From Arthrobacter gandavensis (GTDB lineage Bacteria; Actinomycetota; Actinomycetes; Actinomycetales; Micrococcaceae), in contig NZ_VTFU01000002.1 of the NCBI RefSeq assembly GCF_009192735.1, positions 186,001 through 250,000 on the forward strand: DNA of 64,000 bases, in the 5' to 3' direction. Positions within the stretch are counted from its first letter, which is position 1. Each line of letters opens with the position of its first letter. Of this stretch, positions 1 to 64,000 are shown in pieces. Position numbers and translations under genes: made by a program. Below the pieces are notes generated by a model. That model was given only the letters and a program-made list of their open reading frames with translations. It was not told the DNA's origin and ran no database searches.

Positions 1-29
1 AGGGCAGCAAGAAACCAGGGCGCGGTCAT
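1..29 (-). CDS. TadC-like pilus assembly protein, N-terminus only (partial)
   Basis: An ATG at 29 on the minus strand overlaps the TGA stop of the upstream tadB-like gene (26-28) as ATGA, and the frame reads MTAPWFLAA before leaving the window. Position and coupling fit TadC, the second T2SS-F-type inner-membrane platform protein that normally follows TadB in Flp/Tad loci. Only about nine residues are visible, so the name rests on context, not on sequence. Confidence 0.55.
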
Positions 30-880
30 CGGAGCACCCTTTCCTCTTCCGGCAGGGCGCCGATCCGCAGCATCAACCGGTAACAGAGAACCGAAATGAG
101 GATCCCGGCGACCAGTACGGTTGCTCCGGCTGCCGAGTTGTACGCCGCGATGGCTTCCGGGCGCGTGGCAAGGAGCATCAGGACAATCCAGGGGGCCGCC
201 ACGGCCAGGCGCGCAGCGTTGACGGTCCAGGATTGGCGGGCCAGAAGCTCGCTTCGGGTCCGTGCATTGTCGCGGAGGAATTGGTTCAGAGTCCCCAGCA
301 GCCGCCCGAGGTCCGATCCACCGACCTCGCGGGTCAGGCGCAGCGCTTCCACTATCCGGTCAGCGACGGGATCGGCGAGCGTGGCTTTCAACTTGGTCAG
401 GGAAGAGTCGAACTGGCCGCCGGAACGGTAGTCCGCGGCAAATTCCCTAAACGGCGGGCGCAGCTCCAGGGGTCCGTTCTCGCCAAGCTGGATCAGGGCC
501 TCGGGCAGGGAAAGCCCGGCCCGGATGGCGGACCTCAGGTGGTCGACCGCATCCGGCCAAAGCTCCGCCCGCGATATTCGCTGCTTGCGGGCCTGCCAGC
601 GGATCAGGGCGAGCGGAACTCCGGCGCCGAACAATCCAAAGCATGCGGCCACCGGCAGGGCGCCGGTTCCGGCGAGCACCAGCACCGCCACGAGGAGTCC
701 CGCGGCCACGCTGGCCGCCACGATTGCGCGGGGCGTGACCCGCTGGATTCCGGCCTGAAGCAGTTCGTCCTCCAGCCTGCTGCTGCGGGGCCTGCGGGGT
801 GCAGGCGGAGGAACGGCCCAGCACGAACGCCAGATCAGGAACAGCCCCATCCCCAGGATGAGCCCCGCGGCGGCGCTCAC
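26..880 (-). CDS. tadB: TadB-like type II secretion system F family protein
   Basis: This is an inner-membrane platform protein of a Flp/Tad-type pilus, 284 aa. It has an N-terminal membrane helix (residues about 2-20), a hydrophobic pair near 50-95, a cytoplasmic T2SSF domain (about 105-215, with 'DAVDHLRSAIRAGLSLPEAL' and 'EVGGSDLGRLL'), and two C-terminal helices near 220-270. The start is GTG overlapping the cpaF stop by 4 bp (GTGA), which implies translational coupling. It lies between the ATPase gene and a tadC-like start. The family is clear; the substrate pilin is not in this window. Confidence 0.88.
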   Translation of the reverse strand: MSAAAGLILGMGLFLIWRSCWAVPPPAPRRPRSSRLEDELLQAGIQRVTPRAIVAASVAAGLLVAVLVLAGTGALPVAACFGLFGAGVPLALIRWQARKQRISRAELWPDAVDHLRSAIRAGLSLPEALIQLGENGPLELRPPFREFAADYRSGGQFDSSLTKLKATLADPVADRIVEALRLTREVGGSDLGRLLGTLNQFLRDNARTRSELLARQSWTVNAARLAVAAPWIVLMLLATRPEAIAAYNSAAGATVLVAGILISVLCYRLMLRIGALPEEERVLR

Positions 881-2103
881 TGCGCCGCCTCGAGGAGTTC
901 CGCAACGTTATACCCGGCGCGTGCAAACTTCTCCGGAGCGGGCATGGAGGCGGCGGTGACTTCCAGCCGCCCGTCCGTCCGCTGGAAAATGGAGGAGGAT
1001 TCGATAATCCCGTTTTCGACCCGGCTGCCCAGGGCCATGATCTCCATGACCTGGCGTTTGCCGGCGGCGTTCCTGGCGCAGTGGATGACCAGATCGATGC
1101 AGGAAGCGACTGTGGGAACCACAAAGGCGCTGGAAATGTTTTCTCCGGCCAGGAGGGGCAGGGTGCAGATTTTCGTGACGGCATCGTGGGCGCTGTTGGC
1201 GTGCACACTGCACATGCCCGGAAGCCCCGAGTTCAGCGCAATCAGCATGTCCAGGCTTTCGGCCTCCCGGACTTCGCCCACGATCAGCCGGTCCGGCCGC
1301 ATCCGGAGCGCTTCCTTGACCAGCCGGCGCAGCGGGATCTCCCCCGTGCCCTCCAGGTTCGACTGCCGGCACTGCAATCCCACCACGTCTCGAAGCGGCA
1401 GCTGCAGTTCAAAGATTTCCTCCACAGTGACCACTCGTTCCCGGGGCCCGATCGAAGCGCCCAGACAGTTCAGCATGGTGGTTTTGCCTGCCTGGGTTGC
1501 TCCCGAGACCAGGACGTTCAGGCCGCTGGCGACGGCCGCGCCAAGGAACCTGGCCGCCTGCGGAGTGATGGTTCCCAGTTCCACCAAGTGCTCGAGCCGA
1601 CTGGCACGGGCAATGAACTTACGGATGTTCACTGCCCAGTGGCGGCGGGTGATATCCGGAATGACCACGTGCAGCCGCGACCCGTCGGGAAGCGACGCAT
1701 CCACGAACGGCGACGAGAGGTCCAGCCTGCGGCCGGAGCTTTTCAGCATGCGTTCCACCAGATCGCGGATCTGGTCAGCGGAGAGGACCAGGGACGTCAG
1801 CTCCGACCGGCCGTCGCGGGCGGCGTAGATTTCAGTGGGGGAATTGATCCAGACTTCCTCAACCGTCGGATCATCCAGCAGCGGCTGCAGCGCACCAAAG
1901 CCCGCTACGGCGTCGAAGACCTTCCGGCGCGCCGTCTCGAGCACACCAAGCGGCGGCAGCGAGCCCAGGAGGGAACGCTCGTCGTAATCCGTGACCGCAT
2001 CCTCGACCAGGCGGCGGACCTCCGCAAGCTGGCTTCCGGGATCCAACCCGCGGACACGGATCAGCTCACGGACCTCATCTTCCACAATCGCAACCGCATC
2101 CAC
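877..2103 (-). CDS. cpaF: CpaF/TadA-type pilus assembly ATPase
   Basis: This is the secretion/pilus ATPase of the Flp/Tad system, 408 aa, which powers pilin assembly at the cytoplasmic face of the TadB/TadC platform. The Walker A motif is GATQAGKT at about 201-208, less canonical than the usual GGTGSGKT. It is followed by the Asp-box/Walker B region 'RLIVGEVREAESLDML' near 270-285 and the His-box 'SVHANSAHDAV'. The start is GTG with an upstream GGGGGA. It is the first gene of a minus-strand operon cpaF-tadB-tadC. The CpaB- and CpaE-like partners are 26 kb away (28.5-30.5 kb). Confidence 0.9.
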   Translation of the reverse strand: MDAVAIVEDEVRELIRVRGLDPGSQLAEVRRLVEDAVTDYDERSLLGSLPPLGVLETARRKVFDAVAGFGALQPLLDDPTVEEVWINSPTEIYAARDGRSELTSLVLSADQIRDLVERMLKSSGRRLDLSSPFVDASLPDGSRLHVVIPDITRRHWAVNIRKFIARASRLEHLVELGTITPQAARFLGAAVASGLNVLVSGATQAGKTTMLNCLGASIGPRERVVTVEEIFELQLPLRDVVGLQCRQSNLEGTGEIPLRRLVKEALRMRPDRLIVGEVREAESLDMLIALNSGLPGMCSVHANSAHDAVTKICTLPLLAGENISSAFVVPTVASCIDLVIHCARNAAGKRQVMEIMALGSRVENGIIESSSIFQRTDGRLEVTAASMPAPEKFARAGYNVAELLEAAQ

Positions 2104-2225
2104 TGCTGTCCCCCGGGCTCAGCACGGCAGGGACCGGTTGATCCGCCTGCCGCGAGACTGGTGTGGCCCGTAGGGGGCCACGGCGAACAGACTAGGAGCG
2201 CGTGCCGGCTTTTGCGAGAGTAGCG

Positions 2226-2247
2226 CCCGGGTATGTGGATAACCGGG
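2226..2247 (-). terminator. Hairpin after the VanY gene, containing a DnaA-box-like 9-mer
   Basis: An imperfect stem (CCCGGGTA against TAACCGGG, one mismatch) with a 6-nt loop lies between the VanY gene stop and the cpaF start, both on the minus strand. No clear T-tract follows. Positions 2234-2242 read TTATCCACA on the minus strand, an exact match to the bacterial DnaA box consensus. It may be a weak terminator, a protein site or both. Confidence 0.35.
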
Positions 2248-2279
2248 TAGCGGTACCTGTTTCGGCCGTGCGCCGGGTG

Positions 2280-3266
2280 TCAGTAGTCCGCTGCGGGCGG
2301 GAGCCCGAGATAGTCCTCGAGGGTGGCTGAAGAATGGTCATGCATGCTCTGCGCCACGTCGGGGCCGACGTACCGCAGATGCCACGGCTCAAAGGCATAC
2401 CCTGTCGATGCCGAGGCGCCGTCCGGATAACGGATGATAAAGCCGAAGCGGTGGGCATTTTCAGCGGCCCAATCCCCGGCGGCAGTGTCTCCGAAACAAG
2501 CTTGGAGCGAGCACGCGCCGTCCGGAGCGGCAATATCAACCGCCAGGCCGGTCTGGTGTTCACTGTGGCCGGGGCGTGCGGAAACCGTGTCCGCCACGGC
2601 CTGGCCGTACTGGGTGGTGTAGCCGTCATACAGCCGCGCCTGGCTTTCATAGGAGCGGTACCCGCTGAGCGCCGTCAGCCCCACCGCGTCGGAAGCAGCG
2701 GCATCCCGCAGCTGCAGGAAGGCTGACGCAGCGGTCTCCCGCAGCTGCTGGCCGTCGACGTTTACCAGGTCATCGGGCGCGTAGGAGACGGGAGAAAGCG
2801 GCCGCTGCTTATTGACCACGACGACGGTGTCCGCGGAATCGTCAATGCTCCTTTGGACCGAAGCACCGCCCGTCTTTGCCCGAATGATGGTGCCGCGTTC
2901 AAACCGCTGCGTGCAGTTTCCCTCCTGGCACACCTGTGCCTGCACGGGGTAGCCGAGAGACCCGGATTCAGCGCCTTCCGCCCGCCATGCGGTGCGGACC
3001 GCACCGCGCACGGGAATGGCGGCGGCGCCAACCGCCGGAGACCAGAGCACGGACCCGTACTGGTAGTCGCGGGAGCAACCGCCGTCCCGCAGCCCGCACG
3101 TGCGCGGACCGGTGGGCGCACCCAGGGTCACCGCCGCCTCGCTGAAGGCGCTCCCTCCTGCAGCGTCATCACTGGCATGGCCCGCCGCGGGGAACGAAGC
3201 ACTTCCCGCCATGAGGACAAGCGCCATGAGCAGTGAAGGAAGGACGGCCGATTTCCTGATGTGCAC
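2280..3266 (-). CDS. Secreted LGFP-repeat / VanY-type D-Ala-D-Ala carboxypeptidase
   Basis: This is a secreted M15B (VanY/DacY-like) peptidase predicted to trim peptidoglycan stem peptides, 328 aa from the GTG at 3266. That start has AGGAGG three bases upstream and gives a classic signal peptide (basic RKS, then a hydrophobic run, then 'AGHASDD'). An upstream in-frame start at 3335 would precede the signal with an unlikely basic extension. After the signal come two LGFP-like repeats (about 50-140) with paired cysteines, known in actinobacteria as wall-anchoring repeats. The VanY domain follows, with zinc ligands in 'SEHQTGLAVDI' (His, Asp) and 'EPWHLRYVG' (His). It is transcribed towards cpaF but 177 bp separate them. 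Confidence 0.85.
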   Translation of the reverse strand: MHIRKSAVLPSLLMALVLMAGSASFPAAGHASDDAAGGSAFSEAAVTLGAPTGPRTCGLRDGGCSRDYQYGSVLWSPAVGAAAIPVRGAVRTAWRAEGAESGSLGYPVQAQVCQEGNCTQRFERGTIIRAKTGGASVQRSIDDSADTVVVVNKQRPLSPVSYAPDDLVNVDGQQLRETAASAFLQLRDAAASDAVGLTALSGYRSYESQARLYDGYTTQYGQAVADTVSARPGHSEHQTGLAVDIAAPDGACSLQACFGDTAAGDWAAENAHRFGFIIRYPDGASASTGYAFEPWHLRYVGPDVAQSMHDHSSATLEDYLGLPPAADY

Positions 3267-3825
3267 GATCCTCCTCGAGGTGTCCCGAATGCTGCGGATG
3301 GCATGCGGCGCATGCCGCGCCGGACCCGTGAGCAACCGTACAGGACGCTGCGGCGCCAGTCAGCGGCGCACCCGCCCGGCGCCGTCGGCGGCCGCAAAGA
3401 TTGGCAGTGTTTCATGATCTGCGCCACCAGGGAGCAGGCGCGGAGCCCGCCCGGAAGGTGCTTCGGCTGCCCTCCGGCTTTTCCGCGCCCGGACGGCGTC
3501 TGCGCAAGTCCCCGGCAGTCAAGGATGCCCGAATGCCAGCCTGCCTTGGCCCGAACCGGACACGGCCGGGCCGCTGTTCCCATGAGCACGGTGGCCGCTG
3601 CCAAGAAAGGTACCCTGTACAATTATCAGGTCTCAGGGACCGACTCATGCACCCGAGTTCTATCCCACCCAAGCACTATCCTTGGGACCGTCCGGGGGCG
3701 GCCTCACTTTGGCAGGCGAAAGCTAAACACTGCCTGCCTGCACTACTCGACACCTGCACCATCGTCATGCATAGCGCAGGGCAGCGTTTGCAAGCGCACA
3801 CAGCACTGAACATACGAGGGAATTC
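3267..3825. other. Gene-free intergenic stretch between divergent VanY and GT2 genes
   Basis: These 559 bases separate the VanY gene (minus) from the GT2 gene (plus). Short overlapping frames here have no recognisable protein character. A -10-like TACAAT at 3618-3623 on the plus strand could serve the glycan operon, leaving a leader of about 200 nt, but no good -35 is seen at 17-18 bp. The part nearest the VanY gene is rich in short GC stems. I compared it by eye with ydaO/c-di-AMP and cobalamin riboswitch cores and saw no convincing match. Confidence 0.5.
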
Positions 3826-4578
3826 TTGACTTTCGACGAGACTACGCCGGATCTGACCGTGGTGATTCCGGTCCACAACAGCGGACCCGTTCTGGCGCCC
3901 GCGCTGCAGGAATGGCGGCGCTACCTCCAGTCCGGACGCACCGAGATCATCATCGTGGAGAACGGATCCTCGGACGACAGCTACGAGACCGCGTTGAAAA
4001 ACGCCGAGGACACCCCGTTTGTCTCGTTCCAGGTGCTGCAGAGCGCCAAAGGCATGGGCAACGCACTGCGCTGCGGGATCGCTGCCAGCAAGGGCCGGCG
4101 CGTCCTGCTCACCGCCGATGACCTGCCGTTCGGTTTCACCGACCTGGAAGCCGCCGCAGCCTTGCCGGAACAGCCCCTCCTCATCATTGGCTCAAAGGCG
4201 CATCCCCGCTCCGATGCCGGACGCGGGATGCTGCGCAGTGTGAGCACCGGCGGATTCAAATTCGCCCGCCGGCTGATCCTGGGCTCCCGGATCGGAGACT
4301 CGCAGGGGACCATGAACGTCGACGGCACCTGGATTCGCCAGATGCATGAGCACTTCGATGACCCGGGGTTTCTCTTCAGCACGCAGATTGTCTTGGCGGC
4401 GGAGGCTCAGAAACAGTCCATTGTCGAGGTTCCCGTCACCCTCACCACGGTCCAGGGCGAAAAGGAAACCAGTGTTCAGCTCAAAGATGTCCTGAAAATG
4501 GGTCTCGGTCTCGGGCGCCTGCGCAAGCAGAAACGCCGCTTCGCCGTTCGCCCGCAGTCAGAGGCAGCTGCACAGTGA
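3826..4578 (+). CDS. Family 2 glycosyltransferase (polyprenyl-phosphate sugar synthase-like)
   Basis: This is a GT-A fold glycosyltransferase of 250 aa, related to dolichyl/polyprenyl-phosphate mannosyl- or glucosyltransferases. The N-terminal 'LTVVIPVHNSGPVL' and 'EIIIVENGSSDDS' form the nucleotide-sugar half, and 'LLTADDLPFG' occupies the metal-binding DXD position. There is no membrane anchor, so it should act at the cytoplasmic face. The start is TTG at 3826 with GAGGG five bases upstream. It heads a plus-strand cluster with a UPF0104 membrane protein and two GT-C-like proteins, which suggests it loads a sugar onto a lipid carrier. Donor sugar and acceptor are unknown. Confidence 0.8.
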   Translation: MTFDETTPDLTVVIPVHNSGPVLAPALQEWRRYLQSGRTEIIIVENGSSDDSYETALKNAEDTPFVSFQVLQSAKGMGNALRCGIAASKGRRVLLTADDLPFGFTDLEAAAALPEQPLLIIGSKAHPRSDAGRGMLRSVSTGGFKFARRLILGSRIGDSQGTMNVDGTWIRQMHEHFDDPGFLFSTQIVLAAEAQKQSIVEVPVTLTTVQGEKETSVQLKDVLKMGLGLGRLRKQKRRFAVRPQSEAAAQ

Positions 4579-5603
4579 GCCAGCCCGAATCCATGCCTGA
4601 GTCCGCACGCGAATCAGCGGCCGAGCCAGTCCCTGATCCCCTGCCCGGGGAGCCCGTCCCCGCACCACCGACCAAGCGGCAGAAGATCCTTGATTTTGCC
4701 CGGCGTGCGCTGCTCGTGCTCGTTTTCGCGGCGGCCGTCTACGCCATCATCAGTCAGTGGCCCGAAGTCAAGGCGACTGTTTTCGCCATGGCATGGTGGC
4801 AGGTGGCCGCGGCCCTGATCCTGTTGATTCCCGGCGTGCTTCTGGGCATGCTGATGTGGCGTGTCATCCTCCTCGGCGTCCTGGACAGCGACAAGGCCGC
4901 CGGCGCGCAGCGTGGCGACCTCAACAAGATCTATCTCATCGGCCAGCTGGGAAAGTACGTCCCGGGGTCCGTTTGGGCCTTCGTGCTCCAGATGGAACTC
5001 GGCCGCAAGCAGGGGCTGGGCCGTGCACAGGTCTTCGTGGCCTCCCTCGTCAGCACGGGAATCACCGTCGGCGCATCGCTTGTTGTCGGTGCCCTGGCGC
5101 TGCCGGCGCTGGGTGAACAGCAGCCTTCGCTGCGCTGGCTGTATATCCTGCTGCCTGTTGTCCTCCTGGCCATGCATCCACGGGTGGTTACTTTCCTCGT
5201 GAACCTGGTGCTGCGCATTTTCCGCCGGGACCCGCTTCCCACACCGATCAAGGCCAAGACCATGATCCAATCCTTCATTCTGGGTGTGGGAATGTATGCC
5301 TTCTTCGGCATACACCTGTGGCTGCTCTCCAGCCATGAGGCCGGGTTGGAACCGGCCACCCTGTTCTTCCTGACCGGGGCGCTTGCCCTGGGCATGACCA
5401 CCGGCGTTGTTGCCTTCCTGCTTCCCGCCGGCATCGGCGCCCGGGAAGCGATCGTTGGCCTGGCCCTTGCATCAGTGATGTCGGTTGGAGCCGCCACCGC
5501 CATTGCACTGCTGTCCCGCCTCCTCTTTACGGTTGCTGATCTCTTGTGCGTGGGAGTCGCGTTCCTTGCCATCAAACGGAAGCTTCCGGGAGACCGTGCT
5601 TGA
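4575..5603 (+). CDS. UPF0104 / lysylphosphatidylglycerol synthase TM-region family protein (AglD-like)
   Basis: This 342-aa multi-pass membrane protein has an acidic, Pro/Glu-rich cytoplasmic N-terminus of about 35 residues followed by eight or so hydrophobic segments. The family pattern includes 'GQLGKYVPGSVWAF' near 125 and 'LPAGIGAREAIVGLAL' near 280. Family members form the membrane half of MprF or act with polyprenyl-phosphate glycosyltransferases (AglD type), possibly flipping lipid-linked sugars. The GTG start overlaps the GT2 stop by 4 bp (GTGA), which supports a shared function. No aminoacyl-transferase domain is present, so it is not a full MprF. Confidence 0.82.
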   Translation: MSQPESMPESARESAAEPVPDPLPGEPVPAPPTKRQKILDFARRALLVLVFAAAVYAIISQWPEVKATVFAMAWWQVAAALILLIPGVLLGMLMWRVILLGVLDSDKAAGAQRGDLNKIYLIGQLGKYVPGSVWAFVLQMELGRKQGLGRAQVFVASLVSTGITVGASLVVGALALPALGEQQPSLRWLYILLPVVLLAMHPRVVTFLVNLVLRIFRRDPLPTPIKAKTMIQSFILGVGMYAFFGIHLWLLSSHEAGLEPATLFFLTGALALGMTTGVVAFLLPAGIGAREAIVGLALASVMSVGAATAIALLSRLLFTVADLLCVGVAFLAIKRKLPGDRA

Positions 5604-7393
5604 GCCTCGCATCGGCCCAGGAGGCAGCCGAGGCAGGCACACCCCCGGCCCCTGACAGATCGGCGGCCACCGCCGGGCTGCGCCGGGCCGTCTCGGGAGT
5701 ATACGGACAGGCGGCGGCCTACGCGCTGCTGTTGGGCGTGCTCATCAACAGTGGCAACCGCGGCTTGTACGCTGGCCTGCCGGGCGGCTACAGCGCGGGA
5801 ACCGGTGACCACTACGTCCTCTCCACCAAAGGCCTTCACTGGGCAGACCCGACCCGCTACGCCGGTGACTGGTTCCTGGAAAACGCTCCGCAGCCGCACT
5901 GGTTTTTTGATTCCCTGACCTATCTGGGCAGTTCCATGGGGGCGCTGGACCTGGTCTATCTCCTTTTCTGGTGCACAGGACTGCTGGCCTTCGGCCTCGG
6001 CGTTGCATTCCTCAGCCGGAAATGGGTTCCCAGGACGCCATGGCTCTTTGGTGCCGCAGCAACGGTCCTGGCCTCACTGACGCCATGGATGGTTGTCGGT
6101 ACGGGCTCGTCCATCATTTCCCTGGCCATCCCGGCGGTGGTCTCTGCCAACCTCATCTTCCTCTTCATGGCTGCGGCGCTTACCGGCCGGAGCAAATGGA
6201 TGCTTGCCGCTGCCGTGCTTTGCGCCGTCGTCCACGTACAGCAGGGTGCAGTGGTCGCAGTCCTGCTGGCAGCCCTGATCATTGTGCATGTGGTCCGTCA
6301 CCGCAGGGTGCCCATGGCCACGGCGGTGACCCTGGCTGCCACCGCGGCCATAGTTGCCGCAGGGCTCATCGCCCGGCCTGTTGCAGCCAACACCTCTGAT
6401 TTTGTCGACATCTGCAATGAGATGATCGCCTACCACTGCGCCGCCCAGTTCTGGGATGTACCCACCATCCTGGTTTCCCTGGCGGCCATAGGCCTGGCGC
6501 TTTGCACGCTGATGTACGCGCCGGCAGGCGAGCGGGCGGTATGGGCCGCCGTCGTCGGGCTGCCCATGGCCGGCCTGCTTCTTGGCCTGATGGCCAACAT
6601 GTGGTCTGTCCCCTTCTTCGGCGAACTCGCCCAGGGACTAAACGTGTATCGTCTGGGCGCCTTGGTAATGCCCTTTGCCGTCATGGGGGTCCTGCTTCCG
6701 GTGTTCCGGCTGGGCACGAAGAACCTGCCGGCGGCGCTCCTGGTTCTGCTCCTCACCTGGGAATACGTCCTGGACGGGTCCTGGACCCCCGTCATTGAGC
6801 AGAACATTGCCTTCATCCTTGCCTACCTCCTGGTGGTCCTGGTCCCGGTGTTTGTCCGTTCCCGGCGCACTCCGGGGGCCGCCCTGCCAGCGACGCGGGT
6901 GAGTGCCGGAGCGCTCATCGTGCTCTTCCTTGCCGTTCCGGCCAGTACCGGGGGCTTGACGCTGCGCGGGCTGGATCCCACCTACATCCCCAATTCCGAG
7001 GTCCGTGAGTGGGGGGAAGCGGTCGAAGCAGCCGTGCCGGCGGGCGAGAGCCTTCTGGCCCCGCCGCTGGCGACCTATGTCCGGGCCGTCACCTACCGGG
7101 GCGTCATCGCCGACTGCAAGAACATTCCCTATGGTGGCGAACCCTGGAATCAGTGGCAGGAGCGCCTCGGGGACCTGGGCGGGGCGGACCATTGCCGCGA
7201 AGGTGACCCTTCGGCGTACAACAGCCTAAGCTCTGTTCAGTTGGACCGGGTCGCAGAAAAATACGGCATCAACTACATGGTTGTGGAGGATGGACAGGCG
7301 GGCCGTATACCGGAACTTTCCGATCTGGGCTGGGAAATCCTGCTGGCTCCGGTCAACAGCCTCCAGAACGTGGTCCTCACCAAAACCGGATAA
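5600..7393 (+). CDS. Multi-pass membrane protein with C-terminal soluble domain, GT-C-like
   Basis: The protein is about 597 aa from a TTG at 5600 that overlaps the previous stop (TTGA) and follows GGGAGACC. A longer frame opens at 5546 inside the previous gene. It has roughly 11 hydrophobic helices (about 40-460), an extracytoplasmic loop between the first two ('GDHYVLSTKGLHWADPTRYAGDWF', polar and aromatic), and a C-terminal soluble part of about 125 residues with cysteine-containing 'DCKNIPYGGEP'. The architecture resembles GT-C glycosyltransferases that use lipid-linked sugars, but I do not recognise a named family. Placement after a GT2 and a flippase-like protein is the main functional clue. 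Confidence 0.7.
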   Translation: MSLASAQEAAEAGTPPAPDRSAATAGLRRAVSGVYGQAAAYALLLGVLINSGNRGLYAGLPGGYSAGTGDHYVLSTKGLHWADPTRYAGDWFLENAPQPHWFFDSLTYLGSSMGALDLVYLLFWCTGLLAFGLGVAFLSRKWVPRTPWLFGAAATVLASLTPWMVVGTGSSIISLAIPAVVSANLIFLFMAAALTGRSKWMLAAAVLCAVVHVQQGAVVAVLLAALIIVHVVRHRRVPMATAVTLAATAAIVAAGLIARPVAANTSDFVDICNEMIAYHCAAQFWDVPTILVSLAAIGLALCTLMYAPAGERAVWAAVVGLPMAGLLLGLMANMWSVPFFGELAQGLNVYRLGALVMPFAVMGVLLPVFRLGTKNLPAALLVLLLTWEYVLDGSWTPVIEQNIAFILAYLLVVLVPVFVRSRRTPGAALPATRVSAGALIVLFLAVPASTGGLTLRGLDPTYIPNSEVREWGEAVEAAVPAGESLLAPPLATYVRAVTYRGVIADCKNIPYGGEPWNQWQERLGDLGGADHCREGDPSAYNSLSSVQLDRVAEKYGINYMVVEDGQAGRIPELSDLGWEILLAPVNSLQNVVLTKTG

Positions 7394-7448
7394 ACCCGGA
7401 TACATCAGCAGCTCAGCTCCAGATCAATCTTTTGCAAGTTAGGAAACA

Positions 7449-9686
7449 ATGGCGTCGCGAGTTCCAGGCACGGCAGTACAAGAGGGCAGGAAGTCCCTGA
7501 AGGATTGGCACATTGCTGTGCTGGTGCCACTGATCACTGTGGCATTGTGCTTCATTCCCCGGTTGTTCAGCCCCATCTTCTTTTACTGGGATGACACCAT
7601 GCAGTCATTCCTGCCCGTCTGGCGCAGCCTTGGCGAGGAGCTTCTCAACGGAAACTTCGAACTCATGGACCCGGCGGGCTGGGTCGGCGGGAACTACATC
7701 GCCGAAGTCGGCTACGGGATCTGGAATCCGCTGAACCTGCTGAACTTCATGGCCGTGGCCAACATCAGTAACCTTGCGCTGGCTTCGTTCATTGTCGTGG
7801 CCGAGTTCATGGCGATCCTTGCCCTCGGCACCTTCCTTCTGGCCCGGAGCTACGGGGCCAACAAGTGGCTCGCAGCAGCCGCAGGCATTGCCATTCCGTT
7901 CAGCGGGTTCACGCTCTTCTATGAGGCCGCACGCTGGCCGGGCGGCCTCATGGCGTTTGCCTGGGTCACCCTGTTCTGGTGGTCACTGCGCCGGGCCATG
8001 CACGGAAACCGCAATCCCCTATTGCCCTTCATCCTGGGCTTCCTGACCATGACCGCAGGGAATCCCTACGGCGCCGTCGGAATCATCGTGGTCTGCGGGG
8101 CAGTCGGGGTTGAACTCCTGCTCACCCGGAAGGGCAAGCGGCTGGTCCCCCTGTTCTTCCTGGGCCTGGCGGTTGGGCTTACGGCCGTGCTGGTGTTCTT
8201 CCCGCTCCCCCTCTCCGCCGAGGTCACGGCACGAACCAGCAACATCATTGCCAATGACATGTTCCTGGTCCCGGGAATCGGGGACCTGACAGCCATGAGC
8301 ATGCCGAACTACCGGCCGCCCACAAACAACTTCTACGGAGATATTGAATCCGTCCCTGCCACCTTCCTCGCCTGGTTTATCCTGCCGCTGCTGCCGTGGC
8401 TGAACTTCCGCTCCATTGCTGCCCGAAGCCGCCAGATCTCCAGCCTGTACATCATCACCGGCGTGTACTTCCTGCTGGCCTTTGCGCCTTCGCATATCCT
8501 GCTCTTCCGCTGGCCGATGCGCCTCATCGAGTACTTCTACCTCGGCCTGCTGGTGATCTTCGTCGTCGTTCTGTCCGCCGGACTCAGCGCCACGAAGTTC
8601 AAGGCACGGCTGGTGTTCGCCCTGTCCATCGTGGCTTTCGGCGTATACCGCGCCTGGGCCATTTACCCGGACGGGCTGCACAGCCAGCTCCTCATTGGGC
8701 TCTACATTGCCGCGCTGCTGGGGCTCGCCCTGTTCCTCTGGCGCCGCGCGGGATTCCCGGGACTGGCAGCGGTCATGGTCTTCGGGACGGCCACCATCCT
8801 CGTGTTCCAAAGCTACGCCTTTATTCCGGCAAATCCGGTGGCTGCCCTGGGATCACCCGTGGACGTTGAAGTGCTGGAAGAATCAACGGAAAGCTACGAA
8901 GGAAACACCCTGCAGCTCATGAGCGTCAACGGGATGGAAGCACCGGCCTTCGTGAACGGGTCCCTGCTGTACGGAAACCAAATCCTGAACGCGGGGGTTG
9001 ATAACAGCCTTAACCGCTACAGCGGCATCTCCTACATCACCTACGTCAATGCGCTGTGCATGAACTACCGCGGCGAGACCTGCCCCGCTGCCTATGACGC
9101 ACTGTGGAATGACGCCTCCGACAGCATCCCGGTTCCCCTGGCTGATGTCCTTCGTCTGGAGACCGTGGTGGTCCAAAAGACCCTGCTCGATGTCACTGCG
9201 GCACCAATTCCGGACGGCTGGGAAATTGTCGAGTCGGACGAGTACCGCGACATCCTCCGGCGCCAGGAACCCCTGGAGTTCCCGGGGACCGTGTCGTGGG
9301 CGTCGCCGGGGCTGGAGATCCTGTCCGATGAACAGGACGGCGATGCGGAAACCGTCAGGGTTTCAGCTGCTGACAACGGCCTGCTCGTTTTCGCCCGTTT
9401 GGCCTGGCCCGGCTACTCGGTGACAATCGACGGCACTGTGCAGGAGGTCAACGAAGGGCCGGCCGGTGTTGTGACAGTGGATGTCCCGCAGGGCTCGTCC
9501 GAAGTGAAGCTGGAGTTCACTCCGCCGGGCCTCCACCTCGGCTTGGGCGCCATGGCCATCGGCTGGGGACTGGCGATACTGCTGAGCATCGTCCACGCCG
9601 TACAGTCCCGGCGCAGGCGCCGCGGACAGCGCCCGGGCCCGGCAACCGGCCGCAGGGCCGCCGACCTGGTACCGGCGAAGAGATAA
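7449..9686 (+). CDS. YfhO-like multi-pass membrane protein (putative GT-C glycosyltransferase)
   Basis: The protein is 745 aa. After a basic N-terminus it has a first helix, then the loop 'YWDDTMQSFLPVWRSLGEELLNGNF', whose acidic pair matches the first-loop catalytic position of GT-C enzymes. About 12 helices follow, to residue 480, then an extracytoplasmic beta-rich domain with 'LAWPGYSVTIDGTVQEV', typical of the YfhO C-terminus, and a last helix near 695-715 with a basic tail. YfhO family members are linked to glycosylation of lipoteichoic acid or surface polymers. ATG has AGGAAA upstream. It is the last plus-strand gene before a strong bidirectional terminator. Confidence 0.75.
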   Translation: MASRVPGTAVQEGRKSLKDWHIAVLVPLITVALCFIPRLFSPIFFYWDDTMQSFLPVWRSLGEELLNGNFELMDPAGWVGGNYIAEVGYGIWNPLNLLNFMAVANISNLALASFIVVAEFMAILALGTFLLARSYGANKWLAAAAGIAIPFSGFTLFYEAARWPGGLMAFAWVTLFWWSLRRAMHGNRNPLLPFILGFLTMTAGNPYGAVGIIVVCGAVGVELLLTRKGKRLVPLFFLGLAVGLTAVLVFFPLPLSAEVTARTSNIIANDMFLVPGIGDLTAMSMPNYRPPTNNFYGDIESVPATFLAWFILPLLPWLNFRSIAARSRQISSLYIITGVYFLLAFAPSHILLFRWPMRLIEYFYLGLLVIFVVVLSAGLSATKFKARLVFALSIVAFGVYRAWAIYPDGLHSQLLIGLYIAALLGLALFLWRRAGFPGLAAVMVFGTATILVFQSYAFIPANPVAALGSPVDVEVLEESTESYEGNTLQLMSVNGMEAPAFVNGSLLYGNQILNAGVDNSLNRYSGISYITYVNALCMNYRGETCPAAYDALWNDASDSIPVPLADVLRLETVVVQKTLLDVTAAPIPDGWEIVESDEYRDILRRQEPLEFPGTVSWASPGLEILSDEQDGDAETVRVSAADNGLLVFARLAWPGYSVTIDGTVQEVNEGPAGVVTVDVPQGSSEVKLEFTPPGLHLGLGAMAIGWGLAILLSIVHAVQSRRRRRGQRPGPATGRRAADLVPAKR

Positions 9687-9693
9687 CCGCGCC

Positions 9694-9738
9694 GCGGCGG
9701 CCGGATGACAGCGCTCAGAGCTGTTGTCCGGCCGCCGC
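9694..9738. terminator. Bidirectional intrinsic terminator
   Basis: A perfect 12-bp GC-rich stem (9694-9705 with 9727-9738) encloses an inner 5-bp stem (ACAGC/GCTGT). It lies between the convergent YfhO-like gene (stop 9686) and the mannosyltransferase gene (stop 9769). On the plus strand it is followed by a short T run. Confidence 0.85.
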
Positions 9739-9768
9739 GCTTTAAGCGGGCCGTGCCTCCGGCCGCAG

Positions 9769-10938
9769 CTAGCCGGCCCACAGGCCGTTCAGGAAGAGGC
9801 CGGCCCACCACAGCATGAGCCATAGGGAAAAGAGCAGGTACACAACCAATGCCGTCCGGCTTCTGCGCAGGATGTACGCAATCCCTATCCACAGCGGCCA
9901 CCAGAGGAGCGCCGAGCGTGGAACGGAATAGAAGTAGGTGGAGAACGTCAGGAGCAGGACGTTGATGCCCACAAACACACTCTCACCGTAGAGGCGCCGG
10001 TACACCAGCACGGCGGTGACGATGAACCCGGCGGCCACTGCGATGGTTTCCGCGTATCCCATCACCGAAGCTCCCCCGGTGGGCGGATACGTCGTGATGG
10101 TCCGCTGCAGCGCAGGCCACGGCCATTCGAAGTGCCTGTTCCAGAATACGTATTTCTGGGCGGTGGAGTAGGCCAGCGGATCACCGGTGATGCGCCACAG
10201 GTATCCCATCCAGCCGGCCAGTACGGCTGTCGGCAGTGCCAGGAACATCCACGAGTTCCGGGACGGTGTGGGAACGTTCCCGGCGCCGGCCCGGTACCTG
10301 CTGGTGATCCACAGGACGATGAGGGCAGCGAGCAGGAAGGCGCCGGATATCCGGACCGTGCAGGAAAACGCACAGAGGATGGCGGCCGTGAGCCACCTCC
10401 CCCTCATGGCGAAGTACCAAGCTCCCAGACCGAAGGCCAGGAACAGGGACTCTGTGTAGGGAGCGTAGAGAAAGATGGCCGGCGGTGCCAGCACGAACAC
10501 CGCAGCGGCTTTCAGGCCCAGCCCCGGCAGATATTCATCGGCGATCCGCCGCATCCAGACTGACGCCACCGCCCCCGAGACCGCGGACACCAACAGGCCA
10601 GTGACAATCGATGACAGCCCGAGCGCCATTCCAAGGCGCAGCAGCATCGGAAACGCGGGAAAGAACGCGTAGAGCGGCGCCGCGGTGGATGCCGTCCCGG
10701 GCTCGGGCAGATAGCCCAGCCTGGCGATGTCATCAAAGTGGATGTAATCGAACCGCGCAAAGCGTGCGGCGACGTCGCTCAGCGACGGCAGGGCGGGGGC
10801 GGTCAGCTGGTAGCTTTCGTAAATGGCCCTGGCGGCAATAACGGAGGCTCCGAAGGCCCACAGGCCCACCGCCGCGGTATCGCGTTTCCGGGCTGCCGTC
10901 CGGTCGACGCCGTCCTGCTTGGCACCGCGGTGACGCAT
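9769..10938 (-). CDS. Gpi18-like membrane mannosyltransferase (PIG-V related)
   Basis: The protein is 389 aa with about nine to ten membrane helices. The first periplasmic loop reads 'FDYIHFDDIARLGYLPEPG' followed by 'PLYAFFPAFPMLLRLGMALG', the hallmark of the Gpi18/PIG-V branch of GT-C mannosyltransferases, which use polyprenyl-phosphate-mannose outside the membrane. The ATG at 10938 is preferred because GGAGG sits five bases upstream. An in-frame GTG at 10950 falls inside that ribosome-binding site. It lies 32 nt beyond the terminator of the wlb-like operon, so it either depends on read-through or has a very compact promoter. Acceptor unknown. Confidence 0.78.
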   Translation of the reverse strand: MRHRGAKQDGVDRTAARKRDTAAVGLWAFGASVIAARAIYESYQLTAPALPSLSDVAARFARFDYIHFDDIARLGYLPEPGTASTAAPLYAFFPAFPMLLRLGMALGLSSIVTGLLVSAVSGAVASVWMRRIADEYLPGLGLKAAAVFVLAPPAIFLYAPYTESLFLAFGLGAWYFAMRGRWLTAAILCAFSCTVRISGAFLLAALIVLWITSRYRAGAGNVPTPSRNSWMFLALPTAVLAGWMGYLWRITGDPLAYSTAQKYVFWNRHFEWPWPALQRTITTYPPTGGASVMGYAETIAVAAGFIVTAVLVYRRLYGESVFVGINVLLLTFSTYFYSVPRSALLWWPLWIGIAYILRRSRTALVVYLLFSLWLMLWWAGLFLNGLWAG

Positions 10939-10969
10939 ACGATCCTCCACCGAAGCCGGTCCAACTAAA

Positions 10970-11006
10970 AGGGGTCACGTCGCACATTACATGCGGCGTG
11001 ACCCCT
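10970..11006 (-). terminator. Intrinsic terminator of the glf-wlb operon
   Basis: A 15-bp stem with one wobble/mismatch (10970-10984 with 10992-11006) and a 7-nt loop is followed on the minus strand by TTTTAG. It is placed 44 bases after the WbpB-like oxidoreductase stop and just before the mannosyltransferase start. Confidence 0.82.
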
Positions 11007-11049
11007 GCTCTAAGAGCGCCGCGTTGATCCTCACGCGGAAAGACGGAAT

Positions 11050-12036
11050 CTACAGTTTGACGACGTTTCCGGTGGAAGCGGATTCCAGTACGGCTTCGGC
11101 CACGCGCAGTGTGGCCAGGCCTTCCCAAAGGGTGACGACGCGCTTGGACTTCCCCAGGATGGCGTCACGGAATGCTTCGTGCTCCATTTTCAGGGGTTCG
11201 CGCTTTGCCAGGGCGAACCGGGTGCTGGAACCTTCGGCGACGCCGCGGAAGGCTGCCATGGATTCCCACTCGGTTTGGAATGTGCCGTTTTCGATGAACG
11301 TCAGGTCGGCGGAGATGGTGTCAGCGACAAACGCTCCCCTCTCCCCCAGCACAACCGTTGTCCGTTCCTTGAACGGAGAAAGCCAGTTGACCATGTGGTT
11401 GGTGATGATGCCGCCGGTCAGGTGGCCAACGGCCGACACCATGTCCTCATGCTCACGGCCGCTGCGGGACGTGGTGCGCGCGAAGACGTCTTCATAGGCG
11501 GACTGTGCCAGCCACGCCGTCAGGTCGATGTCGTGCGTGGCCAGGTCCTTGACGACGCCGACGTCGGCAATGCGCGCCGGGAAGGGACCCTGCCGGCGGG
11601 TGGAAATCTGGTAGACATCGCCCAGTTCCCCCGCTTCCAGCCGCTCCCGAAGGTTCTGCAGGGCGGGGTTGAACCGCTCGATATGTCCCACGGCACCGAC
11701 GAGCCCCGCGTCCTCAAACGCCTGGGCGATCCGCGTGCCCGATGCCGAGTCGTTGGCGATCGGCTTCTCCACCAGGGCATGGACCCCGGCTGCGGCAAGC
11801 TTCAGCGCAATTTCTTCGTGGAGCACTGTGGGGACCGCAACCACGGCCATATCCAGGCCCTGTTCAATCAACTCGTCCACGTTTGAGCAGACGGGCAGGC
11901 TGTCGGCGACACCGTGGGGATCCCCGAAGGAGTCAGCGACGCCCACCAGGTCCACGCCCTCGAGTTCACGCAAAACGCGTGCGTGGTGGCGTCCCATCAT
12001 TCCGAGGCCAATCAGGCCGGCACGGAGGTTAGCCAT
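11050..12036 (-). CDS. Gfo/Idh/MocA family sugar-nucleotide 3-dehydrogenase (WbpB/WlbA-like)
   Basis: The protein is 328 aa with an NAD-binding Rossmann N-terminus ('GLIGLGMMGRHHARVL') and the family 'EKP' motif ('ALVEKPIAND') near 90, followed by 'HIERFNPAL' and a catalytic-region 'DLATHDIDL'. In WlbA/WbpB this enzyme oxidises C3 of UDP-N-acetylglucosaminuronate so that an aminotransferase can install a 3-amino group. The start overlaps the stop of the aminotransferase gene by one base (TAATG). Together with the aminotransferase and acetyltransferase genes it forms the B-E-D module for UDP-2,3-diacetamido-uronic acid. Exact substrate is inferred from the trio. Confidence 0.85.
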   Translation of the reverse strand: MANLRAGLIGLGMMGRHHARVLRELEGVDLVGVADSFGDPHGVADSLPVCSNVDELIEQGLDMAVVAVPTVLHEEIALKLAAAGVHALVEKPIANDSASGTRIAQAFEDAGLVGAVGHIERFNPALQNLRERLEAGELGDVYQISTRRQGPFPARIADVGVVKDLATHDIDLTAWLAQSAYEDVFARTTSRSGREHEDMVSAVGHLTGGIITNHMVNWLSPFKERTTVVLGERGAFVADTISADLTFIENGTFQTEWESMAAFRGVAEGSSTRFALAKREPLKMEHEAFRDAILGKSKRVVTLWEGLATLRVAEAVLESASTGNVVKL

Positions 12037-13127
12037 TACGCGCCTGCCCTTGCTACCTTGTTGACCGCTTCGACGATGCGTTCCAGGTCATTCTGCGACA
12101 GGGACGGGTGCACCGGCAGCGACAGCACCTCCTTGGAGGCGGCGGCTGTCTGCGGCAGGTCCTTGTCGACCTGGTACGGCGCCAGTTCGTGGTTGGGAAC
12201 CGGGTAGTACACGCCGGACCCCACGTTGAACTCTTCGCGGAGCGCGCGGGCAAATCCGTCGCGGTCCTCCGTGATCCGGATCGTGTACTGGTGGTACACG
12301 TGTTCGTAGCCGTCGGCCACCTTCGGAGTGGCCACACCTTCCAGGTTGGCGTCGAGGTAGGCGGCGTTGTCCTGCCGCTGCTTCGTCCACCCCATAACCT
12401 TGGTCAGCTGTACCCGGCCGATGGCGGCGTGGATGTTGGTCATCCGGCAGTTGAAGCCCACCAGCTCGTTCTCGTACTGGCGTTCCATGCCTTGGTTGCG
12501 CAGCAGCCGCAGCCGGCGCTCGACCTCGGGGTCGCTGGTGCTGACCATGCCGCCTTCGCCGGAGGTCATGTTCTTCGTCGGGTAAAGGCTGAAGGTTCCG
12601 AAGGTTCCGAACGTTCCCACGCGGCGGCCGTTGACTGCCGCGCCGTGAGCCTGTGCGGCGTCTTCGAACAGCATGAGCCCGTGGTCTTCGGCAATCTTGG
12701 AAATGGCCGGAACATTGAACGGGTGGCCGTACAGGTGGACAGGCATGATGCCCTTGGTCCGGTCCGTAATGCTCGCTTCAACCGACGCGGGGTCGAGGCC
12801 AAAGTGGTCCGGCTCGATGTCGGCGAAAACGGGTGTGGCACCGGTCAGGGCTACTGAATTCGCGGTGGCGGCGAAGGTGAAGGACGGGACGATAACCTCG
12901 TCACCCGGTCCGATTCCCGATGCCAGCAGTCCCAGGTGCAGCCCGGACGTGCCGGAGTTCACTGCTACGGCGCCTCTGCCGTCGAGCAGGACTTCGGCAA
13001 ACTCTTTTTCGAAAGCAGCGACTTCGGTCCCCTGCGCCAGCTGCCCTGATGCGAGCACTGCGTCAACGGCTTGGCGTTCCTCCAAACCAATGATCGGCTT
13101 TGCAGGAGGAATGAAATCCTGGTTCAT
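12036..13127 (-). CDS. DegT/DnrJ/EryC1/StrS aminotransferase (WbpE-like)
   Basis: This is a PLP-dependent sugar aminotransferase of 363 aa that would convert the 3-oxo sugar nucleotide made by the WbpB-like enzyme to the 3-amino sugar using glutamate. The PLP lysine is in 'SLYPTKNMTSGEGG' near residue 185. 'NSGTSGLHLGLLASGIGPGDEVIVPSFTFAATANSV' and 'FEDAAQAHG' are the cofactor and substrate regions. Just before the lysine the protein reads GTFGTFGTF, a triplication encoded by near-identical 9-bp units at about 12591-12617, where relatives usually have a single GTFGD-type turn. The gene overlaps the acetyltransferase stop by 4 bp. Confidence 0.9.
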   Translation of the reverse strand: MNQDFIPPAKPIIGLEERQAVDAVLASGQLAQGTEVAAFEKEFAEVLLDGRGAVAVNSGTSGLHLGLLASGIGPGDEVIVPSFTFAATANSVALTGATPVFADIEPDHFGLDPASVEASITDRTKGIMPVHLYGHPFNVPAISKIAEDHGLMLFEDAAQAHGAAVNGRRVGTFGTFGTFSLYPTKNMTSGEGGMVSTSDPEVERRLRLLRNQGMERQYENELVGFNCRMTNIHAAIGRVQLTKVMGWTKQRQDNAAYLDANLEGVATPKVADGYEHVYHQYTIRITEDRDGFARALREEFNVGSGVYYPVPNHELAPYQVDKDLPQTAAASKEVLSLPVHPSLSQNDLERIVEAVNKVARAGA

Positions 13128-13717
13128 GATTTTGCCTCTCGGAGAGTTTCGTTCTCTTGAATAAATTTTTGGCCGGTTTCAGGACATGTCCACTGTCCCC
13201 CATCCTCCACCAACGGGACTCCGGCCTTGCCAACCCAGCCCAAGCGACGCGCCGGAACACCGGCCACGAGGGCAAAGTCGGGGACATCCTTGACCACCAC
13301 GGCGCCCGCGGCGACAGTTGCCCAGCGTCCAATGGTCAGCGGGGCCACGCACACGGCACGGGCGCCGATGGAGGCGCCGTCCTTGATGGTGACTCCCACG
13401 GCTTCCCAGTTGTCCGCGCTCTTGAGCGAGCCGTCCGGATTCACTGCGCGGGGATAGGTGTCGTTAGTCAGGATCACGCCTGGGCCGATGAACACGCCGT
13501 TACCGAGTTTCGCCGGTTCGTATACCAAGGCGTAGTTCTGGACCTTGCAGTTTTCGCCCATCTCGACGCCGGTGCCGATGTAGGCTCCCCGGCCGATAAT
13601 GCCGCCGGATCCGATAACGGCGTCCTCACGCACCTGGGCAAGGTGCCACACCTTGGTGCCTTCGCCCAAAACCGCACTGTCAGCGACATCCGCGCTGTCG
13701 GCTACGTTGTTTGCCAA
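13124..13717 (-). CDS. Left-handed beta-helix sugar N-acetyltransferase (WbpD/WlbB-like)
   Basis: The protein is 197 aa with hexapeptide repeats ('AVIGSGGIIGRGAYIGTGVEMGENC', later 'ASIGARAVCVAPLTIGRWATVAAGAVVVKDVPDFALVAGVPARRLG'). It would acetylate the 3-amino group to give the 2,3-diacetamido uronate nucleotide. 'GVILTNDTYPRAVNPDG' is the WlbB-type insertion near the active site. The start is TTG at 13717 after GGGGAATAGAG. It opens the wlb-like part of the operon after a 141-bp gap from the ABC ATPase stop. That gap could hold an internal promoter, though none is obvious. No UDP-GlcNAc 6-dehydrogenase or 2-epimerase lies in this window. Confidence 0.88.
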   Translation of the reverse strand: MANNVADSADVADSAVLGEGTKVWHLAQVREDAVIGSGGIIGRGAYIGTGVEMGENCKVQNYALVYEPAKLGNGVFIGPGVILTNDTYPRAVNPDGSLKSADNWEAVGVTIKDGASIGARAVCVAPLTIGRWATVAAGAVVVKDVPDFALVAGVPARRLGWVGKAGVPLVEDGGQWTCPETGQKFIQENETLREAKS

Positions 13718-13858
13718 CTCTATTCCCCGTCCTCACCCGTTGTCCGGGTGGCGCTAAATTCTCTAGTGGTTTGGCTTCGCGGTCCCCCGTTCCCGGGGCA
13801 CCGAACGAACCGCGAAGCGCACATTGCCAAGCTGGTGCCCTGTTTGGAACTGTCGGAG

Positions 13859-14584
13859 TTAGCCGCGCATTCGGCGCACGACCTCGTCCACGGGAGCGTC
13901 CATCACCACCCGGCCGTGCTCCAGCAGGATTCCGCGCTCACAGATCCGGGCGACCAGGTCAAGGTCATGGCTGACGACGACGAGCGTTTTGCCCTCGTCG
14001 CCGAGCTCCTTGATCTTGGCGATGCATTTCTTCTGGAACGGCTCATCCCCCACGGCAAGAATCTCGTCGATGAGGAACACCTCCGGATCTGTGTGCACCG
14101 CGACGGAAAACGCCAGGCGAAGGTACATGCCTGACGAGTAGAACTTCACCTCGGTGTCGATGAACTGACCGATTTCGGAGAACTCGACGATGGAGTCGAA
14201 CTTTTCGTGGATTTCCGCCTCGCTCATTCCGAGAATGGCGCCGTTCAGGAAGACGTTGTCCCGCCCGCTGAGGTCGGGATGAAATCCGGCCCCGACTTCA
14301 ATGAGTCCGGCCACGCGTCCCCGGGTCCCCACTGTGCCGCTGTCCGGAAGCATGACCCCGGAGATCTGCTTCAGCAGCGTTGACTTGCCCGAGCCGTTCA
14401 GCCCCAGCAGTGCCACGGATTCGCCCTGCTTTATGTCCAGGGAAACGTCCTTCAGCGCGAAGAACTTCTCGGACAGGTCTCCCTTGCGGCCTTTAACGAA
14501 CCAGACGAAGGCCTCTTTGATGGACCGCGTATGCCGGAGGACAAATTCCTTGGAGACGTTGTGGACTTCGATTGCTGTGGACAC
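13859..14584 (-). CDS. Polysaccharide ABC exporter ATPase (Wzt/TagH/RfbE type, short form)
   Basis: This is the ATP-binding subunit, 241 aa from the GTG at 14584, which follows AGGAG and sits two bases after the permease stop. Motifs are Walker A 'GLNGSGKST', signature 'YSSGMYLRLAFS', Walker B 'VFLIDEIL' and H-loop 'VVSHD'. The N-terminal 'VSKEFVLRHTRSIKEAFVWFVKGRK' is the extended segment seen in teichoic acid and O-antigen exporters. It lacks the C-terminal carbohydrate-binding domain of long Wzt proteins, so export is probably not controlled by a terminal sugar cap. It pairs with the permease at 14587-15456. Confidence 0.9.
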   Translation of the reverse strand: MSTAIEVHNVSKEFVLRHTRSIKEAFVWFVKGRKGDLSEKFFALKDVSLDIKQGESVALLGLNGSGKSTLLKQISGVMLPDSGTVGTRGRVAGLIEVGAGFHPDLSGRDNVFLNGAILGMSEAEIHEKFDSIVEFSEIGQFIDTEVKFYSSGMYLRLAFSVAVHTDPEVFLIDEILAVGDEPFQKKCIAKIKELGDEGKTLVVVSHDLDLVARICERGILLEHGRVVMDAPVDEVVRRMRG

Positions 14585-14586
14585 GT

Positions 14587-15456
14587 TTAGAGCTCCTGAG
14601 CGAAACGGCCTTCGAGCCGCCGGAAGGTAAATTGTCCCAACAGAAGGACAAGTACGGACGTGACAAGAGCCACCGGGGCCCACAGCAGGATCAGCGACGG
14701 CGGCGTCTGGGCGATGACCGCTGCTTCGTCATACCCCGTGGTTGGAAGCCAAAAGGCGTGGTGGAAGAGTTCCACCGCAGTGGTCAGCGGATTCATCTGG
14801 TAGATGGTCAGCGCCGTCGTGCCCAGCGAATCACGGACCATCTGCCAGTGGTACAGCACCGGCGACGCCCAGGTTGCGATCATCAGCAGCATGTCCACAA
14901 AGTTCTCGGAGTCCCGGAAGTAGACATTCACGGCGCCGAAGAACAGGCCCAGGCCGGTGGCCAGCAGGGTCACGATCACGAAGCCGAGCACTGCGGCGCC
15001 GAGCTCCGAAAGACCCGGCCGCCAGCCGGTGAAGAGAGCAGCCGCCAGCAGGATCAGCAGCTGGGGCAGGAAATGCACTGCGGAGACCCAGACCGATGCC
15101 ACCGGGAACAATTCCCGGGGCAGGTAGATCTTCTTGATCAGTCCCCCGTTGCCCACGATGGAACGCGACGCGTTACCCAGCGCCTCACTGAAGTAGTTGA
15201 TCAGGATGATGCCGGAGAACAGGTAGATCGGGAAGTTCGGAGTGCTCTTGTTGAGTCCAAGGAAGACGCCAAGGGCAAACCAGAAAACCAGGAACTGCAC
15301 CCCCGGCTTGACGTAGGACCACAACAGTCCCAGCACCGAGCCGCGGTAACGGACCTTGAGTTCCTTGGCCACGAGCAGCTTCAGCAGGTAGCGCGACCGC
15401 AGCACGTCGCGCAGGCCACCCCCGGAGCCGGGGGTGGCGAGTTCACCGGTAGACAA
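14587..15456 (-). CDS. Polysaccharide ABC exporter permease (Wzm/TagG/RfbD type)
   Basis: The protein is 289 aa, of the ABC-2 family, with six hydrophobic segments. 'RYLLKLLVAKELKVRYRGSVLGLLWSYVKPGVQFLVFWFALG' at the N-terminus is the diagnostic amphipathic helix and first helix of TagG/Wzm proteins. It would move a lipid-linked polysaccharide across the membrane. The start is TTG at 15456, two bases after the GlfT2-like stop. The linkage glf-glfT2-permease-ATPase parallels the mycobacterial galactan genes, which are split between two loci there. Confidence 0.9.
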   Translation of the reverse strand: MSTGELATPGSGGGLRDVLRSRYLLKLLVAKELKVRYRGSVLGLLWSYVKPGVQFLVFWFALGVFLGLNKSTPNFPIYLFSGIILINYFSEALGNASRSIVGNGGLIKKIYLPRELFPVASVWVSAVHFLPQLLILLAAALFTGWRPGLSELGAAVLGFVIVTLLATGLGLFFGAVNVYFRDSENFVDMLLMIATWASPVLYHWQMVRDSLGTTALTIYQMNPLTTAVELFHHAFWLPTTGYDEAAVIAQTPPSLILLWAPVALVTSVLVLLLGQFTFRRLEGRFAQEL

Positions 15457-15458
15457 GC

Positions 15459-18667
<3,209 letters not shown>

Positions 18668-18752
18668 TTAGATACGGTATGGCCGAACCGGGCGCATACC
18701 CGGTTGCAAGGTTAGCCGAGTTTTTCGGATCGGAACATTTGGACGGGCGCGG

Positions 18753-20810
18753 CTACCACCCGAGGAGGCCTGCGAATCTCCGCCCGAGTTCGGGGGCCAT
18801 GGAGGAGACGTAGGTCTTCGTCAGGTGGTTGTCGTCCACGTAGACCCGAACGTTGCCGATAACCGAGGAACACATGCCTCCGGGGCAGACCAGGTCATCA
18901 GCATCGAGGAGTTTGGCGTACGGGAGGGCAGCGTCCAGGATGCTGAGGGGCGAAGTGGAGCTGCGGACCGACTCGTACGGCGGGTTGCACCGCGGTGCTT
19001 CCACACCGTAGTCCTCGCCGCAACCACCCATATGGAAGTCATGGCGTGGATTATCGCGGATACCCACGTACTCCATTCCCCTGTCCATCACGTTACGGGC
19101 CATCTGGACCACTCCGCCGGGAATGGTTTCGTAGGGCTCCTCGACAGTCGAGTAGGTGACGGTCGTAACCACGGCGTCCGGCTTCAGCCTCGTGATGTAG
19201 TCCAATGCCTCTTCATTGCGGTCATTGCACACATCCGGATAATTCTCATGATAAGTCTCGAATTGGCAGCCGCCCTGGACGAGGGCGATCAGGGCCCAGT
19301 TGCTCTCCTCGGCGATGGGCGCCAGACCGGCGAGCCACTGCTGGACATGGCTGTTGCCGATGGCAACCACAACCTTCTCGGGGTTCTCCGGGCTTACCAC
19401 CTCCGAGCATCCCGTCCCCTGCAGCACCTCCGCGTCGCTGGCATACCGGGTGCAGGGAGTCTCCAGGCTCACGTAATCCTGGGCGCCCGCTTCCGGGGTT
19501 GGCAGGATGGGTGCCTGCGGATCACCCAGATACTGGTAGCCGGGAGCAAGGGCCGCCGCACCGGGATTATTGCGTTCCGCGCCGGCCAAGGCTTTGTCGG
19601 CCTGGGATTGGAGCTGATACTGCCAGCCGGCAACAGGCACTGCCACGACAGCCAGGGAAACCACGATGACGGTAAGGGAGCGGAAGGCGCCGGCATTTCC
19701 CCACTTGGACGTGCGCAGGGGCCGCTCCACGAGGCGGGTCGTCAGGTAGGCCAGGATCAGGGAAACACCGATGATACCGGCCCCGCCGAGGAGCCCCACT
19801 TCCTCTTGTCCGCGCCAAATCAGATAGATCACCAGGACGGGCCAGTGCACGAGATACAGGGCGTAGGAAATATCACCCATCTTCATGAGCGGCGGCCAGG
19901 TCAGCAGCCGGTCGGCACCAAACCTGCTGCCGGTGGAGCCTGCCGTAATAACCAGAGCCGCTGCTGCCAGGGGCCACAGGGCCACGTACCCGGGGAACTG
20001 GCCCTGCACGTCGAGCAGGAACCCGACACTGAACATCACGGCAAGGCCGGCCCAACCGCACAGAATGCGCAGGGTTCGCGGCAGCTTCAGGTACGGCAGC
20101 GCCAGGGCCAAAAGCGTCCCCAGTGCGAACTCCCAGAGGCGGGTGCGGGTATCGAAGTACGCGAAGGCCTGGTCTGCGGAGGTCTGGACCACTGAGAAGG
20201 CCAGGGAGGCGACAAACACGGAGCCGAAGACCGCCAGCACCATGGCCCGGAACGGAATCCGGGCCAGTTTGGCCAGGAAAGCTGACGCGGCGAACAACAG
20301 TGGCCAGAGGATGAAGACCTGTCCCTGCACCGACAGCGACCAGAAGTGCTGCAGCGGGCTGGCCGTGCTGTGGTCAGCCGCGTAATAGTCAACGGCTTCG
20401 GAGGCCAGGGTCCAGTTTTGGAAGTACAGGAGCGAGGACCAGGTGTGCGACAGAATTTCGGCCCATCTGCTCTGCGGAACAAAAACCGCAGTTGCCGCCA
20501 GGGTCCCGGCGAGGACGACGGCCACCGGCGGCAGCAGCCGCTTAAACTGCCGCAGCCAGTAGCGGGCCACGTTCAGCGGGCGCCCGGACTCGACCGAGCG
20601 CACAAAGGACAGCGTCAGCAGGAAGGCGGAGATGAGCAGGAAGATGTCCACACCGCCGGATACCCGGCCAAACCAGATGTGATAGGCCACAACCATCAGC
20701 ACTGCCAGCGCGCGCAGGCCCTGGACTTCCGGCCGGAAAGAGGATTTGTGCTCAGTCAGGGGCTTAGCGCCGACGGGGGCCTTGGGGGCTTCCGTTTGTA
20801 ACCTCGACAC
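18753..20810 (-). CDS. OafA/YrhL-type membrane acyltransferase with C-terminal SGNH domain
   Basis: The protein is 685 aa. Its N-terminal Acyl_transf_3 domain has about 10-11 helices; the catalytic-region 'VAYHIWFGRVSGGVDIFLLISAFLL' near 40-65 carries the conserved His. A linker leads to an extracytoplasmic SGNH hydrolase-like domain with 'GNSHVQQW' (Ser-His block I) and a terminal 'DDNHLT' (Asp-x-x-His). Such two-part enzymes O-acetylate or succinylate surface polysaccharide or peptidoglycan. The GTG start follows AGAGG. It sits immediately upstream of glf on the same strand, so modification of the glf/glfT2 polymer is plausible but unproven. Confidence 0.88.
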   Translation of the reverse strand: MSRLQTEAPKAPVGAKPLTEHKSSFRPEVQGLRALAVLMVVAYHIWFGRVSGGVDIFLLISAFLLTLSFVRSVESGRPLNVARYWLRQFKRLLPPVAVVLAGTLAATAVFVPQSRWAEILSHTWSSLLYFQNWTLASEAVDYYAADHSTASPLQHFWSLSVQGQVFILWPLLFAASAFLAKLARIPFRAMVLAVFGSVFVASLAFSVVQTSADQAFAYFDTRTRLWEFALGTLLALALPYLKLPRTLRILCGWAGLAVMFSVGFLLDVQGQFPGYVALWPLAAAALVITAGSTGSRFGADRLLTWPPLMKMGDISYALYLVHWPVLVIYLIWRGQEEVGLLGGAGIIGVSLILAYLTTRLVERPLRTSKWGNAGAFRSLTVIVVSLAVVAVPVAGWQYQLQSQADKALAGAERNNPGAAALAPGYQYLGDPQAPILPTPEAGAQDYVSLETPCTRYASDAEVLQGTGCSEVVSPENPEKVVVAIGNSHVQQWLAGLAPIAEESNWALIALVQGGCQFETYHENYPDVCNDRNEEALDYITRLKPDAVVTTVTYSTVEEPYETIPGGVVQMARNVMDRGMEYVGIRDNPRHDFHMGGCGEDYGVEAPRCNPPYESVRSSTSPLSILDAALPYAKLLDADDLVCPGGMCSSVIGNVRVYVDDNHLTKTYVSSMAPELGRRFAGLLGW

Positions 20811-20892
20811 ACAAACCTCTCATCCGAATCAGGCAATTCCGACTTTGACTTTACCCCTACTGACTAATTGGTCATTTACGGCCGTCTCCGCA

Positions 20893-20924
20893 GCTGCTGC
20901 CCGGGCCGCCGGCCCGGCAGCAGC
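20893..20924 (-). terminator. GC-rich hairpin between the small membrane protein and acyltransferase genes
   Basis: A stem of 14 pairs with one bulged C (20893-20907 with 20911-20924) and a 3-nt loop lies 112 bases after the stop of the 145-aa membrane protein. No T-tract follows on the minus strand, so it would be a Rho-aided or L-shaped terminator, or an acyltransferase leader structure. Confidence 0.45.
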
Positions 20925-21035
20925 CAATTCCGGGGATCCGCCGAGGCCGGAGACCGCCTGTCGGGGGTTCCTGCCTGTGGCGGATTGAACACTACGGACG
21001 ACGCCGGCGTAAGAGGGATCACCCTAATTCAAGGC

Positions 21036-21473
21036 TTACAAGGCCTTGGGTTCGCCGGAGACCTTACTGGTGTGCCCAAGAACGGGGCGGGTAAACAGCA
21101 GCAGGAGCACGGCGGCGGCCGGCAGCAGGATGGCCAGTCCGGTCAGGACCACTCCGCCCTGGAGCGTTGGCACGGCAATCACCACGGCAAACAGCTGGAA
21201 GACGAGCACGCCGGCGCGTGTCCACCGGTAACCGCGGAAGAAGAAGTGCCCCAGGACCAGCAGCCAGATCCCGGCGGCGGTGATCACGAACGCAGTGAAG
21301 AAGGCACCGCCCATCGAGACCGGCGTCGCTGTGAAGAGGTTGTAGACGAACCAGCCGGCAACGCCCAGGAGCGCAAGCGCCTCCAGGACCAGAATCGCGG
21401 AAATAAGGAGAACCGCGGGCGGACGCGGCGCCGGATGACCGGCGCCGGGGTGGGAATTAAGGGGTCTTGACAC
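21036..21473 (-). CDS. Small four-helix membrane protein, function unknown
   Basis: The protein is 145 aa. After a short Pro/His-rich N-terminus it has four hydrophobic segments (about 20-45, 50-75, 80-95, 100-130). I recognise no domain. Similar small integral membrane proteins are common next to whiB in Micrococcaceae, but that is recollection, not evidence of role. The GTG start has only a weak ribosome-binding site. It is divergent from whiB and shares a 247-bp upstream region with it. Confidence 0.65.
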   Translation of the reverse strand: MSRPLNSHPGAGHPAPRPPAVLLISAILVLEALALLGVAGWFVYNLFTATPVSMGGAFFTAFVITAAGIWLLVLGHFFFRGYRWTRAGVLVFQLFAVVIAVPTLQGGVVLTGLAILLPAAAVLLLLFTRPVLGHTSKVSGEPKAL

Positions 21474-21532
21474 ACTGGCACACTACCGGACATAGTCGGA
21501 TGACGCCCCCGTCCCCGGTCCCCCACCCGGGG

Positions 21533-21541
21533 CGCTGTGAC
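21533..21541 (-). promoter_or_regulatory. Possible MtrA half-site between the small membrane protein and whiB
   Basis: The minus strand reads GTCACAGCG, which matches the half-site I recall for mycobacterial MtrA binding. A second, shorter match lies in front of mtrA itself (43736-43742). Only one half-site is visible here, so this is a weak call. Confidence 0.25.
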
Positions 21542-21629
21542 GCATCCCTCATGGTTTGGCGCAAAGTAAGAGCTAACTAACCCTTGTCTGGGTTTCCGTA
21601 TCGTGGAATCCTAGTAGTTGGGGAAATCA

Positions 21630-21650
21630 GGGGCCGGAGCTGGCCCCTTT
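21630..21650 (+). promoter_or_regulatory. Terminator-like hairpin in the whiB leader
   Basis: GGGGCC at 21630-21635 pairs with GGCCCC at 21642-21647 and is followed by TTTCGTTT, all about 75-90 bases upstream of the whiB start. A 9-codon frame (ATG at 21551, stop at 21578-21580) precedes it. This arrangement could attenuate whiB transcription. It could also be a terminator for an upstream transcript. Confidence 0.4.
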
Positions 21651-21720
21651 CGTTTGCAGTTGCTCGTGAATGTTTTCACAAACACGTGGGAGTCAACTAT
21701 TAGAGGAGATTGTGATTAGC

Positions 21721-21969
21721 ATGGATTGGCGGAGCCGCGCAGCGTGTCTGGACAAGGATCCGGAGCTGTTCTTTCCTGTGGGCAACACCGGCCCGGCTCT
21801 TCTTCAGATTGAAGAAGCCAAGAGTGTGTGCCGGCGATGCCCGGTCATGGATACCTGCCTGCAGTGGGCTATCGAAACCGGCCAGGACGCAGGCGTCTGG
21901 GGCGGTATGAGTGAAGACGAGCGCCGCGCCCTGAAGCGCCGCGCCGCACGCGCACGCCGCGCGTCCTAA
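21721..21969 (+). CDS. whiB1: WhiB-family iron-sulfur transcription factor (WhiB1/WblE type)
   Basis: The protein is 82 aa. The four cluster cysteines are C9, C37, C40 and C46 (C-x27-C-x2-C-x5-C). The GVWGG turn is at about 58-62, followed by a basic DNA-binding tail 'ALKRRAARARR'. The sequence closely follows WhiB1, an essential nitric-oxide-responsive [4Fe-4S] protein that binds the primary sigma factor. The ATG at 21721 is chosen to match family length; AGAGGAG lies 12 bases upstream. A GTG at 21712 is closer to that site and would add three residues. Confidence 0.93.
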   Translation: MDWRSRAACLDKDPELFFPVGNTGPALLQIEEAKSVCRRCPVMDTCLQWAIETGQDAGVWGGMSEDERRALKRRAARARRAS

Positions 21970-22011
21970 AGACCGGACCTGCCTGCGGACCATTTGTCCC
22001 GCGAGACTTTG

Positions 22012-22040
22012 AAGGGCCGCTGCTCATCGCAGCGGCCCTT
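22012..22040. terminator. Bidirectional intrinsic terminator between whiB and the PdtaS-like gene
   Basis: A perfect 12-bp stem (AAGGGCCGCTGC at 22012-22023 with its complement at 22029-22040) with a 5-nt loop lies between convergent genes. GGTGTTT follows on the plus strand and TTCAAAG on the minus strand. Confidence 0.85.
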
Positions 22041-22053
22041 GGTGTTTAACCGG

Positions 22054-23535
22054 TCAGCTTCTGCGCGATTCGGCGTCCAGCCCCATTTCGATGCGCACCT
22101 CGGTGCCGCCGCCGGGCCGCGAGGACCAGTCGATGGTGCCGTCCAGCTCGCTTTGCACCAGGGTCCGCACAATCTGCAGGCCCAGTCCTTCCCGCCGCGG
22201 TCCCGGCGGCAGCCCCACGCCGTCGTCGGCCACCGTAACCGTCAGGATTTCCTCGGCGTCGGGCCCCATCTGGCGCGCAGCGCTGAGCCACACAGTACCC
22301 TTGCGGTCCGACAGCCCATGCTCGACGGCGTTGGTCACCAGCTCATTGATCACCAGTGCCAGCGGTGTCGCGAAGTCGCTGGGGAGTTCCCCAAAGGATC
22401 CCTCCTTTTCGGTCCGCACCTGCTGGGTGGGAGACGCAACCTCTGCCGCCAACCGAAACTGCCGGTCAATAAGCTCGTCGAAGTTCACATTCTGCGTCAA
22501 CCCCTGGGACAGCGTTTCGTGGACCAGGGCAATGGTGGAGACCCGGCGCATGGCCTGCGCCAGGCCCTGCTTGCCCTCTTCGCTCTCCATGCGCCTGGAC
22601 TGCATGCGCAGCAGGGCCGCCACGGTCTGCAGGTTGTTCTTCACGCGGTGGTGGATTTCGCGGATGGTGGCGTCCTTGGACACGAGTTCCATTTCCCGCC
22701 GGCGAAGCTCGGAAACGTCCCGGCACAGCACCAGGGCGCCGAACCGTTCCTTCTCGTCACGCAGCGGAATGGCCCGCAGGGACAGACTCACGCCGCGGGA
22801 TTCAATCTCAGTGCGCCACGGCATCCGGCCTGTCACCACCAGCGGAAGGGTCTCGTCCACCATGCGGCGGTCCTTCAGGAGGGCCGTCGTGATCTCCGCG
22901 AGGGACCGTCCTTCCAGGGTTTCCATGTCCCCCAGGCGGCGGAACGCCGATACGCCGTTGGGAGAGGCATACTGCACGACGCCGTCGGCATCCAGCCGGA
23001 TCAGTCCGTCACCGACGCGGGGCGCACCCCGCCGCGAGCCGGTGGGGGTCGCGAAGTCGGGCCACAGCCCCAGCGTCCCCATCCGCAGCAGGTCGTAGGC
23101 GCACTGCCGGTAGGTCAGTTCCAGCCGCGACGGCATCCGGGACGAGGACAGGTCCATGTGGCTGGTGACCACGGCCAGGGTGCGGCCGTTGCGGACGAAG
23201 GGGATGGCCTCCACCCGCATGGCCGTTTCAGCGGTCCAGTCCGTTTCGCTGGAGCGCTCGATGACCTGGCTTTCCCATGCCTTGTCCACCAGCGGCTGCA
23301 GGTCGGCACGAATCCGCTCCCCGACGAAGTCACTGTGGAAAACAGTGTGCGACGTCGAGGGGCGGGCGTGCGCCAGCGCCACGTAGCTTCCGTCCGGCAG
23401 CGGAAACCACAGGGCCAGGTCGGCGAAGGCAAGGTCGGCGACCAGCTGCCAGTCGCCGACCAGCAGGTGCAGCCACTCCGCGTCCCCCGGTCCGAAATCG
23501 GCATGGTCCTTGATGGGATCGGTAAATATGGCCAC
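22054..23535 (-). CDS. pdtaS: PdtaS-like cytosolic sensor histidine kinase
   Basis: The protein is 493 aa without membrane helices. It has a GAF-like N-terminal domain (about 10-150), a PAS domain (about 175-280) and an HWE/HisKA_2-type phosphoacceptor region 'EIHHRVKNNLQTVAALLRMQSRRM' (His295/296). The HATPase domain follows with 'VTVADDGVGLPPG' and 'GLGLQIVRTLV'. This is the architecture of mycobacterial PdtaS, which phosphorylates the antiterminator-type regulator PdtaR. No PdtaR gene is in the window. The GTG start lies 21 bases after the NAD-GDH stop on the same strand, so the two may be co-transcribed. Confidence 0.9.
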   Translation of the reverse strand: MAIFTDPIKDHADFGPGDAEWLHLLVGDWQLVADLAFADLALWFPLPDGSYVALAHARPSTSHTVFHSDFVGERIRADLQPLVDKAWESQVIERSSETDWTAETAMRVEAIPFVRNGRTLAVVTSHMDLSSSRMPSRLELTYRQCAYDLLRMGTLGLWPDFATPTGSRRGAPRVGDGLIRLDADGVVQYASPNGVSAFRRLGDMETLEGRSLAEITTALLKDRRMVDETLPLVVTGRMPWRTEIESRGVSLSLRAIPLRDEKERFGALVLCRDVSELRRREMELVSKDATIREIHHRVKNNLQTVAALLRMQSRRMESEEGKQGLAQAMRRVSTIALVHETLSQGLTQNVNFDELIDRQFRLAAEVASPTQQVRTEKEGSFGELPSDFATPLALVINELVTNAVEHGLSDRKGTVWLSAARQMGPDAEEILTVTVADDGVGLPPGPRREGLGLQIVRTLVQSELDGTIDWSSRPGGGTEVRIEMGLDAESRRS

Positions 23536-23556
23536 GGTCTCTTTTTCTTGTTGTTT

Positions 23557-26500
23557 CTAGCGTCGAACGATGGAGCGAAGCAGACGCAGGGCAACCGAGA
23601 GGGAAGCCATGTCGTCGTGCTCGAGCTTGTTCACATCTTCGAACATCACCCGGGCACGCTCCAAATTGTCGGCGTTCTGCTCTTCCCACAGTTCCACCCG
23701 CTTCAGCGGGTCCTCCCCCGCCTGTCCGGTGGTTGCCTTCAGGGCGGCCACCGTCATGTCGGCAACCGTGGAATACAGATCGTCCCGCAGCGCCGCCCTG
23801 GCCAGTGCCTGCCACCGGTCACCGCGCGGCAGCTTGGTGATCCGTTCCAGCAGGTCATCCACGGCGAACCGCTCATACAGGGCGAAGTACACGCCGGCGA
23901 CGTTCTCGGCCGGCTCGTCCACGCGCTTCGCCGCCAGCAGTGAGATGTCCAGCAGCCCAAAGCTCTCGAACAGCTCCGCCCAATAGGTGCCGAGATCGTC
24001 CGGAAGATCCCACTCGCGGGAACGTTCCAGCGCGGCCTGGAACCGGTCCCGGTCAGCACCCTGCAGGTAATCCAGCAGGTTAGCGCGCAGCGGTCCGACA
24101 ACGGGCTTGAACGCTTCGATGTCCTCGTCGATCGAGCTGCCGCGGCCCACGTGGTTGATGAACCAGCGCACGGCCCGGTCCAGCAGCCGGCGCATGTCCA
24201 GGTGGATGGTTGTCCAGTTCTGCGTGGGGAAGCTCGCCGGCAGCGAGTTGAGGACCCGGATGACGCCGTCAACCTCGTAGATCTCGCGGAGCGCGGTAAA
24301 CGCCCGTGCCACCATGGACTCGGTGGCCGAGGTCTCTTCGATCACGCGGAACGCGAAGGTGATTCCTCCGATGTTGATGATGTCGTTGGCCACCATCGTG
24401 GAGATGATCTCGCGGCGCAGCGGGTGGGTCTCGAGCTGGTCGGCAAACCGCTCCACCAGCTGCTTCGGGAAGTACCGGCGCAGCGTGCCGCTGAAGTACG
24501 GGTCATCGGCCAGGTCGGAGTTGGTGAGGGCCTTGGTCAGCTCGATCTTGGCATACGCGGCCAGCACTGACAGCTCCGGGGAGGTGAGGCCTTCGCCGGA
24601 GGCAACCCGGGCACGGAGCTCGGCGTTGGTCGGCAGGGCTTCCAGCTCGCGGTTCAGGTCAGCGTGCTTCTCCAGCCAGTCCATCAGCCGCTCGAAGCTG
24701 GGGCTCCACTCGATGACGTGCCGGCGGTCGTTCAGCAGGAGCATGTTCTGGTCCTTGTTGTCCTGCAGGACCAGGCGGCCGACTTCATCGGTCATGGAAT
24801 GCAGGAACTCGGCACGCTCGGCCGGGTCCAGGCGCCCGGCGGCAACCATCCGGTCCACGAAGATCTTGATGTTGACCTCGTGGTCGGAGCAGTCCACGCC
24901 GGCAGAGTTGTCAATGGCGTCGGTGTTGAGGATGACACCGGCCCGGGCGGCTTCAATGCGGCCGCGCTGGGTCATGCCCAGGTTTCCGCCTTCGCCGATC
25001 ACCTTGACCCTCAGGTCACGGCCGTCCACGCGGATGGCGTCGTTGGCCTTGTCTCCCACCTCGGTGTTGGTCTCCGTGGAGGCCTTCACATAGGTGCCGA
25101 TGCCGCCGTTGTAGAGCAGGTCGGCCGGCGCCTTCAGGATGGCCCGGAGCAGGTCCGGCGGGCTCATCTTGGTCACCGATTCCTCCAGGCCCAGCACCTT
25201 GCGGACCTCGGGGCTCAGCGGAATGCTCTTGGACTGGCGCGGGAAAACGCCGCCGCCGGAGCTGATCAGGGACGCGTCGTAATCGGCCCAGGACGAGCGG
25301 GGAAGCTCGAACAGCCGCCGGCGTTCCGCGTGGGAAGCGGCCGGATCAGGATTCGGGTCCAGGAAGATGTGGCGGTGGTCGAAGGCAGCCACCAGCTTGA
25401 TGTGTTCGGACAGGAGCATGCCGTTGCCGAAAACGTCACCACTCATGTCGCCCACCCCCACTGCTGTGAAGGACTCGGTCTGGGTGTCGATGCCCAGTTC
25501 GCTGAAGTGGCGCTTGACCGATTCCCAGGCGCCGCGGGCAGTGATGCCCATGGCCTTGTGGTCGTATCCCACGGAGCCGCCGGAGGCGAACGCGTCGCCG
25601 AGCCAGAATCCGTACTCGGCGGACAGCGCGTTGGCGATGTCTGAGAAGGAAGCGGTGCCCTTGTCGGCGGCCACCACGAGGTAGCTGTCGTCGCCGTCGT
25701 GCCGCACTACGCGCTGCGGCGGCACAACCTGTTCGGTGCCGTCGGTGATGACAAGGTTGTCAGTGATGTCCAGCAGGGCGCGGATGAAGGTGCGGTAGCT
25801 TTCCTTGCCCTCTTCCATCCAGGCGGCCCGGTCCGCGGCGGGGTCCGGCAGCTGTTTGGCGTAGAAGCCGCCCTTGGCCCCGGTGGGTACGATGACTGCG
25901 TTTTTCACCGTCTGTGCCTTGACCAGGCCCAGGATTTCGGTGCGGAAGTCCTCGCGCCGGTCGGACCAGCGCAGGCCGCCGCGTGCCACTTCGCCGAAGC
26001 GCAGGTGAACGCCTTCCACCCGGGGGGAATAGACCCAGATTTCAAACTTGGGACGCGGGAAAGGAGCACCCTCAATGGCCGAGGTGTTCAGCTTGAAACT
26101 GACGTACGGCTTGTCCTGGTAGAAGTTGGTGCGCAGCGTGGCGTTGATCAGGTTGGCCACCGTGCGCAGGACCCGGTCGGCGTCGAGTGTGGGCACCTGT
26201 TCCAAGCCTGCGTCGAGGGCCTTCCGCGCCGCTTCTTCCGCCGCGCTTCGCTCCTCTTCTGACAGATCGGGGTTGAAGCGGGCATCGAAGAGCCCCACCA
26301 GTGCCCGGGCCACGTCGGGGTTGCGCCTGAGCGTGCCCGCGACAAAGCCGTAGGAATTGGTGTTGCCCAGCTGGCGCATGTATTTGGCGTAGCTGCGCAG
26401 GATCACGACCTGGCGCCAGGACAGCCCCAGCTCCAGGATCAGCCGGTCGAAATAGTCCGATTCGCTGGATCCGGAGGTGGCCGCGCCGAAGGCCTCCGCC

Positions 26501-28401
26501 AGCAGGGATCCGGTTTTTTCGGGATCCATGCCGGCGGGGTAGCGCAGGCCCAGGTCATACAGGTGGAAGGTGGTGCCGTCTCCGCGGCTGATTTCAAAGG
26601 GCCGCTCGTCGAGGACTTCCAGGCCAAGGTTGTGCAGGATGGGAAGGATCTGCGAGAGGGAGCGGGGCTGCAGCAGGTAGAGCTTCAGCCGGGCGTCCTC
26701 ACCGCCGCTGCGGCGGGAATCCGCCGGAACGTAGACGAAAAGCTCGGGAGCGGTGTCAGGCGCGGCGGCACGGGCTTCGAAGCGGGTGATGTCCTCCAGC
26801 GCGTCCTCCACCTCGTAAGCCACGCGGTAGTCGGCGGGGAAAGCCTCAGCCCACTGGCCCGTCAGCTTTCCGGCAGTGTCGGCGCTGAACGTGGAGCGCA
26901 GCACCTCGCCAATGCCCTCGCTCCAGGACCGTGCGGCCTGCACGAGGCGCTGCTCCAGGGCAGCGGCGTCCAGCTCCACGATCTCGGCGCCGCGGGGCAG
27001 CCGGATGCGGAAGAAAATGCGGGCCAGCGCGGACTCGGTAAGCCGCGCCTCAAAGTCGATGGACTCTGCCTTGAAGGTTGACCGCAGCTCGTCCTGGATG
27101 CGCAGGCGAACCGAGGTGTTGTACCGGTCTCGTGGCAGGAAGACCAGGGCAGACATGAACCGGCCGTACACATCCGGCCTCAGGAACAGCCGGGTCCGGC
27201 GCCGCTCCTGCAGCCGGAGGATGCTCTGCGCGGTGTCCAGCAGGGCGTCCACGTCAATTTGGAACAGCTCATCGCGCGGGTAGGTCTCCAGGATGGAGAG
27301 CAGGTCCTTTCCGGAGTGCGAATCAGCGGGGAAGCCCGCACGGCGCATGACCTCGCGCACCTTGTCCCGCACGATGGGCACGTTGCGCACCGAGCCGGTG
27401 TAGGCCCCGGTGGAGAACAGCCCGATGAAGCGGCGCTCCCCGTTCACGTTGCCCTGCGCATCGAAGCGCTTGATGCCGATGTAGTCCAGGTAAGCGGCAC
27501 GGTGGACGGTGGAGCGGGAGTTCGCCTTGGTGATCACCAGCGCGCGCTTTTCACGGGCCTTCGCCCTGCCGGCACTGGTCAGGTGCTGCACCCGTCCGGC
27601 GCTGGATGCACGGCTGAGCAGCCCCAGTCCCTTGTCCTCGCTTACACGCAGGACGTCCTCGCCGTTTTCGGTGATGAGGTCGTACTCGCGGTAGCCGAGG
27701 AAGGTGAAGTTGCCGTTGTCCAGCCAGGACAGCAGTTCCCGTGCCTGCTGCAGGTCCGGGATGTCTCCCGCGTTGGGCGCATCCTCCAGGGAGCGGGACA
27801 CCTCGTGGACCTTCGTCCGCATTGCCGGCCAGTCGGTGACGGCCAGGCGTACGTCTTCCAGGACCTTGCGCAGTCCCCCGGTCAGCTCGCTGCGCTGCGC
27901 TTCATCCGGCAGGCGTGCGATTTCGACGGCTATCCAGGATTCGATCCGCGTGGTTTCGTCCTGCCGCCCCAGGAGGGCTGAGAGATTGGGCAGCGCAGCG
28001 GTGTCACCGCTGGAAACCCCGGCGGCGGCCGGCACGCGGTGCACGGCCTGCAGTTCTCCGCTTTCACGGTCCCGGCTCACCAGGAACGTGGGATGCACCA
28101 CCAGCCGGATGGCGGCATTCTGCCGAACAATTTCAGCGGTCACCGAATCCACCAGGAACGGCATGTCGTCGGTCACGATCATGACGATGCTGGCATCACC
28201 CTGGTCGAAAACATCAACGGAAGCCTGGCCCTCGGGCCTTATGGACCCCACGTCGCGGTGGCGCTCGGCCCTTTCGCGCAGGGAAGAGCGTGGATATCCG
28301 TCTGCGTCTTCCCCTGCCAGATGCTCGTAGTAGTTCCCTATGAATGCATCCAGGGAATCGTCGGTACCTGAAAGATCCGGAATACGGGATCCAGACGACA
28401 T
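23557..28401 (-). CDS. gdh: NAD-specific glutamate dehydrogenase, 180-kDa class
   Basis: The protein is 1614 aa, the expected size of the GDH-180 family that oxidises glutamate to 2-oxoglutarate with NAD. The N-terminal third holds regulatory ACT-like regions ('DMPFLVDSVTAEIVRQNAAIRLVVHPTFLV'). The catalytic core begins near 800 with 'GGLRWSDRREDFRTEILGLVKAQTVKNAVIVPTGAKGGFYAKQLPD' (catalytic lysine). It continues with 'GVGDMSGDVFGNGMLLSEHIKLVAAFDHRHIFLDP'. The ATG start is preceded by GGAGG eight bases away. The frame is intact throughout. In mycobacteria this class is controlled by GarA and PknG, neither of which is present here. Confidence 0.95.
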   Translation of the reverse strand: MSSGSRIPDLSGTDDSLDAFIGNYYEHLAGEDADGYPRSSLRERAERHRDVGSIRPEGQASVDVFDQGDASIVMIVTDDMPFLVDSVTAEIVRQNAAIRLVVHPTFLVSRDRESGELQAVHRVPAAAGVSSGDTAALPNLSALLGRQDETTRIESWIAVEIARLPDEAQRSELTGGLRKVLEDVRLAVTDWPAMRTKVHEVSRSLEDAPNAGDIPDLQQARELLSWLDNGNFTFLGYREYDLITENGEDVLRVSEDKGLGLLSRASSAGRVQHLTSAGRAKAREKRALVITKANSRSTVHRAAYLDYIGIKRFDAQGNVNGERRFIGLFSTGAYTGSVRNVPIVRDKVREVMRRAGFPADSHSGKDLLSILETYPRDELFQIDVDALLDTAQSILRLQERRRTRLFLRPDVYGRFMSALVFLPRDRYNTSVRLRIQDELRSTFKAESIDFEARLTESALARIFFRIRLPRGAEIVELDAAALEQRLVQAARSWSEGIGEVLRSTFSADTAGKLTGQWAEAFPADYRVAYEVEDALEDITRFEARAAAPDTAPELFVYVPADSRRSGGEDARLKLYLLQPRSLSQILPILHNLGLEVLDERPFEISRGDGTTFHLYDLGLRYPAGMDPEKTGSLLAEAFGAATSGSSESDYFDRLILELGLSWRQVVILRSYAKYMRQLGNTNSYGFVAGTLRRNPDVARALVGLFDARFNPDLSEEERSAAEEAARKALDAGLEQVPTLDADRVLRTVANLINATLRTNFYQDKPYVSFKLNTSAIEGAPFPRPKFEIWVYSPRVEGVHLRFGEVARGGLRWSDRREDFRTEILGLVKAQTVKNAVIVPTGAKGGFYAKQLPDPAADRAAWMEEGKESYRTFIRALLDITDNLVITDGTEQVVPPQRVVRHDGDDSYLVVAADKGTASFSDIANALSAEYGFWLGDAFASGGSVGYDHKAMGITARGAWESVKRHFSELGIDTQTESFTAVGVGDMSGDVFGNGMLLSEHIKLVAAFDHRHIFLDPNPDPAASHAERRRLFELPRSSWADYDASLISSGGGVFPRQSKSIPLSPEVRKVLGLEESVTKMSPPDLLRAILKAPADLLYNGGIGTYVKASTETNTEVGDKANDAIRVDGRDLRVKVIGEGGNLGMTQRGRIEAARAGVILNTDAIDNSAGVDCSDHEVNIKIFVDRMVAAGRLDPAERAEFLHSMTDEVGRLVLQDNKDQNMLLLNDRRHVIEWSPSFERLMDWLEKHADLNRELEALPTNAELRARVASGEGLTSPELSVLAAYAKIELTKALTNSDLADDPYFSGTLRRYFPKQLVERFADQLETHPLRREIISTMVANDIINIGGITFAFRVIEETSATESMVARAFTALREIYEVDGVIRVLNSLPASFPTQNWTTIHLDMRRLLDRAVRWFINHVGRGSSIDEDIEAFKPVVGPLRANLLDYLQGADRDRFQAALERSREWDLPDDLGTYWAELFESFGLLDISLLAAKRVDEPAENVAGVYFALYERFAVDDLLERITKLPRGDRWQALARAALRDDLYSTVADMTVAALKATTGQAGEDPLKRVELWEEQNADNLERARVMFEDVNKLEHDDMASLSVALRLLRSIVRR

Positions 28402-28485
28402 GTAATACGCCTCCGTTGTAGCCTTCTCGCCCTCCGCTTCTTTGCGGGCGGCCTTACTCGAGCCTATCCCGCAAGGATGAAAAGG

Positions 28486-29853
28486 TCACTTTGCACGTGC
28501 CACCGCCCGCTTCAGCCGGCTCCGCTGAGGCACCAACACGTTTGCGAGCGCTGCAATCGCATGCCTGAGGGGCGAGGACGGGGCTGTTTCCAGAAGAGCG
28601 GAACCGGCCAGCAGGGCCGCGTCCATGGAGCTGAAGTCGGCCGGAAGGAACGCCGTTATTTCTGTTCCGGGACCGAATCTCTCCCACGCCTCACGCAGCT
28701 GACGCTCCGGGGAGCGCCCGACGGCGGCCGCCCGGACCTTGTTCAGCACCACCTTGGGCACGGTGCCGGGGACCGCACCCTCCAGCTCGGCGAGTGCCCG
28801 AACCAGACGCGGCACTCCCACCGAATCGGCGGCTCCGACGGCATACACGGTGTCGGCGAGTTCAAGGGCACGCAGAGTGGCTCCGTTCCGCCGCGGCGCC
28901 AACGTGTCAAAGCTCAGTTCCTCGTCAGCCTCGAGGCTGAAGCCGCAGTCGATGACAATCAGGTCTGCCGCCTTCCGCGCATGCTCCAGGACCAGTCCCA
29001 AAGCCGTGGGCCGCAGCTCAATCCAGCGGTCGGAGCGGGTGATCCCGGTCAGCACCAGCAGACGCCGGCCCTTCAGGGACACGCTCAACGCGCTGCGGAG
29101 CAGGGACTGCCGGTCGAGCAGCCCCTGATCCGCCAGCCGGCATACCTGTGCAACGCCGGCGGATTCGTCCAGGAGCCCCAGACTCGCGGCCACTGAGGAT
29201 CCATAGGTGTCAGCATCTATGAGCAGGACGGTCTTTCCATCCGCGGCCGCTTCCGCGGCGAAGTTCACGGCCACCGTCGTCCGTCCCGGCGCACCCGCCG
29301 GGCCCCACACGGCAACGATGGTCCCCTCCCGGTCCTCCCCGTCTCCGTTCTCCTCCCCTGCCTTGCCTTCCTCCTCGCCGTGAGTGGACCTGCCGTCCGG
29401 AGCGCCGGTGCGGCCGGCCGAGCGGATCTGCCCTTCGGAAGCATCCAGCGGCCAGGTGCGCAGCGACCCCGCCGGATCCGCCAGCAATGTCGCCGCCGTC
29501 CTGCCGTCCAGCTGGCGCACGGCGTCGGACACAAGGTCGGAGAGTATTTCCGCGGCGGATCCCCGGGGCGCGTGGACAATGCTGAGGGCGTTGAGCCGCC
29601 GGCGGGATCCTTCGTCGTCCGCCAGCACCAGCAGGGCCACTCCGGAAGCGGCAAGGCGTTCGGCCAGCGCGGAAGTGACCTCCCCGGCGTCGTCGGCCAC
29701 GATGGCGGCGCGGGCAATCCCGCTCTGGCAGGCCGCAACGAGCTCCGGCAGTTCCGTGCAGCGGCGGACCACGGTAACCGGCCCGTGCAGCCGTTCCAGG
29801 TCCTGCACCAGGTTGCCGACACCGTTGCCGACAGTTACCACCGGGATGTTCAT
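28486..29853 (-). CDS. CpaE-like ParA/MinD-type ATPase
   Basis: The protein is 455 aa. A receiver-like N-terminal region (1-130, 'VTVGNGVGNLVQDLERLHGPVTVVRRC') is followed by a charged linker and a P-loop domain. That domain has a deviant Walker A ('VWGPAGAPGRTTVAVNFA'), switch 'LLIDADTYGSSVAASLGLL' and 'DLIVIDCGFSLE'. The architecture matches CpaE/TadZ, which positions Flp/Tad pili, or the septum-site-determining Ssd proteins of actinobacteria. The start overlaps the stop of the SAF-domain gene by 4 bp. It is 26 kb from cpaF-tadB, so the pilus genes are split. Confidence 0.82.
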   Translation of the reverse strand: MNIPVVTVGNGVGNLVQDLERLHGPVTVVRRCTELPELVAACQSGIARAAIVADDAGEVTSALAERLAASGVALLVLADDEGSRRRLNALSIVHAPRGSAAEILSDLVSDAVRQLDGRTAATLLADPAGSLRTWPLDASEGQIRSAGRTGAPDGRSTHGEEEGKAGEENGDGEDREGTIVAVWGPAGAPGRTTVAVNFAAEAAADGKTVLLIDADTYGSSVAASLGLLDESAGVAQVCRLADQGLLDRQSLLRSALSVSLKGRRLLVLTGITRSDRWIELRPTALGLVLEHARKAADLIVIDCGFSLEADEELSFDTLAPRRNGATLRALELADTVYAVGAADSVGVPRLVRALAELEGAVPGTVPKVVLNKVRAAAVGRSPERQLREAWERFGPGTEITAFLPADFSSMDAALLAGSALLETAPSSPLRHAIAALANVLVPQRSRLKRAVARAK

Positions 29854-30497
29854 GAGCCGGCACCGGGATTCTGGACCACTGCGATCTTGGCGCCGTTCGA
29901 CTGCGCGCTGAGCAGGCCCGCGAGGTCCTTGTCCTCGACCAGGACAAGGATCTGCGTGGCCCGGTTGGCGCCCAGCACCGACTCGTTCACGGTCAGCTCG
30001 GAGATTTCGGCGCCCGTGAGGATCTTCTGCGGCTCCTTGAAGCCGTTCCGGTCATCCGGCAACGCCACCCAGACATCGACCCTCGACCCCGCTTTGGTTC
30101 CGCTGGGAAGCGGGTCGTCCACCCGCAGTCCCACCGGCTTTCGCTTCAGTCCGTCGGCGGTGCCCAGATGGCTGCGGGCCACCAGTTCACCCTTCCTGAG
30201 CAGGGACGAAGCCACTGCGCGGTCGGGGATTCCCTCAGCCGCCGGCAGATAGGACCCGGAGACCTCCCCCAGGCGCACCGGCACTACGGCAAAGTCCTCA
30301 GCGCTGACGGGAGTCCCCACGGGAATGTCCGCATCGGCGACGAACACCTCTGTGGTCTGGTCCGCCGAACCCACCAGCGCCACAACGCCGGCGGTTGATG
30401 CCAGGACCAGCATGATGCCCAGCAGCAGCCGCGGATCCCTCCACGACGGTTTTTTCAGGCGCGGCGCAGGCGCCGGCACGGTTGTAGTGAGACTCAT
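29850..30497 (-). CDS. SAF-domain protein, CpaB/RcpC-like
   Basis: The protein is 215 aa from the ATG at 30497, which follows AGGGGGAAGA; a longer frame opens at 30569. One membrane helix at about 25-45 anchors it. The SAF domain follows ('VFVADADIPVGTPVSAEDFAVVPVRLGEVSGSYLPAAEGIPDRAVASSLLRKGELVARSHL'), then a CpaB-type beta domain. CpaB/RcpC proteins act in the periplasmic or wall zone of Flp/Tad assembly. Coupling to the CpaE-like ATPase supports a pilus role over other SAF functions. Confidence 0.8.
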   Translation of the reverse strand: MSLTTTVPAPAPRLKKPSWRDPRLLLGIMLVLASTAGVVALVGSADQTTEVFVADADIPVGTPVSAEDFAVVPVRLGEVSGSYLPAAEGIPDRAVASSLLRKGELVARSHLGTADGLKRKPVGLRVDDPLPSGTKAGSRVDVWVALPDDRNGFKEPQKILTGAEISELTVNESVLGANRATQILVLVEDKDLAGLLSAQSNGAKIAVVQNPGAGS

Positions 30498-30611
30498 TCT
30501 TCCCCCTGGTGGCACCGGAATCCGGGACTGCGCAGCCCCGGACGTGCAATCGCTGCCATTGTTAACCACAAATCAGCGGAAGGAAACGGTGTTTTTGGCG
30601 AAATTCCAAAG

Positions 30612-30620
30612 TGTGGATAA
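30612..30620 (-). promoter_or_regulatory. DnaA-box-like 9-mer upstream of the SAF/CpaE-like operon
   Basis: The minus strand reads TTATCCACA, identical to the DnaA box consensus, 115 bases upstream of the SAF gene start. The only other copy I noticed lies upstream of cpaF (2234-2242). A lone box is not an origin; it could be a DnaA-responsive promoter element or chance. Confidence 0.3.
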
Positions 30621-30701
30621 CTTGGCCGGAGCACCAGCCGGGATGGGAGACTAAGCATCAGTGCGGTGGAGGGAAACAGCTAATGGAAGCGAAGTGGCTA
30701 C

Positions 30702-30935
30702 GTGGGTGAGAAAAGATTCCTGACGCTGGCTGATGTCGGTGAGGTTTTGAACATATCCTCCTCGCAGACCTACGCCCTGGTGAGGTCGGGCGAACTGCCG
30801 GCCATCCAGATTGGCGGCAGGGGCCAGTGGCGGGTGGAATCCCGCGTACTGGAGGAATTTATCACCGAGGCCTACCGCCGCTCTGCCGCCGCGCAGCGCG
30901 AGGACGCTCCGGAAAGCGCTGCCTCGGAGCAGTAG
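30702..30935 (+). CDS. Small MerR-like/excisionase-type HTH DNA-binding protein (BldC-like)
   Basis: The protein is 77 aa, essentially one winged-HTH: 'FLTLADVGEVLNISSSQTYALVRSGELPAIQIGGRGQWRVESRVLEEFI', with a basic/acidic C-terminal tail. It belongs to the HTH_17 group that includes BldC and AlpA/excisionases. It lacks any phage genes nearby, so a BldC-type housekeeping regulator is likelier than an excisionase. The start is GTG at 30702 with a poor ribosome-binding site. BldC binds runs of direct repeats as head-to-tail multimers. A striking phased repeat array lies 700 bp downstream (31631-31684). Confidence 0.82.
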   Translation: MGEKRFLTLADVGEVLNISSSQTYALVRSGELPAIQIGGRGQWRVESRVLEEFITEAYRRSAAAQREDAPESAASEQ

Positions 30936-30975
30936 CGCCACAAACCGCAGCGGGACGGGGCAACCAGGGGCCTGG

Positions 30976-31524
30976 TTATGCGCCCGAGGATACCGCTGCC
31001 ACGGCGTGCAGGGGCACCACTGCTGTCCCCCGGACATTTCCAGACCGCCGGGGTTCGCCCCGCGGTGTCAGGGACAGTTCAAAAAAATCCTTCCCGACCC
31101 GGTCGATGCTGCCGGCGAGGGCGGCCGACGCCGGCTGCCCGGCCGGATACACCTGGACCTCGGCCCGGTCCCGGGACAGTCCCCGCAGTGCGGAGGCGAG
31201 CCCCAGCCGCGCCTGCGGCGCATCGACCGCGGAGAACCGGTCCATACCGGCGATGAGCACCACATGGCCGAGCGCGACAATGGCCGGCCGCCGCCCGTGA
31301 AGCGCAATCCATCCCCGGCCCACGTGGCTGAGAACCCCCTCAAAGGAACCGGCCACCCCAACGTCCACTTTCAGGGGCCTTCCCATCTGGCTCTGCAGCC
31401 GTGCGCCAAGATCAATCCCGGCAAAATCCGTCCGAAGCCGCTCGGACACCTCCGAGTCCTGAACCAGCTGGTGTGCGGAGGCCAGCTGGGCCTCCATGTC
31501 GGCAAAAAGGGCGTCCCATCGCAT
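30976..31524 (-). CDS. Conserved actinobacterial protein of unknown function
   Basis: The protein is 182 aa, soluble. A short helical N-terminus ('MRWDALFADMEAQLASAHQLVQDSEVSERLRTDFAGIDLGARL') precedes a beta-rich region ('VDVGVAGSFEGVLSHVGRGWIALHG..PAIVALGHVVLIAGM') that looks like a small barrel, perhaps Sm-like. A second similar strand set follows at 'GSIDRVGKDFFELSLTPRGE'. I do not recognise a named domain. It is divergent from the LysM gene, and the phased CAAAC array lies in their shared 202-bp upstream region. Confidence 0.7.
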   Translation of the reverse strand: MRWDALFADMEAQLASAHQLVQDSEVSERLRTDFAGIDLGARLQSQMGRPLKVDVGVAGSFEGVLSHVGRGWIALHGRRPAIVALGHVVLIAGMDRFSAVDAPQARLGLASALRGLSRDRAEVQVYPAGQPASAALAGSIDRVGKDFFELSLTPRGEPRRSGNVRGTAVVPLHAVAAVSSGA

Positions 31525-31630
31525 GGGCTCAGGCTAACTGGTCGTGAGGATCCCAACCATGGCTGACCGAACCAAACAATCCCAAAACCACCCTAGACAG
31601 GCTGCCACTCGGCATGTAGACAAGGGCCAC

Positions 31631-31684
31631 CAAACGTTTTCAAACCGCTTCAAACTCAGCAAACCGCATCAAACGGCACCAAAC
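31631..31684 (+). repeat. Six CAAAC repeats phased at 10-10-9-10-10 bp
   Basis: CAAAC starts at 31631, 31641, 31651, 31660, 31670 and 31680, about one helical turn apart. All copies point the same way, with varying bases between. A seventh isolated copy starts at 31573. The array sits 43-96 bases upstream of the LysM gene ATG and opposite the divergent unknown gene. It resembles a cooperative binding site for a head-to-tail multimeric regulator such as BldC. Confidence 0.8.
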
Positions 31685-31726
31685 GACTTCTAACACATCC
31701 GCCGCGGCCCCAAGAGGAGGGTTGAC

Positions 31727-32500
31727 ATGAAACACCTTGTGCGGGACCTCCTGGTCCTGGCAGCAGGCTTTGCGGCAGCCGTGGGCCTCCTCGTGCTTGG
31801 ACTGGCAATCCGTCCGGATCCGCAAACGGTCTTCTCCGGCTCGGTGTCATCGCTGCAGGGGCTGGCGGGGTTTGCGGCCGCCGCCGCCGGACTCGCCGTC
31901 GCCTTGTGGTGGACTGCGGGGGTTGTCCTGGCGGTGGCCGCAGCCATCTTTCAACGGGCAGGACATGCCGCCGCCGCAGCAGCAGCGGGAGCGCTGGCTC
32001 CCGCGTTCATGAAACGCCTCGCTGCCGCTGTCGTTGGCATTAATCTCATAACCGGCGCCGGCGCTGCCCAGGCCGCGGATCCCCTGCCTCCCGCAAATCC
32101 CGGACACAGCGTTTCCCTGCCGCAAAGCCCACACAACGCAGCCGTCCATCCGCAGTGGGGGCCAACCACGCAGATGAACGGCCTGCGCGCCGGAACGGAT
32201 GACCGCGGCTCCGGTGCGGAAGCCCCGCCCTCTCCGCACTGGCAGCCAAACGGGCAACAACCCTCCACGAACGTCTTTATCCGTCCCGGACGGTCAGACG
32301 CAACAGCACAGACCGTGATTGTCCGTGCCGGCGACTCCCTGTGGACCATCGCTGCCGGGCAGCTTGGACCGCTGGCCACCGACGCGGAAATCGCGGCGCA
32401 CTGGCCCCGCTGGTACGAACGGAACCGGGAGATCATCGGCGGCAATCCGCACCTGATTATTCCCGGACAGGTTTTGGAAGCACCCGAACTGCCCCAGTAA
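31727..32500 (+). CDS. Membrane protein with C-terminal LysM domain
   Basis: The protein is 257 aa. Three hydrophobic segments (about 5-25, 38-65, 82-107) are followed by a Pro/Ser/Gly-rich extracytoplasmic stretch and a LysM domain, 'VIVRAGDSLWTIAAGQLG...WPRWYERNREIIGGNPHLIIPGQVLEAP' (about 200-255). LysM binds N-acetylglucosamine polymers, so this protein probably tethers to peptidoglycan. AGGAGG lies five to six bases before the ATG. It is followed on the same strand by the Rv3235-like gene, an order conserved in Micrococcaceae as I recall. Confidence 0.82.
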   Translation: MKHLVRDLLVLAAGFAAAVGLLVLGLAIRPDPQTVFSGSVSSLQGLAGFAAAAAGLAVALWWTAGVVLAVAAAIFQRAGHAAAAAAAGALAPAFMKRLAAAVVGINLITGAGAAQAADPLPPANPGHSVSLPQSPHNAAVHPQWGPTTQMNGLRAGTDDRGSGAEAPPSPHWQPNGQQPSTNVFIRPGRSDATAQTVIVRAGDSLWTIAAGQLGPLATDAEIAAHWPRWYERNREIIGGNPHLIIPGQVLEAPELPQ

Positions 32501-32622
32501 CGCCAGGGGTGTCACCAGCGCCCGGCAGGCACCGCCCAGTATTGTCCACCCGTCATCCCCCCATACCCGGAAATCCCCCAGGCGCCCGGCCATAACGGGC
32601 GCGGCAGGAAAGGACAGCCGCC

Positions 32623-33249
32623 ATGACCACCGTGATTACTTTCCCCGTTCAGGAAGCAGCCGAAGAACTCGCCGCGGCATCCGGAGCCCCGCGGCCACTG
32701 ACAGTGCACCGCATCCCCGTCACCGGGTACTCAGCGGCGGGCGCCCCACCGGTGAAACACCGCCCGCTCCGGGCCGCTCCGGAGCCCCTCCGACAGGTTC
32801 CCGAAACCGGTCCGGGTGCCCCGGAACCTGCCCGCTGGCTCAGCAGCCCGGAGGACGACGCGCGGGTGAACGCGATAGCCCGGTCAGTCACCCAGGCGGC
32901 GTTGGAAGTTCTGGGAGGGACACGTCCCCTGCAGCAAATGGCCCGCTGGCTGGACCCGGCCACCTTTGAGCGCCTTGCGCTGCGGGCCAATCTGGTCCGC
33001 ACCAGGGAACCGGGCACGGCCGGAAGCTGTTCCGGTTCCAGCCGCAGCGGTGCCGGGGAGAAAAGTCCGGCGGTGCCGGTGCGCCTGCACCGGCAGGTCG
33101 TCATCCGCTGCTGCCGGATCTGCCCTGTGTCCGAGGGGGTTTATGAAGCATCAGTGGTTGCGGCGGAACAAAGCAGAGTCCGCGCCGCGGCTCTACGGAT
33201 AGAGCTGCGGCGCGGACTCTGGAAAATCACCGTCCTGGAGATCGGCTAG
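32623..33249 (+). CDS. Rv3235-family protein
   Basis: The protein is 208 aa. Its N-terminal half is low-complexity, rich in Pro, Ala and Arg. The conserved C-terminal part ('RVNAIARSVTQAALEVLGGTRPLQQMARWLDPATFERLALRANLVR', then 'RVRAAALRIELRRGLWKITVLEIG') matches the Rv3235 family that lies next to secA in many actinobacteria. Function is unknown. ATG has AAAGGA upstream. The last 75 bases contain a 21-bp inverted repeat (33175-33220) that also acts on the convergent secA gene. Confidence 0.8.
   Translation: MTTVITFPVQEAAEELAAASGAPRPLTVHRIPVTGYSAAGAPPVKHRPLRAAPEPLRQVPETGPGAPEPARWLSSPEDDARVNAIARSVTQAALEVLGGTRPLQQMARWLDPATFERLALRANLVRTREPGTAGSCSGSSRSGAGEKSPAVPVRLHRQVVIRCCRICPVSEGVYEASVVAAEQSRVRAAALRIELRRGLWKITVLEIG
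33175..33220 (-). terminator. 21-bp inverted repeat inside the Rv3235-like gene, probable secA terminator
   Basis: Arms 33175-33195 and 33200-33220 are complementary with one mismatch, and the loop is only 4 nt. On the minus strand the hairpin lies 75 bases after the secA stop and is followed by GCTTTGTT. It is wholly within the Rv3235-like coding frame, whose stop comes 27 bases later. Confidence 0.7.
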
Positions 33250-33294
33250 CCGGAGACGATCCCGGCCTGCCGTGTACCGGGCACGGGCCCTGCA

Positions 33295-36054
33295 CTACTT
33301 GCGGCGCTTGCTTTTCTTCTGAGCCGCTTTGCGGTTCTGGTCGGACACGGCAGCTCCAGCCGCCTTCTCCGTCTTGGGAGAAGCCGTCCGTTCCACGCGC
33401 GTCTCCACGCCGCCTTCGGTGTTCGGAGCCGAGAACTGCAGGCTTGCGGGCTGCTTTGGCGTCTCGAGGCCAGCCGCGGTGATGGTCGGCTGGCCAACAA
33501 CACCGCGGCCGTCCTTCAAACCGGCCAGGGCAGGGGGTGTGTCCGCCGCCGGCTGGTTGACCTTGACTTCGGCATTGAACAGGTAGCCGATGGACTCCTC
33601 GCGGATGGCCTCGGTCATGGTCTGGAACATCACGAATCCTTCGCGCTGGTACTCCACCAGCGGATCGCGCTGCGCCATGGCGCGCAGGCCGATTCCTTCC
33701 TTGAGGTAGTCCATCTCGTACAGGTGCTCCTGCCACTTCCGTCCGATCACGGAGAGCACCACGCGGCGTTCCAGCTCACGCATCGCCGGCGCGCCGAGCG
33801 CATCCTCGCGTGCCTGGTAGGCCAGCCGTGCGTCCGAGAGGATCTCTTCCTGGAGGAACTCGCGGGTGACCTTGGACCGTCCGCCGGTTTCCTCGACGAC
33901 CTCGTCGATGGTCAGGCCAACCGGGTACAGAGTCTTGAGGTTCGTCCAGAGCTGCTCGTAGTCCCAGTCATCTCCGTGGCCCTCGGCTGTGGCTTCGTTC
34001 ACGATGGACGTGACGACATCCTCGAGGAAGAACTGGACCTTCTCCTGCAGGTCATCACCCTCAAGGATCCGGCGCCGGTCGCCGTAGATGGCTTCGCGCT
34101 GGCGGTTCAGGACGTCGTCGTACTTCAGGACATTTTTGCGCTGCTCAGCGTTCCGCCCCTCCACCTGCCCCTGGGCGTTCTGGATGGCCTTGGAAACCAG
34201 CTTGGACTCAAGCGCGACGTCGTCGGGCATGGATGAGCTGTTCATGATGCGCTCGGCGGCACCGGAGTTGAACAGCCGCATCAGGTCGTCGGTGAGCGAG
34301 AGGTAGAAGCGCGACTCCCCCGGGTCTCCCTGGCGGCCGGAACGGCCGCGCAGCTGGTTGTCGATGCGCCGGGATTCGTGGCGTTCGGTTCCCAGCACGT
34401 ACAGGCCGCCCAGATCGATGACTTCCTGCTGCTCGGCGGCAACCGCTTCGCGTGCCTTTTCCAGGGCGTGGGGCCATGCGGCTTCGTACTCTTCCGGGTT
34501 TTCGCTTGGGTCAAGGCCCCGGCGTTCCAGCTCGGCGATGGCGTTGAATTCGGCGTTCCCGCCGAGCATGATGTCGGTGCCACGGCCGGCCATGTTGGTG
34601 GCTACGGTGACGGCGCCCTTGCGGCCGGCTTGGGCGACAATGGCAGCTTCACGTGCATGGTTCTTGGCGTTCAGGACCTCGTGCCGGATGCCTGCCTTGG
34701 CCAGCTGTTTGGAGAGGTACTCGCTCTTTTCCACGCTAGTGGTGCCAACCAGGATCGGCTGTCCGGCGGCGTGGCGCTCGGCGATGTCCTGGACGACGGC
34801 GTCGAACTTGGCAATCTCGTTCTTGTAGATCAGGTCGGGCTGGTCGATGCGGGCCATCGGCCGGTTCGTGGGAATGGGCACCACGCCGAGCTTGTACGTG
34901 CTCATGAACTCGGCCGCTTCGGTCTCGGCCGTACCGGTCATGCCGGAGAGCTTCTCGTAGAGCCGGAAGTAGTTCTGGAGCGTCACAGTGGCCAGCGTCT
35001 GGTTCTCCGCCTTGATGGTCACGCCCTCTTTGGCTTCGATTGCCTGGTGCATGCCTTCGTTGTAGCGGCGGCCCGCGAGGATGCGGCCGGTGTGTTCATC
35101 GACGATCATGACTTCGCCGTTGAGGACCACGTAGTCCTTGTCCCGCTTGAACAGTTCCTTGGCCTTGATGGCGTTGTTGAGGAAACCGATGAGGGGGGTG
35201 TTCGCGGACTCGTAAAGGTTGGAAATGCCGAGGTAATCCTCGACTTTTTCGATGCCGGATTCCAGCACGCCCACGGTGCGCTTCTTTTCGTCCACTTCGT
35301 AATCGGTGTCCAGGGTCAGACGCTGGACCACCTTGGAAAACTCCGTGTACCAGCGGTTGACGTCGCCGCTGGCAGCTCCGGAAATGATCAGTGGCGTCCG
35401 GGCCTCATCGATGAGGATGGAGTCCACTTCATCGACGATGGCGAAGTGGTGGCCGCGCTGGACCAGCTCCGCGGCGCTCCAGGCCATGTTGTCCCGAAGG
35501 TAGTCGAAACCGAACTCGTTGTTGGTTCCGTATGTGATGTCCGCTGCGTACTGTTCGCGGCGGATGGCCGGGTCCTGGTTGGACAGGATGCAGCCGCTGG
35601 TCATGCCCAGGAAACGGAAGACACGGCCCATCAGCTCGGACTGGTACTCCGCGAGGTAATCATTAACCGTCACGACGTGCACGCCGCGGCCGGTCAGCGC
35701 ATTGAGGTAGGCGGGCGCGGTGGCGACGAGGGTCTTACCCTCACCGGTCTTCATTTCGGCGATGTTCCCCAGGTGCAGGGCAGCGCCGCCCATCATCTGG
35801 ACATCGAAGTGACGCATTCCCAGGGTGCGTCCCGCCGCTTCACGTACGGCGGCGAAGGCCTCCGGAAGCAGGTCGTCCAGGCTCTCGCCGTCGGCGTACC
35901 GCTCCTTAAAGCGGTCCGTCTCCCCCCGGAGTTCGGCGTCCGTCATGCCCCTGTACTCATCCTCGAGCACGTTGATCGCATCGGCGTAGTTGCGCAGCGT
36001 CTTCAGCGTCTTCTTATCGCCTGTGCGAAGAACCCGTTCGAGTAGTGATGCCAC
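33295..36054 (-). CDS. secA: Preprotein translocase ATPase SecA
   Basis: The protein is 919 aa, the housekeeping SecA1 type that drives proteins through SecYEG. Walker A is '[11 protein letters not shown]' near residue 105, the DEAD-like motif is in '[22 protein letters not shown]', and motif VI-type regions are '[11 protein letters not shown]' and '[12 protein letters not shown]'. The helical scaffold and wing follow. The C-terminal linker ends in basic 'QKKSKRRK' with no zinc-binding Cys cluster, as is usual in actinobacteria. Context (Rv3235-like, hpf, comF, lpqB) matches the mycobacterial secA1 neighbourhood. Confidence 0.98.
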
Positions 36055-36145
36055 TGATTTGCTCCCAATCTAGTGTTGCCTAATTCTGGCGTCCCCAGTC
36101 TACGTGAGAGACGTTTGGCGGTGTGCCGGGGTTCCCCGGGCAGGT

Positions 36146-37354
36146 CTATTCCCGGCATACTGCCAGTTTCAGTGCCCCCGCCAGATCACCTGATGGTTTT
36201 ACAATAACGTCGTCCAGCCCCAGCCAATCTGCCATCATACGCAGTTCAGCGGCAAGCTCAACGGCCGTCTGTGCCGGAGCTCCCTCTTCACGGTGGGCCG
36301 CCTGGACCAGCAGCGCCTTGTTGGTGCGGTCCGCCTTAAGGTCCACCCTGGCTGCGAATCCGTCCCCCAGCAGGAACGGCAGCACGTAGTATCCATAGCG
36401 GCGCCCGGCCGGAGGCGTATAAATCTCCAAGCGGTAGCGGAAATCGAAGAGGGACTCCAGGCGTTTGCGCTCAAAGACCATGGAGTCGAAGGGGCTCAGG
36501 AGGGCCCGTGCGGAGGAACGGCGCGGAATGACGGCCTCAGCGTGGAGATATGCCGGTGCCCGCCAACCGGCAACCCGCACCGGACGAAGCCTTCCGCGCT
36601 TGACCAGGGTCGCAACCGCGGCTGCTGTGTCCCGCTGAAGCAGGCGGAAATAATCGGCCATGCAGCGGACAGTGGCAATCCCGTGTGCCCGGGCCGCCAC
36701 ATCCGTAAGCCGCAGGACCGCTTCCTGCGGGTCGGACGGTTCCATCGCCGCGGAGCCGGCCGGGTGCACCGCGGCCGTGGGAGCGTACAGCCGCTCAAAC
36801 TGGGGAGTGCGTCCCGCGGAACTGAGCAGCCCCGCCGCAAACAGGTCTTCGAGGATGCGTTTGGAGGCGGACCAGTTCCACCCCCAGTTCGCTGCCGGCT
36901 TTCCGCTGCTTCCACCGATCCGCTCTGCAATTTCGCGCGCCGTCAGCGGCGGGCCCCCGGCCAGCAGCGACATGATTTCTGTGCTCAGTGGGTCCCTTAC
37001 CCCGGCGGGCATCGAATGGGCGGTCATCCATACCCGGCGCTGGACCGCCCTCAGGTCGGCGAAGAGCTCCGGGCGGACATAGCTGGCCTCGTGCGCCCAG
37101 TACTCAACCATCCCCCGCGGGGCTTTGCCGGCCAGCCGGTCGGGAATGGCGGTGTCGTACGGACCCAGCCGCGAATACAGCGGCAGATAGTGGCTGCGGG
37201 ACAAAACGTTCACGGAATCAATCTGCAGCAGGTGCAGCCGGGCCAGGACCCCGCGCACTGATCCGGCGGCGACGGCTGCGGGGCGCCCCTTTGCCAGGCC
37301 CTGAGCGCCAAGTGCGGCGCGGCGAGCCTGTGCTGAGGTAAGGGTTGGTTCCAT
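36146..37354 (-). CDS. YcaQ-like winged-helix DNA glycosylase family protein
   Basis: The protein is about 402 aa from the ATG at 37354 ('MEPTLTSAQARRAAL'). A longer frame opens at 37492, but its first 46 residues are low-complexity. Winged-helix repeats follow, with 'LLQIDSVNVLSRSHYLPLYSRLG' (the family's QxD region), 'EYWAHEASYVRPELFADL' and 'LLSPFDSMVFERKRLESLFDFRYRLEIYTPPAGRRYGYYVLPFLLGD'. This is the HTH_42/YcaQ family, whose Escherichia coli member unhooks interstrand DNA crosslinks. An AlkZ-like role is inferred. It is transcribed in the same direction as secA, after a 91-bp gap. Confidence 0.85.
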   Translation of the reverse strand: MEPTLTSAQARRAALGAQGLAKGRPAAVAAGSVRGVLARLHLLQIDSVNVLSRSHYLPLYSRLGPYDTAIPDRLAGKAPRGMVEYWAHEASYVRPELFADLRAVQRRVWMTAHSMPAGVRDPLSTEIMSLLAGGPPLTAREIAERIGGSSGKPAANWGWNWSASKRILEDLFAAGLLSSAGRTPQFERLYAPTAAVHPAGSAAMEPSDPQEAVLRLTDVAARAHGIATVRCMADYFRLLQRDTAAAVATLVKRGRLRPVRVAGWRAPAYLHAEAVIPRRSSARALLSPFDSMVFERKRLESLFDFRYRLEIYTPPAGRRYGYYVLPFLLGDGFAARVDLKADRTNKALLVQAAHREEGAPAQTAVELAAELRMMADWLGLDDVIVKPSGDLAGALKLAVCRE

Positions 37355-37529
37355 GAAGCCCATCCTAGGTCCGCTGTCGCGCAGCTCCGGCCAGGTGCCT
37401 GCGGACGGAACCCGGCCAGCGGTTTGAGCAGCAGAAGGCCCCCGGGCGGTTGGACCGGAATATCCGGCCTCACCTGCCCGGGGGCCTGTCACCGGTGCCT
37501 CAGGTCTTGACCCGGGTCACCGGCTCACC

Positions 37530-38258
37530 TCACGCGGTGGCTGCGGCTCCTTCGGAGGGACGGTACGCGCGTGTTTCTTCCCGCAGGTCTTCGGTACCCT
37601 CGGCACAGCGCGAATCCAGGGTAATGACGCCGTAGGTCCAGCCCCTGCGCCGGTATACGACAGAGGGGGCACCTGTCGCGGCATCCACAAACAGATAGAA
37701 GTCGTGACCGACCAGCTCCATGTTGTCCACGGCGGCGTCAAGGCTCATGGGGGCACCCGGGAAAACCTTGCGCCGGATCAGGACCGGGGAGTCCTCGGCC
37801 GGTTCGCCGGCGGCGGTGTCATCGACGTCCGGTTCAGCGGCGGCATCAGTGTCAGTGGCGGCATTCTCCATCTGCACGTGGAGCGGTTCGCTGCTGTTGA
37901 CCGTATCCAGGTCAGCGGTGGCTACCCGTACGGCAACCGGAGTATGCCGGCCGTGGTGGACCTTCCGGCGGTCGCTGGCCCTGCGCAGGCGTTCAATAAG
38001 CTTGGCGTAGGCCAGGTCGAAGGCTGCGAACTTGTCGCCGGAGGTCGCTTCGGCCCGAACCACCGGACCCCTGCCGATGACTGTCAGTTCGACGGTAAGA
38101 GAGCTGTCTGCTTCACGGGCGTTGGGCTGCTTGGTAATCCGTGCATCTACTCGCTGGACCTTGTTCGCCAGGTTCTCGACCTTGACGATTCGTTCCTCGG
38201 CATATTCCCGGAACCGGTCGGATACTGCAACGTTGCGTCCGCTGATCATGAATTCCAT
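37530..38258 (-). CDS. hpf: Long-form ribosome hibernation promoting factor
   Basis: The protein is 242 aa from the ATG at 38258, which has GGAGGG five to six bases upstream. The N-terminal HPF/RaiA domain ('MEFMISGRNVAVSDRFREYAEERIVKVENLANKVQRVDARITKQPN') blocks the decoding site. The C-terminal domain ('VIRRKVFPGAPMSLDAAVDNMELVGHDFYLFVDAATGAPSVVYRRRGWTYGVITL') dimerises ribosomes to 100S. An acidic linker of about 60 residues joins them. It is equivalent to Rv3241c of the same neighbourhood in mycobacteria. Confidence 0.95.
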   Translation of the reverse strand: MEFMISGRNVAVSDRFREYAEERIVKVENLANKVQRVDARITKQPNAREADSSLTVELTVIGRGPVVRAEATSGDKFAAFDLAYAKLIERLRRASDRRKVHHGRHTPVAVRVATADLDTVNSSEPLHVQMENAATDTDAAAEPDVDDTAAGEPAEDSPVLIRRKVFPGAPMSLDAAVDNMELVGHDFYLFVDAATGAPSVVYRRRGWTYGVITLDSRCAEGTEDLREETRAYRPSEGAAATA

Positions 38259-38428
38259 GGTGCCCTCCAATAGATTTCGGTGACACAGCAACGGCCGCTG
38301 CCAAAATCTCTGCGACCGCTGCCGCAGGACAGCTCCTCTTCTTGAAGCTGTCCATACCAACACGTTAGATCACTGCGGAAGGTTATTCACCTCCGGACAT
38401 TCCGATTACCTGAGCCGTTCGGTTTGGG

Positions 38429-39349
38429 CTAGGATTCCCCCGCAGTGTTACCTGCGTCACGTGCAGGGGGTGAGGTCGCAGCAATCACCACCGCCCCTTC
38501 CACCCGCGCACCTGCCGCCCGCAGCGCACGCGTGGCCTCGGCGATGGTTGCCCCGGTGGTCAGGACATCGTCGACCACGAGCACACGGGCGCCGGTCAGC
38601 GATCCGGCCCGCCCCGCCGTCATAGTCCCGTAAACATTGGTTCGGCGGCCCCGGCGCCCAAGATGCTTCTGGCTGCGGCCGGAGCCCCGCGGAATGCCGG
38701 CGCCCAGGTTTCCGGGAAGCAGCAGCCGCAGCAGGCCCGACGGCGCGTGCCGCACCAGCGGTTTTACCGACGTCCCGGCCGGGAGCAGGCCCCGGGCACC
38801 GAGGGTGCCAAGGAGCAGTCCCAGCGGGCTGTACCCCCTTCGTCTGATGGCGCGGCCCGTACCTGGGACCGGCACCAGCACCAGGGAGCTGCGTCCGGCG
38901 TCCTCGGCGGCCTGATGAAGGGCTCCGGCCAACATGGGGCGCAGGACAGCGGCGAGATCGGTTCGTCCATGGTTCTTGTAGGCCAGCAGCACCCGGGCCA
39001 GGTTTCCGGCATAGCGCCCGGCCGCGAGCACCGGCAACACGGAGCCGGAACCGTCCGCGCTCCGGTATGAGGCGTCTTCGGCCGGCGGGAGCAGTTCAGC
39101 CGGCTCCTGGGCATAGTAGGGGCGCGTCCCGCTGCGCCGCACCACCCGCATGCAGCTGCGGCACAGGGACGAATCGGCAGCGCCGCAGACCGCGCACGAG
39201 GTTGGCAGCAGGGCCGCCGCCAGTTCACCCCATGCACCGGCTACGGCGGCAGGCCACGGATGCCGGCGGAACCTGTCAGCCGCCTCCCCCGCTCCGGATA
39301 TCGAAAGGCGCCGCATGCACATGGGAACAGGGTGCGCCGGATCCCGCAC
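38429..39349 (-). CDS. comF: ComF-family phosphoribosyltransferase
   Basis: The protein is about 306 aa from a GTG at 39349 chosen because AGGGGG lies six bases upstream; the frame extends to 39382. A Cys-rich zinc motif ('LLPTSCAVCGAADSSLCRSCMRVV') precedes a PRTase fold with the PRPP-binding 'VLVVDDVLTTGATIAEATRALRAAGA' near the C-terminus. ComF proteins serve in natural transformation in Bacillus, but in actinobacteria the role is uncertain. The centre has an Arg/Gly-rich stretch. It lies between hpf and lpqB. Confidence 0.88.
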   Translation of the reverse strand: MRDPAHPVPMCMRRLSISGAGEAADRFRRHPWPAAVAGAWGELAAALLPTSCAVCGAADSSLCRSCMRVVRRSGTRPYYAQEPAELLPPAEDASYRSADGSGSVLPVLAAGRYAGNLARVLLAYKNHGRTDLAAVLRPMLAGALHQAAEDAGRSSLVLVPVPGTGRAIRRRGYSPLGLLLGTLGARGLLPAGTSVKPLVRHAPSGLLRLLLPGNLGAGIPRGSGRSQKHLGRRGRRTNVYGTMTAGRAGSLTGARVLVVDDVLTTGATIAEATRALRAAGARVEGAVVIAATSPPARDAGNTAGES

Positions 39350-39420
39350 CCGTGTCCCCCTGCCGCTCGACGGCGGGGACACCGGGGCCGGGGCACGGCG
39401 TCCGCCGTGCCTGTGCAGGA

Positions 39421-39478
39421 GCAGTGTCAGCCGGGGAAAGCAGTGTCGTCCGGGGAAAACGGTGTCAGCCGGGGAACG
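39421..39478. repeat. Three tandem 19-20 bp repeats at the 3' end of lpqB
   Basis: Units at 39421-39439, 39440-39459 and 39460-39478 share the core AGTGTCNNCCGGGGAA with few changes (third unit GGTGTC). The third unit contains the lpqB stop codon (39465-39467), so the last codons of LpqB come from it. The array ends 71 bases before the chosen comF start in the direction of transcription. Confidence 0.8.
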
Positions 39479-41219
39479 ACGGATCAGTCAGCCCTTCGGC
39501 CACCTCATACCAGCTGTTGCCCATCCGCTTGGACATCGCCGTCAGGGTTTGGACATAGATGTCCTGTTCTCCCTTGCCGGCGCTGAGCGCGGTGATCCCG
39601 GCCAGGCTGGCCAGCGGCTGCGGCCGGGCGCCCAGGCCCAGAATGATTGGGGTGACCTGGCCCTCGGGCGAGGTCTGCGCAGCGACGATGGAATCTTCGG
39701 ACACCCACTTGGCCCGGTTTACGGGAAGGGGCTGGGGAATGCCGGAACCCGATTCGGCGGTGACGGCCAGTTCCAGCGGTGTCGTCAAGGTGCGCGGAAC
39801 GCCGTCGCCGTCCCGCACGATGCCCGCAACCAGAACCTGGCTGCGTCCGCCCTGTTTGGCCACCAGCAGGGCACGCGCACCGTCGCGGGAGATCCGCAGC
39901 TCGGAAACGCTGGCTTCTGCCAGCCATGGCACGGGCAGGGACAGAATGTCTTCCGCGGCTCCGTCCGGGGGCAGCGCAAGGATGGAGGATCCGCTCCCGG
40001 TTTGCGACGCCGTCCAGGTCCAACGGCCCGGATCGATGCTGGGAGGTGTCAGCGACGTTCCTTCCGCAACCTGACGGACGGACTGGTTCGGCCCGGTGAT
40101 GAACAGGGCCGACCGCTCACAGTTCAGGAAGGCTATGGTGGCCAGGTCCAGGGACAGCGCTGGATCCCGCGGCCCGTAGGCGGCGACGCTGGGGATTCCG
40201 TCAATCTGCTGCCGCTGCCCGTCCTTGAAGTAGACCAGCTCGTTCTGATAGGCGGCAATTTGTGTTCCGCCAACCTCGGGGTCCGAAATGGGCTCGACGA
40301 GATCGCTGCTTTCCTTGCCCAGGTCAACTGACCGCTGGTTGACCGTCATGGTCACCGAATTGACGTTGTTCAGGTTGCCCAGGTTCTGCCACAGCTGCAG
40401 CGCCATTTGCTGCCGGTTCAGGTCGCTTGAATCCTGCAGCACATCGGCGGAAAGGTCCACTGTCGCGGCACCGGAAACAACGGGTACGGCGTCCCGCGCC
40501 AACGTGGTGCCGGCGGGAAAGGCGCTGGTGACGGCGCCCTGCAGATAGGGAGCCGGTCCCTGGAGCATGGCCTTGACGACGTTGGCCGCAATACCCGATT
40601 TCTGGACAAACCAGCGGGTGTCCGGGACCCAGAAATCGTAACTGCTCGAATAGAAGTAGAGATTGTGCGAGAGGAACAGCAGCGAGAAGTTGACCTCGGT
40701 GACCATGATGCCGTTGGGAATGGCACTGATTCTCCACTGCCCGTCCTCTTGTTCCAGCTTTGCGGAGAGGGTTTCGGTGGTGCCGGAGGCCAGGTCCGTG
40801 CGAATTCCCCGGTTATCCAGGGAGCCCACCACTTCCAGGCGGATGGAATAGCTGCTCCCGTCGGGGCCGGGAACTATGTTGGGGTCCGCACCGTAGATCA
40901 GCACGCGGTCGGTGGGAGTCCATGTCTCGGCGGCGGTGTCGGTGAGGAACTCCCGCGCGACGCTGTAGTCGTCCGCGGCCCCGGTCCCCGCCGCGATGAA
41001 TCCCTGCAGGATTTCTTCCGGGGTTTCGCCCCCGGCTTCGCTGGGGCCCCGCGGAGCCGCCGCAAAGGTGTCCACCAGCGCGTTTCCGTCACTGTGGGCC
41101 GTGGCCGTTCCCACCGGGCCCGTCGTGGGAATGGACGAGCAGCCGGTGACAACGGCCAGCAGTGCGGCAACCATGAGGACGAGCCGTGCAAACGGCCGCG
41201 CCGCTGGGTTAGCTGGCAT
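39465..41219 (-). CDS. lpqB: Lipoprotein LpqB
   Basis: The protein is 584 aa. The ATG at 41219 has GAGGAG seven bases upstream and gives a lipoprotein signal with lipobox VTGC (Cys27). A GerMN-like domain (about 60-320) and an eight-bladed propeller-like C-terminal half follow. In mycobacteria LpqB binds the MtrB sensor from outside and tunes MtrA phosphorylation. The start overlaps the mtrB stop by 11 bp. The final residues 'DPSFPG' lie in a tandem repeat. Confidence 0.93.
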   Translation of the reverse strand: MPANPAARPFARLVLMVAALLAVVTGCSSIPTTGPVGTATAHSDGNALVDTFAAAPRGPSEAGGETPEEILQGFIAAGTGAADDYSVAREFLTDTAAETWTPTDRVLIYGADPNIVPGPDGSSYSIRLEVVGSLDNRGIRTDLASGTTETLSAKLEQEDGQWRISAIPNGIMVTEVNFSLLFLSHNLYFYSSSYDFWVPDTRWFVQKSGIAANVVKAMLQGPAPYLQGAVTSAFPAGTTLARDAVPVVSGAATVDLSADVLQDSSDLNRQQMALQLWQNLGNLNNVNSVTMTVNQRSVDLGKESSDLVEPISDPEVGGTQIAAYQNELVYFKDGQRQQIDGIPSVAAYGPRDPALSLDLATIAFLNCERSALFITGPNQSVRQVAEGTSLTPPSIDPGRWTWTASQTGSGSSILALPPDGAAEDILSLPVPWLAEASVSELRISRDGARALLVAKQGGRSQVLVAGIVRDGDGVPRTLTTPLELAVTAESGSGIPQPLPVNRAKWVSEDSIVAAQTSPEGQVTPIILGLGARPQPLASLAGITALSAGKGEQDIYVQTLTAMSKRMGNSWYEVAEGLTDPSFPG

Positions 41220-42945
41220 CGGTTTTCTCCTCCACTGGTGGTGCCGGGGCGGCAAGGGCCCTGGTGCCCGGGGCGCCGTCATACGGTGAAAGCGGCACGG
41301 GCGAATCCGAGAAGGGGACGCCGTTGCGGCGCGGCAGGGTGAGCCGGAAACAGGCACCGTCGCCGGGACGGCCCCACGCCTGCAGCTGGCCGCCGTGCAG
41401 CAGTGCGTCCTCGACCGCGATGGACAGCCCAAGGCCGCTTCCCCCGGTTGTCCGTGCGCGGGCCGGATCGGCGCGCCAGAAACGGTCGAAGACCCGGGAT
41501 GCTTCGTCAGCGGTCATGCCGATGCCGTGATCCCGCACCGCCACCGCAACCGCGTCGATATTGGAGCCGATGGCGATTTCAATGGGCTGGCCTTCGCCGT
41601 GTTCCAGGGCATTCACGAGCAGGTTCCGGAGAATCCGTTCGATGCGTCTGGGATCGGCGTCAACCATGCAGCTTGTCTCCTTGGAGACGATGGTGACCTC
41701 TGAACCGATGTTCAGGGCAAGCGGTTCCGTGGCTTCGATAACTTCCCGGACCACGGTGAAAATGTCCGTGGGCTCCAGATCCGGGGAGGCGGCCCCGGCG
41801 TCGAACCGGGAGATCTCCAAGAGGTCGGCAAGCAGCGCCTGGAAGCGCTCAACCTGGTGATACAGCAGTTCGGTGGACCGGCGGCTGATGGGATCGAAGC
41901 CGTCGCGGGCGTCGTAGAGCACCTCCGCGGCCATGCGGACCGTCGTCAGCGGGGTGCGCAGCTCGTGGGAAACGTCGGAAACGAAAACCTGCTGCATGCG
42001 CGACAGCTGGGCCAGCTGGGTGATCTGGTCCTGGAGAGTTGCGGCCATCCGGTTGAACGAGGCCGCAAGGCGCGCGACGTCGTCCTCGCCCTTGACCACC
42101 ATGCGTTCCTGGAGTTCACCGGCGGCGAGCTTTTCGGACACGGCCGCGGCATCGCTGACGGCGCCCACTCCGGCCTTCGCCACAATCCAGGCGATCGTGC
42201 CGATGATAACCAGCATCAGCCCGCCGGCAATCCACATGATGCGGTGGATGTCATCCAGCGTCTGCTGCATGGATTGCAGGTCATAGATCAGGTAGAGCGC
42301 GTACTCGGCCCGGTCCGGAGGCAGGGTCACTTTGGTGCCGAAAGCCAGGCCGGGTTCGCCGTGGGCCAGCGCAAGCGGAGACCAGTGAATCGTGTCCTGC
42401 TCGCTGTTGACGTCGATGCTGCGGACGGACTCGCTCAGCACGGAAGGAATGCTGCCGGCGGTGATCCCCTCGCCCAGGGTCTGGGTGACAAAGAGGTTCT
42501 GTTCCTGGCCCGGGATGGGAGTCAGCAGGTACAGCCGACGTGCATCGGCGCCCTGTCCCTCAAGCAGTGAAAGGGTGTTGGAGACCAGCCGCTCCGTTCC
42601 TTCACGGTCCGTTGCCGCAGTGGTCCGGAAGTTCTCCTTGGCTGAGTTAAGTCCAGCGGTTGCCTCGGACTGGAACTGGCTCAGGCGCTCCTCATAGAGG
42701 GCACCGGCAATCTGGTGCGATAAAAAGGCTCCCACTCCGGCGCAGGCCAAAGTAACCAGCAGCAGGGTGGAGACCACCGTCTTGAACAGCAGGGACCGGC
42801 GCCACCGGCGCACAATGCGCTGGAACGTTACCCTGCGCAGCGTATCCCGGAGGTGCCTGAGGATCCGCACCGCCGCCGGCAGGACCTCGGTCTTCAGGAC
42901 CGAGGTCCGCGAGCGCCTAGCTCTGACCGGCTTTGTAACCGACAC
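41209..42945 (-). CDS. mtrB: Sensor histidine kinase MtrB
   Basis: The protein is 578 aa. A basic cytoplasmic N-terminus, a first helix at about 50-75, an extracytoplasmic domain of about 150 residues, a second helix near 235-255 and a HAMP domain come first. The phosphoacceptor 'VSDVSHELRTPLTTVRMAAEVLYD' and the HATPase 'GIGMTADEASRVFDRFWRADPARARTTGGSGLGLSIAVEDALLHGG' follow. MtrB governs MtrA, which controls cell wall hydrolysis and division genes. The start overlaps mtrA by 29 bp; the operon order is mtrA-mtrB-lpqB. Confidence 0.95.
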   Translation of the reverse strand: MSVTKPVRARRSRTSVLKTEVLPAAVRILRHLRDTLRRVTFQRIVRRWRRSLLFKTVVSTLLLVTLACAGVGAFLSHQIAGALYEERLSQFQSEATAGLNSAKENFRTTAATDREGTERLVSNTLSLLEGQGADARRLYLLTPIPGQEQNLFVTQTLGEGITAGSIPSVLSESVRSIDVNSEQDTIHWSPLALAHGEPGLAFGTKVTLPPDRAEYALYLIYDLQSMQQTLDDIHRIMWIAGGLMLVIIGTIAWIVAKAGVGAVSDAAAVSEKLAAGELQERMVVKGEDDVARLAASFNRMAATLQDQITQLAQLSRMQQVFVSDVSHELRTPLTTVRMAAEVLYDARDGFDPISRRSTELLYHQVERFQALLADLLEISRFDAGAASPDLEPTDIFTVVREVIEATEPLALNIGSEVTIVSKETSCMVDADPRRIERILRNLLVNALEHGEGQPIEIAIGSNIDAVAVAVRDHGIGMTADEASRVFDRFWRADPARARTTGGSGLGLSIAVEDALLHGGQLQAWGRPGDGACFRLTLPRRNGVPFSDSPVPLSPYDGAPGTRALAAPAPPVEEKTDAS

Positions 42946-43594
42946 CGCGCACCGTCAGGACTATTTCGGGTGCTTCGGGATCGCGCTCAATCTTGGAACG
43001 GAGCCGCTGCACATGGACATTGACCAGGCGGGTGTCCGCGGCATGGCGGTACCCCCACACCTGTTCAAGCAGCATTTCACGGGTAAAGACCTGCCACGGT
43101 TTACGCGCCAGGGCCACCAGGAGGTCAAACTCCAGCGGGGTCAGCGAAATGGTTTCCGCGCCGCGGGCAACAACATGGCCGGCAACGTCGATGGAAACTT
43201 CGCCGATGCTGAGGGATTCGGGGGTCTTGGTGTCACCCGGACGCAGCCGGGCCCGCACCCGTGCCACGAGCTCCGCAGGCTTGAACGGCTTGGGCACATA
43301 GTCATCGGCGCCGGATTCGAGACCGCGCACGACGTCGGAGGTGTCGGACTTCGCGGTCAGCATGACGATGGGGACGTCCGACTCGCTGCGGATCTGCCGG
43401 CACACCTCGATGCCGTCGATGCCGGGGAGCATGAGGTCCAGCAGCACCAGGTCGGGCTTTGAACTGCGGAAGATCTCCAGGGCCTTGGAGCCGTCCGCGC
43501 AGAAGACAGGGTCGAACCCGTCGTTGCGGAGCACAATTCCGATCATCTCGGCCAGTGCTTCGTCGTCGTCCACGACCAATATGCGTGCCTTCAT
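42917..43594 (-). CDS. mtrA: Response regulator MtrA
   Basis: The protein is 225 aa, an OmpR-type regulator. The receiver domain has the phosphoacceptor Asp53 ('LVLLDLMLPGIDGIEV'), acidic pocket 'VVDDDE' and Lys in 'LTAKSD'. The winged-helix domain ends 'HVQRLRSKIERDPEAPEIVLTVRGVGYKAG'. High identity to mycobacterial MtrA is evident by eye. The 267-bp region upstream also carries the divergent GPDPase-membrane operon and contains one GTCACAG sequence (minus strand, 43736-43742), a possible autoregulatory half-site. Confidence 0.97.
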   Translation of the reverse strand: MKARILVVDDDEALAEMIGIVLRNDGFDPVFCADGSKALEIFRSSKPDLVLLDLMLPGIDGIEVCRQIRSESDVPIVMLTAKSDTSDVVRGLESGADDYVPKPFKPAELVARVRARLRPGDTKTPESLSIGEVSIDVAGHVVARGAETISLTPLEFDLLVALARKPWQVFTREMLLEQVWGYRHAADTRLVNVHVQRLRSKIERDPEAPEIVLTVRGVGYKAGQS

Positions 43595-43735
43595 AACTCC
43601 CTGTCCCCGGTTGACTGTTCACTCCGGTTCTTCATTGCGGTGCCGGTCCTGCCGGCCTCGGGGCTGGCCGGGGCATTCCCGCCGAACCTTCCGCCCGCTG
43701 TCCGCGATGCTGTGCATCCGCCGTGCCATGCGGCA

Positions 43736-43742
43736 CTGTGAC
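43736..43742 (-). promoter_or_regulatory. Possible MtrA half-site upstream of mtrA
   Basis: The minus strand reads GTCACAG, preceded at close range by GTCA. It lies about 140 bases upstream of mtrA and 120 upstream of the divergent TTG start. It matches the core of the MtrA site as I recall it, but a single copy is weak support. Confidence 0.25.
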
Positions 43743-43861
43743 AACTGACGATATCCCTCCCATCCTAGAGGACATAGTTTCCGGCGCAGTTTACCGGGGA
43801 CGCCCGGAGACGTCTGGAACTATAGTCGGAGCAGGGCAAACAACTCTTTTGGGGGCATACC

Positions 43862-45157
43862 TTGGGTCAGGACAATCACAACGGCGATACTCCGCGCGAG
43901 CGGGATGAGTCTTCCGGGCCCGGTGACGGAGCCGGCCAGCCGCCGGGACAGCCCTGGGGTCCGCCCGCCGCACCTCCAAACCAGCCGTGGGGCCAACCCG
44001 CGCCGCCGCCGGGTCAGCCGTGGGGCCAGCCCGCGCCGCCGCCGGGTCAGCCGTGGGGCCAGCCTGTCCCGCCGCCAAACCCGTGGGACCGGCAGGGCCA
44101 ACAGTGGGCCGGCCCCGGCTTTCCCCAGCAGGGCCAGCAGTGGGGCGCTCCCGGCTTTCCCCAGCAGAACGGCTGGTCGCCGCCGCCAAAGCCCGGAGTG
44201 ATCCCGCTGCGGCCGCTGGGATTGGGCGAACTGCTGGACGGCGCCTTCCAGGCCTGCCGCCGGAATGCCGCTGCAACCTTCGGCAGTGCGCTGCTGATCC
44301 AGGCCGTCATCTCAGTGCTGACCCTCTTCCTGGCCCGCAGCCTGTTCAGCCCCGATTTCCTGGACACGGACGACTTCGCAGCTGCTGAGCAGGCGGCGGG
44401 CCCGGCCTTGACCTCCGCGTCCCTCCTGACCGTCGTCTCCGTCGTCGGGGTGCTGCTCCTGCAGGGAATGCTCGTGGTGCCGGTTGCCCGCTCCATCCTG
44501 AACCTGAAGACTGGTTTCGGGCAGACCTGGCGGCTTTCCCGTAAGCGGCTGTTGCCGCTGGCCGGACTGGGGGTGGCACTGACCGTGGCCATCGTTGTTG
44601 GATTCTTCGCCTTTGCGTTTGCCCTGGTCGTGGTGGTCGACACCTTGGGAACGCTGGGCATCCCCGTCGTCATCTTCGGTGTCTTGGCCCTGATCGCCGT
44701 TTTCGTTTGGCTGGCCGTGAAACTGGCCCTTGCTCCGGCGGCCCTGGTACTGGAACCTGCGGGAATTTTCGCGTCGCTGCGCCGCTCCTGGCAGCTGACC
44801 CGGCGCAATTTTTGGCGGTCCTTCGGCATCCTGGCGCTGACCGCGCTGCTGGTGACCATCGTTTCCTCGGTGATCAGCACCCCCGTGATCCTGATTCTCA
44901 GCTTTGTGGGAGCCTTCGGCAGCGGCGGCGATCCGGGTCCCGCTGCCGCTATGACGCTCGTGGCCCTGAACCTGGCCGTTACCGCCTTCTTCAGCGCCAT
45001 CGGGTATGCGTTCCAGGCAGCAGTCACCTCACTGCTCTACGTTGACCTGCGGATCCGCCGCGAGGGCTTCGACATCACCCTGATGAAGGAGCAGGAGCTG
45101 GCGGCTGCCGGCGGCGCTGACCTCGTGCCCGGGCGGGACCGGGGCAACGGGCTGTGA
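43862..45157 (+). CDS. GPDPase membrane-domain protein with Pro-rich repeat N-terminus
   Basis: The protein is 431 aa. A Gly/Pro/Gln/Trp-rich cytoplasmic N-terminus of about 110 residues contains tandem QPWGQPAPPPG units and later GFPQQGQQWGA units. A membrane domain with about six helices follows, beginning 'PLRPLGLGELLDGAFQACRRNAAATFGSALL', the start of the glycerophosphoryl diester phosphodiesterase membrane domain (PF10110 type). No catalytic phosphodiesterase domain is present. The start is TTG after GGGGGC. It is first of six coupled genes (DUF4129, DUF4350, MoxR, DUF58, DUF4166). Confidence 0.83.
   Translation: MGQDNHNGDTPRERDESSGPGDGAGQPPGQPWGPPAAPPNQPWGQPAPPPGQPWGQPAPPPGQPWGQPVPPPNPWDRQGQQWAGPGFPQQGQQWGAPGFPQQNGWSPPPKPGVIPLRPLGLGELLDGAFQACRRNAAATFGSALLIQAVISVLTLFLARSLFSPDFLDTDDFAAAEQAAGPALTSASLLTVVSVVGVLLLQGMLVVPVARSILNLKTGFGQTWRLSRKRLLPLAGLGVALTVAIVVGFFAFAFALVVVVDTLGTLGIPVVIFGVLALIAVFVWLAVKLALAPAALVLEPAGIFASLRRSWQLTRRNFWRSFGILALTALLVTIVSSVISTPVILILSFVGAFGSGGDPGPAAAMTLVALNLAVTAFFSAIGYAFQAAVTSLLYVDLRIRREGFDITLMKEQELAAAGGADLVPGRDRGNGL
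43974..44071 (+). repeat. Tandem 33-nt coding repeats (QPWGQPAPPPG)
   Basis: About three consecutive 33-nt units encode the 11-residue QPWGQPAPPPG in the N-terminus of the GPDPase-membrane protein, with very few base changes between the first units. Such Pro/Trp repeats often act as flexible interaction tails and can change copy number. Confidence 0.8.
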
Positions 45158-45825
45158 TGCCGCAGCCGATCACAGGGTTCCGGATGGAAGTCCCGGTGCT
45201 CCCGGACGAAGGACAGGGACGCAGCTGGGCCGAGCAGGAACTCGCCCGGTCCGAATACCAGGAGGCTCAGCCGAGCCTTCTGGACCGGTTCTGGTCCTGG
45301 CTGGGTGAGTTTTTCACGGACCTTCTCGACGGCCTCTCCGGCGTTGATCCATCACTCGGCGTGCTGCTGCTGGCCGCCGGTGCGGCGGCAGTGCTGGCGG
45401 TAGCCGTGTATCTGGTGCGTCCGCGGCTGAACGCGCGCCGCCGCAAGGATGTCTTCGACTCTGAGGAAGCACGGGAAGCCGTGGACCACCGGAAGCTGGC
45501 GGAGGAAGCGGCGGCACGCGGCGAATGGGACACTGCCCTGGCGGAGCGGCTGCGGGCCGTGATCCGGTCCGCAGAGGAACGCGTGATCCTTGACCTGCGG
45601 GCCGGCCGCACCGCGGCTGAGGCAGGACAGGATCTGGCCGCGGCCTTCCCCCCGGAGGCGCCGGAGATCCTGTGGCTGGCGGAGCGCTTTGATGAAGTCC
45701 GATACGGCCGTCTTCCGGCTGCTGCGGCCGACGCCGAAAAGGCCGCGGCCCTGGACCTGCGGCTGGAATCATCAAAACCCGCCCCATCCGGGACGGCTCC
45801 GGCGGCGCTGGCGGTGCCCCGGTGA
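45154..45825 (+). CDS. DUF4129 domain protein
   Basis: The protein is 223 aa. A short extracytoplasmic N-terminus ('WAEQELARSEYQEAQPSLLDRFWSWLGEFFTDLLDG'), one helix (about 68-90) and a cytoplasmic DUF4129 domain ('HRKLAEEAAARGEWDTALAERLRAVIRSAEERVILDLRAGRTAAEAGQDLAAAFP') are visible. DUF4129 proteins are companions of MoxR/DUF58 systems in actinobacteria. GTG overlaps the previous stop, and the gene overlaps the next start by 4 bp. Confidence 0.87.
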   Translation: MMPQPITGFRMEVPVLPDEGQGRSWAEQELARSEYQEAQPSLLDRFWSWLGEFFTDLLDGLSGVDPSLGVLLLAAGAAAVLAVAVYLVRPRLNARRRKDVFDSEEAREAVDHRKLAEEAAARGEWDTALAERLRAVIRSAEERVILDLRAGRTAAEAGQDLAAAFPPEAPEILWLAERFDEVRYGRLPAAAADAEKAAALDLRLESSKPAPSGTAPAALAVPR

Positions 45826-47075
45826 CGGCGGAAATGACGGAACCGGCGGCGGAAACGACAGAGACCGCTGGTGCGGCCGGAGTGTCCGGCAGCGCCGGAC
45901 CTCCCGGGCTCCGGGCGCGTCTGCGTGCATGGCGGCTGTGGATCGTCTTTGGCCTGGTGCTGTGCCTGATTGTGGTCCTGGGCATCCTGGGCCGCTCCGC
46001 CACGGATAATCCCGCCCTGTCCCCCGCAAATCCTGCGCCCGATGGCGCCATGGCTGCGGCCCGGATCCTGGGCGAACAGGGCGTGGACGTCCTTTCCCCC
46101 GGATCGTTCGACGAAGCCGTGGGACTGCTTGAGGACAAGGGGGCCGAGGCAACTCTGCTGCTGATCGATCCCCAGGGGTTTCTCGGCGGGGATCAATTGT
46201 CTGAGCTTGCCCGGACAGCCCGGCGGACCGTCCTGGTGGAACCGGGTTTTGAACAGCTGTCGGCGCTCGCGCCCGATATCCGATCTGCCGGCGTGATCCC
46301 CGGGGACGGCGGCGGCACCGCCCTACAGGCCGAATGCGGCGCGCCGGACGCCCGGGCGGCAGAAAGTGTGGACTCCGGCGGCCTGGCCTACCGGGCGCCG
46401 GTGGTGTGCTTCCCGGTGCCCGGGGAAGGCACGGGGGACAACACAGGGGACAACACAGGGGACAACACAGCCGGCCTCTATGCTGCGGACGACGACGGCG
46501 CCGTCGTCCTGGGCAACGCAGCCCTCCTGGCCAATGAGACGCTGGCCAGCCGGGGCAATGCTGCCCTCACGCTGCGCACCCTGGGTTCCACCGGCACGCT
46601 GATCTGGTATCTGCCGACGGCTGCGGACATTCCCGCCGCCGACCTGCCCGGTGATCCGCGGGCACTGCTGCCCGCCTGGGTGGATCCACTGTTGCTGTGG
46701 CTGCTGGTGGTGGCTGCGCTGGCCATGTTCTGGCGGGGACGCCGGCTGGGACCGTTGGCGGTGGAACCCATGCCTGTGGTGGTACGGTCCGCAGAGACAG
46801 CCGAAGGCCGCGCCCGGCTCTATCAGGATGGGCGGGCATCCGACCGCGCTGCGGAAACGCTCCGTGCCGCAGCGCTGACCCGCATCGCGGCACGGCTTCG
46901 GCTTGGCCCCCAGGCCACGGCGGAGGCGGTGGCCCGGGCAGCGGCCCACGCGTCCGGCCGGCCGGTGAATGACGTGAACCGGTTACTCAATTCCGTGCTG
47001 CCCGCAAGCGACGCGGAGCTCGTGAAATGGTCGCAGGATTTGCAAGCCCTAGAGGAAGAGGTCAACGCATCATGA
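45822..47075 (+). CDS. DUF4350 domain protein
   Basis: The protein is 417 aa. An N-terminal helix (about 44-63) precedes an extracytoplasmic DUF4350 domain ('NPAPDGAMAAARILGEQGVDVLSPGSFDEAVGLL', 'LLIDPQGFLGGDQLSELAR'). A second helix near 288-308 and a cytoplasmic helical tail follow. An imperfect in-protein insertion GDNTGDNTGDNT at about 206-217 comes from a 12-bp tandem repeat. It is part of the MoxR-DUF58 envelope operon; the DUF4350 fold resembles sugar- or peptide-binding GATase-like domains, but function is unknown. Confidence 0.85.
   Translation: MTAEMTEPAAETTETAGAAGVSGSAGPPGLRARLRAWRLWIVFGLVLCLIVVLGILGRSATDNPALSPANPAPDGAMAAARILGEQGVDVLSPGSFDEAVGLLEDKGAEATLLLIDPQGFLGGDQLSELARTARRTVLVEPGFEQLSALAPDIRSAGVIPGDGGGTALQAECGAPDARAAESVDSGGLAYRAPVVCFPVPGEGTGDNTGDNTGDNTAGLYAADDDGAVVLGNAALLANETLASRGNAALTLRTLGSTGTLIWYLPTAADIPAADLPGDPRALLPAWVDPLLLWLLVVAALAMFWRGRRLGPLAVEPMPVVVRSAETAEGRARLYQDGRASDRAAETLRAAALTRIAARLRLGPQATAEAVARAAAHASGRPVNDVNRLLNSVLPASDAELVKWSQDLQALEEEVNAS
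46434..46471 (+). repeat. Three tandem 12-bp units coding for GDNT
   Basis: GGGGACAACACA occurs three times in a row (first unit GGGGGACAACACA in context) within the DUF4350 gene and encodes GDNT x3. It is a likely slippage-prone microsatellite that keeps the frame. Confidence 0.8.
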
Positions 47076-48169
47076 GTCAGCAGTACCAGCCGCAGGCAGC
47101 TCCCGGTCCGGTCCCCCCGCCTGGCACGCCCACACCCCCGCCGGCGGGGATGGCCGCAGCGGACGGTGGATGGGACGCTGTCCCGCCGCAGGCAACCCCA
47201 CCCCGCGGGGACGGGACATCAGACCCCGCACGGCAGGCCCTGCTCAACGTCCGCGACGAAGTGGCGAAGGCCGTGGTTGGCCAGGATGCGGCCGTGACCG
47301 GACTGATCATTGCGCTGCTGGCCCGCGGCCATGTCCTGCTCGAAGGTGTCCCCGGGGTGGCGAAGACCCTGCTGGTCCGCACCCTGTCGGCGGCTCTGGC
47401 CCTGGACACCAAGCGGGTGCAGTTCACCCCGGACCTGATGCCCGGTGACGTCACCGGTTCGCTGATCTATGACGGCCGCACCTCGGAGTTCTCCTTCCGG
47501 GAGGGACCGGTTTTCACGAACATCCTGCTCGCCGATGAAATCAACCGCACTCCGCCCAAAACCCAGGCATCGCTGCTGGAAGCCATGGAGGAACGCCAGA
47601 TCTCCGTGGACGGCGTAACCCGTCCGCTGCCCGAACCCTTCATTGTGGCCGCCACCTCCAACCCGGTGGAATATGAGGGCACCTACTCGCTGCCCGAGGC
47701 CCAGCTGGACCGGTTCCTGCTGAAACTGACTCTTGACCTGCCCGGCCGCAACGAGGAGATCGAGATTATCCGCCGGCACAGCGGCGGCTTCGATCCCCGG
47801 AACCTCGGTGCGGCGGGTGTCCGCGCCGTGGCTGGGGCCGAGGACCTTGAACTGGCCAGGGCGGCCGTTGCCCGGGTGGCGGTCTCCCCCGAAATCCTGG
47901 GTTACATCGTGGACCTGGTCCGGGCCACCCGGGAGGCTCCGTCCTTCCAGCTGGGCGTATCGCCGCGTGGTGCCACGGCCCTGCTCAACACCTCCCGCGC
48001 CTGGGCATGGCTCTCGGGCCGGGGCTTTGTGACGCCGGATGATGTCAAAGCGCTGACGCTGCCCGCCCTGAGGCACCGCGTGTCACTGCGCCCCGAGGCC
48101 CAGATGGACGGCGTGAGCGTTGACGACGTGCTGGGCAGCATCCTGGCCACCGTGCCGGTGCCCCGCTAG
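47072..48169 (+). CDS. MoxR-family AAA ATPase
   Basis: The protein is 365 aa from the ATG at 47072, which overlaps the previous stop; a longer frame opens at 47027. After a Pro/Gly-rich N-terminus of about 50 residues, the AAA domain has Walker A 'GVPGVAKTLLVRTLSAAL', Walker B 'ILLADEINRTPPKTQASLLEAMEE', sensor 'VAATSNPVEYEGTYSLPEAQLDRF' and a C-terminal lid. MoxR ATPases act as chaperones for proteins with von Willebrand A domains; the adjacent DUF58 protein is the expected partner. Confidence 0.93.
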   Translation: MSQQYQPQAAPGPVPPPGTPTPPPAGMAAADGGWDAVPPQATPPRGDGTSDPARQALLNVRDEVAKAVVGQDAAVTGLIIALLARGHVLLEGVPGVAKTLLVRTLSAALALDTKRVQFTPDLMPGDVTGSLIYDGRTSEFSFREGPVFTNILLADEINRTPPKTQASLLEAMEERQISVDGVTRPLPEPFIVAATSNPVEYEGTYSLPEAQLDRFLLKLTLDLPGRNEEIEIIRRHSGGFDPRNLGAAGVRAVAGAEDLELARAAVARVAVSPEILGYIVDLVRATREAPSFQLGVSPRGATALLNTSRAWAWLSGRGFVTPDDVKALTLPALRHRVSLRPEAQMDGVSVDDVLGSILATVPVPR

Positions 48170-48183
48170 GGCGCGGAACCATA

Positions 48184-49476
48184 ATGGCTATTTCCGGCCG
48201 GCTGGTCTTCCTCGCCGCAGCGGGCACCGCGGCGGTGCTGCTCTTCCCCGGCACTGCTGCGGTCTGGCTGTGGCTGCTGTTCCTGGCTGCCGCTGCCTCC
48301 GCGGACCTGCTCGCGGCGGCATCGCCGCGTGCCCTGTCCCTGGAACGGACCGTCCCCGCCGGCGTCCGCCTGACGGAACCCGCCACCGTGGGGCTGACCC
48401 TGCGGAACAACGGCCGGCGAACCCTGCGGGGCAGGTTCCGGGACGGATGGCAGCCCTCCGCCGGTGCACGCAACCCGGTGCAGGATCTTCGCCTGCCGGC
48501 CGGTGAAGCGCGGCGTTTTTCTATGGAGCTGCTGCCCGAACGCCGAGGAGAGCTCACCTCAGCATTCGTGACGGTCCGCAGCTTCGGGCCGCTGGGCCTG
48601 GCCGCGCGCCAGCGCACGCTGCAGAGCCCGGCGGTGCTGCGGGTGCTGCCCCCGTTCCATGCCAAGCGGCATCTGCCGTCCAAGCTGCGGCGGCTGCGGG
48701 AGCTGGACGGCAACGCCTCGGTCCAGCTCCGCGGGGCCGGAACGGAGTTTGATTCGCTTCGCGACTACGTCCGCGGCGACGATGTCCGGTCCATTGACTG
48801 GCGGGCCACTGCCCGGCGGCGGGACACAGTGGTGCGGACCTGGCGCCCGGAACGGGACCGGCGGGTGGTGGTGCTGCTGGACACCTCCCGCACCTCAGCG
48901 GCGCGGATAGCGGATGAACCCCGTCTGGACACCGGCATCGAGGCGGCGCTGCTCCTGTCGATGCTGGCCCACGGCGGAGCGGACCGGGTGGATTTCCTGG
49001 CCTTTGACCGGAGGATCCGCGCCCGCGTTCAGTCCGCGTCTAAGGGAAACCTGCTCAACCGCCTCGTCACGGCCATGGCCCCGCTGGAAGCGGAGCTGAT
49101 TGAAGCCGATTTCACGCTGGTGCCCGGCGCCGTCCGGTCCGCCTCCACCCGGAGATCGCTGGTGGTGCTCATCACCGCGCTGGACTCCGGTGCCGTCGAA
49201 GAGGGTCTGCTGCCGGTGCTCCCCCAATTGCTGGACAAGCACGTGGTGGTGATCGCCTCGGTCCGGGACCCCGAGCTGGAGGAACTTCGCGGGCAGCGGA
49301 ACTCGGCCACCGAGACCTTCCGCGCGGCAGCCGCCGAACGCGCACTGCTGGACCGCGCCGCAATCACGGCGCAGCTGCGCTCCATGGGCGCCGAGGTGGT
49401 TGATGAGACACCGCACGAGCTGCCGTCCAAGCTCGCTGACCTGTATATCCGGCTCAAGGCCTCCGGCAGATTGTAG
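48184..49476 (+). CDS. DUF58 domain protein
   Basis: The protein is 430 aa. Two N-terminal helices (about 7-45) are followed by a beta-rich segment and the DUF58 core 'NASVQLRGAGTEFDSLRDYVRGDDVRSIDWRATARR', then a VWA-like domain with 'RRVVVLLDTSRTSAARIADEPRLDTGIEAALLLSMLAHGGADRVDFLAFD' (a MIDAS-like DTSRT). It pairs with the MoxR ATPase, 14 bases upstream. The system is thought to act on envelope processes. Confidence 0.92.
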   Translation: MAISGRLVFLAAAGTAAVLLFPGTAAVWLWLLFLAAAASADLLAAASPRALSLERTVPAGVRLTEPATVGLTLRNNGRRTLRGRFRDGWQPSAGARNPVQDLRLPAGEARRFSMELLPERRGELTSAFVTVRSFGPLGLAARQRTLQSPAVLRVLPPFHAKRHLPSKLRRLRELDGNASVQLRGAGTEFDSLRDYVRGDDVRSIDWRATARRRDTVVRTWRPERDRRVVVLLDTSRTSAARIADEPRLDTGIEAALLLSMLAHGGADRVDFLAFDRRIRARVQSASKGNLLNRLVTAMAPLEAELIEADFTLVPGAVRSASTRRSLVVLITALDSGAVEEGLLPVLPQLLDKHVVVIASVRDPELEELRGQRNSATETFRAAAAERALLDRAAITAQLRSMGAEVVDETPHELPSKLADLYIRLKASGRL

Positions 49477-49482
49477 GAGTTC

Positions 49483-50193
49483 ATGAACAGCTTCGACCCC
49501 GCACCGCCCGCCGGTCCCCCGGCCTCCATTTACCGGCGTGTCCTCGGCGCCGGCTTTGAACGGCTGCAGCCCCAGCTGCAGGACTACTTCTCACTGGTCC
49601 CTGAGGCCGGCACCTTCGGTGAGGGAACCGGAGTCTTCGAAACCGCCGGCTGTCCCCGCCCCTGGCTGCGTCCGCTGCTGGGACTGATCCCGGTGTCCAA
49701 CGCCTTTTTTCCCGACTTCGGCACCCGGATTCCCTTCAGCATCCGCAACTATCCGCATCCGGACCCGTGGGGGCGTCCTTCCCTGACGGCGGTCAGGACC
49801 TTCCATTTCCCCGGCGGCGACCGGATCTTCGAAGACACCACCGTCCTCACCGGACCGGCGGAGCTCACTGATTATCTGGGCCGCAAGCGGAATCTCGCCA
49901 CCGACCTGGTGCTGTCCGTGACCGGGGACGGCCATCTGCGCATGGACTCACCGCGCAGCCGGCTCTTCCTGGGCCCGCTGCGGCTGCCGCTGCCCGGCTT
50001 TGCCGCCGCCGACGCCCATGTGGAGCAGTGGTACGACGACGCCGCCGGCACCTTCCGGATCCAAACCCGGGTCATTCAGCGGCAGGTGGGAACGGTGTTC
50101 GTCTACGACGGCAGCTTTGATTACCGTTGCCGGAGCTGGAACGGCCTGCTGCCCGCCGATGCGGTTCCGGCGAGGTGGGAACGGCGCCGCTGA
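49483..50193 (+). CDS. DUF4166 domain protein
   Basis: The protein is 236 aa. It shows the DUF4166 pattern: 'SIYRRVLGAGFERLQPQLQDYF', 'GVFETAGCPRPWLRPLLGL', 'FSIRNYPHPDPWGRPSLTAVRTFHFPG' and 'FVYDGSFDYR'. It has no signal or clear membrane helix. Family function is unknown; in other bacteria the domain is fused to epimerase or saccharopine-dehydrogenase-like partners. It begins six bases after the DUF58 stop and ends 12 bases from the convergent MetE-like stop with no strong terminator. Confidence 0.85.
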   Translation: MNSFDPAPPAGPPASIYRRVLGAGFERLQPQLQDYFSLVPEAGTFGEGTGVFETAGCPRPWLRPLLGLIPVSNAFFPDFGTRIPFSIRNYPHPDPWGRPSLTAVRTFHFPGGDRIFEDTTVLTGPAELTDYLGRKRNLATDLVLSVTGDGHLRMDSPRSRLFLGPLRLPLPGFAAADAHVEQWYDDAAGTFRIQTRVIQRQVGTVFVYDGSFDYRCRSWNGLLPADAVPARWERRR

Positions 50194-50205
50194 TACGGCT
50201 GCCGA

Positions 50206-51315
50206 CTAGCTTTCGGCGGCGACCGAGGTCAGGGCTTCAGCGGCCTGGGTGAGCCTGGTCAGCACTTTTCGGGCGGACGACGGCGATGCATCCGCAAGGT
50301 CCGACGCCGGCGTCAGGCGCAGCGCGGGCAGGGCGGCAGCAGGCAGGCCGATTTTGGTCCATGGCCGCAGCACGTCCTCCACGACGGCCGTGACCTGACG
50401 GGGTTCAGCATTGCCCGGGGGCACCGGCAGGATGCCCAGCCAGATCGTTTTTCGAGCTTCCACCGCTTCGGCGAGGGCTTCCCAGTCCGCTCCCGTCAGG
50501 CCGGCGGCGGGCAGGGCAGCCCCGTGGGCACCGGCTCCGAGGGCCAGCGCGAAGGGAGACTGGCTTCCGGGGCGCATGGCTGCGGAGCGGCCGGTGTCCG
50601 GCAGCCGAACCACTGTCTGAGCGGCCCCGGCGTCGGACAGCGCCGAGATAATCTGGTGCCAGGCCTGCGACACCTCGGTGGAGGGCACGGAGCGGAGGGT
50701 GCGGTAGCCGCTGGCCGTGGGAATGTTCCCGCCCAGCACATCGGCGATCTCCGGCTCATCCAGCTGGATGATGACCTCGGCCCCGGGCACCGCGTCGCGG
50801 ACCCGTGCCACAAATCCCGCTGCCCCATCCGTCAGGGACTGGAGCAGCTCACGCCGCGCACCCGAGTCGGACAGTGCCCGCTCGCCGTTGTGCAGGTGGA
50901 GGCCCGCCGCCAGCGAAAGCGGTCCGCGCAGGGATACCTTGACCTGCCGGGAAGGGCTCTCCTCCATCCCTGCGACGTCGGCCATGGCGTTCAGGTCCTG
51001 GCCGAGCAGCGAAACGGCCCGCCGGTGGTCCTTTCCGGCCCGCGGCACCAGGCGCCAGCCATGCGGTTGGACATCAACGGCCAGATCCACCAGGAGCGCC
51101 GCGGTGCGGCCCAGGGCGTCGGCGCCGGGGCCCCGGGCGGGCAGTTCCATGAGGAAGGGAAGGTGCGGGTCGCCGAGCTCGCCGCGGATGATTCGGGTTG
51201 CCTCGAGCGGGTCCGTTCCCGGCCAGGCCCCAAGGGCCGTTGCCGTCACCGTGGTGGAGGCAGCGCCTTCCGGCGCCGGCTCTGCAAGGTCCGGCTGTCT
51301 AGAGTCCTGCTGCAT
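50206..51315 (-). CDS. MetE C-terminal-like protein lacking zinc ligands
   Basis: The protein is 369 aa and resembles the C-terminal (catalytic-domain) barrel of cobalamin-independent methionine synthase, as in mycobacterial Rv3015c ('GDPHLPFLMELPARGPGADALGRTAALLVDL', 'VKVSLRGPLSLAAGLHLHNGERAL', 'VIIQLDEPEIADVLGG'). MetE needs a zinc bound by His-x-Cys, Glu and Cys. This protein contains no cysteine at all, and the motif region reads 'TVVRLPDTGRSAAM'. It is therefore unlikely to be a classical homocysteine methyltransferase. It overlaps the chorismate mutase gene by 17 bp. Confidence 0.8.
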   Translation of the reverse strand: MQQDSRQPDLAEPAPEGAASTTVTATALGAWPGTDPLEATRIIRGELGDPHLPFLMELPARGPGADALGRTAALLVDLAVDVQPHGWRLVPRAGKDHRRAVSLLGQDLNAMADVAGMEESPSRQVKVSLRGPLSLAAGLHLHNGERALSDSGARRELLQSLTDGAAGFVARVRDAVPGAEVIIQLDEPEIADVLGGNIPTASGYRTLRSVPSTEVSQAWHQIISALSDAGAAQTVVRLPDTGRSAAMRPGSQSPFALALGAGAHGAALPAAGLTGADWEALAEAVEARKTIWLGILPVPPGNAEPRQVTAVVEDVLRPWTKIGLPAAALPALRLTPASDLADASPSSARKVLTRLTQAAEALTSVAAES

Positions 51316-51679
51316 TGCTGTTGCCGCCGTTGTGGTTGTCGGAGATCGCCTGGTGGTGCCGGATGACCTCGCTGATGATGAAATTCAGGAACTTTTCGGC
51401 GAAGGCCGGGTCCAGGTGCGCGTCTTCGGCAAGGCGGCGCAGGCGGGCAATCTGCGCCGCCTCCCGGCCCGGGTCTCCGGCCGGAAGGCTGTGGACGGCC
51501 TTGAGGAACCCCACCCGCTGCGTGGCCTTGAACCGCTCGGCCAGCAGGTACACCAGCGTGGCATCAATGTTGTCAATGCTGCTGCGCACCGCCAGCAGTT
51601 CCTGCATGACCTCGTCGGAGACTTTCCCGGAAAGGGAACTGGCCGTCGGGTCAAACTCGTCTGCGGGGGTATCAGTCAT
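51299..51679 (-). CDS. AroQ-type chorismate mutase
   Basis: The protein is 126 aa, all helical, and would convert chorismate to prephenate for phenylalanine and tyrosine. 'VRSSIDNIDATLVYLLAERFKATQRVGFLKA' holds the conserved Arg/Asp/Lys of the first helix. 'DPGREAAQIARLRRLAEDAHLDPAFAEKFLNFIISEVIRHHQAI' gives the rest of the active site. The N-terminus has an acidic extension of about 25 residues. ATG start. It lies 81 bases after mnmA on the same strand. Confidence 0.9.
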   Translation of the reverse strand: MTDTPADEFDPTASSLSGKVSDEVMQELLAVRSSIDNIDATLVYLLAERFKATQRVGFLKAVHSLPAGDPGREAAQIARLRRLAEDAHLDPAFAEKFLNFIISEVIRHHQAISDNHNGGNSNAAGL

Positions 51680-51760
51680 GGGACCAGTCTAGGGTCCGGT
51701 CCGCGGCGGGACAGAGCACGTTACGCCCGTGGCAGCTCAGGCCGCCGCGGCGCAGACCGG

Positions 51761-52912
51761 CTAGGAGACCGCCGTCGGGTCCCATTCCAGTGAGCGCGCC
51801 TTGTCGATGGTGGCCTGTCCCAGCACCCGGGTGCCCTGGTAGACCACCATGGACTGGCCGGGGGCCACGCCGCGCATCGGCTCGTTCAGCCGGACCACCA
51901 GCTCCTCGCGGGCGCTCCCGGTCTCTTCGGAGATGACGTCTTCCATCCAGCCGCGCGCCGCCACGGGATCCCCGTGGGCGCGGACCTGGACCATGCAGTC
52001 GAATTCGGCGCGGGCCGCGATCTCGGGAATCGGCAGGCCGGCCCAGGAGATCTTGATGCCGCGCATCTGGTCGATGTTCAGCAGCTTCTCCGGCCCGACA
52101 ATGACCTTGTTTTCCTTGGGGCGGATCTCCAGCACGAAGCGGGGCTTGCCGTCGTCGGCCGGGCGGCCCAGCTTCAGGCCCTTGCGCTGGCCAACGGTGA
52201 ACGCGTTGGCGCCGGGGTGGGTGCCGATCTTCTCGCCGGAGGCGTCCACAATGTCGCCCTCGTTCAGGTCGATGCGCTCTTCGAGCCAGCCGCGGGTGTC
52301 GCCGTCGGGAATGAAGCAGATGTCGTGGCTGTCAGGCTTGTTGGCCACGGACAGGCCCCGGCGCTCGGCTTCGGCGCGGACCTCGGCCTTGGACGGGGTG
52401 TCCGCCAGCGGGAACATGGAGTGCTTGAGCTGCTCATGCGTCAGCACGCCCAGCACGTAGGACTGGTCCTTGGCCCAGTCGGCGGCGCGGTGCAGCTCCG
52501 GGTTTCCGTCGGCGTCGGTGAGCACCTTGGCGTAGTGGCCCGTGCAGACCGCGTCGAATCCCAGGGCCAGCGCCTTTTCCAGCAGCGCGGCGAACTTGAT
52601 CCGCTCGTTGCAGCGCATGCAGGGGTTGGGGGTGCGGCCGGCGGCGTACTCCGCGATGAAGTCATCCACCACGTCTTCCTTGAACCGCTCGGAGAAGTCC
52701 CACACGTAGTACGGGATGCCGAGAATGTCACACGCGCGCCAGGCGTCGCGGGAGTCCTCGATGGTGCAGCAGCCCCGGCTGCCGGTGCGCAGCGTTCCGG
52801 GCATGCGCGAAAGCGCCAGGTGGACGCCGACGACGTCGTGCCCGGCCTCCACTGCTCGTGCTGCGGCTACCGCGGAGTCCACTCCGCCGCTCATTGCTGC
52901 CAAAACCTTCAT
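51761..52912 (-). CDS. mnmA: tRNA-specific 2-thiouridylase MnmA
   Basis: The protein is 383 aa and thiolates U34 of Lys, Glu and Gln tRNAs. The PP-loop is '[19 protein letters not shown]' at the N-terminus. The catalytic cysteines lie in '[12 protein letters not shown]' and '[16 protein letters not shown]', and the C-terminal barrel is '[12 protein letters not shown]...'. The start overlaps the cysteine desulfurase stop by 4 bp, so the sulfur donor and the tRNA thiolase are made together. Pair order matches mycobacterial Rv3025c-Rv3024c. Confidence 0.96.
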
Positions 52913-54156
52913 GAAGTAAAACCTGTTCCTGCTGTTTGGATGCTGCTGACATGGGAAGCCATTCCGGCCTTTTTTGCCCGTTCGTAGGCTTCGGGAAGGG
53001 CAGCCAACAATGTGTCAACGTCTTCGGAGGTGGTTGTATGCCCGAGGCTGAAACGCTGTGCGCCGCGGGCGTCCGTTTCGCTCAGGCCCATGGCCAGCAA
53101 AACGTGGGACGGCCGGGGAACTCCGGCCGTGCAGGCGGAACCGGTGGAGGACTCAACGCCGGCCAGATCCAGCAGGAACAGCAGCGAGTCCCCTTCACAG
53201 CCCGGGAAGGTGAAGTGGGCGTTTCCGGGCAGCCGCCGGGGCATGCCGTCACTGTGGGTGCCGGCGCCGCCGTCGTCCCGGACCCCGCGCAGCACCGCGT
53301 CGGGGATCGCCGCCTCGACGCCGGTGATCAGTTTCTCCCGCAGGCTCCGCAGCCGCTCGGCTTCCGCCGCCAGGTTTCCGGTGACCTCACGGGCCGCTGC
53401 GGCAAAAGCGGCGATGCCTGGTGTGTCCAGGGTGCCGGAGCGGATGTCCCGCTCCTGGCCGCCGCCGTGCATCACTGGGGTCAGTTTGACCGCCCGGCCG
53501 ACGACGAGCGCGCCGATGCCCACCGGCCCGCCGATCTTGTGGCCGCTGATGGCCATGGTGTCCACGCCGGCGGCTCGGAAGTCCACCGGCAGGGCCCCGA
53601 AAGCCTGCACAGCGTCGGTGTGCACGGGCACGCCGTGGGCATGGGCCAGCTCGGTGATCGCGGGAATGTCCTGCACCGTGCCCACCTCGTTGTTGGCCCA
53701 CATCACGGTCAGCAGCGCCGTCGTGTCAGCGTGGGCTTCGAGCTCGGCGCGGATGGCTTCCAGGGGCACGACGCCGTCGCCGTCCACCGGCAACCACACG
53801 ACGGTGGCGCCCTCATGCTTTTCCAGCCACTGCACCGTGTCGAGGACAGCGTGGTGCTCGATGGGTGAGCAGAGGATGCGGGTGCGGGCGGGGTCCGCAT
53901 CCCGGCGGGACCAGTACAGGCCCTTGACGGCGAGGTTGTCGGCTTCGGTTCCGCCGGACGTGAAGATGATCTCGGAGGGGTGGCATCCGGCGGCTGCCGC
54001 AAGGGCTTCCCGGGACTCCTCCACCACCATCCGGGCGCGCCGGCCGGAGCCGTGCAGCGAGGACGGGTTTCCGCTGCGGCGAAGTTCTGCGGTGAGTGCG
54101 GCGAGGGCCGATGCCGAGATAGGCGTGGTCGCCGCGTGATCTAGATACACGGGCAC
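52909..54156 (-). CDS. iscS: Cysteine desulfurase (IscS/NifS family)
   Basis: The protein is 415 aa. It is PLP-dependent; the cofactor lysine is in '[20 protein letters not shown]' near 207 and the persulfide cysteine is in '[22 protein letters not shown]' near 345. '[15 protein letters not shown]' and 'HTDAVQAFG' complete the active site. It supplies sulfur to MnmA and probably to iron-sulfur assembly. The gene starts with a divergent 75-bp promoter region facing the uridine-kinase-like gene. Confidence 0.94.
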
Positions 54157-54231
54157 CGTCCAATTCTAACGGTGTTAGCCGTGGATGCCGATTCCCCGCC
54201 GTGACGCGGTTGTCCATGGCAGACTGCTGCC

Positions 54232-54996
54232 GTGATGCCACCGACAGGATCAGGCAATAGCCGCCGCCCGCTTCCGGCACCGGCGCGGGCACCCGCGCCG
54301 GACGGGCGGGCACCGCTCCTGGCTGCCCTTGCTTCCCGCCTGTCCGGCATGGATCCGGCCGGACGCGTCTTCGCGGCCGTGGACGGTGTTGACGGTTCCG
54401 GGAAGACGACCTTTGCCGATGCCCTGGCCGCCGCCGTTGCGGCGGGCCCGCACCACCGCTGCGTGGTGCGGATATCGTTGGATGACTTCCATCACCCCCG
54501 CGCTGTGCGCCATCGGCGCGGCCGCGGATCGCCTGAAGGGTTCCGGCGCGATTCCTACAACTTGGAGCAGTTCCGCGCCTACGTCCTTGATCCGCTGAAA
54601 CCCGGCGGATCCGGCTGCTACCGCCCGGCCGGCCACAACCTGGACACCGACGCCGTGCTGGCGCCGCCTCCGGTGCATGCCGCTGCCACCGCCGTCGTGC
54701 TGGTGGACGGACTGTTCCTGCACCGGGCCGAGCTGGCGGCTTGCTGGGACTATTCCATTTTTCTGGACGTTCCCTTCGCCGTCGCTGCCGCCCGGATGGC
54801 GGTCCGGGACGGTTCTCCGCCGGACCCGGACCATCCGGACATGAACCGGTACGTGGGCGGCCAGCAGCTGTACTTCGCCGACACCGATCCGGCGCTGCTG
54901 GCGTCAGTGGTGGTGGAGAACAGCGATCCGGGGCATCCCCGCGTCATTGCGGCCGCCGATGCGCACTATCGCCGCCGGCCCGGGGGATCCGGCTAG
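54232..54996 (+). CDS. Uridine-kinase-like P-loop protein
   Basis: The protein is 254 aa. Walker A is 'AAVDGVDGSGKTTFADALAAAV'. 'VRISLDDFHHPRAVRHRRGRGSPEGFRRDSYNLEQFRAYVLDPLKPGG' corresponds to the nucleoside-binding part of uridine kinases, and 'VVLVDGLFLHRAELAACWDYSIFLDV' to the Walker B region. The long Pro/Ala N-terminus is probably disordered. Substrate is not certain; it may phosphorylate a nucleoside or another small alcohol. A -10-like TAGAAT (54994-54999) overlaps its stop codon and may serve the next gene. Confidence 0.82.
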   Translation: MMPPTGSGNSRRPLPAPARAPAPDGRAPLLAALASRLSGMDPAGRVFAAVDGVDGSGKTTFADALAAAVAAGPHHRCVVRISLDDFHHPRAVRHRRGRGSPEGFRRDSYNLEQFRAYVLDPLKPGGSGCYRPAGHNLDTDAVLAPPPVHAAATAVVLVDGLFLHRAELAACWDYSIFLDVPFAVAAARMAVRDGSPPDPDHPDMNRYVGGQQLYFADTDPALLASVVVENSDPGHPRVIAAADAHYRRRPGGSG

Positions 54997-55193
54997 AATC
55001 GTCCTTCCGCGCAGTAGGACTCCCCCGCGGGCCCTGTGCCGGAAAAGTTTTGGAAACGTAGTGCTCCGCTGCGTCGTTGTACCTGCTGCGGTCCTGTACC
55101 CGCTGCAGCGCTGATGCACTGTTCACCACCAAGCCCCGCCGGCACCGCCCGGCGCCGAACCACCTGCGGGACGCCGCACCGAAAGGAACCGCC

Positions 55194-56153
55194 GTGAGTC
55201 CGTCTCCCAAGACGCTGTATGAGGTTTTGGGCATCACCCCCACGGCCAGCACGGAACAGATCAAGGCCGCCTACCGAAAGGCGGCCCGCGCCACGCATCC
55301 GGATGCCGGCGGCAGCAGCGAGACCTTCCACGTTGTGGCGGAGGCGTACGAGGTCCTGTCGAACCCGCGCCAAAAAGCAGCCTACGACCTGAGCCTGGGC
55401 CGCGGAACGGGGGCCGCGCAGGCAGGACCCGCTTCCCGGGGCGCCGCGGCCCGCACCGGCTACCAGCGCGGCGGTTCCGCTCCCGCTGAAGACACACTCG
55501 ACACTCCCCCGCGGTTTGTTCCAGATTTTTCTCCCGATTCCCCGCCCGTGCTGCCGCTCGCGCTGGCCGGCCAGCAAATCCACGGCTCGCCCCGCCGGCC
55601 CGGTCTTTTCTCCCGGCTGGGTTCCGCCGCGTCCCGGTACGACGGCGAACTCCTCACCATCGGTCTCCTGCAGCGCACCCTGCTCGAGGATTACCCGGCC
55701 GGCCGGCTGGTGAACGGGCTGCATATGCCCGACCGCTCTCCGCGCGGCGGAAACCTGGACGTGGGCCATGTGCTGCTGGGCGGCTACCGGATGGCCGTGC
55801 TGGAATCCCAAATGGCGTCCTCGGGCAACTACAACTGGGACGGACGGCACCTGCGCAGCCGCGGCCGGGAAGTGAACATCGGCCGCCTGCCCGACGCCGT
55901 GCGGACCATCCAGGACCGCTTCCCGGAGTGCAACGTCAGCGGCTGGGTCGTCCTGCACAGCCCCAACGGAAATCCCTTCGAACCCGTCATCGACTACCCG
56001 CCATCGCTCAGCCGCAGCTCCCCGGCCATGATCCATGTGGCCAACGCCGGAACCATCCAGCGGGAGCTCCGCCGTTTCTTCAACGACGGACCCCAGCCCA
56101 ATGTGGTGCAGCTTCCGGTGCTCGGCGGACTCATCGATGCGTCCGCGCGGTAG
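55194..56153 (+). CDS. DnaJ-domain protein with long unknown C-terminal region
   Basis: The protein is 319 aa from the GTG at 55194, which has AAGGA upstream; a longer frame opens at 55077. The J domain is at residues 5-70 ('TLYEVLGITPTASTEQIKAAYRKAARATHPDAGGSSETFHVVAEAYEVLSNPRQKAAYD') with the HPD motif that stimulates DnaK. After a Gly/Ala linker come about 200 residues without a recognised domain ('DGELLTIGLLQRTLLEDYPAGRLVNGLHMPDRSPRGGNLDVGHVLLGGYRMAVLESQMASSGNYNWDGRHL'). It has no zinc fingers, so it is not a classical DnaJ. Confidence 0.85.
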   Translation: MSPSPKTLYEVLGITPTASTEQIKAAYRKAARATHPDAGGSSETFHVVAEAYEVLSNPRQKAAYDLSLGRGTGAAQAGPASRGAAARTGYQRGGSAPAEDTLDTPPRFVPDFSPDSPPVLPLALAGQQIHGSPRRPGLFSRLGSAASRYDGELLTIGLLQRTLLEDYPAGRLVNGLHMPDRSPRGGNLDVGHVLLGGYRMAVLESQMASSGNYNWDGRHLRSRGREVNIGRLPDAVRTIQDRFPECNVSGWVVLHSPNGNPFEPVIDYPPSLSRSSPAMIHVANAGTIQRELRRFFNDGPQPNVVQLPVLGGLIDASAR

Positions 56154-56174
56154 CTCCAGGCATAGGATGGGGAT

Positions 56175-56642
56175 GTGTTCCGCATCCTCTTCCACACCCC
56201 TGAAATTCCCGGTAATACCGGCAACGCCATCCGCCTTGCCGCGATCACCGGAGCCGAACTCCACCTCGTTGAGCCGCTGGGCTTCGACCTGGAGGATTCC
56301 AAGCTGCGCCGCGCGGGCCTGGACTATCACGACCTCGCGGTTCTCCACGTGCACCCCACGCTTGAAGCGGCGTGGAAGGCACTTGCTCCGGAACGCGTCT
56401 ACGCCTTCACGTCCGACGGCGACACGTCCTACACGGACATCGCCTATCAGCCCGGCGATGTGCTGATGTTCGGCCGGGAATCCGTTGGACTGGATGAGGA
56501 AGTGCTGCAGGATCCGCACGTCACCGCCCGGGTCCGTTTGCCCATGCTGCCGTCCCTGCGTTCCTTGAACCTCGCCAACTCCGCCTCAATTGCCGTCTAC
56601 GAAGCCTGGCGCCAGCACGGCTTCGCAGGTGCCCAGCTCTAA
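56175..56642 (+). CDS. trmL: tRNA (cytidine/uridine-34-2'-O)-methyltransferase TrmL
   Basis: The protein is 155 aa, a minimal SPOUT enzyme of the usual length. It begins 'FRILFHTPEIPGNTGNAIRLAAITGAELHLVEPLGFDLEDSKLRRAGLDYHD' and ends with the knot motifs 'DVLMFGRESVGLDEEVL' and 'LPMLPSLRSLNLANSASIAVYEAWRQ'. It 2'-O-methylates the wobble base of certain leucine tRNAs in Escherichia coli. The GTG start lies 21 bases after the DnaJ stop. Confidence 0.94.
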   Translation: MFRILFHTPEIPGNTGNAIRLAAITGAELHLVEPLGFDLEDSKLRRAGLDYHDLAVLHVHPTLEAAWKALAPERVYAFTSDGDTSYTDIAYQPGDVLMFGRESVGLDEEVLQDPHVTARVRLPMLPSLRSLNLANSASIAVYEAWRQHGFAGAQL

Positions 56643-56651
56643 GGACCTCCC

Positions 56652-57452
56652 ATGCCCGAGACCACCATTGGAACCGCGTTCGACGACGGCGCCGCAGACT
56701 TTGACCGTTTGGCACCTTCGCTGTGGAATCCCATGGGCAACGCACTGGTGGCTGCAGCGGAAATCGGCATCGGTGACAGCATCCTGGATGCCGGCTGCGG
56801 CAGCGGTGCCACCACCATCCCCGCTGCCCAGTACGCCGGCCCGGGCGCCCGGGTGGACGGGGTGGACCTTTCCACCGAAATGCTGGCCCTCGCACAGGCC
56901 AAGGCCACCACTCTGGCCCTGGAGAACATCGCCCTGCACCTTGGCGATGTCACTCAATGGACGGCCGAGGAACCATACGACGTGGTGCTCAGCGCCTACT
57001 CCATCTTTTTCCTTCCCGACATGGACGCCGGCGCCCGGCAGCTGGTCTCGAACCTGCGTCCCGGCGGCCGGCTGGCGCTGAGCACGTGGGCCGAGGGATC
57101 CCTGTCCCCGTTCACCGAGCTGCTGGTGCAGGAATGCCGCAAGGAAAAGCCTGAGTTCGCTGAAGGACTGTCCCAGTCCCGGAACAACGCCGAACGCCTG
57201 GCCACCCCGGAGAAGATGACGGCATGGCTGGAGTCTCTCGGCCTCACCGACATCAAGGTCATCGAGACGCCCGCCCAGGTCCAGCTCAGCCCGTCCCTCG
57301 CCTGGTCCCTGGTGATGGGCAGCGGTCTGCGCAACCTCCTGCCCGCCGACCACGACGCCGCGGAACGGGTCAAAGCGAACTTCCTTGGCCTGCTGGGCGA
57401 AGAGCACAACCTGAACGCCGACACCCTGATCGCCACCGCCCGCCGCCCCTAG
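56652..57452 (+). CDS. Class I SAM-dependent methyltransferase
   Basis: The protein is 266 aa. The SAM-binding motif I is 'ILDAGCGSGATTIPAAQYAGPGARVDGVDLSTEML' and motif II lies in 'YDVVLSAYSIFFLPDMDAGARQLVSNLRPGGRLALSTWA'. It resembles UbiE/Coq5-type and arsenite-type enzymes in the N-terminal half; the substrate is unknown. It begins nine bases after trmL and is the last gene before the sigK leader. Confidence 0.88.
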   Translation: MPETTIGTAFDDGAADFDRLAPSLWNPMGNALVAAAEIGIGDSILDAGCGSGATTIPAAQYAGPGARVDGVDLSTEMLALAQAKATTLALENIALHLGDVTQWTAEEPYDVVLSAYSIFFLPDMDAGARQLVSNLRPGGRLALSTWAEGSLSPFTELLVQECRKEKPEFAEGLSQSRNNAERLATPEKMTAWLESLGLTDIKVIETPAQVQLSPSLAWSLVMGSGLRNLLPADHDAAERVKANFLGLLGEEHNLNADTLIATARRP

Positions 57453-57470
57453 ATTTCTGCCGCGGCCGGC

Positions 57471-57497
57471 CCATCCCGGCACCGTGCGGCACCGAAT
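57471..57497 (+). promoter_or_regulatory. SigK-like promoter upstream of sigK
   Basis: CCATCC (57471-57476) and CCGAAT (57492-57497) match the -35 and -10 elements I recall for the mycobacterial SigK regulon, here with a 15-bp spacer, slightly shorter than the published one as I remember it. The -10 ends eight bases before an in-frame ATG at 57505. This suggests autoregulation of sigK. Confidence 0.5.
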
Positions 57498-57639
57498 AGC
57501 GGGTATGGAAGTGATGGGACAGGCGGCGCCGGCGGGTTCACCCGCAGGGCTTCCAGTGTGCCCTGACACGCCCCGGCGTAACGGCGACCTTCAGCAGCGT
57601 GCAGCGGCAGGCACCTTTGTCCGTTTATGCTGGAACCCT

Positions 57640-58293
57640 ATGGACACGTCCAACACGGGACGGCCCTCCGCCGCGCAGGCCTCCACACCGGAGGGCGCCG
57701 CCGATGCCGCAGAAAAATCCGGTCAGCAAGACCGGCCCCAAGCCTCGCTGGAAGCGCTCCTGGCGGGCATTGCCGGCGGCAGCCAAGATGACTTTGCCGC
57801 CTTCTACGCCCTGACCTCCCGCCGGGTGTACGGCTTGGCCCGGCGGGTGCTGATCGACGCCGAACTCAGCGAGGACACCACGCAGGAGGTTTACCTGCAG
57901 GTCTGGACCAATGCATCCCGCTTCGATCCCTCGGTCGGTTCGCCGCTGGCGTGGCTGCTGACGCTCGCCCACCGCCGGGCTGTGGACCGCGTGCGGTCCG
58001 AGCAGAGTTCAGCCAACCGGGAGGCACGCTTCGGAGCCGTCATGCAGGAACCGGACTATGACAACGTCGTGGACACAGTGACCCAGCGGATGGAGGCCGA
58101 CGCAGTGCTTCAGTGCCTTGAAACGCTGACGGACACTCAGCGGGAATCCGTCCGGCTGGCCTACTATGGCGGGCTGACGTACCGCGAGGTTGCCGAAAAA
58201 CTGGGCGCTGCCGTTCCCACCATCAAGTCGCGGATCCGCGACGGACTGATCCGACTCAAGAACTGCCTGGGGGTGAATTCAGATGCCGGATAA
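57640..58293 (+). CDS. sigK: ECF RNA polymerase sigma factor SigK
   Basis: The protein is 217 aa from the ATG at 57640. Sigma-70 region 2 is 'DDFAAFYALTSRRVYGLARRVLIDAELSEDTTQEVYLQVWTNASRFDP' and region 4 is 'ECLETLTDTQRESVRLAYYGGLTYREVAEKLGAAVPTIKSRIRDGLIRLKNCL'-like (starts 'CLETLTD'). It is held by the membrane anti-sigma factor RskA encoded next. The frame stays open upstream to GTG 57484 and includes ATG 57505, which could be a leaderless start and would add 45 residues. No ribosome-binding site is clear at 57640, so the start is uncertain. Confidence 0.9.
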   Translation: MDTSNTGRPSAAQASTPEGAADAAEKSGQQDRPQASLEALLAGIAGGSQDDFAAFYALTSRRVYGLARRVLIDAELSEDTTQEVYLQVWTNASRFDPSVGSPLAWLLTLAHRRAVDRVRSEQSSANREARFGAVMQEPDYDNVVDTVTQRMEADAVLQCLETLTDTQRESVRLAYYGGLTYREVAEKLGAAVPTIKSRIRDGLIRLKNCLGVNSDAG

Positions 58294-59146
58294 CAGCTTT
58301 GACGCCGCGGCGGACGCCCTCAGCAGGGACCTGTCCGAAGGCCGGATCCTGGAGTGGGCCGAGCTGTACGCGCTGAACGCCTTGCCGGGCAATGAACGGC
58401 AAGCACTGGACGCAGCAGTGGAAGCGGCGGAACCCGCCGTCCGCCAAGAGTTCCTGAAACGGGTGTGGAGCGCACGGGAGACCCTTGCCGGCGGCTACCG
58501 CGCCGAGGAAGAGCCGCCAGCGGACCTGTTCGGGAAAATCCTGGCCCGGCTGCCCCAGCAGGGTTCGGGCCCCGGCCGGGAGACGGGCGGTCCCGGCCCT
58601 GAGGCCAACGACACCGATCCGGAGCGGACCCGCCAGACTGCGGGCACGCCGCAGCCCGTTGACGAACTCGCCGGCCGCCGCAGCCGCCGTTCCATGCTCA
58701 GGTCCGCTCCAGGCCGGTGGATCCTCGCCGGAGCAGCGGCAGCGGCCATTGTGGTGGGCGGAGTTGCCATTGGCAGCAACCTCGGGCCCGACTCGGTGCG
58801 GGAGGAAGTGCTGCAGGCGTCGGACGTCCAGCAGCGCACCATAGAGCTGCCCACCGGAGGAACCGCCGAGGTGGCCACCTCGGCGGGTGAGAACGCCGCC
58901 GTCGTCACGCTGAACGGCGTGCCGGCGCCCCCGGAGGGATCGGTCTACCAAATGTGGCGTCTTCCGGCAGACGGCTCGGACCCGGTGTCCGTGGGCACGA
59001 TGACGGGCGAGGAAGTGTCCGGGACCAAGGAAACCGAGCTCACCGACATTGATCCGTACACTGCGGTGGCCGTCACCGTGGAGCCTGACGGCGGATCCCC
59101 CACCCCCACCATGCCCGTGGTTCTGGTCATTCCCTTCAGCGCCTGA
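58283..59146 (+). CDS. rskA: Anti-sigma-K factor RskA
   Basis: The protein is 287 aa. The N-terminal anti-sigma domain ('ILEWAELYALNALPGNERQALDAAVEAAEPAVRQEFLKRVWSARETLA') is followed by a charged linker. One membrane helix ('WILAGAAAAAIVVGGVAIGSNL', about 150-171) and an extracytoplasmic RskA domain ('VVTLNGVPAPPEGSVYQMWRLPADG') follow. Regulated proteolysis of RskA frees SigK in mycobacteria. The gene overlaps the sigK stop by 11 bp. Confidence 0.94.
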   Translation: MPDNSFDAAADALSRDLSEGRILEWAELYALNALPGNERQALDAAVEAAEPAVRQEFLKRVWSARETLAGGYRAEEEPPADLFGKILARLPQQGSGPGRETGGPGPEANDTDPERTRQTAGTPQPVDELAGRRSRRSMLRSAPGRWILAGAAAAAIVVGGVAIGSNLGPDSVREEVLQASDVQQRTIELPTGGTAEVATSAGENAAVVTLNGVPAPPEGSVYQMWRLPADGSDPVSVGTMTGEEVSGTKETELTDIDPYTAVAVTVEPDGGSPTPTMPVVLVIPFSA

Positions 59147-59154
59147 GATCCCGC

Positions 59155-59185
59155 TTGACCTTGACGCTGCGTCAACCCCTACGGT
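59155..59185 (+). promoter_or_regulatory. MerR-type promoter with 19-bp spacer and operator dyad
   Basis: TTGACC (59155-59160) and TACGGT (59180-59185) are separated by 19 bp. The spacer begins with the perfect dyad TTGACG-CTG-CGTCAA (59161-59175). This over-long spacer with a central dyad is the signature of promoters that MerR proteins activate by unwinding. It lies 50 bases upstream of the MerR/TipAS gene and predicts autoactivation. Confidence 0.85.
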
Positions 59186-59235
59186 TGACCTGGGCCGGAA
59201 ATCCTCCGGCCGGCACGGTGGGAAAGGAGTTGGCT

Positions 59236-60000
59236 GTGACAGCCCGGGACACGCAGGCATGGCCGATTTCCGACGTCGCCCGCATGACGGGCGTGTCCTC
59301 CCGCACCCTGCGCCACTACGAGGAGCGCGGCCTGCTCGCGCCGGCCTTCACCGGCGCCAACGGCTATCGGTTTTACGGTTCACCGGAACTGCGGCGCCTG
59401 CAGCGGATCCTCCTGCTGCGGCGGCTCGGGCTGGGACTGGAGTCCATTGCGGCCATCCTTGCCGGACAGACGGATGAGGCACAGGCCCTGGAGGTCCACC
59501 ACCGGTGGCTGCTGGACGAAAGCCGGAGGATGCAGGCCATGGCCGCGACCGTGCGCGCCACGATGGATGCACTGCAACAGGGAGAAACGATGGAAGCACG
59601 GAACATGTTCAAGGGATTCGAAGAGAACCCCTATGAGGAGGAAGCCCGGCAGCGCTGGGGAAGCGCCAGGGTGGAGTCCAGCAAGGCGGCCCTCGACGCA
59701 CTGGGGCCGGACGGACGGCGGGAGCTCGCCGGGGAAGCCCGGGACATCAACCGCGAACTCGCCGCCTGTCTGCTGGCCGGGCTGGAACCGGGCAGCCCGC
59801 GGCCACAGGCCGCCGTCGCCCGCCACTACCGGTGGGTCTGCGCCAGCTGGACACCGAACCGGCCGGCCTACCTCTCACTGGGCGCCCTGTACGTCCAGGA
59901 CCCGCGTTTCACGGCCTTCTATGACAGTGAAACCCCCGGTGTTGCGGCTTACCTGACGGAAGCCATGGCCAGCTGGGCTGAGGCCAACCTCGCGGACTAG
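59236..60000 (+). CDS. MerR-family regulator with TipAS effector domain
   Basis: The protein is 254 aa from the GTG at 59236, which has AAAGGAG upstream. The MerR HTH ('WPISDVARMTGVSSRTLRHYEERGLLAPAFTGANGYRFYGSPELRRLQRILLLRRLGLGLESIAAIL') is joined by a coiled coil to a TipAS domain ('EEARQRWGSARVESSKAALDALGPDGRRELAGEARDINRELAACL'). TipAS binds thiopeptide antibiotics in Streptomyces; here the ligand is unknown. The upstream 19-bp-spacer promoter suggests it activates itself. It ends 15 bases from the convergent deacetylase stop. Confidence 0.92.
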   Translation: MTARDTQAWPISDVARMTGVSSRTLRHYEERGLLAPAFTGANGYRFYGSPELRRLQRILLLRRLGLGLESIAAILAGQTDEAQALEVHHRWLLDESRRMQAMAATVRATMDALQQGETMEARNMFKGFEENPYEEEARQRWGSARVESSKAALDALGPDGRRELAGEARDINRELAACLLAGLEPGSPRPQAAVARHYRWVCASWTPNRPAYLSLGALYVQDPRFTAFYDSETPGVAAYLTEAMASWAEANLAD

Positions 60001-60015
60001 GGCTTCAACGATGGG

Positions 60016-60801
60016 TCAGAACCCGGCGATGGTCCGGTCCGTGTTGACGCCCACCGCGTGGAAGGTCTCAGCGCTGGCTCCCCCGCCCAGTCCGAAGCGC
60101 CGGGCGTTGTCCTGCAGCATTCCGCGCACTGCGGTTTCCATGCCGGCCTGGTCCGGGTGCTGGCTGGCGTGGATCCGGATGGCGGCGAGCTTCTTGTCCA
60201 CGGTGGCGCTCACGTCCACGGCATGGTTTTCCCGTTCCCGCGGGGCTCCGTAGAACCACAGCCATGGCACCTTGTAGGCCTGCAGGCCCTGTTCGGCCAG
60301 ATGCGGAAAGGCAAAGGGATTTTCCGCCGCGGGGTAGACCGCCCGCGTGACGATTTCGCCGCAGGCCAGATGGTCCGGGTGGCTGGCCTGAATCCGGTCC
60401 CAGTTCCGCTCCGGATGCATCGATAGCACGACGTCGGGGCGGATACGGCGGATCAGGGCCACGGTTTTTTCCACCACTTCCGGGGTAACCGCCAGGAATC
60501 CGTCCTTCTCGCCCAGGAAATGCAGGTCGCTGACCCCGACAATGTCAGCGGCTGCCCGCTGCTCGCTGCGGCGCAGTTCGGACACGCTGCTCCGGTCGCC
60601 GGGCTCGAAGCCGCCGGCGTCACCGGAGGTCATGACGCAGTAGGAGACCTCGACGCCGGCCGCTGTCCATGCGGCCACGGTTCCGGCCGCGCCAAAGTCG
60701 ATGTCGTCGGGATGGGCCGCGAAGGCGAGCACCCGCCGAATGTTGGCTCCGGCCGGGTACTGAGATGCCGGGTGCTGTGGACGGTTCAGAGCTGACTCCA
60801 C
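60016..60801 (-). CDS. PIG-L family deacetylase
   Basis: The protein is 261 aa from the GTG at 60801, just after the etfA stop; a longer frame opens at 60927 inside etfA. The zinc motif 'VLAFAAHPDDIDFGAAGTVAAW' and later 'HLGEKDGFLAV' plus 'VVLSMHPERNWDRIQASHPDHLACGEIV' identify a LmbE/PIG-L amidohydrolase related to MshB and Mca. It should remove acetyl groups from an amino sugar or glycan precursor. Substrate is unknown. Confidence 0.88.
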   Translation of the reverse strand: MESALNRPQHPASQYPAGANIRRVLAFAAHPDDIDFGAAGTVAAWTAAGVEVSYCVMTSGDAGGFEPGDRSSVSELRRSEQRAAADIVGVSDLHFLGEKDGFLAVTPEVVEKTVALIRRIRPDVVLSMHPERNWDRIQASHPDHLACGEIVTRAVYPAAENPFAFPHLAEQGLQAYKVPWLWFYGAPRERENHAVDVSATVDKKLAAIRIHASQHPDQAGMETAVRGMLQDNARRFGLGGGASAETFHAVGVNTDRTIAGF

Positions 60802-60805
60802 GGGG

Positions 60806-61750
60806 CTAGGACCTGCGCTTCTTGATTTCCCCGGTGGCCTGCGGCAGTACTGAGAACACATCACCCACGATTCCGAAGTCCGCGATCTCGAAAACCGGAG
60901 CGTCCGGATCCTTGTTGATGGCCACAATCACCTTGGCCGTCTGCATTCCGGCCTTCTGCTGGATCGCCCCGGAAATTCCCGCCGAGATGTACAGCTGCGG
61001 CGACACTGTCTTGCCGGTTTGGCCAACCTGGGCGGAGTGTTCGATCCAGCCCGCGTCGGTGGCCGCACGGGATGCGCCCACGGCGCCGCCCAGCACGTCA
61101 GCGAGCTCCTCGACCGGGCCGAAGTCTCCGTCCATGCCGCGTCCGCCGGCAACGATGACCCGCGCCTCGGAAAGTTCGGGGCGGGAGCTGTCCCGCTTTT
61201 CGGTGCGTCCGGTGACGCGGGCCGCCGGACCGGAATCAGGTACGGAAAGCCGGTGCCGTTCGGGGGCTGAGGGGTTATCGGCGGGAACCGGCTCAACGCT
61301 GTTGGCCTTGACCGTGATCACCGGCACCCCGTTCGTCACGCGGCAAGTGGAGGTGTAGGAACCGGCCAGCACGGACTTGGTGACTGAGAAGTCCGGCGCC
61401 ACGGCCACGGCGTCGGTGATGACCCCGGAGTTGATCTTGATTCCGGTGCGGGCAGCCACTTCACGGTCCTCAAAGGAGTTGCCGAGCAGCACGGCGGCAG
61501 GATCCGCTGTCTGCACCACGGCAGCGAGGAAGGCCGCCTTTGCGGCAACCAGGACGTCGGGCAGGGCTTGTGCGGGTTCGTACACGGCGCCGGCGCCGTA
61601 TTCGCCGAGTGCCTGCAGCACATCGTCGCCGAGGGCGCGCGGACTGGCCACGGCGGGTTCGCCCAGGCTGCGGGCAATCGTCAGGAGCTCTCGGCTCGCC
61701 CGCGGCAGCGGCAGGCCCGGGACATCGATAAAGACCAGGACAGAGGCCAT
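60806..61750 (-). CDS. etfA: Electron transfer flavoprotein alpha subunit
   Basis: The protein is 314 aa. The C-terminal FAD-binding region has 'VGASRAATDAGWIEHSAQVGQTGKTVSPQLYISAGISGAIQQKAGMQTAKVIVAINKDPDAPVFEIADFGIVGD', diagnostic for EtfA. With EtfB it takes electrons from acyl-CoA dehydrogenases to the quinone pool. The ATG follows AAGGAGAGCC. It lies 50 bases after etfB, in the usual order etfB-etfA. Confidence 0.96.
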   Translation of the reverse strand: MASVLVFIDVPGLPLPRASRELLTIARSLGEPAVASPRALGDDVLQALGEYGAGAVYEPAQALPDVLVAAKAAFLAAVVQTADPAAVLLGNSFEDREVAARTGIKINSGVITDAVAVAPDFSVTKSVLAGSYTSTCRVTNGVPVITVKANSVEPVPADNPSAPERHRLSVPDSGPAARVTGRTEKRDSSRPELSEARVIVAGGRGMDGDFGPVEELADVLGGAVGASRAATDAGWIEHSAQVGQTGKTVSPQLYISAGISGAIQQKAGMQTAKVIVAINKDPDAPVFEIADFGIVGDVFSVLPQATGEIKKRRS

Positions 61751-61800
61751 GGGTGGCTCTCCTTAGTGCTTCGGGCGCAGCGGCGCCGGTGGGAGGATTG

Positions 61801-62643
61801 TCAGATCAGTTTCCGGGCAGCCAGATAGTCCACCAGTGCGACGCCGGCTGTCCCGTCGTCGGTAATGATGGTTCCGGCGGAGCGCGGCGGGCGGGGAGCC
61901 GATGCGGCCACTGTGGTCCAGGCGCCGTCCAGCCCCACCTGGGCCGGATCGATCCCCAGGTCCTGCAGCGACAGCACCGTGACTGTCTTCTTCTTGGCGG
62001 CCATGATGCCCTTGAAATTCGGGTACCGCGGGTCGTTGGCCTGGTCGGTGACGGATACCAGGGCCGGCAGCGGAGCCTCCAGTGTTTCGGAGAAGGAGTC
62101 TCCGTCGCGCCGGGCGCGGACGACGGCGGTGCCGCTTTCGTCGTCGTCGACCTCCAGCTCGGAGGCGAAAGTGATCTGGGCCAGCTGCAGGCGTTCGGCC
62201 AGCTGCGCGGGAACCAGCGATGTCTCGCCGTCGGTGGAGGCCATGCCGGTCATCACAAGGTCCGGAAGGCCGTGATCAGCGCCGGCTGCATGCCGGACGG
62301 CGGCGGCGAGGACCGCGGAGGTCGCGGCTGCGTCCGAGCCCGCCAGGGCGGCATCGTTAACATGGATGCCCTGATAGGCACCCATCTGCAGGGCCTTCTT
62401 CACTGCGTTGACCGCGGCGTCGGGTCCCATCGTCAAGGCGGTGACCATGTTTCCTGCGGCCTGTCCCCCGCGGGCCTCGGCCAGCTGGAGGGCAGCTTCC
62501 AGGGCGTACTCGTCGAGCTCGGACAGAATGGACTCGGAGCGGTCCAGGGTGTGGCCCGGGCCGGAGAGATGCCGGTCAAACTGGGTATCGGGAACGTGCT
62601 TCACCAAAACGACGATGTTCAGCGGCCTCTTCGATTCCTGCAT
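61801..62643 (-). CDS. etfB: Electron transfer flavoprotein beta subunit
   Basis: The protein is 280 aa from the ATG at 62643 (AAAGG upstream); a longer frame opens at 62733. Typical EtfB sequence is 'NIVVLVKHVPDTQFDRHL', 'SELDEYALEAALQLAEA', 'ALTMGPDAAVNAVKKALQMGA' and 'PDLVMTGMASTDGETSLVPAQLAERLQL' (AMP/adenine-binding). It dimerises with EtfA. Confidence 0.95.
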   Translation of the reverse strand: MQESKRPLNIVVLVKHVPDTQFDRHLSGPGHTLDRSESILSELDEYALEAALQLAEARGGQAAGNMVTALTMGPDAAVNAVKKALQMGAYQGIHVNDAALAGSDAAATSAVLAAAVRHAAGADHGLPDLVMTGMASTDGETSLVPAQLAERLQLAQITFASELEVDDDESGTAVVRARRDGDSFSETLEAPLPALVSVTDQANDPRYPNFKGIMAAKKKTVTVLSLQDLGIDPAQVGLDGAWTTVAASAPRPPRSAGTIITDDGTAGVALVDYLAARKLI

Positions 62644-62771
62644 GCGGGGCCTTTCTGGCGTTGAAGATCTTCCCGGGCACGGGCGCACCGGCCTCGGGAC
62701 CACCCTCGCAGGGCGACTCAATAAGCTAATCACATTGTGCCGGAACCCTGTGTCTGCTCCGGCGCTAAACG

Positions 62772-62811
62772 GCGAAGGGACCGCTTCTCCGTGGAGAGAC
62801 GGTCCCTTCGC
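62772..62811 (-). terminator. Intrinsic terminator downstream of the HtrA gene
   Basis: A perfect 12-bp stem (62772-62783 with 62800-62811) encloses an inner stem of about 5 bp. It lies 52 bases after the protease stop on the minus strand, before the etfB promoter. Confidence 0.8.
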
Positions 62812-62830
62812 TGTTTCATCCGGCCGCTAA

Positions 62831-62862
62831 CCGGAATGTTGTTTGGCCGGAATGTTGTTTGG
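62831..62862. repeat. Perfect 16-bp tandem duplication next to the HtrA stop
   Basis: CCGGAATGTTGTTTGG occurs twice head to tail and abuts the protease stop codon (62863-62865). It probably reflects recent slippage and has no clear function. Confidence 0.9.
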
Positions 62863-64000
62863 CTACTGGTCGGCTGAGTTCCCCAGCGTCACGTCGACGC
62901 TTTCGGTGTCTGAACCCCGGGTGTAGTCGATCGTGGCCTTGCTGCCGGCTGCCTGCATCCGAATGGCTGCGGTCAGCGACTGCGCATCGGTGACGGGAAT
63001 TCCGTTCACCGCGGTGATGACGTCGCCCTGCTTCAGGCCGGCCTTCGCGGCGGGAGTTCCGGACGCCGGGTTTTCGGCAACCTCTGCCCCCACTGTGAAC
63101 GCCGAGGAGTTGGAAGCGGAGGCCGGAGTGACGGATACGCCCAGGAAGCCGTGCGTTGCCGAACCGTTCTCGATGATCTCGTTTGCAACCCGTTCCGCGT
63201 AGCTCATCGGCACGGCGAAGCCGACGCCGATGCTGCCGCTTTCCTCGCTGGCGGAGGCAATGGCCACGTTGACGCCAATGACATCGCCTTCGGTGTTCAC
63301 CAGGGCGCCGCCGGAATTGCCGTGGTTGATGGCCGCATCGGTCTGGATCACGTCGAGGTAGATGGAGCTTCCTGCCGCGCTCTGCTCCTGGCTCGTGCCG
63401 TCCGGCGGAGCAAAGCGGAAGCCGAACCCGTCGTCCTCACCCGATCCGTCCGACTCAGTTTCCTCGGGCGCAGCCGAGGACTGCACACTGATGGTGCGGT
63501 TCAGGGTCGAAACGATCCCGTCGGTGACCGTGCCGGCCAGACCGAGCGGTGCGCCGATGGCGATCACCGTGTCACCCACGTTGAGGTCGTTCGAATCCCC
63601 CAGGGTGGCCGGCGTCAGGTCATTGGCATCCACCTTGATGACGGCGAGGTCCGAGACGGGATCGGTGCCGACGACGGCGGCAGAGAACACCCGCCCGTCA
63701 TTAGTCTGGACCTCCACGGACGGCGAAGCAGCCGTCCCGCCCAGCGTGACCACGTGGGTGTTGGTCAGGATGTGCCCGTCGTCGTCGAGGATAATTCCCG
63801 AGCCGGTGCCGGAGCTGCCGCTGGCGGAAACATCAATGGTCACGACGCTGGGCGAAGCCTTGACCGCCGCTGCCGTGACGGCATTAACGCTGTCATCGTT
63901 GTTCACCACGACGGTTTGGGCCTGGCCCGTGGTCTGCGGAGCGGCGTCATTGTCCATCCAGGAATTGGCCGCCACCGCAGTTCCGCCGCCGAGCAGTCCC
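62863..64000 (-). CDS. HtrA/DegP-like serine protease with PDZ domain (5' end outside the window)
   Basis: About 379 residues are visible. The frame runs off the window edge through 'GLLGGGTAVAANSW', the end of a membrane helix, so the cytoplasmic N-terminus is missing. The trypsin-like domain has His in 'HILTNTHVVTLGG', Asp in 'DPVSDLAVIKVD' and Ser in 'INHGNSGGALVN'. One PDZ domain follows ('AGLKQGDVITAVNGIPVTDAQSLTAAI'). Such membrane-anchored HtrA enzymes act in envelope protein quality control. The serine-protease core carries an acidic insertion ('EETESDGSGEDDGFGF') between strands. Confidence 0.92.
   Translation of the reverse strand, partial: GLLGGGTAVAANSWMDNDAAPQTTGQAQTVVVNNDDSVNAVTAAAVKASPSVVTIDVSASGSSGTGSGIILDDDGHILTNTHVVTLGGTAASPSVEVQTNDGRVFSAAVVGTDPVSDLAVIKVDANDLTPATLGDSNDLNVGDTVIAIGAPLGLAGTVTDGIVSTLNRTISVQSSAAPEETESDGSGEDDGFGFRFAPPDGTSQEQSAAGSSIYLDVIQTDAAINHGNSGGALVNTEGDVIGVNVAIASASEESGSIGVGFAVPMSYAERVANEIIENGSATHGFLGVSVTPASASNSSAFTVGAEVAENPASGTPAAKAGLKQGDVITAVNGIPVTDAQSLTAAIRMQAAGSKATIDYTRGSDTESVDVTLGNSADQ

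Follow-up and report, generated by a model that had tools for sequence, protein, structure and literature searches.

What reads a row of phased CAAAC pentamers in front of a LysM-type gene in Arthrobacter gandavensis, and with what effect on that gene? In the window (the whole 64,000-nucleotide stretch that was analyzed), six CAAAC units occupy 31631..31684 of the plus strand, starting at 31631, 31641, 31651, 31660, 31670 and 31680 with a spacing of 10-10-9-10-10. This ladder was delimited by motif positions, shuffles, a genome scan and profile matches at 31630-31658 and 31659-31686. A seventh plus-strand CAAAC at 31573 is followed exactly 10 bp downstream by an in-phase CAAAA at 31583, and this upstream pair (31573..31587, plus strand) lies directly 5' of a putative -35 hexamer. 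The seventh unit is kept in relatives: it is present in 8 of 10 aligned close rows, equal to 7 of 8 distinct genomes with the window's own counted, two rows being duplicates (L048 of L021 and L049 of L023). An earlier sequence-only reading had described the six units, all in one orientation, and the seventh, and every one is where it was placed.

That reading also held the array to be improbable by chance, which is borne out. A search for three CAAAC at 9-11 bp returned four overlapping matches in the window, all within the array, and none in 100 dinucleotide shuffles; in the 3.72-Mb assembly the ladder is the sole one of its kind. By a rough analytic estimate, the chance that any part of the genome would carry six CAAAC at 9-11 bp is about 2e-10. 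It is the phasing that is unusual, since single CAAAC is not enriched in the window (87 copies against 97 expected). The genome has 15 CAAAC pairs at 9-10 bp, comprising five of the array, two others at exactly 10 bp and eight at 9 bp. No CAAAC regulon was found in this genome, and both non-array pairs at exactly 10 bp sit in coding sequence.

Gene neighborhood and promoter geometry

The order of the genes at this locus is conserved in relatives. The gene at 30702..30935 (plus strand) encodes a 77-aa protein, the presumed regulator, that exceeds the curated cut-offs for HTH_17 (PF12728, 43.5 bits, cut-off 27) and for an excisionase-type family (TIGR01764, 31.1, cut-off 28.8), which makes it a HTH_17/excisionase-type winged HTH protein. 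A 182-aa gene of no known family (30976..31524, minus strand), recognized from the ORF list, family searches and gene order in relatives, is divergent from the LysM-type gene (31727..32500, plus strand, 257 aa), the presumed target. The LysM label is weak: the product matches LysM models of NCBIfam at scores under the cut-offs and, at E 0.001, nothing in Pfam. The presumed operon continues with a 208-aa DUF6459 gene (32623..33249, plus strand; PF20060, 88.4 bits, cut-off 27), downstream of which secA lies on the minus strand. All 29 genus genomes, with that of the window counted, have relatives of the HTH, 182-aa and LysM genes together. mtrA is encoded at 42917-43594, 11 kb from the ladder. 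An Rfam search of 30500-33300 gave three matches, every one under its gathering score.

A putative -35 (TAGACA, 31594..31599) and a putative -10 (TAGACA, 31617..31622), both on the plus strand, separated by 17 bp and backed by comparison with relatives, in which the position of the -35 is conserved, precede the ladder, which begins 8 bp beyond 31622. Good -35/-10-like sequences, by a simple score of our own, lie 5' of the lattice in 55 of 79 loci with a lattice, an order that is partly built in because the promoter search covered only sequence upstream of the ladder. The gap from the -10 to the first unit is most often 2 or 4 bp (8 loci each), followed by 8 (7), 27 (5) and 10 bp (4), and the rest range from 1 to 46 bp. 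The near-consensus hexamers and 17-bp spacers support the promoter reading; a strict consensus scan, in which the -10 had to end in T, detected none at the LysM site. Our guess for the lysM transcription start is about 31629-31630. The sequence-only reading had set the ladder upstream of the LysM gene; relative to the promoter it is not upstream, and it likely sits at or after the transcription start, in the presumed 5' leader.

Phasing in relatives

Within the genus, an exact three-unit ladder is found at the LysM locus in 5 of 29 genomes (G000, G004, G007, G018 and G027), and many others carry a partly degenerate lattice at this site. Away from the LysM locus there are nine three-unit CAAAC matches in 7 of the 29 genomes. 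The expectation that phased CAAAC is not common elsewhere in the window's genome holds, as it has no other such ladder.

The phasing itself is conserved. The regions upstream of LysM relatives, taken from the start of the 182-aa gene, numbered 79 and were reduced to 70 non-redundant ones. They contain 96 pairs of CAAA 10 bp apart against a shuffle mean of 1.0, counts that are not independent and are inflated by relatedness, as the regions share ancestry. At 20 bp there are 52 pairs (0.9 in shuffles), at 19 bp 17, at 29 bp 22, at 30 bp 21, at 39 bp 17 and at 49 bp 14, with only 0-2 per distance at 12-17 bp.

The regions are also strongly biased in strand, with 246 CAAA against 9 TTTG. Since AAA recurs every turn, phased A-tracts could curve the DNA without any specific protein. 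This is very improbable, as the phasing is limited to CAAA: TAAA, GAAA, AAAA and the T-strand words are unphased. A phased A-tract bend is contradicted by this dependence on the flank of the tract, and because CAAA alone is phased, on one strand, the ladder is directional and sequence-specific beyond mere curvature.

Many more distant actinobacteria retain a CAAAC-N5-CAAAC pair at the same promoter. Among the 80 of 515 related loci listed as matching the HTH protein in a scan, phased units follow the HTH gene at a distance of about 0.55-0.9 kb (1.4 kb in one case) in most Arthrobacter records, Kocuria, Rothia kristinae, Luteimicrobium, Acidothermus, Frankia, other Frankiales, a Pseudonocardiales and some Nanopelagicales records; none were seen past the HTH gene in the Nocardioides loci, in Rothia koreensis or in several single records. 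The Nocardioides HTH gene is not linked to LysM, and 7 of 10 genomes have CAAAC-N5-CAAAC before a LysM gene elsewhere; the remaining three have no profile match at LysM, their matches being off-locus.

A candidate reader and its proposed mode of action

The 70 regions carry direct repeats on one strand with a period of about one helical turn, an arrangement to which BldC, Xis and Apl also bind. BldC is a small winged-HTH protein that binds asymmetrically, head-to-tail, to one-strand direct repeats about one turn apart and variable in number, with operators in Streptomyces at whiI and smeA-sffA and about 280 genomic sites with the repeat AATTXXXX(C), according to passages of PMC5859096. HTH_17-type proteins such as BldC and Xis are described as binding direct repeats head-to-tail (in parts of PMC5859096 and PMC11963761). 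Apl of phage 186 binds one-turn direct repeats with high cooperativity and has seven operators between promoters, which it represses (sections of PMC7498355). We file the ladder and HTH protein, on their sequences, as a candidate member of this class of cooperative direct-repeat operators. Apl, Xis and Cox are recombination directionality factors, whereas here the pair occupies a conserved chromosomal locus beside secA.

The sequence-only reading had called the 77-aa protein BldC-like, which seems correct only in the sense of remote kinship. In hhalign the two proteins align with a probability of 42% and an E of 0.00027 (25% identity over 40 columns), and the columns of BldC residues K26 and R30 hold S and A. 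A phmmer search of the protein against PDB returned nothing at E 1; the HTH profile gave four weak matches, BldC not among them, the best being Gp37 (4j2n, E 0.13), named Pukovnik Xis in the part of PMC11963761 that concerns it. The 77-aa protein appears to be a remote relative of BldC and not an orthologue. We rejected a strict BldC site, given the S/A in place of the contact residues and a repeat of CAAAC rather than AATTXXXX(C); here there is one ladder per genome, in contrast to the roughly 280 sites reported for BldC in the cited passages.

Which protein reads the ladder was approached through co-occurrence. Sampling by DUF6459 alone gave 62 matches, spread over 53 of the 296 phylum genomes, and 40 loci were used. 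A ladder profile (E<=1) matched five of the 40, all among the six with a typical HTH gene, and two DUF6459 loci, L148 and L150, are part of the profile's training set directly or through L213. The sixth, L144, has a TAAAC/CAAAC pair instead of a profile match. The profile matched none of three loci with a diverged HTH protein without the GGRGQWRVE wing, and none of 31 without an HTH gene. The profile alignment used 51 of 52 rows, L028 being left out by choice with its third unit out of register; its invariant CAAA columns prove nothing, because rows were picked for CAAA[CT] pairs.

A scan of 296 genomes of the class (ladder profile E<=0.3, HTH protein E<=1e-14) found both in 53, the ladder only in 10, the HTH protein only in 75 and neither in 158. 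The HTH protein is thus present in 53 of 63 genomes with a ladder match versus 75 of 233 others (Fisher 7e-14, kinship ignored), and at E 1e-14 it is absent from 168 of 296. These matches are not all independent of training because training rows overlap the class genomes: they include the window's genome and the loci of G167 and G232, some training loci may be of the same species as class genomes, and L197 and L243 look identical. The 75 HTH-only genomes are not read as lacking a ladder, because the profile is weak for two-unit sites. In 30 genomes the match lies 109-976 bp downstream of the HTH gene on the same strand. The 53 genomes with both include off-locus matches (e.g., G113, G539 and G578), and others among them are probably unlinked cases of the Nocardioides type or chance matches. 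Six of the ten ladder-only genomes were inspected, and one, G402 (a MAG contig), has its match at the LysM locus.

Of 29 class-scan loci that were collected (L234-L262), 22 carry HTH, LysM, DUF6459 or 182-aa genes. The matches at the seven with none of these (L238, L246, L251, L253, L257, L259 and L262) are treated as chance. L238 has at its center CAAAC and related units 10 bp apart directly 5' of an ATG, off LysM and in a genome without the HTH protein; its match is due either to chance or to another system.

Could another protein be the reader? MtrA, encoded 11 kb away, binds direct repeats of about one-turn period (passages of PMC5650626), a form that the ladder shares, and the window's genome encodes a second small HTH protein of 70 aa (L214:513-725, minus strand), of the same superfamily as the 77-aa protein and a possible paralogue. 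We nevertheless regard either as an improbable reader, as the presence of the ladder tracks the 77-aa protein. The mtrA gene is also probably common among genomes that lack the ladder, which counts against MtrA. The MtrA repeat, GTTACC/GTNAC-like and two per site in those passages of PMC5650626, is by eye unlike the CAAAC ladder, and an MtrA box was rejected on this ground.

We consider it probable, from comparison of sequences, that the ladder serves the 77-aa HTH_17 protein as an operator, with head-to-tail stacking of the protein along it and, probably, repression of the LysM-DUF6459 operon as the outcome. Each monomer would occupy one CAAAC, all in the same orientation and one helical turn apart, with cooperative stacking like that of BldC, Xis and Apl. 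In the LysM-DUF6459 transcript the site would reach from about +2 to +55, and two more units lie directly before the -35; given this coverage, the most likely effect of a bound filament would be to obstruct RNA polymerase. Binding, cooperativity, repression and the transcription start are all inferred. The earlier pairing of ladder and nearby HTH protein is partly upheld, with conservation, co-occurrence and CAAAC-type pairs before the HTH gene elsewhere pointing to it.

HTH residue 36 offers a hint of covariation with the base before CAAA: where the residue is K, that base is G in 24 of 29 loci, and where it is Q, in 0 of 47. A tree of the 182-aa neighbor (71 loci given, 68 usable; 5 of 76 dropped as duplicates or second site) shows three changes of residue 36 and leaves only one to three independent residue-base pairs.

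CAAAC pairs upstream of the HTH gene and a possible circuit

In a distant group (f9), nine genomes encode the protein, and in seven of them (L201, L202, L205, L206, L208, L209 and L211) the HTH gene itself is preceded by a CAAAC-type pair. These pairs run against the covariation, with K accompanied by T or C. Downstream of the pair, close to the start codon, there is often a TGCTATCGT-like sequence reminiscent of the extended -10 of a leaderless gene. The f9 pair precedes a promoter-like sequence, read by eye, near the HTH start. In 111 non-redundant regions upstream of HTH genes, CAAA is paired at 10 bp 14 times on the strand of the gene, against 0.3, and 0 times on the other strand. G514 has one ladder match just 5' and one just 3' of the HTH gene. 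These sequences suggest that the 77-aa-type protein probably also controls its own gene in some lineages.

The f9 arrangement bears on two other explanations. The HTH protein may bind the ladder and activate, or just organize the local DNA; RdfS and MerR-type relatives can activate (passages of PMC11963761), and the f9 pair lies upstream of a promoter-like sequence. The LysM ladder comes after the -10, at distances that differ among loci, which a block fits better than activation does, and we judge this alternative unlikely. The ladder might instead be read in the 5' leader of the transcript, with Rho, the ribosome or a binding protein as possible readers, given that it lies within the presumed leader and on the coding strand in both the LysM and HTH contexts. 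An RNA element of this kind seems quite doubtful: a 10-bp lattice kept at 20, 30 and 40 fits the DNA helix, and the f9 pair, preceding the promoter-like sequence read by eye close to the HTH start, would fall outside that transcript.

In the window, only one CAAAG (30607) precedes the HTH gene, and an exact DnaA-box sequence (30612..30620, minus strand) lies next to it. Of 125 loci, 42 have an exact DnaA box (TTATCCACA, either strand) in the 200 bp before the HTH gene, and 76 have one with up to one mismatch; many of these loci are related, yet both orientations occur. The background elsewhere in the same loci is 0.0016 per 210 bp. This over-representation is why we propose that the HTH_17 gene may be under DnaA. 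Speculatively, and on balance doubtfully, an operator-bound HTH_17 protein could belong to a circuit found across much of the class, in which it controls itself under DnaA and its filament on a nearly single CAAAC ladder gates LysM-DUF6459, tying envelope growth to replication initiation.

An eye-catching repeat becomes a testable candidate regulator-operator pair in many actinobacterial genera, and ladders of two to six units across genomes offer a natural series on filament length versus control. The pair also hints at where to look for the role of LysM, DUF6459 and the 182-aa protein, an unstudied set of genes beside secA and mtrAB; no prior account of the subject was found in an open-licence PMC library. 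Among the records, one titled Vibrio cholerae strain 35D (L063) has an Arthrobacter-type HTH, LysM and secA locus complete with a ladder, and the assembly looks mislabelled or contaminated.
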